Part shown: in pieces, positions 1 to 32,917 of the stretch | Layout of the letters: every line of letters begins with the position of its first letter | How positions within the stretch are numbered: the stretch's first letter is position 1 | Source: Nitrospirota bacterium | Lineage (GTDB): Bacteria; Nitrospirota; Thermodesulfovibrionia; UBA6902; DSMQ01 | Reading direction: 5' to 3' | Assembly (NCBI GenBank): GCA_016212185.1 | Contig: JACRGX010000052.1 | Span: forward strand, 1-32,917 | Length of the DNA stretch: 32,917 nt | The notes under the pieces: model-generated | Database searches by the model: none | Told to the model about the DNA's origin: nothing | Seen by the model: the letters and a program-made list of their open reading frames with translations, nothing else | Position numbers and translations under genes: made by a program

Positions 1-366
1 AAAACAGTCACGCTCGGGAAATTAAACGTAGATGCTGGTTTGAATATAAGAATTATTGATTTAAGCGCAGAAGTAACGCAGGGAGGGCTTAAGGAATCCA
101 CAAGTGTTATGTTCCCGGTGCCGATGGTTTATTTAGGCGCGCAGGCGGACATTAGCAAAAAACTCGCACTTGAGGCAGAGGTACGTGGTATAGCATACGG
201 CTCCAATCACTACTATGATTTAATTGGCAGGGTTAAGTACAGGTTCTTAGGACTTGCATTTATAGGCGCAGGGTACAGGTATGAAGACCTGAAAATTGAC
301 CAGAAGGATGTAGTAGCAAACCTTAATTTCGGCGGTCCATTTGCAGAAGCCGGGGTTGAGTTTTAA
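1..366 (+). CDS. Outer-membrane beta-barrel protein, C-terminal part
   Basis: The reading frame is open from base 1 to a TAA at 364-366, so this is the last roughly 121 residues of a gene that starts before the window. A TTG at base 40 is in frame but nothing supports it as the start. The residues form alternating hydrophobic/aromatic strands separated by short turns (for example VYLGAQADISKKLALEAEV and FIGAGYRYEDLKI) and end in a terminal Phe, as expected for a protein inserted by the BAM machinery. The strand pattern resembles small 8-stranded barrels such as the TIGR04219 type; that family name is a guess. The FlgT-like gene begins 19 bases downstream, so the two are probably cotranscribed. 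Confidence 0.65.
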   Translation, partial: KTVTLGKLNVDAGLNIRIIDLSAEVTQGGLKESTSVMFPVPMVYLGAQADISKKLALEAEVRGIAYGSNHYYDLIGRVKYRFLGLAFIGAGYRYEDLKIDQKDVVANLNFGGPFAEAGVEF

Positions 367-385
367 AAAATAAGGAATAAAAAAA

Positions 386-1564
386 ATGATAATAAAAAAA
401 CTGCTTGTCCCAGCTTTATTGCTTCTGCTGGCCGGAAGTGTATCCAGAGCTTTAGCGCAAACTAAATGCATTGACTCCGAAGGCGAGGCGGTTATTGTAA
501 ATAACGACGTCCCCTCTGCAAAGGCAGAGGCGGTTGCACGGGCCAAATGGAATGCCGTTGAACAAGTTGTCGGAGTAGAGGTTAAGGCGCAGAGCGTTGT
601 ACAGAATTTTGCCCTTGTGGATGACGCCGTAAGCAAGCAGATAAGGGGGGTTGTTACGGGATACAAGGTAATTATTGAAGATAACCGCAAAAATACATTC
701 TGGACCAAGATAAACGCCTGTGTTGAACCCTCAAAGGCGCGGGACGCCCTTATGTCGCTGGCGCTTAACAACTCAATTGCAGTATTTATCCCTGCAAGAA
801 AGCCGAAGGTCGTAAGCGAGTCAAGCAGCAAACACGAAAGCCGTCTTGAAACAATAGACGAATACGATGAAACCAATATCCTCTCCGAGTCATTGATAGG
901 CAAACTCACGGAACAGGGCTTTCAGGTGGTTGATGTGGCTCCGACGCATGAAATTGACGCTGCAGACGTTGAAAAGGCTATGAAGTCAGGTAATTATATG
1001 ACCCTGCGGTCCTTAATGTACAAGTTCCTCTCTAACCTTATTATCATAGGGAAAATTGATTACTCCATTTCAACCAAAAAAGGCGCGGATGTGGGCTACG
1101 GCGTCTCCATGCCGTTTAATAATGTAACCGTAAGGCTGACTTACCGTATTGTAACCAGAGACGCCTCCGGCAAGATGGTCATACTGACTGCCGGCGCAGA
1201 AGAAGGCAAGGGACTTGCAATGAATGTGGAGGATGCAGCGGCAAACGGGCTGAAGGGCCTTTCTGAAAAAATTTCCCCCTTGATTATGGAGAAACTCTCA
1301 AAGCATATTACAGGCATAGCCAAAAAGATAAATGTAACGGTGAGCGGCGTAAATGATGTAAATACGAATTTTGCAGTCAAGGACGCCCTTCAAAACACCA
1401 CATGGGTGACTAATGTGGAGGAAAAAAATCTCGGCGAGTTCATGGTTAGTTATCCTGAAAATACCGTATATCTGGCAAACAGCATCAGCCAGAAGCCTGA
1501 TTTCCAGATATTAAATTTTTCTCAATATTCATTAAAAATAATGTATAAAGAGGCGGTTAAGTAA
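386..1564 (+). CDS. FlgT-like periplasmic/outer-membrane assembly protein (first paralog)
   Basis: The 392-residue protein has an N-terminal signal peptide (about residues 1-24, cleavage after ALA). Residues about 28-115 match the FlgT N-terminal domain pattern: a GEAV strand, then an Ala-rich helix ending EQVVGVEV, then a strand around GVVTGYKVI. A middle alpha/beta domain and a C-terminal VSGVNDV... segment follow, giving the three-part layout of FlgT. Vibrio FlgT stabilises the H/T rings around the polar flagellar motor at the outer membrane, but no flagellar genes lie nearby, so only the fold is inferred here. The gene at 3987 is a clear paralog with the same layout. An AAGGA site lies about 10 bases before the ATG. 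Confidence 0.7.
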   Translation: MIIKKLLVPALLLLLAGSVSRALAQTKCIDSEGEAVIVNNDVPSAKAEAVARAKWNAVEQVVGVEVKAQSVVQNFALVDDAVSKQIRGVVTGYKVIIEDNRKNTFWTKINACVEPSKARDALMSLALNNSIAVFIPARKPKVVSESSSKHESRLETIDEYDETNILSESLIGKLTEQGFQVVDVAPTHEIDAADVEKAMKSGNYMTLRSLMYKFLSNLIIIGKIDYSISTKKGADVGYGVSMPFNNVTVRLTYRIVTRDASGKMVILTAGAEEGKGLAMNVEDAAANGLKGLSEKISPLIMEKLSKHITGIAKKINVTVSGVNDVNTNFAVKDALQNTTWVTNVEEKNLGEFMVSYPENTVYLANSISQKPDFQILNFSQYSLKIMYKEAVK

Positions 1565-1636
1565 ATTAAAGCCTATGTGGTGAAAATTCACTTTACTTAA
1601 ACTAAAACGGCAGGTAAACTTCTTCTAAACGCAAAG

Positions 1637-1680
1637 AGGCAGACCCCTTTAGAAAAACTTTTCTAACGGGGTAAATGCCT
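1637..1680. other. Strong intergenic hairpin before the SLH lipoprotein gene
   Basis: AGGCA (1637-1641), CCCC and TAGAAAA on the left pair with TTTTCTA, GGGG and TGCCT (1676-1680) on the right, around a 3-base loop. The stem has two small internal loops. It ends about 10 bases before the GGAGG ribosome-binding site of the next gene. No U-run follows, so it is not an ordinary terminator. It could be an RNA-processing or stabilising stem, or a REP-type repeat. Confidence 0.55.
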
Positions 1681-1703
1681 TAAAATCTAAGGAGGTGTTA
1701 TAC

Positions 1704-2918
1704 ATGAGGAGAAAAATCTTCATACTTTTATTAGGAATCCTGTCGGCCATAATTGCCTCAGGCTGTGCAAAACAGCATGTGGCAAAATGCACTTCGCCTG
1801 AGGATAACCCCCAGCATCACTATTTAAGGGGCATGGAGGCGCTGGAGCAGGGCAGGATGGATGCAGCCAAAGAAAAATTTGACAGGGCATTATTCTGCGA
1901 AGAGGGTTTTTACCCGGCCTACGGCGGGCTCGCGATAGTATCGGCTCACAAGGTAATGGCTCAGCCTGACCCGGCATTCAGCGCAGTTGAAAATCAAAGG
2001 GTGCTTGATTATGTAAAAAAAGGCGGTAAAAAGGCAAAGACAGATGAAGATAAGTTTGATCATTATCTCTCAGTTATAAGGGTTAATACAATTATGGACG
2101 GGCCGGATTGGCTCAGTAAGACTGTTGAGGCATATAATCTTGCCAAAGAACTCAAAGTGGATGAAAAGAAGCTTTATTATTATCAGGGCATAGAGTCGCT
2201 CCAGTACTTTATGGGGCTTGCCTATTTTGAGGCCTTGGAGTTCCAGCAGGCGAGGGATAAATTCGCCGAAGTCCTTAATGCCAAGAGAGAAGGAAAATGG
2301 CACGAAAAGGCGGACAAGGCATGGAAAAAGACGGATACTATCGTCCGTGCAATGGGAGGCATTACTGTCGGAGATGTGGGCAAGAAAATAGCAGTCAAGG
2401 ATTCAATTACCCGCGGCGACCTGGCAGCGCTTCTGATAGATGAGTTAAAGCTTGACAAGCTCTTTGCAGGCCGGATCCCGGTTGTCGGCCAGCTTGACAA
2501 AATGAAGGCGGAGTTTACCCCTCCGGATATAGTCAATAATGAATTTAAGGATGAAATCCTTACCATACTAAAATGGAAGGTAAGGGGGCTTGAGCCGAAA
2601 CATGATGCGGCTCAAAATGCATACCTCTTCAGGCCTCAGGATACCGTAACACGGGGCGAGATGGCGTTTATCCTTGAAGATGTGCTGATAAAGCTTACCG
2701 GCGATGAAAAGATAGCCACTGCATATTTCGGGCATGAAAGGTCGCCGTTTCCTGATGTAAGGCCTACGGCGCCTTTTTATAACGCAGTGATGAACATGAC
2801 GTCGCGCAGTATTATGGAAAGCGAGCTTTCAGGCGAATTCCGGGTTGATGCGCCTGTCAGCGGGGCAGAATCCCTGCTTGCCATAAGGATGCTCCGGCAG
2901 AAGATGAATATATATTAG
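1704..2918 (+). CDS. TPR lipoprotein with S-layer homology (SLH) domains
   Basis: The ATG at 1704 is preferred over the in-frame GTG at 1695 because the GTG lies inside the AAGGAGGTG ribosome-binding site. The 404-residue product has a signal peptide ending in a lipobox-like ASGC, so it is probably lipidated at that Cys. TPR-like helices (HHYLRGMEALEQGRMDAAKE and later) occupy about residues 35-200. The C-terminal half carries SLH hallmarks: ITRGDLAALL, VTRGEMAFIL and FPDV followed by a helix and a degenerate repeat. SLH domains bind cell-wall polymers, so this may tether the outer membrane to peptidoglycan. That role is inferred. A 139-base gap with a strong hairpin precedes it and a palindromic repeat array follows. 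Confidence 0.7.
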   Translation: MRRKIFILLLGILSAIIASGCAKQHVAKCTSPEDNPQHHYLRGMEALEQGRMDAAKEKFDRALFCEEGFYPAYGGLAIVSAHKVMAQPDPAFSAVENQRVLDYVKKGGKKAKTDEDKFDHYLSVIRVNTIMDGPDWLSKTVEAYNLAKELKVDEKKLYYYQGIESLQYFMGLAYFEALEFQQARDKFAEVLNAKREGKWHEKADKAWKKTDTIVRAMGGITVGDVGKKIAVKDSITRGDLAALLIDELKLDKLFAGRIPVVGQLDKMKAEFTPPDIVNNEFKDEILTILKWKVRGLEPKHDAAQNAYLFRPQDTVTRGEMAFILEDVLIKLTGDEKIATAYFGHERSPFPDVRPTAPFYNAVMNMTSRSIMESELSGEFRVDAPVSGAESLLAIRMLRQKMNIY

Positions 2919-2930
2919 AAAATTAAGTAT

Positions 2931-3008
2931 GGTTCAACTTTGTTCAAGATAGTTTAAAAGGTTCAACGTTGAACAACATTAAACAAATTTAAACGATGTT
3001 GAACAAAA
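2931..3008. repeat. Palindromic TTGAAC array R1
   Basis: GTTCAA/GTTTAA units spaced 9-10 bases on the left (from 2931) switch to TTGAAC/TTAAAC units on the right, with the perfect palindrome GTTCAACGTTGAAC (2961-2974) at the centre. The array occupies nearly all of the gap between the SLH lipoprotein and LPP20 genes. Its last unit supplies an in-frame ATG at 2996 that is not the likely start of the next gene. Confidence 0.8.
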
Positions 3009-3028
3009 ATTTCAAAGGAGGTCTTATT

Positions 3029-3982
3029 ATGAAAAAAGTTCTTTTGATAATGATGTGTATTGTGCTCTTTGCAGTCAGCGCCGCAATGGGCGAAGAACAG
3101 CCGGCAGGCTCAGCTCCGGCAATGCCTTCAGCGCCTTCAATGCCGGACATTGATGCAAAGTTTCAGACTGTAAGCAAGTGGCTGAATCAGAATAATCTTA
3201 CCGTCACAACATCGCCCCAGCAGGCATTTGTAAATGACTATATCCTCGTTGCGGCTGAAGGGCTTCCGTCGCCAACAGCAACTTCACCTGCAAAGAAAAG
3301 ACTGACTGCTGAAAGGGCTGCAACCACCCTTGCATACCGCCAATTGGCAGAAATCCTTGAAGGCGTGGCAGTTGTCGGAGACACTCTGGTAAAGGATGCA
3401 GAGTTGCAATACGATGTGGTACGGGTGGCGGTTTCCGGGTTTGTCAAAGGCGCAAGGGTTGTTCAGAAGGAATACAATGAAAAAGAGGAGTCAGCGCTTG
3501 TAATAATGAAAATAGGCATGACAGGTCCCGGGAGTTTTGCAGATGCCCTTTATTCAAAGATTTTAAAACCCGATGTAAAAAAAGAACTCGTGGAACCGGA
3601 GTCTGCGCCTAAGTTTCAGCCCAAGCCTGTGCCGGTTGAAGAGAAATACGACGGGCTTATCATTGACGCCACAGAACAGAACTTCAGACCTGCTTTGATA
3701 AACAGGATTTTCACGCCTAAAGGCGAAATACTTTATGACCCTTCCAAAATAAGCCAGAAGGTGCTTGTGGAGCAGGGGTGCGGTGAATACACAAACAGCA
3801 CCGACAAGGCAAAGGCGGCGCTCGGCACAAGGGAAGTAAAAAATCCCCTTATCGTAAAAGCCTCCGGCACTGTATCGCCGTCAGACCTGCAGGTGTCGGA
3901 TGACGATGCAGTAAAGATTTTCTCGGCAAACCAGAAAGCGGGATTCCTTGCAGGCGCAAAGGTTGCTTTTGTATTAAAATAA
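3029..3982 (+). CDS. LPP20-family exported protein (FlgP-like)
   Basis: The start is the ATG at 3029, with AAAGGAGG 8 bases upstream; an in-frame ATG at 2996 lies in repeat R1 and lacks a ribosome-binding site. The 317-residue product has a signal peptide (about 1-21) followed by a Pro/Ala/Met-rich linker. The central region (LTAERAATTLAYRQLAEILEG, then VVGDTLVKD and VSGFVKGARVV) has the pattern of LPP20-type proteins, which include FlgP, an outer-membrane component of the flagellar basal disk/H ring. A C-terminal domain begins near YDGLIIDAT. There is no lipobox Cys, so it is probably soluble or ring-assembled in the periplasm. It precedes the second FlgT-like gene by 4 bases, matching the FlgP-FlgT partnership known elsewhere. 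Confidence 0.65.
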   Translation: MKKVLLIMMCIVLFAVSAAMGEEQPAGSAPAMPSAPSMPDIDAKFQTVSKWLNQNNLTVTTSPQQAFVNDYILVAAEGLPSPTATSPAKKRLTAERAATTLAYRQLAEILEGVAVVGDTLVKDAELQYDVVRVAVSGFVKGARVVQKEYNEKEESALVIMKIGMTGPGSFADALYSKILKPDVKKELVEPESAPKFQPKPVPVEEKYDGLIIDATEQNFRPALINRIFTPKGEILYDPSKISQKVLVEQGCGEYTNSTDKAKAALGTREVKNPLIVKASGTVSPSDLQVSDDDAVKIFSANQKAGFLAGAKVAFVLK

Positions 3983-3986
3983 AAGC

Positions 3987-5174
3987 ATGAAAGCAACTAC
4001 GTTTTTTTTAATAATCCTTGCCGCCATGGCATTGCTGTTTGCGGCTGAGAATTATTCATATGCCGGCGACAGCGTCATTGCAGAAGGATATGCGGTCATA
4101 ACCGGCGGCAAAAAAGATATAGCAAGGGATAAGGCATTAAGCGATGCATTCCGCAGGGCAATTGAACAGGTAGTCGGGGTAATGGTTGAATCTGAAACAG
4201 TAGTAAAAAACTTTGAACTTTTAAATGACAGAATTTATTCACAGACTGCCGGATACATAAAAAACTACAAAATTATAGATGAAAAGATTGAAGGCGACAC
4301 CCTCAGGCTGAAAATTGATGCGATTGTCGCAGTGACCAGCCTTGAAAAAGACCTTGATTCTGTCGGCATACTCATGCAAAGAGTCGGAAAACCGAGGCTC
4401 ATGCTGCTTATTGCCGAACAGAACATCGCAGATAAGCCGTCATACTGGTGGGGCGGTGATTCCATCAGCCTTGGAACTGCAGAGAGCATGCTTCTTCAAA
4501 AATTCATGGAAAAGGGCTTTACCATGGTAGACCGTCAGGTCGTCCTTGCAGGCTTAAGGAGCGACCCTGTTTTGTCACGCAACCTGGACTTTAATTTAAG
4601 CACTGATACTGCGCTGACGCTCGCCTCAATGGGAGAGGCGGAGGTGGTTGTTATAGGACAGGCGCTTGCAAAAGCAGGCCCCCCTATCGGAGAGACCTCC
4701 CTGCGCTCCTGTCAGGCAAATATATCTTCAAAGGTGATAAACGCTGATAATGGAGAGACCCTTGCATCGGTTTCCACTAATGCCAAATCTGTCAATATAG
4801 ACCCGGTTTCAGGCGGTGCAGAGGCATTAAAACAGGCGGCTTCTGATATGGGTGACAAGCTGATTTCCCAAATACTTGCGAAATGGCAAAAGCGCATCGG
4901 CGGAACACACACCATAAAGCTGATAGTATCGGGCCTGGATTTCAGCAGTATGGCCGATTTAAAAAGATTCCTTAAAGATAATCTCCGCGGCGTTGCAGAG
5001 ATTTATGAGCGGAGTTTCAGGGACGGCACCGCAAAGCTTGATATAGAGGTAAAAGGCAATGCAAAAGAAGCGGCTGAGGAATTAAGCAATAAAATATTCA
5101 ATAAAAACTTAATCGTAGTAACGTCGTTTACAGGCAATGTCATTAGCATTAAATTTACTACGGGTGGAGGTTAA
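3987..5174 (+). CDS. FlgT-like protein (second paralog)
   Basis: The 395-residue protein begins 4 bases after the LPP20 gene stop and lacks a good ribosome-binding site, which suggests translational coupling. It has a signal peptide (about 1-26), a FlgT_N domain (EGYAVI..., then AFRRAIEQVVGVMV and KNYKIIDEKI), a middle domain (about 135-300) and a C-terminal domain starting IKLIVSGLDF. Segment order, the EQVVGV motif and length match the gene at 386. The repeated pairing of FlgT-like with LPP20- and CsgG-like products implies a shared outer-membrane assembly. No flagellar role can be shown from this window. Confidence 0.7.
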   Translation: MKATTFFLIILAAMALLFAAENYSYAGDSVIAEGYAVITGGKKDIARDKALSDAFRRAIEQVVGVMVESETVVKNFELLNDRIYSQTAGYIKNYKIIDEKIEGDTLRLKIDAIVAVTSLEKDLDSVGILMQRVGKPRLMLLIAEQNIADKPSYWWGGDSISLGTAESMLLQKFMEKGFTMVDRQVVLAGLRSDPVLSRNLDFNLSTDTALTLASMGEAEVVVIGQALAKAGPPIGETSLRSCQANISSKVINADNGETLASVSTNAKSVNIDPVSGGAEALKQAASDMGDKLISQILAKWQKRIGGTHTIKLIVSGLDFSSMADLKRFLKDNLRGVAEIYERSFRDGTAKLDIEVKGNAKEAAEELSNKIFNKNLIVVTSFTGNVISIKFTTGGG

Positions 5175-5177
5175 ACA

Positions 5178-7166
5178 ATGAAAAATAAGGTTGTTATCCT
5201 GTTCGCATTTTTTGCGCTTGCTGTTTACGGCTGTGCAACGCCGGGGAAGGAAAGTTTTGATCTCGGGCAGGAGCTTGTCAAACACAACAGGTTTGAAGAA
5301 GCGACGTCAATGTTTGAAGATGCCATTAAAAAAGAGCCCGGCAATCCCGAATACATTTTTGCCTTTAAAAAAACCAGAAGCGCCTTATCGGCAAGATACG
5401 CACAGGGTGCAAAGGCAAAGTTCAGCCAGACTCCGCTTACTTTTGAACAGGTAAAGGTAGCATATCAGGAGGCGGAAAAAGCAAGCCAGCTTACGCCTGA
5501 TGACGAAGAAGTTTTAAAACTGCGGAACCTTATTAAGTCTGAATTGGACAGAATAGTAAAGACCGCCGAGAGCATGTATTCCGAGGCGTCAAAGACAATG
5601 ACGGAAAATAAATGGGTTGAGAGCATTAAGACATTAAAACAAATAAATGAAATGTACCCAAACTATCTTGATGTTGTAACAAAGATTAAGCAGGCTGAGG
5701 ACGAAGGTCTTTTCTATTACCTGAAGGATGCGGAAAAATTCAAGGAAACCGATGACTGGGAAAACGTCATGAAGACGCTTTCAGCCGCACGGGAAATTGT
5801 GCCTGACAATTCTGATATCATCGCCCGCATTGAAGACGCCAGAAGCAAAAACACACCTGATTATTTAATTGCAAAAACAGAGGAATTCGCCGCAAAAAAT
5901 GACTGGGACAAGGCAACTGCGCTTGCACGGCAGGCTTATATGATAAACCCTTCGGAGGATATAGGGCAGAAATCTGCAAAAATACAGCAGCAGGCAGGAG
6001 TTTTCTACATCAGCCGGTTCAGACAGCGCCTTTCGGAGAAACGTCTTTATGCGGCATACATGGATTTGACTACAGCCTTTAAATATAACCCTGCCGCAAA
6101 TAAAGAAAAAGAGGTGGCTGATGCCGTTAATCAGTTTATCGCCGGCATTATTTCAAAGGCAGAAGCCTTTGAGTCAAAAGGATATTTTGGCAATGCGCTG
6201 TCATGGTATGAAAAGGCGCTTGAGTTTAACCCTAAACACAAAGAATCTGTTTATAAAATCCAGGCGTTGAAAGACGGCATTAAGGAACGGGTTATCAAAA
6301 AAATTGCCATCATGGATTTCACATCGCCGAGCAATAAGCCTGATGTGGGCAAGATTGTGACAGACAACCTGCTGTCTTACATAACATCCAATGCAAGCAG
6401 CGACGTTAAGGTGCTCGCAAGGGACGTCCTCGGAGCCATCCTTAAAGAGATAGAATACGGACAGGCGGGCATTTATGACATTGAAAGCGCAAAAAAGGCA
6501 GGCAAGCTTAAAGGCACTGACATATTTATTTTCGGCAGTGTGCTTAATTACGATGTGGACAGAAATATTGCAGAAAGCTATCAGATGAAGAGCGTAGTAG
6601 TCGGCAAAAAATCCACGCCAAACCCCGCCTATCAGTTTTGGCTCATGTCGCAGAGAGGGACGGCAACTGAAGGCGATGTGAAGACTGCACCGCCTGCCAT
6701 GATAGAAGAAGACCTCAGGGAAACGATTAAATACAAAGTCGGCACTGAAAAAAAACTGGCAACGGTCGGCGTTTCTTTCAGGGTTATAGATGTGGAAGAG
6801 GGCGAGGTTGTTATCACAGAAACCCTGAAAGAGCAAAAAGAAGCAAAGGATGACTTCTCAGAGGGGGCTTCATTTGCAGATATCGTCTTTGACCCGCTTG
6901 AAATGCCGACAGACAGTGAACTGCTTCAGGCCGTAACGCAAAAGGTGGTTGAGAATCTGGGTTTTAAGGTGCTATCGCGCTTTCAGAACCTGCAGGTTCT
7001 GTACCATACCAATGCTGAAATGCTGAAAAAGAGAATGGAATACGAAAAGGCAATTGAAAAATATACGGACAGTATTTATGTTGAAGATATTAAAAACATC
7101 TCAAGCCCTCTTTCGGAAAATTCAAGAAAAGAGATAGAAAAACTACTTCAGCAGATTGAATCATAA
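5178..7166 (+). CDS. TPR lipoprotein with CsgG-like domain
   Basis: The gene starts 3 bases after the previous stop, with GGAGG overlapping that gene's end. The 662-residue product carries a lipobox (VYGC, Cys near residue 19). Residues about 25-370 are TPR-like helix pairs (FDLGQELVKHNRFEEATSMF and several later copies such as GNALSWYEKALEFNPKHKES). A CsgG-type domain begins near residue 375 (KKIAIMDF, then a TDNLLSYI helix, LARDVLGAILKE and GTDIFIFGSV). CsgG is the outer-membrane pore of curli secretion, and the same fold occurs in many outer-membrane ring lipoproteins. Here the TPR part probably recruits partners. No CsgA/B/E/F-like genes are seen, so curli export is not implied. Confidence 0.75.
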   Translation: MKNKVVILFAFFALAVYGCATPGKESFDLGQELVKHNRFEEATSMFEDAIKKEPGNPEYIFAFKKTRSALSARYAQGAKAKFSQTPLTFEQVKVAYQEAEKASQLTPDDEEVLKLRNLIKSELDRIVKTAESMYSEASKTMTENKWVESIKTLKQINEMYPNYLDVVTKIKQAEDEGLFYYLKDAEKFKETDDWENVMKTLSAAREIVPDNSDIIARIEDARSKNTPDYLIAKTEEFAAKNDWDKATALARQAYMINPSEDIGQKSAKIQQQAGVFYISRFRQRLSEKRLYAAYMDLTTAFKYNPAANKEKEVADAVNQFIAGIISKAEAFESKGYFGNALSWYEKALEFNPKHKESVYKIQALKDGIKERVIKKIAIMDFTSPSNKPDVGKIVTDNLLSYITSNASSDVKVLARDVLGAILKEIEYGQAGIYDIESAKKAGKLKGTDIFIFGSVLNYDVDRNIAESYQMKSVVVGKKSTPNPAYQFWLMSQRGTATEGDVKTAPPAMIEEDLRETIKYKVGTEKKLATVGVSFRVIDVEEGEVVITETLKEQKEAKDDFSEGASFADIVFDPLEMPTDSELLQAVTQKVVENLGFKVLSRFQNLQVLYHTNAEMLKKRMEYEKAIEKYTDSIYVEDIKNISSPLSENSRKEIEKLLQQIES

Positions 7167-7191
7167 ATCTTTGAGCAATGGGGAGGCTGCC

Positions 7192-9408
7192 ATGCAGAGA
7201 GCCGTTATTTTATATTTACTTGCAGCAATGCTGTTTGCTGCAGTAGGTATCGGACCATTACAGCCAACCCTTGCTGCTGCAACTAAACCAAGAATAGCAT
7301 TCCTCCTGTTTGTCCCGCAAAACATTGAAGCGACATCACTTATGGAAACCATTCCGACCGTTTTAACATCATCCGTCAACAGGAGCGGTCTTTTTGAGAT
7401 TATTGAAAGAAGAAAAATTGACAGGGAGGTTTTGCTTAAGGGCTACCAGATAAGCCGTCTCAAACCGCAGGAGATGCTTAATGTGGGCACCGCGCTCGGT
7501 TTTGATTTCAGCGTTTACGGGGATGTAAATAAGGACGGCGGAATTATAACAGTCTCAATTAAAGTGCTGGACATCAAGGCGCGGGAGCTATGTTTTGAAC
7601 AAAAAATAACTGTTTCAGAAGGCATGCTTAATGACAAATTAAATGAGATCTCCACTGCAGTTGTAAGCAGGACGCTTAAATGTTTTTCCGGAGCAGATGC
7701 CGTCAAAAAAGATGTCAAACCTTTGGAAATGCCGTACGAACTGCAGGCAATGCAGATTGACAAAAAAATCAGGCTTCAATGGCTGCATAAAAATGTGCAG
7801 GATGTCAGCGGATTTAAAGTTTACAAGGCAGATGAAAAAGACGGCATATATCAAATGGTCGGCGCAGTGCCGGAACTTAATTTTACAGATCAGAACCCCC
7901 CGCTGGATAAACCGGTCTTTTATAAAATTACAGCCGCATTCAAAAACGGAATGGAAAGCAGCCCCTCCAATATAGTTGAGGTGCGGTTTGCTATGGGCCC
8001 GCCGCCGCCGATATTCCTAAGCGTAGCGCCTGACATTAAATCAGCCCGGCTTAAATGGAAGGTGCACCCTGACTCTGAAATTTCAGAATGTAAGATTTAC
8101 AGAAAAGGGACGGCTGACAAAGAGTTTAAGGAGATAGCCTCCGTGCCTTATGACACAACAACATATACGGATAAGGGATTGGGCGACAACACCTCATATC
8201 AGTATGCGCTTTCTGCAGTTGATTCAAAGGGAACTCCGGGAGACCTGTCAACAATACTCAATACAACAACGATTAATGCGCCTTACGGGCTTAAGGCAGA
8301 AAGCGGAAAGATAAGACAAATACCTTTAATCTGGGATGTGCATTTTTCCGATGCAGTAGCGGGTTACCGCATCTACAGGCCCACGGATAAGGAATCCGGA
8401 TATAAAATTCTTTCCAATGTTCCCGGGAAAACGTCCAACAATTTCCTTGATAAAAAAGATATGGCTGATCTGACCACATATTGGTACAGGATTGCCGCTT
8501 ACAACAACGATGGAATGGAAACAGATATGTCTGACGCCGTATCGGCAACTACAAGAGATAAACCGCCTGTACCGCAGGGTTTTACCGCAAAAGACCGCGA
8601 ACCGAGAAAGGTTTCGCTAAAATGGGACCCTGTAAAAAGCCCGGCGGATGAAATTGTAAAATATGTAATCTCACGGTCCACTGAGGAAAAAGACGAATAC
8701 AAAAAAATAATTGAAATCAGCAATCCCGAATCAAACTCATTTATTGACAAGGAGCCTCCGCTGAAAGATAACACTGCCTACTATTATAAAATTGCATCTT
8801 ATAATTCCGCAGGCGTAAGCAGTGATGTATCCATGCCTGTGTCTTCTGTAACAAAAGCGCTTCCTTCGGCGCCGGCCGGTCTATCCGCAAAAAGCGGCGA
8901 GGTGAAACAGATTACGCTGACCTGGGAGCCAAACCAGGAGAAAGACATAAAGACGTATAACATTTACAGGGCAATCGGTGAAGATAATGATTTCAAAAAT
9001 ATTGCTTCTGTCAATGAGAGCAATTATGTGAATGCCGGACTTAAAGACGGCGCCAAATATACATATGTCATAGAGGCTGTTGATGCGGATAGCTTAATCA
9101 GCGAGAGGACCATCCCCGTACCCGCTATGACAAAACCTGTTCCGGCAAAGCCCGCAGGATTAAAGGTCTCTGTTGAAGACGGCAAAAAAATATTGCGCTG
9201 GGACGCCAACACTGAAAAAGATATTAAACAATATAACATTTACAAGAAAGGCTTTCTCGGGATATCACGCAAACTCGCAGAGGTTCGGGATACCTCATGG
9301 AGCATTGAAGAGACAAAGGGGAAACAGGAGCTCTTCATCACAGTCTTTGATGAAACAGGGCTTGAGAGCGAAAACTCTGAGTCTGTTTTGATAGAAGGGA
9401 AAAAGTAA
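7192..9408 (+). CDS. CsgG/FlgO-like exported protein with about six FN3 domains
   Basis: The ATG at 7192 is chosen because GGGGAGG lies 6 bases upstream; a TTG at 7156 would overlap the preceding gene. The 738-residue product has a signal peptide (about 1-30). An alpha/beta domain follows at about 32-165 (PRIAFLLFVPQ, IIERRKIDREVLLKG, LGFDFSVYGDVN), resembling FlgO/CsgG N-domains. From about residue 180 there are roughly six fibronectin type III repeats, each with a Trp-containing strand such as LTWEPN or LKWDPV, a YNIYR-like strand and a Y.Y.I.A strand. The FN3 chain suggests a long extended adhesin- or scaffold-like arm attached to a membrane-proximal head. This is the last gene of the tight 3029-9408 run. 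Confidence 0.72.
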   Translation: MQRAVILYLLAAMLFAAVGIGPLQPTLAAATKPRIAFLLFVPQNIEATSLMETIPTVLTSSVNRSGLFEIIERRKIDREVLLKGYQISRLKPQEMLNVGTALGFDFSVYGDVNKDGGIITVSIKVLDIKARELCFEQKITVSEGMLNDKLNEISTAVVSRTLKCFSGADAVKKDVKPLEMPYELQAMQIDKKIRLQWLHKNVQDVSGFKVYKADEKDGIYQMVGAVPELNFTDQNPPLDKPVFYKITAAFKNGMESSPSNIVEVRFAMGPPPPIFLSVAPDIKSARLKWKVHPDSEISECKIYRKGTADKEFKEIASVPYDTTTYTDKGLGDNTSYQYALSAVDSKGTPGDLSTILNTTTINAPYGLKAESGKIRQIPLIWDVHFSDAVAGYRIYRPTDKESGYKILSNVPGKTSNNFLDKKDMADLTTYWYRIAAYNNDGMETDMSDAVSATTRDKPPVPQGFTAKDREPRKVSLKWDPVKSPADEIVKYVISRSTEEKDEYKKIIEISNPESNSFIDKEPPLKDNTAYYYKIASYNSAGVSSDVSMPVSSVTKALPSAPAGLSAKSGEVKQITLTWEPNQEKDIKTYNIYRAIGEDNDFKNIASVNESNYVNAGLKDGAKYTYVIEAVDADSLISERTIPVPAMTKPVPAKPAGLKVSVEDGKKILRWDANTEKDIKQYNIYKKGFLGISRKLAEVRDTSWSIEETKGKQELFITVFDETGLESENSESVLIEGKK

Positions 9409-9422
9409 GGACCAACAGAGTT

Positions 9423-9640
9423 TAAATAGTTTAAATCGTTTAACATTGTTCAAGTTAAAAGACAAAGGCGTTCAAACAGTTTAAATCGTTTAACATTGTT
9501 CAAAGTTGAACGGCTTAAACTATTTAAACAATCTTGAACTTGTTGTTGTTATTGAACGGCTTAAACTATTTAAACAATCTTGAACTTGTTGTTGTTATTG
9601 AACGGCTTGAACGATTTAAACAATCTTGAACTTGTCTTTA
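9423..9640. repeat. Palindromic TTGAAC array R2 with 46-bp tandem units
   Basis: The left part has GTTTAA/GTTCAA units. The segment beginning AGTTTAAATCG occurs at 9428 and again 50 bases later at 9478. The right part inverts to TTGAAC/TTAAAC units arranged as two identical 46-bp copies (9508-9553, 9554-9599) and a diverged third (from 9600). Within each 46-mer the units recur every 9-10 bases. The segment around 9424-9476 is nearly identical to about 12297-12349 in array R3, so the arrays spread by duplication. The array lies between the FN3 gene and the small secreted-protein gene. Confidence 0.85.
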
Positions 9641-9665
9641 TGCCGTTATAAAGGGGGTAATAAAA

Positions 9666-9950
9666 ATGCGGTTAAACCTGCTTTTACTAATCACATTACT
9701 GACAATTTTATTAACAGGGAATGCAGTCTATGCCGAAACATCTGCTCCTGATTCTGAAATCGGGCGGTACCAGCTTTTTCAGGGGGCATACACAAGTTTT
9801 GATCTTAAAAGACAGCAGTCTTCCACTCAATCAGGCATATTCCTGCTGGATACAAAAACAGGGAAGGTTAAGAGGTATCTCAACAAAATAGACGAGGACG
9901 GTAAATACATTGAAACATGGGCGCCAACAGAGGTTGCCGCAGAAAAGTAA
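9666..9950 (+). CDS. Small exported protein of unknown function
   Basis: The 94-residue product has a signal peptide (about 1-23, cleavage after VYA) and a 70-residue mature part. GRYQLFQGAYTSFD is followed by a strand pair ending GIFLLDTKTGKVKRY, which looks like a single small beta-sheet domain of the kind that reports a value attached to a peptide (inference). AAAGGGGG precedes the ATG by about 7 bases. The gene is 23 bases from the large GNA1162-type lipoprotein gene, so the two are probably cotranscribed. I do not recognise the family. Confidence 0.65.
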   Translation: MRLNLLLLITLLTILLTGNAVYAETSAPDSEIGRYQLFQGAYTSFDLKRQQSSTQSGIFLLDTKTGKVKRYLNKIDEDGKYIETWAPTEVAAEK

Positions 9951-9973
9951 CTGTGTGAAAGGCGGGTAATCCT

Positions 9974-12259
9974 ATGAAAAAAATATTTTTTTCAATTTTA
10001 ACACTGGCGTTGATTACATCCTGTGCATTAAAAGAGGAAATAAAAAAAGATTTATCAGCTCCTGCCGTGCTGGCTGTGCCCGAAGAAGACCTTCCGCTTA
10101 CTGTTGCGGTAATGCCGTTTCAAAACGACACCCATGAAATCGGGATAGCAACTCAGGTGAGAAGGGCCTTTTACAACCATTTCAGCTCAAAGCCATACAG
10201 AGATGTTGAGCTTAATGTAATTGATGAAAAAGTTGTCCAGCTTGAGAAATCTTCAGGCAAAAGCGCCCTTGACATAAAACCCGAGGAGATGTGTCAGGCA
10301 TTGGACTGTGACGGGGTAGTCTACGGCAGGATTACTGATTATAAAAAGGTTTATGCGGCAGTCTATTCACAGCTCGGCGTAGAAGCCGAGGTCTGGATGG
10401 TCAACACAAAGACAGGCCAAGAAGTCTTAAGGATAAAAGACTCCGTAAGATACCATGAAGGCGGGGTGCCGATGTCTCCGCTTGGCGCCGTTATGACCGT
10501 CGTTTCCACGGCAATGAACATAAGGGAAATCCAGCAGGTCCGATTGGTCAATGAGCTGAGCTACAAATTTAATGAAAGAATCCCCTCCCCTAAAGGGCTG
10601 AAGACCGAGGACAGGCCGCTTATCAAAGAAATTCTTACAAATGTAAAAGAAGGGCCCTTCAGCAAAGGCAGAATTATCAGGGCTGGACTTGAAGGAGAGC
10701 CCGGACTAGTAGCCACCTTTGACATCGGCAACTTTAAAAAAGGCCTTCTCATGAAAGAGACAAAACCGGGCATCTACATGGGTGAATATCTTGTCATGCC
10801 CGGAGACAATACAAAAGATATGCCCATAATTGCATCTTTAAAAAGACCTGCTGGTTATGAAAGCCAATGGATTGATGTGAGCGGTTTTGTAACAATTGAT
10901 ACGACCGCGCCGCCGCAGGTAAAAGGCATCAGGGCAAAGGGATTTCAGGACAGGATAGAGATATCATGGGAGGCCCTAAAAAATATTCCTGACTTAAAGG
11001 GATATGCAGTATTAAGAAGCGAACAGCCTTTAAGCGGCTATGCCGAGAGCGCAAAAGTGGAATTAAATACATTTGAAGACAGGACGGCAAAGCCCGATAC
11101 TGCGTATTATTACAGGGTCACGGCATCTGACCAGACAGGCAATGAGTCAGAGCCTGCGGACGCAGTAACTGCGGCGCTTATGTCAAAAGAGCCTGTTTTG
11201 CTGAGCGGCGAGCTTAAGAAAGACACCGTCCTTGCCGGGATTTATATCGTAAAAGACGCATTTACAGTCCCAAAGGGATTGTCACTGTCAATAGCGCCTG
11301 AGACAAGAATAATGTTTGATGAAAATGCAGCGCTCGTTATCTATGGACGGACTGTTGTGGACGGAAAGGGCGCGCCTGTTGAATTCATCCCTTCAGGGGA
11401 TAAAAAATGGAAGGGGATAATCGCAGAGGGAGGTAATGTGACTGCCGCCGGTTTACGCATTAAAGGCGCGCTGACTGCAATGACTTTTAAAAACACAGAA
11501 GGACAGCTTGAAGACGGCGTGTTTTCGGATAATGAAACAGGAATTTTAATTTCAGGCACGCCGGCAGTAAGCCTCAAAGGTTTGACAATTTCAGGCAACA
11601 AGACCGGCATTGAACTGCAAAAGACAGATGCCAAAATTTCCCTAAGCAGCATCTTTCAAAACACTGACGGCATTGTAATAAGAGAGTTTTCAGGAGAGCT
11701 CAAAGACAATAATATTATTGACAACAGCAGGAATATTTTTTCCGAAGCCCCTGTGAAAATCTCAGCGAATTACCTGGGCTCCATAAACATTGATGAGATG
11801 AAAGTTAGCGGAATAAGCCTGACAAAAACCTATGACAACAAAATTCCTGACGGAAAAATCGTGGATGCCATTTCAAACCCATATGCCTCACTCTCACAGG
11901 AAGAAAGGCAGAAAAAGGCGCTGGAACTTATAATTGAAGCCGGCGGTTATTTCAGACAGAGCAATTACGGCAAGGCATCCAGCCGCTTTGAAGAGGCGCT
12001 CAAAGCATTTCCCACTGCTGACACTTACTACTATCTGGCCCTCAGTTATCAGGGCATGAAAGAGGATGAAAAGGCGCTGAAGTATCTGAAGGAAGGCGTT
12101 GAAAAATTCCCCAAGGATTCAACGCTCCAGAAAGCGCTGGGGCTGATGTATTATCAGGCGGGCAATGAAACAGATGCAAAGAAGGCATTTGAAGAGGTCA
12201 TAAGACTAAGCCCCGAGGACAGACAGGTGAAGTTTCTGCTTGAAAGGATGGGAAAGTAA
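9974..12259 (+). CDS. Lipoprotein: GNA1162-like, FN3, beta-helix and TPR domains
   Basis: The 761-residue product starts with a lipoprotein signal (ITSC, Cys near residue 17). Residues about 40-220 (LTVAVMPFQNDTHEIG, DGVVYGRITDY, and a long pattern ending MNIREIQQVRLVNELSYKF) resemble the GNA1162/DUF799 outer-membrane lipoprotein family, related in fold to CsgG/TolB-N-like domains. About 300-400 is one FN3 domain. About 405-610 is a right-handed parallel beta-helix with repeated LKGLTISGNKTGIEL-type rungs. About 650-761 holds TPRs (ADTYYYLALSYQGMKEDEKA). The chain combines a probable outer-membrane ring domain, spacer, carbohydrate- or polymer-type beta-helix and protein-binding repeats. It is probably part of the same envelope complex as its upstream neighbours. 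Confidence 0.72.
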   Translation: MKKIFFSILTLALITSCALKEEIKKDLSAPAVLAVPEEDLPLTVAVMPFQNDTHEIGIATQVRRAFYNHFSSKPYRDVELNVIDEKVVQLEKSSGKSALDIKPEEMCQALDCDGVVYGRITDYKKVYAAVYSQLGVEAEVWMVNTKTGQEVLRIKDSVRYHEGGVPMSPLGAVMTVVSTAMNIREIQQVRLVNELSYKFNERIPSPKGLKTEDRPLIKEILTNVKEGPFSKGRIIRAGLEGEPGLVATFDIGNFKKGLLMKETKPGIYMGEYLVMPGDNTKDMPIIASLKRPAGYESQWIDVSGFVTIDTTAPPQVKGIRAKGFQDRIEISWEALKNIPDLKGYAVLRSEQPLSGYAESAKVELNTFEDRTAKPDTAYYYRVTASDQTGNESEPADAVTAALMSKEPVLLSGELKKDTVLAGIYIVKDAFTVPKGLSLSIAPETRIMFDENAALVIYGRTVVDGKGAPVEFIPSGDKKWKGIIAEGGNVTAAGLRIKGALTAMTFKNTEGQLEDGVFSDNETGILISGTPAVSLKGLTISGNKTGIELQKTDAKISLSSIFQNTDGIVIREFSGELKDNNIIDNSRNIFSEAPVKISANYLGSINIDEMKVSGISLTKTYDNKIPDGKIVDAISNPYASLSQEERQKKALELIIEAGGYFRQSNYGKASSRFEEALKAFPTADTYYYLALSYQGMKEDEKALKYLKEGVEKFPKDSTLQKALGLMYYQAGNETDAKKAFEEVIRLSPEDRQVKFLLERMGK

Positions 12260-12272
12260 AAAAACAACGGCG

Positions 12273-12620
12273 TTCAATAAAAAGATAAAAGCGTTCAAAT
12301 AGTTTAAATCGTTTAACCTTGTTCAAGTTAAAAGACAACGGCGTTCAAGCTGTTCAACATTGTTTAACATGGTTCAAAATTGAACGGCTTAAACAATTTA
12401 AACAATGTTGAACCTGTTGTTTGCTGTTTTTGAACTGTTTAAACAATGTTAAACAATCTTGAACGGTATTTTTATAGCTTGAACAATCTTGAACTTGTAG
12501 TTTTGTTGAACGGATTAAACGATTTGAACAACGTTGAACGGTCTTTAGTAGTTTGAACAATTTTGAACCTGTAGTTGTTATTGAACTGCTTAAACAATGT
12601 TGAACAATCTTGAACCGCTT
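12273..12620. repeat. Palindromic TTGAAC array R3
   Basis: This fills almost the entire 379-base gap after the GNA1162-type gene. Left-arm GTTCAA/GTTTAA units run from 12273 to about 12379, including the GACAACGGCGTTCAA junction motif. Right-arm TTGAAC/TTAAAC units continue to about 12615, broken by T-rich spacers such as CTGTAGTTGTTATTG. Complementary arms such as GTTCAACATTGTTTAA and TTAAACAATGTTGAAC could form a cruciform or long RNA hairpin. The array ends just before the ribosome-binding site of the four-helix-bundle gene. Confidence 0.85.
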
Positions 12621-12638
12621 TTACTATACGGAGGTTTC

Positions 12639-13091
12639 ATGCTCGCAAAATATTTTGAAGACCTTGAAATATGGCAGCTATCAAGAAATATGACAAATGC
12701 AATTTACACTCTGACAAAAAATGAGCGGTTTGCAAAAGATTACGGACTTACAGACCAGATAAGAAGGGCGTCGGTTTCTGTAATGTCAAATATTGCCGAA
12801 GGCTTTGAGCGCGGAGGAAATCAGGAGTTTATCCAGTTTTTATATATTGCAAAAGGCTCCTGCGGCGAGGCAAGAACTCAGCTCTATATTGCATTGGATC
12901 AGGGATATGTTGATAAAGAGAAGTTCAATGAATTGTTTAATTCTTTCAAAAAACTATCTGTTATGATTAGCAATCTTATTGACCACTTAAAGGGAAGTAA
13001 ATTTAGAGGCGAAAAATACAAAAAACCTCCTGTAAAATCAATGCGTGAGGAAATGGAGGAAATAGAAAGAGAACTGGGGATAAAAAGATAA
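12639..13091 (+). CDS. Four-helix-bundle protein, S23/23S-intervening-sequence type
   Basis: The ATG at 12639 follows ACGGAGG by 6 bases; an upstream in-frame ATG at 12597 lies in repeat R3. The 150-residue protein has the family signature: FEDLEIWQLSRNM at the start, LTDQIRRASVSVMSNIAEGF in the middle and FIQFLYIAKGSCGEARTQL in helix three. This family includes proteins encoded within 23S rRNA intervening sequences and the structurally similar Avd of diversity-generating retroelements. Its molecular role outside those settings is unknown. A Lys-rich tail of about 30 residues (KYKKPPVKSMREEMEE) extends past the bundle. The gene lies between palindromic arrays R3 and R4, unlike any other gene here. 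Confidence 0.85.
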   Translation: MLAKYFEDLEIWQLSRNMTNAIYTLTKNERFAKDYGLTDQIRRASVSVMSNIAEGFERGGNQEFIQFLYIAKGSCGEARTQLYIALDQGYVDKEKFNELFNSFKKLSVMISNLIDHLKGSKFRGEKYKKPPVKSMREEMEEIERELGIKR

Positions 13092-13095
13092 CGGC

Positions 13096-13300
13096 GTTCA
13101 AGCTGTTCAAAATTGTTTAAAATGGTTCAAGATTGAACGGCTTGAACTATTTGAACCATGTTGAACCTGTTGTTGTTATTGAACGGCTTAAACTGCTTAA
13201 ACAATGTTGAACGGTCAGTTATAGATTTGAACTTGTAGTTATTGAACTGCTTAAACAATTTTGAACTTATAGTTAGTTTGAACAATCTTGAACCGTTCAT
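13096..13300. repeat. Palindromic TTGAAC array R4
   Basis: Same design as R2 and R3. A short left arm (ACGGCGTTCAAGC, then GTTCAA/GTTTAA units) runs from 13096. An inversion follows near 13131 at GATTGAACGG, then a longer run of TTGAAC/TTAAAC units with spacers such as CTGTTGTTGTTATTG. It starts within a few bases of the four-helix-bundle stop codon and ends just before the VapBC promoter. Confidence 0.82.
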
Positions 13301-13308
13301 TTTAACGT

Positions 13309-13338
13309 TTGACATTGCAATGATGTATGATGTAAGAT
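13309..13338 (+). promoter_or_regulatory. Sigma70-type promoter for the VapBC-like pair
   Basis: TTGACA (13309-13314) and TAAGAT (13333-13338) are separated by 18 bases. The -10 region overlaps three heptamer-spaced copies of (A)TGATGT/AAGATGT ending near 13340. Such repeats could serve as a binding site for autorepression by the ribbon-helix-helix antitoxin (inference). Confidence 0.55.
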
Positions 13339-13357
13339 GTAACCAGAGGTGAAACAT

Positions 13358-13612
13358 ATGGAAACAGCAAAGCACAGAACGCAGATATCCCTTGAAGACT
13401 GGCAATATCAAATATTGCTTGAGATGTCAAAAAAGGAAAAAAAAAGCCTCTCCTGCATTATCAGAGAGTTTTTATCTGAAAAATTTTCAAAACAGGTTGT
13501 AAAAACAAAAAAAGATTCCGTGTGGAACATTATAGGTATTGGTTCCGGTGATGGGTCTCCTGTTGCAAGAGAGCATGACCAATTCCTGTATGCAAAAAGA
13601 AAAAAGAAGTGA
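13358..13612 (+). CDS. Ribbon-helix-helix antitoxin (VapB-like)
   Basis: The ATG at 13358 sits 7 bases after AGAGGTG; an in-frame GTG at 13349 falls within that site. The 84-residue protein begins with a beta strand (HRTQISLEDWQYQ) followed by two helices (ILLEMSKKEKK, SLSCIIREFLSEKF), the CopG/RHH DNA-binding layout. The tail around GIGSGDGSPVAREHDQFLY is typical of antitoxins that wrap the PIN toxin active site. Its TGA stop overlaps the toxin's GTG start, so the two are translationally coupled. It is expected to neutralise the toxin and repress the shared promoter. Confidence 0.75.
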   Translation: METAKHRTQISLEDWQYQILLEMSKKEKKSLSCIIREFLSEKFSKQVVKTKKDSVWNIIGIGSGDGSPVAREHDQFLYAKRKKK

Positions 13613-14013
13613 AAAGGCTATTTGTGGATACAGGGGCGTGGTATGCCCTTGTTGACAAAAATGACCCTGACCATAAAAACGCTGAACATTTTTTGAGAAA
13701 CAACAAAATTCCTCTTCTAACAACAAATTTTGTGTTCGATGAGGCTATTACTCTGCTTCGGAGCCGCCTTGGATGGAACATTGCAAAGGAGTTTGGACAA
13801 AGGCTTAAGGACAGCCAATTTATTAGCCTTATCACAGTAAAAGACGACGATGAAGAAAATGCCTGGGAGATTTTCCTTAAATACAAGGATACGGACTTCA
13901 GTTACACGGACTGCACCAGCTTTGCAATGATGGAGAGATTAAATATAGATACAGCATTTTCTTTTGACAGCCATTTTCAGACAATGAAATTTCAGGTGAT
14001 GCCGTCGTTATAA
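13609..14013 (+). CDS. PIN-domain ribonuclease toxin (VapC-like)
   Basis: The GTG start overlaps the antitoxin stop (GTGA). The 134-residue product is full length for a PIN domain. Conserved metal-binding acids are visible: Asp7 in FVDTGAW, Glu45 in FVFDEAITLL, Asp101 in YTDCTSF and Asp120 in FSFDSHF. PIN toxins of VapBC systems are Mg-dependent RNases that cut tRNA or rRNA. The active site is intact, so it should be functional. The pair lies between repeat array R4 and a FlgT_N gene and interrupts the envelope cluster, consistent with later insertion. Confidence 0.85.
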   Translation: MKRLFVDTGAWYALVDKNDPDHKNAEHFLRNNKIPLLTTNFVFDEAITLLRSRLGWNIAKEFGQRLKDSQFISLITVKDDDEENAWEIFLKYKDTDFSYTDCTSFAMMERLNIDTAFSFDSHFQTMKFQVMPSL

Positions 14014-14053
14014 AAAAAGGGGAACTAGACGAGAGAAAATTCGGGGAGCTATA

Positions 14054-14869
14054 TTGAAACCAATGTATAAATTTATCGCATTAATCATAGTTGTGCTTTT
14101 CACTTTTCCAACTTTTGCCTCTGAAAACACTGTCTGGATTACCTCAGAAGGCGAGGCATATCTCAGTGAAGTTGAAACTCCAAAAGAGGTTATGGAAAGG
14201 GCAAAAAGGGATGCCCAAAACAAGGCAATAGAGCAGGCAGTCGGCGTATTCATAAAATCCCACACACTTGTCTCAAACAGTGAGCTTGCAGAAGACCTGA
14301 TATATGCGGCAGTGAGGGGAAAGATTGAAAAGATTGAAATTATAAAAGAAGGATGGGATGAAAAAGACAGAAATCTTTATAAAGTAAACCTCAAAGCCCT
14401 TATCAAGCCTGTATATCCTGAGAAAGGCGAAGGCATGTCCTTAAAACTCTCCCTTTCAAAAACGGATCTGAAGGAAGACGATGAGGTTAAAATATTTTAT
14501 CAGGCAGACACCGACTGCTATGTTTATATATTCTCTGTTGCCGCAGACGGCTCTGTGACATTACTGCTCCCTAATTCAACAAATCAGGACAATGGCATTA
14601 AAGCAGGAAAACCCTATACATTCCCAGGCGCAGGCAGTCTTCAGGCAAGATTTCTCCCTGATTACAAGGGTAAGACGGCAGAGGAAAAGATTAAGCTCAT
14701 AGCCACAAGAAAAAAAGAGGATTTAATTTCTCTCGGCTTTCAGGAAGGGCTTTCTAAGGTTTACGATGCAAAGTCCACAGGCATGATAAGCGATTTGATA
14801 AAGAGGCTTAATCAGCTTGAGCCTGCGGACTGGACAGAGGCCGTGGCGGTTTATACGCTTACGAGGTAA
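14054..14869 (+). CDS. FlgT_N-DUF4384 exported protein
   Basis: The TTG at 14054 has a GGGGAG site 5 bases upstream; the ATG three codons later (14063) is the alternative start, with poorer spacing. The product (271 or 268 residues) has a signal peptide ending near FASEN. A FlgT_N domain follows (SEGEAYLSEVETPKEVMERA, then NKAIEQAVGVFIKS and KIEIIKEGW). From about residue 130 a DUF4384-type domain is seen: LKLSLSKTDLKEDDEVKIFY, then CYVYIFSVAADGSVTLLLPN, then PYTFPG. DUF4384 occurs on surface and secretion-linked proteins but has no settled function. This is the third FlgT_N protein of the cluster. It precedes the transglutaminase gene by 7 bases. Confidence 0.72.
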   Translation: MKPMYKFIALIIVVLFTFPTFASENTVWITSEGEAYLSEVETPKEVMERAKRDAQNKAIEQAVGVFIKSHTLVSNSELAEDLIYAAVRGKIEKIEIIKEGWDEKDRNLYKVNLKALIKPVYPEKGEGMSLKLSLSKTDLKEDDEVKIFYQADTDCYVYIFSVAADGSVTLLLPNSTNQDNGIKAGKPYTFPGAGSLQARFLPDYKGKTAEEKIKLIATRKKEDLISLGFQEGLSKVYDAKSTGMISDLIKRLNQLEPADWTEAVAVYTLTR

Positions 14870-14876
14870 AAAGCTT

Positions 14877-16547
14877 ATGAGAAAAAACCTTATCCGTCTT
14901 GCTTTATGCCTTCTTTTAGTTTTCTCCTGCAATATAGTTTTTGCAAAAACCATCATCCTTGAGGGCAGGCTTGACAGCAGAATCAGTGTGACACAGCAGA
15001 TGGGTTTCAGCGTTGACAAACCGCTTAATAAATTTATGTTCAGGTTTGCCCTGCCTGCCGCATTTTCAAATAAAGTCGTCTCACAGGATACAAAAACGCC
15101 TGATGTCAGATTTGACCCTGAGCCTTCAAAGGTTGATGATGAGGTTGATCCATTCGGCAACCGTTTTAAGTCAGTCACTTGGAATAACATTAACAAAGAT
15201 GTGCGGGTCAATATAAACTTTGAGACGCACATAAAATCAGAACTCGCTGCAATGGAAAGCAAGGCGGCCTTCCCTTTAAAATCAATTCCCCAGAGTGAAG
15301 CAGTTTATCTTAAATCCACAAGGATGGTTCAGAGCGACAGCGCTGAAATAACGGCTTTGGCAAAAGAACTAATTTCAAAGGCATCTACAGAATACGAGGC
15401 TGTCACTGCTATTTTAAACCATGTCTCAGACAATGTTAAATATACCTACAATCCGCCTCAGTATGATGCGCTTTACACAATGAAGACAAAATCAGGCAAC
15501 TGTCAGAATTATGCGCATATGAGCATAGCGCTCCTGAGGGCAGCCGGAATTCCTGCAAGGATTGTGGGGGGCATCAGCCTCAAACAGTCTTGGAAAATTC
15601 CGCTTGACGCCGATAATTATCTCGTGCAGAGCATCGGGCAAGGCGGGCATGCATGGATGGAGATCTACTTTCCTGACTTAGGCTGGCTGTCTTACGACCC
15701 CCAGCAGTCAAAGCAGTTTACTTCTTCACGGCACATCAAACAAACTCACGGGCTTGACTCCAATGACATAAATGATTCATGGAAGGCGTCTCCTTACCTG
15801 CCTGAGTATGATGAAAATATTGATGCAAAATTTTTAGCCGATGCAATTTCACTTACGCCGAAATTTTCCGACAGCGCTCCGAGAGCATATCTTTTCAGCA
15901 ATAACTTGATTGCAAAGGCTGCGGCTCCGAAGGTTGAAGAAAAGCCGATACCGGCGGCAGAGGAAAAGCCCGCGCCCCCTGCTGTATCAAAACCGCCCGT
16001 GCCTGTTTTGCCGAAGGAGAAGAATCTGGAATTTGGCAACATGCAATTCCCAAATCTTGTTGATTTATATCAGGTCATAGGTGACAGGGGTGTAAGGATT
16101 ATGGATAAAGAAACCGCTGAATACGTGACGTCTAAATATATTTATGCGCAGGCGTTTGATATTGACGAGAAACTCCAGATTAATGAGGTTTCCTTAGCCA
16201 TGAGGAAATTCGGAGGAGACGGCACGGTTTACATTGACCTCGTATCTGACGACAATACCAGACCGAGCCTCAAAGGCATAAGGTCACAGCCCATGTTTCT
16301 TGATAACATCAAAAAAAGACGCGGCTACTATTGGGTGGATTTTCACTTCCCTGATAAAGTGGCCTTGGAAAAAGGCAGGTACTGGATTGTGTTCAGGCAT
16401 TCAGGGGAAGCGATAATGAACTGGTTTTACATCCCGGGGAATCCTTTCGGCGACAGCGATGACACCCGTTCAACCTTAAAAGGCTACAAATGGGAAGACA
16501 TACAGAATTATGATTTTGTATTTAAGGTAAAGGTAGAGAGGCTGTAA
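14877..16547 (+). CDS. Periplasmic transglutaminase-like protein
   Basis: The ATG at 14877 is chosen because the following residues form a signal peptide (about 1-23); an in-frame upstream ATG at 14817 lies inside the preceding gene. The 556-residue protein has a transglutaminase-like/cysteine-protease core with the triad Cys209 (SGNCQNYAHM), His258 (GGHAWMEIY) and Asp274 (WLSYDPQQS). A Pro/Ala/Glu-rich linker (about 345-385) precedes a C-terminal beta-sandwich ending FVFKVKVERL. Such proteins process or crosslink proteins in the periplasm or act as scaffolds. Its 3' end (16479-16547) recurs in decayed form after the next gene. Confidence 0.78.
   Translation: MRKNLIRLALCLLLVFSCNIVFAKTIILEGRLDSRISVTQQMGFSVDKPLNKFMFRFALPAAFSNKVVSQDTKTPDVRFDPEPSKVDDEVDPFGNRFKSVTWNNINKDVRVNINFETHIKSELAAMESKAAFPLKSIPQSEAVYLKSTRMVQSDSAEITALAKELISKASTEYEAVTAILNHVSDNVKYTYNPPQYDALYTMKTKSGNCQNYAHMSIALLRAAGIPARIVGGISLKQSWKIPLDADNYLVQSIGQGGHAWMEIYFPDLGWLSYDPQQSKQFTSSRHIKQTHGLDSNDINDSWKASPYLPEYDENIDAKFLADAISLTPKFSDSAPRAYLFSNNLIAKAAAPKVEEKPIPAAEEKPAPPAVSKPPVPVLPKEKNLEFGNMQFPNLVDLYQVIGDRGVRIMDKETAEYVTSKYIYAQAFDIDEKLQINEVSLAMRKFGGDGTVYIDLVSDDNTRPSLKGIRSQPMFLDNIKKRRGYYWVDFHFPDKVALEKGRYWIVFRHSGEAIMNWFYIPGNPFGDSDDTRSTLKGYKWEDIQNYDFVFKVKVERL
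16479..16547 (+). repeat. Transglutaminase-gene 3' end, intact copy of a direct repeat
   Basis: This segment matches 17947-18015 without gaps at an offset of 1468. From 16482 to the stop there are 8 differences in 66 bases, all transitions. The intact copy encodes the last 22 or so residues of the transglutaminase-like protein. Confidence 0.85.
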
Positions 16548-16567
16548 GCCAAAAGTGGAATCAATTA

Positions 16568-16596
16568 TTGACTTATTCACATCAATATAGTAATAT
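16568..16596 (+). promoter_or_regulatory. Sigma70-type promoter for the AAA_14 ATPase gene
   Basis: TTGACT (16568-16573), a 17-base spacer and TAATAT (16591-16596) lie in a very AT-rich stretch 62 bases before the ATPase start. The gene therefore appears to have its own promoter rather than relying on the envelope cluster. Confidence 0.55.
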
Positions 16597-16657
16597 TATT
16601 AAATAATTTTACTACATATACCTCAAAATTATTAAGGAGCAGGCGATAATAGAAAAA

Positions 16658-17947
16658 ATGAACCTATATCCAAGAAAGATACTACGGGAAATAAAAAAAT
16701 ACCTTTATGAGCCTGGCATAATAGTGCTTGTTGGTGCAAGGCAGGTTGGGAAAACATCAATACTTCATCTGGTTATTGAGGAGTTAAATAAACAAAAAGC
16801 AAACAAAAAACACGTGCATTATTTTGACCTTGAAGATTTCACAATACTTGAAATTCTGAATAAGGGGATAAAAGAGTTCATTGGTTTATTAAAGGCATCA
16901 GGGGCAGACATTGAGAAACAGAATTATATTTTTATTGATGAAATTCAGTACATGCAAAATCCTGCAAACTTTTTAAAATTGCTTAATGACAAACACAAGA
17001 ATCTTAAACTGATTGTTTCAGGTTCATCTACACTTGAAATAAGGCGGAAATTTAAAGACTCCCTTGCAGGACGGAAGGTAGTGTTTGAGGTTTATCCCCT
17101 TGACTTCTACGAATTTCTAATATTTAAAAATGAAAAAAAACTCGCTGATGCTGTATTAAAAAGCAATATACGGCACTTTAAACCGGGTGATAAAATTGAA
17201 GAACTTCCTGCCAAATATTTCGCTTCTGAACTGGCGGGGTATTTTAGAGAATACGTAGTATTTGGCGGATACCCGAAGATTGCCCTTGAGGCAGAGCAGG
17301 AAAAGAAGGTGGCATATCTAATGGACATTTATAATTCTTATATAAAAAAGGACATAAAAGATATTATGAGGATTGATAATATCACGGCATTCAATAATCT
17401 TATTAAAGCCCTTTCATTACAGACGGGGGGGATGATAAACATTTCAGAACTGTGTACTACGGTAAAGATTGCGAGAGATACCCTTGAGAGGTATCTTTTC
17501 TTACTTGAAAACACCTTTGTTATAAAAACTATTACGCCTTTTTCAAATAATCCAAGGAAAGAAATCAGCAAGATGAAAAAAATCTATTTTGTGGATACCG
17601 GCCTTAGGAATATTGTAGTTAAAAATTTTCATGACCTTGAAAGCAGAACCGATTCAGGGGGGCTTCTTGAAAACACTGTATGCGGTAATATAATGAAAAA
17701 CCTCCCGCCGCTTTCTGAACTTCACTTCTGGAGAACGCTTTCAAAAAACGAGGTTGATTTTGTACTTGTTGAAGATAATAAGCCAAAAGCAATAGAGGTC
17801 AAGAATTTCTCTTTCAAATCACCGCGTGTACCGACCGGGATAAGGCACTTTGAGAAAGATTATCAAACTGATATATCATTTGTGTTGAATAAGGATTTTT
17901 GGGGGGAATATAACAATGTGTATTTTTCCCCTGTGTGGCTGTGTTGA
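16658..17947 (+). CDS. AAA_14/DUF4143 ATPase
   Basis: The 429-residue protein has Walker A GARQVGKTS (26-34), Walker B IFIDEIQYM (91-99) and a sensor-like SGSS (121-124), as in AAA_14 ATPases. The C-terminal DUF4143 part includes a winged-helix-like segment (MINISELCTTVKIARDTLER) and a PD-(D/E)XK-like signature (EVDFVLVEDNKPKAIEVKNF). Function is unknown; members are common, patchily distributed and often horizontally acquired. AAGGAG lies 18 bases before the ATG, an unusually long spacing. An in-frame ATA at 16646 would be better placed but initiation there would be exceptional. The gene lies exactly between two copies of the transglutaminase 3' end, and its TGA stop touches the second copy. 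Confidence 0.85.
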   Translation: MNLYPRKILREIKKYLYEPGIIVLVGARQVGKTSILHLVIEELNKQKANKKHVHYFDLEDFTILEILNKGIKEFIGLLKASGADIEKQNYIFIDEIQYMQNPANFLKLLNDKHKNLKLIVSGSSTLEIRRKFKDSLAGRKVVFEVYPLDFYEFLIFKNEKKLADAVLKSNIRHFKPGDKIEELPAKYFASELAGYFREYVVFGGYPKIALEAEQEKKVAYLMDIYNSYIKKDIKDIMRIDNITAFNNLIKALSLQTGGMINISELCTTVKIARDTLERYLFLLENTFVIKTITPFSNNPRKEISKMKKIYFVDTGLRNIVVKNFHDLESRTDSGGLLENTVCGNIMKNLPPLSELHFWRTLSKNEVDFVLVEDNKPKAIEVKNFSFKSPRVPTGIRHFEKDYQTDISFVLNKDFWGEYNNVYFSPVWLC

Positions 17948-18015
17948 AAGGCTGCAAATAGGAAGACATACAGAATTATGATTTTGTATTTAAGATGAAA
18001 GCGGAGAGACTGTAA
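17948..18015 (+). pseudogene. Decayed copy of the transglutaminase-gene 3' end
   Basis: Starting directly after the ATPase stop, this aligns without gaps to the last 66 or so bases of the transglutaminase gene. In the same frame it reads GCK, stop, EDIQNYDFVFKMKAERL and ends in TAA at 18013-18015. One change creates an internal TAG (about 17959-17961). All 8 differences are transitions, and the coding changes after the stop are conservative (V to M, V to A). It is too short to be functional. It is either a target duplication left by insertion of the ATPase gene or the tail of a lost tandem paralog. Confidence 0.8.
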
Positions 18016-18027
18016 CTCCAACCTGCG

Positions 18028-18191
18028 GCATGGAGGCAAGGGGCAGAAAAAGCTGTTAGAGCAATACGTTAAAACATGTCATACGGCAAATGAAAAATGT
18101 ACAATTTATCTATTATAAACTTTTACCGCATGACATCTCAATAATAACTCATTGCATTTCTAAGAGATTTTTATGTCCCTTGCCTCCATGC
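18028..18191 (+). ncRNA. Two-stem dispersed element, copy A
   Basis: The outer stem is perfect over 15 bp (GCATGGAGGCAAGGG at 18028-18042 with its complement at 18177-18191) and continues imperfectly through AAAAAGCTGTTAGA. The inner stem pairs ATGTCATACGG (18076-18086) with CCGCATGACAT (18126-18136) around a 39-base loop. It shares order and motifs with copies B, C and D but is the most diverged (GCAATACG instead of GCAACACC). Whether it acts as RNA or as a mobile DNA repeat is unknown. Confidence 0.6.
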
Positions 18192-18202
18192 TTATTTGGA
18201 TA

Positions 18203-18377
18203 AAGCGTGAATAGGTAGCCGAAAAAGTTTTAGAGCAACACCCCTGCTGTCATGTTGCCTTTTAGTGTTTAGTCCTTCACGTAACGCCTTGAATTTTTGC
18301 AACATGACATTTAATAATTTTTGCCTGCCAGCAGGCAGGTTGCGTTCTAAAAATTTTAAGGGTATCTGTTCACGCTT
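18203..18377 (+). ncRNA. Two-stem dispersed element, copy B
   Basis: The outer stem pairs AAGCGTGAATAGGTAGCC (18203-18220) with 18360-18377; 17 of 18 positions pair if G-U is allowed. AGTTTTAGAGCAACACC follows, whose GCAAC pairs with GTTGC on the right arm. The inner stem TGTCATGTTGC (18248-18258) pairs perfectly with 18299-18309 around a 40-base loop. A small extra hairpin (CCTGCCAGCAGGCAGG, near 18323) is inserted in the right arm. Copy B begins 12 bases after copy A ends, in the same orientation. Confidence 0.65.
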
Positions 18378-18399
18378 CGTTTCAGCGTTTATTTTTTTC

Positions 18400-18969
18400 T
18401 CACCCGTGCGGCTTTGCAAGTATCTCAAGCACCTTCAGCTTTAGAAACCTCTTTGATGCTGCGGAGCGGATAACCATTACGGTATCAGCGCCTCGTGTCG
18501 TGCCTGCCGCCGCAATTACCTCCTCACCTTCAGGGATAAGACCGGCATCAGCCGCCATCATCACCATCTCACAGCATACCTTTGCCCCTTCGCCAAACCT
18601 CCTCAAAGTCTGCGCAATAAGAAGCGTCGGATAAACCCCGCTGAATTGCACTGCCAGGGCAGTCTCAAGGCTGTGGGTCAGTATTGTACCGGTATATATT
18701 TTTGCGCCAAGTGACTGGATTTTTTCTTTTACTGCATCAGATATCTCAGAATGATTCGGCTCTTTAAATCCGTGCGAATGTGTCACAACCACCAGATTTA
18801 CGCCGCTGTCTTTTAACATCTCTGCAAACATCTGCCCTGTATCGCCGGAAGTCGTGGCAACAACCACATGTCTGAAAGCAGAATCCTTTACTGCGCCCCT
18901 TACAATATCAGCGCACTGCACAGTATTTTCAGGCCCTGCCTTTTCAAAATAAGTGACGGTCTTTTGCAT
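18400..18969 (-). CDS. Stand-alone pyruvate kinase alpha/beta (C-terminal) domain protein
   Basis: The 189-residue protein starts at an ATG preceded by AAGGAGG. It matches the C-terminal allosteric domain of pyruvate kinase with no catalytic barrel: HVVVATTSGDTGQMFAEML, VVVTHSHGF, a central IQSLGAKIYTGTILTHSLE and a final EEVIAAAGTTRGADTVMVI. Stand-alone versions are conserved hypotheticals in several bacteria and archaea. A ligand-binding role is plausible but unproven. The gene is isolated, lying between repeat elements B and C on the opposite strand from its neighbours. Confidence 0.8.
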   Translation of the reverse strand: MQKTVTYFEKAGPENTVQCADIVRGAVKDSAFRHVVVATTSGDTGQMFAEMLKDSGVNLVVVTHSHGFKEPNHSEISDAVKEKIQSLGAKIYTGTILTHSLETALAVQFSGVYPTLLIAQTLRRFGEGAKVCCEMVMMAADAGLIPEGEEVIAAAGTTRGADTVMVIRSAASKRFLKLKVLEILAKPHG

Positions 18970-19005
18970 ATCATTATCCTCCTTAAAACACTTCTTGTTA
19001 GCAAA

Positions 19006-19162
19006 CTTAAGGCATATATGCCCTCAAAACTTTAAGAAAACAACAGTGATTATTATCTGTCATGCTGCAAAAAGTTTTAAGTATTTGCTTCTAAATTATT
19101 TGTAAAAGGCAGCATGACGCAAAGGTGTTGCCTTAAAGTTTTTCACGCACATATGCCTTAAG
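19006..19162 (-). ncRNA. Two-stem dispersed element, copy C (reverse orientation)
   Basis: Read on the minus strand, it starts CTTAAGGCATATGTGC (from 19162), followed by AAACTTTAAGGCAACACC. Its other end, 19006-19036, is complementary over about 26 of 31 positions. The inner stem is GTCATGCTGC/GCAGCATGAC (19109-19118 with 19059-19068). Relative to copies B and D it carries a T-to-C change matched by an A-to-G change on the other arm, around a 40-base loop. It lies upstream of the pyruvate-kinase-domain gene and upstream of the fluoride riboswitch promoter. Confidence 0.65.
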
Positions 19163-19233
19163 CTAATTCCTTCATAGGATATTTTAACCATTTCGGAAAT
19201 TCTATCAAGAAAAATTTTGCAGGCAGTTTCTTG

Positions 19234-19263
19234 TTGACTAATAAAAGTTTATTCTGCTATGCT
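19234..19263 (+). promoter_or_regulatory. Promoter for the fluoride riboswitch transcript
   Basis: TTGACT (19234-19239) and TATGCT (19258-19263) are separated by 18 bases. This places the transcription start near the first bases of the riboswitch aptamer at about 19268, as expected for a short leader RNA. Confidence 0.55.
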
Positions 19264-19267
19264 TTGG

Positions 19268-19327
19268 ACAGGCGATGGAGTTCGCTATTGACCGTCTCAA
19301 AGTTCCGGGACTGATGACTCCTACTTT
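19268..19327 (+). promoter_or_regulatory. Fluoride riboswitch (crcB motif)
   Basis: The conserved parts of the crcB motif appear in order: GGCGATGGAGTTCGCT (19271-19286), a GACCG junction, a short hairpin GTCTC...GGGAC, and CTGATGACTCCTAC (19311-19324). The GGAGT loop (19277-19281) can pair with ACTCC (19317-19321), forming the characteristic pseudoknot. Fluoride riboswitches turn on fluoride exporters and protective genes, and cation:proton antiporters are among known regulated genes. It lies directly upstream of such an antiporter. Confidence 0.88.
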
Positions 19328-19362
19328 ATTGGTAAACTTTACTGATAAGGCAGGAGTTTTTT
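19317..19362 (+). terminator. Riboswitch-controlled intrinsic terminator
   Basis: ACTCCTaCTTTAT pairs with ATAAGGcAGGAGT, followed by six T residues (19357-19362). The left arm reuses the ACTCC strand of the aptamer pseudoknot, so fluoride-bound aptamer and terminator are mutually exclusive. This is a transcriptional ON switch. The antiporter ATG follows about 20 bases later. Confidence 0.8.
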
Positions 19363-19382
19363 AGTTTCATGGAGGGTAACAT

Positions 19383-20564
19383 ATGGCAATAAGTTTTGCG
19401 CTCATCATACTTTTGGGGCTGTTTTCCGATTATCTGTTTAAGAGGCTGCGCCTTCCCGGGCTTATCGGGATGCTCCTTGCCGGCATATTTTTAGGGCCTT
19501 ATGTATTTAATGTTATTGACCCCGCCCTGATAACAGTATCCGCGGATTTCAGGATGCTGGCCCTCGTAGTCATTCTCCTCAGGGCTGGATTTGCCGTAAA
19601 AAGAGATACTCTTAACAAAGTGGGCAGGCGTGCTGTAATAATGGGGTTCACGCCTGCCGTGTTTGAGGGCGCGGTGATTGCCCTTACAGCACCGATATTT
19701 TTCAGCATAAGTTTTTTTGAAGCCGCCCTGTTAGGCTCTGTCATTGCCGCCGTCTCACCGGCAGTCGTAGTGCCTTCAATGCTGAAATTTATTGAGGACC
19801 ACCGCGGGACAAAAAAAGGCATCCCAACATTACTGCTCGCATCCTCGTCTTTGGACAATGTATTCGTGATAGTAATATTTTCAGCGCTCATCGGCATATA
19901 CGAGGGGGAAAATACAAACATTTTTTTAAAACTTTTAGAAATACCGGTTTCCGTCGCTGTGGGCATTATCACCGGGGCTGTAATCGGATTTGCATTGTAT
20001 AAACTTTTTGAAATATATAAGCCGAGGGCCACCAAAAAAACTTTGATTGTCATAGGAACCGCAGTACTACTCACCTGGCTTGAAAAAATCCTTAGACCTT
20101 TTGCACCGCTTTCAGCGATTTCCGGCATCATAGCAATAGGATTTATCATGCTTGAAAAATCCGAGCCCATCGCCCATGTGATATCCCTGAAACTCGGCAA
20201 GATATGGGTGTTTGCAGAAATACTTCTCTTCGTCATGGCCGGCGCACAGGTTGATATTAATACGGCATTGGAAGCAGGCCTGGCAGGCGCCGCGGTCATA
20301 CTTTTGGGTTTACTGGCAAGGAGCGCCGGCACATATGTATCCCTCATAAAGAGCGGCTTAAATTCAAAAGAGAAGTTATTCTGTATTGTCTCATATATTC
20401 CAAAGGCAACGGTGCAGGCGGCAGTCGGCGCCGTGCCTCTTTCCATCGGGGTTAAATCAGGCGGTATAATCCTTGCCGTTGCAGTCTTATCAATTATTTT
20501 TACCGCACCGCTCGGCGCCATCGGGATGAATATTGCGGGAGAAAAGATATTCGGGAAAGATTAG
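19383..20564 (+). CDS. Cation:proton antiporter (CPA family), fluoride-regulated
   Basis: The ATG follows GGAGGG by 7 bases. The 393-residue protein is hydrophobic throughout with about 11-12 membrane segments and the NhaP/CPA layout: YLFKRLRLPGLIGMLLAGIFLGP near the N terminus, then an LRAGFAVKRDTL loop, AAVSPAVVVPSML and LLASSSLDNVFVIV in the core. It probably exchanges Na+ or another cation (or fluoride-linked ions) for protons across the inner membrane. Riboswitch control suggests a role in fluoride resistance or in the pH and ion stress it causes. There is no cytoplasmic TrkA-type regulatory domain. The MFS gene 23 bases downstream is probably on the same transcript. Confidence 0.85.
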   Translation: MAISFALIILLGLFSDYLFKRLRLPGLIGMLLAGIFLGPYVFNVIDPALITVSADFRMLALVVILLRAGFAVKRDTLNKVGRRAVIMGFTPAVFEGAVIALTAPIFFSISFFEAALLGSVIAAVSPAVVVPSMLKFIEDHRGTKKGIPTLLLASSSLDNVFVIVIFSALIGIYEGENTNIFLKLLEIPVSVAVGIITGAVIGFALYKLFEIYKPRATKKTLIVIGTAVLLTWLEKILRPFAPLSAISGIIAIGFIMLEKSEPIAHVISLKLGKIWVFAEILLFVMAGAQVDINTALEAGLAGAAVILLGLLARSAGTYVSLIKSGLNSKEKLFCIVSYIPKATVQAAVGAVPLSIGVKSGGIILAVAVLSIIFTAPLGAIGMNIAGEKIFGKD

Positions 20565-20587
20565 TTTAGATTAGCAAAAGACTTCAT

Positions 20588-21838
20588 ATGGACACTGACA
20601 GAAAAATCATAGGACTGCACAGAAATGTGTTTTTCGCAGGACTCGTGAGCTTTTTCATGGACCTGAGCTCTGAGATGATATATCCCCTTGTCCCGATTTT
20701 TCTGAGCACTGTTTTAGGCGTCAATAAATCCGTAATCGGGCTTATTGAAGGAATCGCAGAAAGCACGGCAAGTCTTTTAAAGGTTTTCTCCGGATGGCTT
20801 TCAGACAGAATGGGCAAAAGAAAAGCCCTCATGATTGCAGGCTATGGGATTTCCGCATTAAGCAGACCCATAGTAGCGTTTTCAACCCTGTGGGGGCATG
20901 TGCTTGCATTCCGCTTTGTAGACAGGTTTGGCAAAGGTATAAGAGGCGCTCCGCGTGATGCAGTAATCGCTGAATCAACACCCATGACTGAGCTCGGGCG
21001 TTCATTCGGATTCCATAGGAGTATGGATACACTCGGCGCAGTTATAGGACCTGCAATGGCATTTCTCATCCTTTCCATTTTCACGGGAAACTTCAGGCTT
21101 GTCTTCTGGCTTTCAATGATACCGGCGATAATTGCGGTTTTGGTTATTGTCTTTTTGATTAAGGAAAAGGGTCAAGGATCCCAAGTGTCAGTGAAAAGTG
21201 ACAGTGTCGGCAAAGAAAAACTGACACTAAAAACTGACACTAACTTGAATCCTGGAACCCTTGAACCCTTGAACCCTCATTCTTTTGACTGGCGGTTTAA
21301 ACTTTTTGTCGCCGTCGCAACCCTGTTCGCCCTCGGCAATTCAAGCGATGTATTTCTGATTCTGAGAGCGGCAAATCTCGGCATTGAAGAGACTCAGATA
21401 CCAATACTCTATCTTTCATTTAATCTCATCTACTCGCTTACCTCAGTGCCTGCCGGAATTTTCTCAGACAAGTTCGGAAAAAAGCGGGTCATACTTTTGG
21501 GTTTTATATTGTTCGGATTTGTTTATTATGGATTTACCGGGGCATCTCAGCAATGGCATATCTGGGCATTGTTTATGCTTTACGGTATATTCATGGGGCT
21601 TACCGAAGGCGTGCAAAAGGCATTCATCGGGACTATCATTCCGCAGAATATGAAGGCAACCGGCTACGGGATTTTTAACACCTTCACAGGGCTTGCAATG
21701 CTCCCTGCAAGCATCATAGGCGGATGGCTCTGGGATAACATCTCCCCTTCCGCAACTTTTTACTTCGGAGCGGTAACCGCAAGCGCAGCAACCCTGCTGT
21801 TCATAATATTGATCGGACTTGTAAAAACAAAGGGCTGA
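20588..21838 (+). CDS. MFS transporter with an in-frame repeat insert
   Basis: The 416-residue protein has 12 predicted membrane segments and MFS loop motifs: SGWLSDRMGKRKALMIAGY between helices 2 and 3, DRFGKGIRGAPRDA after helix 4, and GIFSDKFGKKRVI in the second half. The substrate is unknown. It starts 23 bases after the antiporter stop and is probably coregulated by fluoride. Residues about 195-231, in the cytoplasmic loop between the two six-helix halves, are unlike the rest (GSQVSVKSDSVGKEK..., then LNPGTLEPLNP). They are encoded by short DNA repeats. The frame stays open, so the transporter is probably still functional. Confidence 0.85.
   Translation: MDTDRKIIGLHRNVFFAGLVSFFMDLSSEMIYPLVPIFLSTVLGVNKSVIGLIEGIAESTASLLKVFSGWLSDRMGKRKALMIAGYGISALSRPIVAFSTLWGHVLAFRFVDRFGKGIRGAPRDAVIAESTPMTELGRSFGFHRSMDTLGAVIGPAMAFLILSIFTGNFRLVFWLSMIPAIIAVLVIVFLIKEKGQGSQVSVKSDSVGKEKLTLKTDTNLNPGTLEPLNPHSFDWRFKLFVAVATLFALGNSSDVFLILRAANLGIEETQIPILYLSFNLIYSLTSVPAGIFSDKFGKKRVILLGFILFGFVYYGFTGASQQWHIWALFMLYGIFMGLTEGVQKAFIGTIIPQNMKATGYGIFNTFTGLAMLPASIIGGWLWDNISPSATFYFGAVTASAATLLFIILIGLVKTKG
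21172..21276. repeat. Repeat-derived insert inside the MFS gene
   Basis: AGTGTCAGT (21184-21192) has two complementary copies, ACTGACACT at 21220-21228 and 21233-21241. Four octamers follow: TTGAATCC, TGGAACCC, TTGAACCC, TTGAACCC (21245-21276). This repeat style otherwise appears between genes in the window, for example at 24399-24430. The insert keeps the reading frame. Confidence 0.75.
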
Positions 21839-21851
21839 AGAGTATTTTGTT

Positions 21852-21882
21852 GAATTAAAAAATGTATTGCATTTTTTAATTC
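21852..21882. terminator. AT-rich hairpin after the MFS gene
   Basis: GAATTAAAAAATG (21852-21864) pairs perfectly with CATTTTTTAATTC (21870-21882) around TATTG, 14 bases past the MFS stop. The stem is strong in length but lacks GC pairs, so it may be a weak bidirectional terminator or a repeat. About 35 bases further lies the small palindrome ATACGAACTTCGTAT. Confidence 0.4.
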
Positions 21883-21944
21883 AGCGTTGTATAAATGCAA
21901 TTAAGAACAGGTTTAAAATACGAACTTCGTATATTAAGTACTGC

Positions 21945-22902
21945 AAGTGGGGTCAGGTCTTTAATTTTACTATTTTGTCTTAAATATGCATAATATATCT
22001 CATGGCGAGACCGTTAAGAATAGAATACGATGGGGCTTTGTATCACATTACATCACGCGGTAATGAAAAAAAGCCCATCTATAAGGACGACACAGACCGC
22101 AATATCTTTCTTGATGCACTTCACAAGGTAAACAAGAGATACAACTGGATATGCCATGGTTATTGTCTGATGAATAACCATTACCATCTTATGATTGAAA
22201 CCCCTGACGGCAATCTTTCAAAGGGAATGCGGCAGTTGAATGGCGTATATACTCAAATATTCAACAATAAACACAACCGCGTAGGTCATATATTCCAAGG
22301 CAGATACAAGGCGATACTTATACAGAAGGAAAATCATTTGCTTGAGGTATGCCGGTATGTAGTGTTAAACCCTGTACGTGCAAAGTCCGTAGAAGGCATT
22401 AAAGATTGGAAGTGGAGCAGTTACCACGCAACAGCAGGGATTGAAAAATCTCATTCTTGTTTGACAACAGACTGGATATTAGGTCAATTTGCACAGAAGA
22501 AGGGGGCAGCGGAGAAGAAATACAGGGAATTCGTAGAGGCCGGGACAGGGGAAAAAACAATATGGGAAGATATTAAGGGTCAGAGCATTCTCGGAAGTAA
22601 TGAGTTTGTAGAAAATTTAATTGGATATGTAAAAGGACATGAGGACATTAAAGAAATACCAAAATGCCAGAGGCATATAAATAGACCTGCACTTAAAGAA
22701 ATCTTTAATAAAGAAATATCGTTGAATAAAAAATATAGGAACAAACATATAAAAGAGGCTGTTAACAAATTTGGTTACACCCAAAAGGAAGTTGCAGATT
22801 CCCTCGGATTGTTTTATACAACAATTAGCAGAATTGTAAATGATAAACAGTAAAAGTAAAGACCTGACCCCACTTCTTACAAGACCTGACCCCACTTCTT
22901 AC
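21945..22902 (+). mobile_element. RAYT transposase unit with inverted-repeat ends
   Basis: AAGTGGGGTCAGGTCTTTA at 21945-21963 is the exact inverse of TAAAGACCTGACCCCACTT at 22857-22875. They flank a single transposase gene. On the right the 22-base unit 22859-22880 (AAGACCTGACCCCACTTCTT plus AC) is repeated in tandem at 22881-22902. The unit abuts a truncated radical-SAM pseudogene on its right, consistent with insertion damage. Such boundaries fit REP-like sequences accompanying a RAYT gene. Confidence 0.8.
22002..22853 (+). CDS. REP-associated tyrosine transposase (RAYT, Y1_Tnp/HUH)
   Basis: The 283-residue protein has the typical N terminus MARPLRIEYDGALYHITSRG, the HUH motif His60-Tyr61-His62 (NNHYHLMIE) and the catalytic Tyr119 (CRYVVLNPVRA). 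FQGRYKAILI lies between them. Such enzymes cut and rejoin single-stranded hairpin DNA (REP elements) and may be domesticated. A C-terminal helix-turn-helix (about 250-283, GYTQKEVADSLGLFYTTISR) is a DnaA/HTH-like extension seen in some RAYT groups. All key residues are intact. No strong ribosome-binding site is evident before the ATG. Confidence 0.88.
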   Translation: MARPLRIEYDGALYHITSRGNEKKPIYKDDTDRNIFLDALHKVNKRYNWICHGYCLMNNHYHLMIETPDGNLSKGMRQLNGVYTQIFNNKHNRVGHIFQGRYKAILIQKENHLLEVCRYVVLNPVRAKSVEGIKDWKWSSYHATAGIEKSHSCLTTDWILGQFAQKKGAAEKKYREFVEAGTGEKTIWEDIKGQSILGSNEFVENLIGYVKGHEDIKEIPKCQRHINRPALKEIFNKEISLNKKYRNKHIKEAVNKFGYTQKEVADSLGLFYTTISRIVNDKQ

Positions 22903-22910
22903 TTCTTATT

Positions 22911-23273
22911 CTGAGAAAAACAGGGATTGCATCATACGTCTATCTGCTTTTCGGCACGCCGGCAGAGACGCTGACAGAGGCGCGGAAAACCCTTGAATTT
23001 GTCATTAACCACAAAGATGCAATAGGTTTTTTAAATCTTGCAATATTCAACATGCCTGTCTATGGGCCTGAAACAGAAAAATTTTAAACCAGCAGTTTTT
23101 ACGAAGGAGACCTTTCTCTTTATACTGATTTCTCACATCCGAAGGGGTGGGACAGAAGACTGGCGAGGCGGTTCCTTGATAATGAATTTAGAAAAAATAA
23201 GGCAGTTTCTGAAATATTAAAGAAAGACCTGCCTGTATTTACTTCCAACCACGCGCCGTTTTTTGTTCAGTAA
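22911..23273 (+). pseudogene. Radical-SAM protein C-terminal fragment (pseudogene)
   Basis: One frame runs from 22911 to a TAA at 23271-23273: LRKTGIASYVYLLFGTPAET, a LEFVINHKDAIGFLNLAIFN segment, then PVYGPETEKF. It is interrupted only by TAA at 23085-23087 and resumes TSSFYEGDLSLYTDFSHPKG. The segment resembles the C-terminal part of B12-binding/radical-SAM enzymes (GTPAETLTEARKT pattern). The CxxxCxxC cluster region and all earlier sequence are missing, and none is found left of the RAYT unit. Its last 7 bases overlap the end of rodA on the other strand. Confidence 0.7.
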
Positions 23274-24388
23274 AACAGCAGAAATCTGCGCATCCTTACG
23301 TTAATCAAAATCCCGATTGCAATGTAATTTGAAAGCAGTGCAGTGCCTCCGTAACTCATAAACGGCAGGGGCACGCCGACTACAGGCACTACGCCGAGGG
23401 TCATCCCTACATTTATGATGAAATAAAATGAAATCATATAGGTAATTCCGAGGGCCAGATACCTTCCCTCAGGATCCCGCGCCTTTTTTGCAGTATCAAA
23501 GCCCCTGAGTATGATAAAGAGATACAGCAGGAATAAAAAAACACCGCCTGTAAATCCCCATTCCTCAGCAAATGCGGAAAAAATAAAATCTGTATGCCTT
23601 TCCGGTAAAAATCTCAGCGGTCCCTGCGTCCCTTTCAAATAACCTTTGCCGAAAATTTTACCCGAACCTATGGTAATCTTTGACTGGTTTATATGATAGC
23701 TTGATCCCTGAGGGTCTGTCTTGGGGTCAATAAATGCAACCAGTCTCTGCTTTTGATAGTCTTTTAATCCTGACCAAACGATATTCCCCAAAAAAGGCAC
23801 TGAGACAAGTGCAATAATAATGGTGACTACAATGAGCTTTTTCCTGGTGCCGACAGTTAAAATCACGGAGGAAAAAATAAAAAGCAGCATCAGCCCTGTC
23901 CCGAGGTCAGGCTGTTTCAGAATCAGTATGAGGGGCAAAACAACGAAGGCAAACATCATCTGAAACAATTCTTTTAAGCCCAGAGTGTCTTTGCGCTCTG
24001 AGTCTGCAAGGTATCTTGAAATTGCCAGCACAAAACAAATCTTGAATATCTCGGAGGGTTGAAAAGAAAAAGGACCTAAGGATATCCACCTCTGTGCGCC
24101 CATGCCTATTTTGCCCGCAATAATAACAGCAACAAGCAGAATAACACTGATGACAAACAAAACATATGCAGATCTGATGAACCAGCGGTAATCAAAGCTT
24201 ATCAAAGATACAAAACACAGCATGCCTATAAAAAGCCAGAATAACTGCTTTAAATAAAATGACTGCTGACCTTCCCCGGTCAGAGAACGTGTTGCGCTGT
24301 AGATTGTCATCACGCCGATAAAAGACAATATCAGCACGGTAACAAAAATAGGCCACTCAAATTTCTTTAATGTTTCTTTGTCAAACAT
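23267..24388 (-). CDS. rodA: RodA, peptidoglycan glycosyltransferase of the elongasome
   Basis: The 373-residue SEDS-family protein has about ten membrane segments and family motifs: GAQRWISLGPFSFQPSEIFK, the catalytic-region KQPDLGTGLML, a long extracellular loop with LPERHTDFIFSAFAEEWGF, and C-terminal PVVGVPLPFMSYGGTALLSN. RodA polymerises lipid II into glycan strands for side-wall growth, together with PBP2 encoded just upstream. It is the last gene of the mre operon. It starts 60 bases after mrdA, across a gap made almost entirely of 7-8 bp repeat units. Confidence 0.96.
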   Translation of the reverse strand: MFDKETLKKFEWPIFVTVLILSFIGVMTIYSATRSLTGEGQQSFYLKQLFWLFIGMLCFVSLISFDYRWFIRSAYVLFVISVILLVAVIIAGKIGMGAQRWISLGPFSFQPSEIFKICFVLAISRYLADSERKDTLGLKELFQMMFAFVVLPLILILKQPDLGTGLMLLFIFSSVILTVGTRKKLIVVTIIIALVSVPFLGNIVWSGLKDYQKQRLVAFIDPKTDPQGSSYHINQSKITIGSGKIFGKGYLKGTQGPLRFLPERHTDFIFSAFAEEWGFTGGVFLFLLYLFIILRGFDTAKKARDPEGRYLALGITYMISFYFIINVGMTLGVVPVVGVPLPFMSYGGTALLSNYIAIGILINVRMRRFLLFY

Positions 24389-24398
24389 ACTAAAATTA

Positions 24399-24469
24399 GG
24401 ATTCGAGGATTCAAGGGTTCATGGATTCCAGTGAACTTTAGTTATAAGTTATTCGTTATTTGTTACTTG
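24399..24469. repeat. Octamer and heptamer repeats between mrdA and rodA
   Basis: Four octamers (GGATTCGA, GGATTCAA, GGGTTCAT, GGATTCCA at 24399-24430) are followed by four heptamers (TTATAAG, TTATTCG, TTATTTG, TTACTTG at 24442-24469). The mrdA stop codon (24449-24451) and its last few codons lie inside the heptamers. Confidence 0.75.
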
Positions 24470-26230
24470 ACCCCTTTGCCCCTCGGCTCCTTGAACCCTT
24501 TTCTTATAATATTCCTCAATAACCGCCTTTGCGATTGGCGCGGATGCTGTGCCTCCATGCCCCCCATGCTCTACAAAAACCGACATCGCTATCTGTGGGT
24601 CTGTGGCAGGCGCGTATGCCACAAACCACGCATGATCCCTGTAGTCGCCTGTGGGTTTTTTCCCGCCTTTTTTCTCGCTCACAACCTGAGCTGTTCCTGT
24701 TTTGCCGGCAATGCTCACAAGTTTTGAACGCGCCATGTAACCCGTGCCTCCAGGCTCTGCCACAGCGCCGGCAAGCGCATTTCTCACCGCCTCAAATGTT
24801 TCAGGCTTAAGATTGACCTCTCTAACAACCTGCGGTTTTGCGCCGGCGGCATGAATTAAATTCAGTTTATATAATTTCCCGTTATTTGCAACAGCAGAGA
24901 TAAGCCGCGCCATCTGCACAGGGGTCGCAGATACATACCCCTGTCCGATTGCTGTATTAAACGTCTCACCTATGTACCACTGCTCTTTTTTTATTTTATA
25001 TTTCCAAGCAGTGGACGGCACAATGCCTGATTTCTCCTCGGCAAGGTTAATGCCCGCTGCTTCTCCAAGCCCGAAGGCTGAGGCGTAATCCGCTATTTTA
25101 TCAATACCTGTCTTTCTTCCTGCCTCATAGAAAAAGACGTCGCAAGATTCAACTATTGCCCTTTTAAATGCAATTACGCCATGCCCCTTCTTTCTCCAGC
25201 ACTTAAATAAATGCGAGCCCAGATAAAGACCACCCCTGCAGACCGCTTTTGTCTCGTCTGTTAATTTGCCCTGCTCCCGCCCCGCAATGGCAGTAATAAT
25301 TTTAAATGTAGAACCCGGCGGATACTGACTCTGAAGCGCCCTGTTAAGAAGCGGTTTCTTAGGGTCGTTTACAACCGCTTCCCAGTCTTCGTATTTTATG
25401 CCTCTGGCAAAAAGGTTCGGGTCAAAAGAAGGCGCGCTCGCAAGCACGAGTATGTCGCCTGTGTTTGGATCAAGCGCAACAACTGCGCCTGCTTTATTCT
25501 TCAGCAGCTCCTCGGCTATTACCTGAAGGTCCATGTCAATAGTGAGCTTTATATCATTCCCCTTTACCGGTCCTTTCTCTCCAAATGCCCTTACCTCCCG
25601 GCCTGTTGCATCAACCTCAATAATCCTCTCGCCTGCAACGCCACGCAGGTATTTATCATATATCTTCTCAAGCCCCCACTGACCTATGAATGCGCTCTTA
25701 GGCACATCCCTGAAATCAGGACTTTTTGCCTGTTTAGGAGTCAATCTGCCGAGATAGCCGATAACGTGGCTTGCCACAGATCCATAAATATATTCCCTGC
25801 CTGTTTCAACATCTATCTGCACGCCGGGAAAATCAAGCCTTCTTGCCTCAACCTTTACAACTTCTTCCCATGAAATATTCTCTTTTATTTTTACTGGTTC
25901 AAAAGGATTCACAGCACTGTCAAGCCTGCCCTTAACCGCCGTGGGATTAAGCCCCAAAAGATTACACAAGGCCGCCAATGTCTCCGGGTCACTTGTTTCT
26001 TCTCTGACAAGCGATATGTCATAGGATGGGATGTTTTTCACGAGAGGTTTATTGTTTCTGTCATAAATTATGCCGCGCGGGGCAGGCACTTTTATAGTTC
26101 TTAATCTGTTGGATTCCGCAATTGTCTTATACTCATCGCCCTTTATAATCTGCAGATAAAAAAGCCTTAAAAGAAAGATTGCAAAGACAAGAATAATTAT
26201 ATAAGCGCCTGCTGCGATCCTCTTATCCAT
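24449..26230 (-). CDS. mrdA: Penicillin-binding protein 2 (elongasome transpeptidase)
   Basis: The 593-residue protein has an N-terminal membrane anchor (about 5-25), a dimerisation domain with PRGIIYDRNNKPL, and a transpeptidase domain with the nucleophile Ser307 in PGSTFK, Ser362 in SCD and Lys510 in KTGTAQ. It crosslinks peptidoglycan at the side wall in partnership with RodA. The gene order mreB-mreC-mreD-mrdA-rodA is the classic arrangement. The last 15 or so residues (QGAEGQRGQVTNNE) are encoded by short repeat-like DNA (GGGTTCAAGG-type and heptamers) and are probably a dispensable tail. Confidence 0.96.
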   Translation of the reverse strand: MDKRIAAGAYIIILVFAIFLLRLFYLQIIKGDEYKTIAESNRLRTIKVPAPRGIIYDRNNKPLVKNIPSYDISLVREETSDPETLAALCNLLGLNPTAVKGRLDSAVNPFEPVKIKENISWEEVVKVEARRLDFPGVQIDVETGREYIYGSVASHVIGYLGRLTPKQAKSPDFRDVPKSAFIGQWGLEKIYDKYLRGVAGERIIEVDATGREVRAFGEKGPVKGNDIKLTIDMDLQVIAEELLKNKAGAVVALDPNTGDILVLASAPSFDPNLFARGIKYEDWEAVVNDPKKPLLNRALQSQYPPGSTFKIITAIAGREQGKLTDETKAVCRGGLYLGSHLFKCWRKKGHGVIAFKRAIVESCDVFFYEAGRKTGIDKIADYASAFGLGEAAGINLAEEKSGIVPSTAWKYKIKKEQWYIGETFNTAIGQGYVSATPVQMARLISAVANNGKLYKLNLIHAAGAKPQVVREVNLKPETFEAVRNALAGAVAEPGGTGYMARSKLVSIAGKTGTAQVVSEKKGGKKPTGDYRDHAWFVAYAPATDPQIAMSVFVEHGGHGGTASAPIAKAVIEEYYKKRVQGAEGQRGQVTNNE

Positions 26231-26282
26231 TTTTTAAAAAAGGTTCTTCAGGCATTCCTGTGAATACCCCTTATGTCCCCCT

Positions 26283-26308
26283 CTCACTTCTCACTTCTCA
26301 CTTCTCAG
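26283..26308. repeat. Heptamer repeat at the mreD stop codon
   Basis: CTCACTT occurs three times in tandem (26283-26303) followed by CTCAG. Read on the gene strand the unit is AAGTGAG, and the mreD stop codon TGA (26298-26300) lies inside one unit. Confidence 0.8.
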
Positions 26309-26759
26309 TTACCAGTTTAATCACAGGATACAGGATTATGCCTACCAATGTTGTATAAACAACCTGCAAGATTGACGGCATCCATGTTCTCTCTGCAAAG
26401 GATATTCCGGCAACCTGTGAGAAACAGATATAAATCAAAAGATTATCAAGCACAGAGAGAATAAGAACCAGAGCCGTATTTAATAAAAAATTCCAGTCAA
26501 AGAATTTTTCTCTTACTGAGGCAGAAAGATAGCCTGCAAACGCCTTACTGAGCATATTAGGCCCAAGGACAAACCCGCCGGCAGAGTCAATAATCATGCC
26601 GGTCAAGGCGCCGAACGCTATCCCTTTTATCCCTCTGTCTCTGACGGAATAAAGACATACGAGGACCAGCACAATGTCAGGTTTTACACCTGTAAAGAGT
26701 TTGGCTTGTATCACTATGGCCAAGAAAGCTGCAGCAAGATAAACCAAAAAAGTTTTCAT
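26298..26759 (-). CDS. mreD: MreD, rod-shape membrane protein
   Basis: The 153-residue protein has about five membrane segments. It matches MreD in length, composition and position: FLVYLAAAFLAIVIQAKLF at the start, KPDIVLVLVCLYSVRDRG, then GIAFGALTGMIIDSAGGFVL. MreD is an inner-membrane member of the Rod complex that acts with MreC to activate PBP2-RodA. It lies between mreC and mrdA. The final codons run directly into a heptamer repeat. Confidence 0.93.
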   Translation of the reverse strand: MKTFLVYLAAAFLAIVIQAKLFTGVKPDIVLVLVCLYSVRDRGIKGIAFGALTGMIIDSAGGFVLGPNMLSKAFAGYLSASVREKFFDWNFLLNTALVLILSVLDNLLIYICFSQVAGISFAERTWMPSILQVVYTTLVGIILYPVIKLVTEK

Positions 26760-26776
26760 CCCTATAACATTTTACC

Positions 26777-26804
26777 GATCACTGTTCACCGATTACCGTT
26801 CACC
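26777..26804. repeat. Heptamer repeat at the mreC stop codon
   Basis: GATCACT, GTTCACC, GATTACC and GTTCACC lie in 7-base register (26777-26804). The mreC stop codon (26800-26802) lies in the last unit. These fill most of the 40-base gap to mreD. Confidence 0.7.
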
Positions 26805-27603
26805 GTTTGAGGATTGACACTTCCCTCACCTTGCTTAAATTCTGCATTGGAATAACCTCTATGTACTGGAAAAGACCATAGCCTTTTTTGATAACCTTTG
26901 AGACATAACCGGCCTGAATCCCCTCCGGGTATATGCCGTCAAGCCCGGATGTAATAACTATTTCCCCTACGCTTACTTCTTCTTCCTGCGGCACATATTT
27001 TACAATACACCTGTCCGTGCCCTTGCCTTCAAGGATTCCTTCCAGATTAAGCGACTGGAACCTTACAGCTACGGATGAATTCACGTCTGTTATCTGGATG
27101 ATATTCGCCGTGTCTTTCAAAACCCTGTGAACCCTTCCGACAATGCCTGAAGCCGTAACCGCAACCATATTCTTATTAATGCCTTTTTCAGACCCCTTGT
27201 TTATCCAGAGAATTTGAAACCAGTTGGCAGGGTCTCTTGCAATAATCCCGGCTGACGTGACATAATCCTGACGCCCTGATTTTAGCTCAAGCAAATCCCT
27301 CAGCCTTTTATTCTCTGCCTGCGTCTCAGCAAATTTGTTCCTCTCCTGCTCAAGTTCCCTTATCTTCTCCCCGAGATTCCGGATTTCATCTGCCTTGTCT
27401 AAGCCCGGGAAATACCTCTCAAAAAGGTTTTTGATTCCTGAGGACATGGAAGAACTCGCAAGTTCAATGCTTTTCAGCGGAAAGATTAAAAAATCAAATG
27501 CAGGATAAAATCCGGCGCTGACCTTAATGCCCTGATACGTAAGCAGTGTAATAATCAAAAGAACCACAAACAGAAATGCAAGGAATCTTTTCTTTAGCGG
27601 CAT
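26800..27603 (-). CDS. mreC: MreC, rod-shape periplasmic scaffold
   Basis: The 267-residue protein has one N-terminal membrane segment (about 7-24), a coiled coil (about 70-110, IRNLGEKIRELEQERNKF) and two beta-barrel domains. Family landmarks include INKGSEKGINKNMVAVTASG, GIVGRVHRV and the C-terminal VITSGLDGIYPEGIQAGYVS. MreC bridges cytoplasmic MreB to the periplasmic PBP2 transpeptidase and controls its activation. It follows mreB by 39 bases. Confidence 0.96.
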   Translation of the reverse strand: MPLKKRFLAFLFVVLLIITLLTYQGIKVSAGFYPAFDFLIFPLKSIELASSSMSSGIKNLFERYFPGLDKADEIRNLGEKIRELEQERNKFAETQAENKRLRDLLELKSGRQDYVTSAGIIARDPANWFQILWINKGSEKGINKNMVAVTASGIVGRVHRVLKDTANIIQITDVNSSVAVRFQSLNLEGILEGKGTDRCIVKYVPQEEEVSVGEIVITSGLDGIYPEGIQAGYVSKVIKKGYGLFQYIEVIPMQNLSKVREVSILKR

Positions 27604-27642
27604 TTTACTCTAAGATCACAGACATAGCGGCGTCTGCGATAT

Positions 27643-28671
<1,029 letters not shown>

Positions 28672-29097
28672 TCAGCCCCCTTTACTTTCCTCTATAACCA
28701 GAGTTTTTGCAATCTCATCGCCGAATCTCGTACCCTTTTCACTGCCTATGATAAGAAGACTTTCCAATATCACTATAGCTGCAGGAAATATAAAACCAAT
28801 CAGCGGTATGATACCCATCAGGATATATCCAACCGCAAGCGGGAAATTCCTGATTACCGACTCCCTGAAAGTGCAGGCCTGCATTGTTTCCTGAAAGACA
28901 ACCCTGAGCCCGATTATGCGCTTCCCTACGCTTCTTCCCTCAAACAAGCCGTCGCATATCAGGATATAAGCCAGCCCTGCAAAATAACCTATTTTCGGTA
29001 ATACTTCAAGCAATGCAACAGCTATGATAACATCAATGCTTTTGGCTATCACCCTATTTAACATATTGGCTTTTGATAAGGGCGCCGGGGCATTCAT
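28672..29097 (-). CDS. RDD-family membrane protein
   Basis: About 141 residues from the ATG at 29097; a TTG at 29115 would add six residues, and neither start has a clear ribosome-binding site. The order is the RDD pattern: a first helix beginning NRVIAKSIDVIIAVALLEVL with the R...D pair, then GLFEGRSVGKRIIGLRVV, then a hydrophobic pair (LAVGYILMGIIPLIGFIFPA) and a conserved GTRFGDEIAKTLVI end. RDD proteins are small integral membrane proteins of mostly unknown function, sometimes transporter-like. The gene lies between the TPR gene and mreB, so it belongs to the same operon. Confidence 0.85.
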   Translation of the reverse strand: MNAPAPLSKANMLNRVIAKSIDVIIAVALLEVLPKIGYFAGLAYILICDGLFEGRSVGKRIIGLRVVFQETMQACTFRESVIRNFPLAVGYILMGIIPLIGFIFPAAIVILESLLIIGSEKGTRFGDEIAKTLVIEESKGG

Positions 29098-29130
29098 TGT
29101 TAGACATACTAACAAAAAGGCAGGTATATT

Positions 29131-30171
29131 TCAAGGCAGATTTACAGGGAAACCCTTGCCCGTTTCAAGCGCTCTGAATAAGCCTTCCACATATCCTTTT
29201 TCAACCCCAAACCCATAAAAATCCGCACACTTCAAGGATTTCAAAAACGCCCTTTTTGCTTTTTCCGTTCTGCCTCTCAGGTACTCCAGTTCTCCCATGC
29301 CTAACATGCAGTAAATCTCCCCTCTCGGGTCTTTTGTTTTCCTGAAAAGTATCTCAGCCTCTTTAAATTTTCCAGCGGCTTTTTCAAGTTTGCCGAGTAT
29401 CTTGTAAGTTGTGCCCATGCTCCAAAGTGTATAGGCATAACTTACCCTGTCACCAATTTTTTTATACAAAGATGACGCCTTGTTAAAAAACTCTAAAGCC
29501 TTTTTATGATCATTATTCATCCGTCTTGCATTCCCAAGACCGCAGTATGAATAAGCAAGCCCGAAGGTGTCTTTTAATTCTTTAAAGTTTTTATTTGCCA
29601 TTGTGTAATATTTTTCCGAGTCTCTGAATCTTTCTGCAATCCTTGAGCAGCCTCCAAGCCCGCAGTATGAATAACCTATCCCTGCCCTGTCCTTAATGCC
29701 TTTGAATTTCTTAAGCGCAGAATGAAATGTCCTGAGGGCTTTTTTTATGTCGCCTTTAATCCTGTAAGTCCCTGCCTCTGCCCACAGGGAAAATGCAATG
29801 CCTTTTTTGTCGCCGGGGGATTGATAGATTTTATGCGCTTCCCTGATTTGTAACAGAGCGGCTCTCCAGCTGCCGAGCGCCCTGTCGCAAAGACCGGTTC
29901 CTGCAAGCGCATCCGCCTCTGATGCCTTATCTTCCAAAACCTCGGCAATCTCAAGCCCCTGCTTGTAGTAAGTTTTTGCAATTGTAAACTCACCCATAGC
30001 CCGCAATGTGTCGGCTATGGCAAGATGACAGTCAAGAATGCCTGTAAAATTATTATCGCGTTTGAAAGATTCAAGCGCCTTTTTGTATAACTCAACCGCC
30101 CTGCCGTATTCGGCAGACGCCCTGTATTTTTCAGCTTTTTTTAAAAAAATTCCTGCCGGGCTCACCCGCAC
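29131..30171 (-). CDS. TPR-repeat protein
   Basis: The GTG at 30171 overlaps the end of rpe by 10 bases; an in-frame GTG two codons later is the alternative. The 346-residue product consists almost wholly of about eight 40-residue TPRs of the LGN/TPR_12 style, such as FTGILDCHLAIADTLRAMGE, GLAYSYCGLGNARRMNNDHK and YAYTLWSMGTTYKILGKLEK. No signal peptide or other domain is visible, so it is a cytoplasmic scaffold candidate. Its place ahead of mreB suggests coexpression with cell-shape genes, but a functional link is unproven. Confidence 0.85.
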   Translation of the reverse strand: MRVSPAGIFLKKAEKYRASAEYGRAVELYKKALESFKRDNNFTGILDCHLAIADTLRAMGEFTIAKTYYKQGLEIAEVLEDKASEADALAGTGLCDRALGSWRAALLQIREAHKIYQSPGDKKGIAFSLWAEAGTYRIKGDIKKALRTFHSALKKFKGIKDRAGIGYSYCGLGGCSRIAERFRDSEKYYTMANKNFKELKDTFGLAYSYCGLGNARRMNNDHKKALEFFNKASSLYKKIGDRVSYAYTLWSMGTTYKILGKLEKAAGKFKEAEILFRKTKDPRGEIYCMLGMGELEYLRGRTEKAKRAFLKSLKCADFYGFGVEKGYVEGLFRALETGKGFPVNLP

Positions 30172-30815
30172 TTTTTCCTTACCGTCTTTACCACCCCTGC
30201 ATAATCCTTTGAGCCGTAGAAGGCATTGCCCATCACTAAAATATCAGCACCGGCTTTAACAACATCTCCGGCATTATCCGTATTTACCCCGCCGTCAACC
30301 TCTATCTCAACCTTCAGCTTATTTTTTTTGATAATCTCCTTAAGCATTCTGAGTTTATTAAGAGTCTGCGGTATAAATTCCTGCCCGCCAAAGCCCGGAT
30401 TCACAGACATCAGAATCACCATGTCCACCTCAGGCAGAATAAAGTCAAGGATGTTAAGAGGAGTTGCAGGGTTAAGGGACACGCCTGCCTTTGCCCCGCA
30501 GGTCTTTATATAATTTATGCTCCTGTGTAAATGAGTAGACGCCTCTGCATGCACGCTTATTATGTCAGAGCCTGCCTTTACAAATGCATCTATGTACTTG
30601 TCCGGGTCTTCAATCATAAGATGCACGTCAAGCGGTATGCCGGCAGCCTTCTTGATTGATTTAACAACAGGCGGTCCTATTGTTATGTTCGGGACAAAAT
30701 GCCCATCCATCACATCAACATGGATTAAATCCGCACCGGCCTTCTCAGCCGCCTTTATCTCCTCCCCAAGCCGTGAAAAATCCGCCGAAAGAATAGAAGG
30801 TGCAATCTTTACCAT
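30162..30815 (-). CDS. rpe: Ribulose-phosphate 3-epimerase
   Basis: The ATG at 30815 follows AAAGGAGG by about 5 bases; an in-frame ATG 27 bases earlier is not supported. The 217-residue TIM-barrel protein has all family motifs: APSILSADFSRLGEEI, the metal-binding His/Asp of HVDVMDGHFVPN, DVHLMIEDP, MSVNPGFGGQEFI and the second metal Asp in EVDGGVN. It interconverts ribulose 5-phosphate and xylulose 5-phosphate in the pentose phosphate pathway. It is the first gene of the rpe-TPR-RDD-mre run. Confidence 0.97.
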   Translation of the reverse strand: MVKIAPSILSADFSRLGEEIKAAEKAGADLIHVDVMDGHFVPNITIGPPVVKSIKKAAGIPLDVHLMIEDPDKYIDAFVKAGSDIISVHAEASTHLHRSINYIKTCGAKAGVSLNPATPLNILDFILPEVDMVILMSVNPGFGGQEFIPQTLNKLRMLKEIIKKNKLKVEIEVDGGVNTDNAGDVVKAGADILVMGNAFYGSKDYAGVVKTVRKKCG

Positions 30816-30876
30816 AAAACCTCCTTTAAAATTTAGTTGCAACTTACAGTAATGAAACTAAAAAAAATACTTTAAA

Positions 30877-31142
30877 CATAAGGCATGGACACATGAAAAA
30901 GCTTTAGGGCAACACCTTGAAGTCATGTTGCTTTTTAATACAGAGTTCTTAGCAAAAGCCTTAAATATTTGCAACATGACATTGATATTCCCTGCGGCAA
31001 GACCGCAGGGAATCTAATGTTAGGAATTTCTTCATCATATTCGCTCGCTTAACTCCGTGGCAAGACCACGGGGAATACGCTCGCTATTCATTTAATAATT
31101 TCTGTTGCTTTCTAAAGCGTTTGAAGGTGTCTATGCCTTATG
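30877..31142 (+). ncRNA. Two-stem dispersed element, copy D with inserted hairpins
   Basis: The outer stem pairs CATAAGGCATGGACAC (from 30877) with GTGTCTATGCCTTATG (ending 31142), one mismatch in 16 counting G-U as paired. GCTTTAGGGCAACACC follows. The inner stem GTCATGTTGC (30922-30931) pairs perfectly with 30971-30980 around a 39-base loop. Relative to A-C, about 105 extra bases are inserted after the inner stem. They contain two related hairpins, CCTGCGGcaagaCCGCAGG (about 30987-31013) and CCGTGGcaagaCCACGG (31055-31071). The element fills the 385-base gap between gatA and rpe. No gene is visible here. Confidence 0.65.
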
Positions 31143-31200
31143 TCAATCTCACTGCTCCAAGGTATTTATACCTTATAACGGTTTTTTTGAGTAATCCATT

Positions 31201-32655
31201 TTATAACTTCGGTCTTTTCTTATGCCAGTCAGTTGACTGCTCGTATGCGTAAGCAGTCTTTAGTATTGATTCTTCGTCAAAGTGTTTTCCGATTAACTGC
31301 AGTCCCACAGGCAGATTGTCAGATGTAAAACCGCATGGAATGGAAATGCCGGGAACACCTGCAAGATTTACAGAAATGGTAAATATGTCGGAAAGATACA
31401 TCTGCAAAGGGTCTTTTGTCTTTTCTCCGAGCTTAAATGCAGGCGCAGGCGTTGTAGGCGTAGCTATGACATCCACCATCTCAAACGCCTTTTGAAAATC
31501 CTGCTTTATCAAGGTCCTTACCTGCTGCGCCTTTTTGTAGTAAGCATCGTAATATCCTGATGAAAGGGCATAAGTGCCGAGGATTATCCTTCTTTTTACC
31601 TCTGGGCCAAATCCCTTTGCCCTTGTCTGCATATACATATCCATCAAATCCCCGCCCTCTGCCCTTAATCCGTATTTAACGCCGTCATATCGTGCAAGGT
31701 TGGACGACGCCTCAGATGTTGCAAGTATGTAATAGGCTGCAACTGCATATCCTGTATGAGGAAGCGATACCTCCAGAGGCACGGCTCCGAGGGACTCAAG
31801 TTTTTTTATCGCATCCCTTACAGAAGCCTCCACTTCCTTATCCATGCCCTCAATTAAGAATTCCTTCGGGATGCCAATTTTCATCCCCTTTATTTCCCTC
31901 CCGAGCACAGAAACAAAATCAGGCACTGTTAGCGGCGCTGAAGTTGAATCATACGGGTCATGACCGCTGATGATGTTCAGGAGAATTGCCGAATCCCTCA
32001 CATCCTTAGTAATTGGGCCTATCTGGTCAAGGGATGACGCAAATGCAACAAGCCCGTAGCGTGAGACCCTGCCGTATGTCGGTTTTAATCCCACGACTCC
32101 GCATAATGCAGCTGGCTGTCTTATTGAACCGCCCGTATCCGAACCAAGCGCGGCAATGCACTCGCCGGCTGAAACAGCCGCGCAAGAGCCCCCGCTTGAC
32201 CCGCCGGGTATTCTCCCCGTATCCCACGGATTTCTTGTTGCGCCAAAGGCGGAATTTTCAGTTGATGAACCCATTGCAAACTCGTCAAGATTGGTCTTGC
32301 CTGTCAGTATATAGCCCTGCTCTTTAAGTTTTTTTGTCACAGTGCTTTCATATGGGGGGATAAATTTTTCAAGTATTTTTGATGAACATGTAGTCCTTAT
32401 CCCCGCAGTGCATAAATTATCTTTAACTGCCATGGGTATGCCTGTAAGCGCGCCTTTTACGCCTTTTTTTATATTAATCTCTGCACTGCGGGCATATTCT
32501 ATTGCAGTTTCTCTTGTAATGGTTACAAACGCCTTTATTTTTCCCTCTACAGCATCAATTCTTTTAAATACGGCCTCTGTCAGCTCCACAGGGCTTAACT
32601 GACCCTTGCCGATTGCCTGCCGTGCCTTGCTGATGGTTAGATTGTAAAGTTCCAT
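31201..32655 (-). CDS. gatA: Glutamyl-tRNA(Gln) amidotransferase subunit A
   Basis: The 484-residue protein is full length. The amidase signature is intact, with the catalytic Ser-cisSer-Lys triad at Lys78 (GIPMAVKDN), Ser153 (GGSSGGS) and Ser177 ([10 protein letters not shown]). GatA hydrolyses glutamine to supply ammonia, which GatB uses to convert Glu-tRNA(Gln) to Gln-tRNA(Gln); with an Asp-tRNA substrate it serves Asn as well. gatB is not in the window and gatC is not seen upstream within 260 bases. The gene is probably transcribed alone from the 32656-32917 region. Confidence 0.97.
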
Positions 32656-32680
32656 ATTAATTATGTAATTAGTTATATGG

Positions 32681-32706
32681 TATTAGGTATTAGGTATTAG
32701 GTATTG
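32681..32706. repeat. Heptamer repeat upstream of gatA
   Basis: TATTAGG occurs three times in exact tandem (32681-32701) followed by TATTG, about 26 bases before the gatA start. It matches in style the heptamers at 26283, 26777 and 24442. Confidence 0.8.
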
Positions 32707-32917
32707 TTTTTAAGCACCAGACATTTTACAACTTTATTCCTTCAACTCACAACTATTAACTTTTCTCTTTTATATAAAATAAAACAGTCTGCCCCAAAAT
32801 GCTAACAAATCAACTGCACTTGGAGCACTCAAAACCCTTGTATTTTAACACTTATGTAACAGAACATACGTGTAACATATTACAATTTTAGCCCTAATGA
32901 GCTGTCATTCAAGGCCT
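32707..32917. other. AT-rich non-coding end of the window
   Basis: No gene is supported here. A small dyad TGTAA-cata-TTACA (32871-32884) and another TGTAAC copy at about 32855 might be a regulator site for a gene beyond the window or for gatA. No clear promoter is recognised. Confidence 0.3.

Follow-up and report, generated by a model that had tools for sequence, protein, structure and literature searches.

The 32,917-nucleotide stretch of Nitrospirota DNA that we analysed, here called the window, carries four arrays (R1 to R4) of an imperfect palindrome built from the hexamer GTTYAA and its inverse TTRAAC. Such arrays lie mostly between co-directional genes just past a stop codon, are dispersed throughout the genome, are present or absent at the same gap in sister species, and keep their hexamers while the bases between them drift. 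Our best reading, drawn by analogy, is that they may form a new REP/BIME-like family of intercistronic hairpins without a linked RAYT. Whether these dispersed palindromes act post-transcriptionally between cistrons, with the hexamers kept by recognition, we judge to be an evenly balanced question. Our search of the literature found no description of a GTTYAA array family.

Four inverted hexamer arrays in the window

All four arrays are on the + strand and share one layout, with GTTYAA units on the left and TTRAAC units on the right, spaced 9-10 nt apart around a 2-nt centre. R1 (2932-3004) is a canonical array, with four left and four right units around the centre CG; it begins 13 nt past the stop codon ending at 2918, and the next start is at ~3029. 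R2 (9420-9631), which lies 11 nt past the stop ending at 9408 with the next start at 9666, is compound: it has two left and three right arms, and the right arm recurs as ~46-nt units. R3 (12272-12615) is also compound, with 30 hexamers, beginning 12 nt past the stop ending at 12259 and ending before a GGAGG and a start at ~12639. R4 (13096-13293), a compound array of 18 hexamers, begins 4 nt past the stop ending at 13091. Between R3 and R4 is a four-helix-bundle gene (23S rRNA IVP, S23, PF05635; 12639-13091, + strand). The order of arms is constant, left arm first and right arm second (>>..<< polarity), and the apparent '<>' neighbours, mostly 7 nt apart, are probably self-palindromic GTTTAAAC units, whose expected spacing they match. 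In R2-R4 the arms are joined via spacers such as TTGTTGTTGTTA and GACAAAGGC, and the three arrays resemble one another over 120-230 nt (R2/R3, 81% over 228 nt; R2/R4, 85% over 123 nt). The window has 12 runs of at least four hexamers spaced no more than 12 nt apart, none arose in any of 30 dinucleotide shuffles, and chance is ruled out as the source of R1-R4. The original prediction had described four arrays of inverted units at this spacing, a likeness among R2-R4 and an absence of arrays from the remainder of the window, all of which we recovered; four arrays per 10 kb is a dense cluster.

R1-R4 contain no terminator-like site (a GC-rich stem followed by a T-run), and an Rfam scan of the window gave no match to the arrays. 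The sole match at gathering score was a fluoride riboswitch (RF01734, 44.3 bits) at 19262-19330, directly 5' of a gene of the PF00999 Na+/H+ exchanger family (19383-20564), a candidate that could be a fluoride-responsive transporter. Just past R4, a small ORF without a Pfam match (13358-13612) precedes a PIN-domain gene (PF01850, 13609-14013), and the two are possibly a toxin-antitoxin pair; this region is missing in the sister species.

Arrays are dispersed over the genome and patchy among relatives

The arrays had been thought confined to the envelope cluster, and the idea had been raised that they mark particular operons. Neither view survived the genome-wide search. GTTYAA pair matches numbered 164 compared to 5 in a reversed control, and strict triple-unit matches 115 compared to 0, spread over many contigs, while the genes flanking arrays elsewhere (cobalamin synthesis, leuA, ilvH, dnaJ, thiS and CBS-domain genes) have unrelated functions. 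The source genome is an uncultivated Nitrospirota MAG, and our catalogue of arrays was assembled from pattern searches and fetched stretches covering ~0.72 Mb of its 2.33 Mb. The distribution among relatives is patchy: arrays are carried by 19 of the 41 nearest genomes (source genome included) and, phylum-wide, by 38 of 296, most of which belong to the same class and have far lower copy numbers. A protein of the envelope cluster is found at 94% identity in the groundwater Nitrospirae MAG JACQZD01; this MAG and the same-genus genome G001 gave identical match counts and positions and were handled as one genome. Matches to a 4-unit pattern among viral contigs were set aside, since TTGAACNNN repeats may equally be coding.

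Arrays occupy gaps within operons

Gene context was sampled over 427 kb, with genes called by a simple ORF heuristic that leaves start codons uncertain. In this sample 39 gaps had arrays, 35 of them co-oriented, 4 convergent and none divergent, compared to 81 co-directional, 13 convergent and 32 divergent among non-periodic gaps (divergent, 0/39 versus 32/126, p=1e-4). In the co-directional gaps with arrays, the first unit followed the stop codon by a median of 8 nt (no more than 15 nt in 32 of 35), and the last unit preceded the next start, as called, by a median of 19 nt. Because the arrays sit in co-oriented gaps, close to the stop codon, and end before the next start, they are intercistronic and not promoter elements. 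A few arrays lie within reading frames (cobQ, cobC), and for these an intercistronic role is impossible because of that location. At the cobalamin genes (L098:1607-7813), short arrays and other palindromic repeats are in frame in variable loops of the CobQ, CbiA and phosphatase genes, and in relatives these loops contain other repeat-like inserts. The CobQ array no longer counts as a clear in-frame insertion, since all relatives have a variable loop at this place and the residues aligned with one 4-unit match look native. Between CDP-alcohol phosphatidyltransferase and leuA-type genes (L103:4503-6873, L106, L109), a GTTYAA array is found in both same-genus genomes and in G009 (another family); the two genes nearly overlap in several relatives.

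Arrays differ between sister species and their hexamers are conserved

The R2 gap is 257 nt in the window compared to 23 nt in the sister species, where 232 bp are absent and leave a clean empty site. In place of the region from R3 through the S23 gene and R4 to the PIN-domain gene, the sister species has another gene, and its R1 gap holds an unrelated array. At other loci, arrays are inherited and can be aligned between the sister species. By this comparison, arrays are evidently gained and lost as blocks in short intra-operon gaps. Orthologous arrays differed at 1 of 218 fixed hexamer sites, 20 of 200 spacer sites and 7 of 40 Y/R bases (fixed hexamer versus spacer, p=3.5e-6), at loci that were partly found by hexamer matches in the sister species. 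With the locus-finding stretches removed, the contrast between hexamer and spacer persists but is weaker (1/50 versus 13/112, p=0.07; or 0/49 versus 12/111, p=0.02).

Arrays fold, with no sign of selection for perfect stems

Arrays had a mean folding z of -2.9 relative to shuffles, compared to -1.5 for non-periodic gaps; they fold better than shuffles because the hexamers are inverted. Sense and antisense folding were nearly equal (the sense strand had the lower energy in 26 arrays and the higher in 12), and an RNA strand preference was set aside, the signal being weak (p=0.04). Compensatory changes at the Y/R base were sought in 15 canonical arrays and there were none: opposing bases were paired at random, with 36 Watson-Crick pairs observed and 35.6 expected, and 11 C.A pairs observed and 11.0 expected. 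In the same arrays opposing spacers showed no complementarity, and of 42 opposing pairs 30 differed in spacer length, as did 13 of the 15 innermost ones (p=0.013). Which Y/R base is present depends on where in the arm the unit lies (C at the centre, T in the second unit, C in the outer ones), and arrays were found with their 9-nt and 10-nt arms in either orientation. Without compensatory Y/R pairing, it is the motif that is conserved rather than perfect base-pairing, and the Y/R pattern points to a motif and to common descent from a slightly asymmetric ancestor, not to selection of a perfect stem. The proposal that selection acts on a cruciform or hairpin with perfect pairing thus finds no support, as opposing bases do not covary and opposing spacers are unequal and non-complementary. 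A looser form of the proposal, that the arrays are hairpins in transcripts, fits their position (within operons, past the stop codon, in no divergent gap) and a folding energy below that of other gaps.

Operon gaps hold arrays of unrelated units

A unit-blind scan of 216 gaps in the source genome, a sample enriched for GTTYAA arrays, found a 7-10-nt periodic array in 63, compared to 1 in shuffles (~29% of 40-600-nt gaps). The same scan found arrays in 0 of 19 gaps of E. coli and in 0-42% of gaps of relatives, the 42% sample having been partly chosen for arrays. Other units included GTGAACA, GGTCAAG/CTTGAACC, GTTATTA, GAGTTAA and GCGTTATA, and an inverted partner arm was frequent. We compared 99 orthologous gaps between the two sister species; in 10, the R1 gap included, the two genomes hold arrays that cannot be aligned. 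In only one of these ten pairs were GTTYAA units present on both sides, and therefore nine are unit swaps; a significant hairpin (z below -2) was found in 11 of the 20 members of the ten pairs. Operon gaps with palindromic arrays of different units in both sister species are at L401:12862-12963, L071:12179-12293, L402:11897-12020 and L103:2052-2131. With inherited arrays excluded, 17 co-directional gaps carry an array in the source genome, and in 10 of them the sister carries one too; of 51 such gaps that are array-free in the source genome, 2 have an array in the sister (p=3.5e-6, or p=0.0017 when gaps shorter than 35 nt are dropped). This suggests that gap position and layout outlast the unit sequence. 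Fast turnover in a permissive subset of gaps would also produce this contrast, and active replacement is hypothetical.

We speculate, with considerable doubt, that some operon gaps are fixed palindrome slots, in which the layout is kept and the unit is replaced wholesale between sister species. What would unite such arrays as a class is their architecture and position, not their sequence, and some cell factor would read each unit. If the slot is conserved and the unit swapped, each such operon would offer a natural replacement experiment with one intercistronic hairpin exchanged for another, and the role of REP-like elements in operons could be tested by comparing them.

Discussion

A typical element has a hexamer every 9-10 nt, four per arm, over ~70 nt, and fills the stretch that begins just past the stop codon of the gene upstream and ends shortly ahead of the ribosome-binding site of the gene downstream. 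Since it lies between these two points, it should be co-transcribed in the polycistronic mRNA, with transcription presumably running through the array. A folded array past the stop codon would most likely separate the cistrons in the manner of REP/BIME elements, by affecting 3'-5' decay, re-initiation or the release of ribosomes. We draw this likeness because of the position near stop codons: E. coli REPs no more than 15 nt from a stop codon reportedly stall ribosomes and lower translation (PMC12306157). The effect would presumably be on translation or mRNA stability, amounting to post-transcriptional insulation or tuning between cistrons, and the hexamers would be retained via recognition by some factor. 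Counting against this reading are the near-equal folding of the two strands, the random pairing of Y/R bases, the finding of 9-nt and 10-nt arms in either orientation, and the few arrays within reading frames.

The main rival, which we consider somewhat unlikely, is that the arrays are selfish or neutral palindromic repeats that copy into gaps where they do little harm, so that the post-stop position reflects tolerance of insertion. Gain and loss between sister species is what such repeats would produce, several unrelated families occupy the same gaps, arrays are present in in-frame protein loops, and the distances from stop to array and from array to start sum to an ordinary short operon gap. 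However, after insertion the fixed hexamer bases are kept while spacers and Y/R bases drift, and no transposase is linked to the arrays; none of the six Y1_Tnp genes in the genome has an array within flanks of ~1.5 kb, and a RAYT link was rejected. One of the six, a Y1 transposase with a C-terminal HTH, is in the window at 22002-22853, with no GTTYAA array nearby. Hexamers that are conserved while the Y/R base and the spacers vary freely are also what would be seen if the arrays were sites for a DNA-binding protein, one per helical turn, with the polarity inverting at the centre; the 9-10-bp spacing and the unvarying >>..<< polarity agree with this, and the earlier suggestion of protein-binding arrays is compatible with these data to the extent that a protein could recognize the hexamer sequence. 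We nevertheless regard DNA sites as improbable, since placement past stop codons within operons and in no divergent gap is odd for DNA regulatory sites, and the mixture of 9 and 10 spacing breaks exact helical phase.

Two explanations specific to this locus are far less probable still. The density of arrays in this cluster would suit arrays that mark the envelope operon for regulation, a role that is refuted by the genome-wide map, with arrays at many loci of unrelated function, and that hardly fits a sister species whose envelope operon has neither R2 nor the R3-R4 region and has a different array at R1. Equally remote is the view that the arrays are the ends of a mobile unit with the S23/IVP gene. 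That gene is flanked by R3 and R4 and the whole region is missing in the sister species, but arrays are near only one of five PF05635 genes in the genome and elsewhere flank ordinary genes, and we rejected this gene as a general partner of the arrays.

Comparison with known repeat families

The reading that we prefer, an intercistronic palindrome acting post-transcriptionally, is closest in position to REP/BIME of enterobacteria and pseudomonads, which are likewise palindromic, dispersed, often intercistronic, often no more than 15 nt from a stop codon, and form compound arrays. Like them, the arrays are dispersed, intergenic and often immediately downstream of stop codons. REP/BIME have a single GC-rich stem, whereas the arrays have arms of repeated hexamers at 9-10 nt. 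Inspection of the flanks of R1-R4, these four only, for a GTAG/GTGG or CGTC tag gave no common tag, and by RAYT linkage and tag the arrays are not REP/BIME members. As in MITEs such as ERIC and Correia, the palindromes are non-coding and, like MITEs among strains, vary in presence and absence; at the one site inspected, the empty and filled R2 gap, there were no clear terminal repeats and a duplication of at most 2 bp. Rickettsia palindromic elements are ~150 bp long and encode a conserved peptide, and some are inside reading frames (PMC10969869). The arrays resemble them in being palindromic with some copies in frames (cobQ/cobC, variable loops), but are mostly intercistronic, and their coding cases are short. 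The nearest precedent for a short unit is the TAACTGA heptamer repeats of marine Beggiatoaceae, a short intergenic unit with a patchy distribution at many unrelated genes (PMC4679880). These heptamers are direct repeats that mostly end right upstream of a start codon, and a post-transcriptional role has been proposed for them (PMC4679880), whereas the GTTYAA/TTRAAC units are inverted and spaced 9-10 nt apart, with the first unit at the upstream stop codon.
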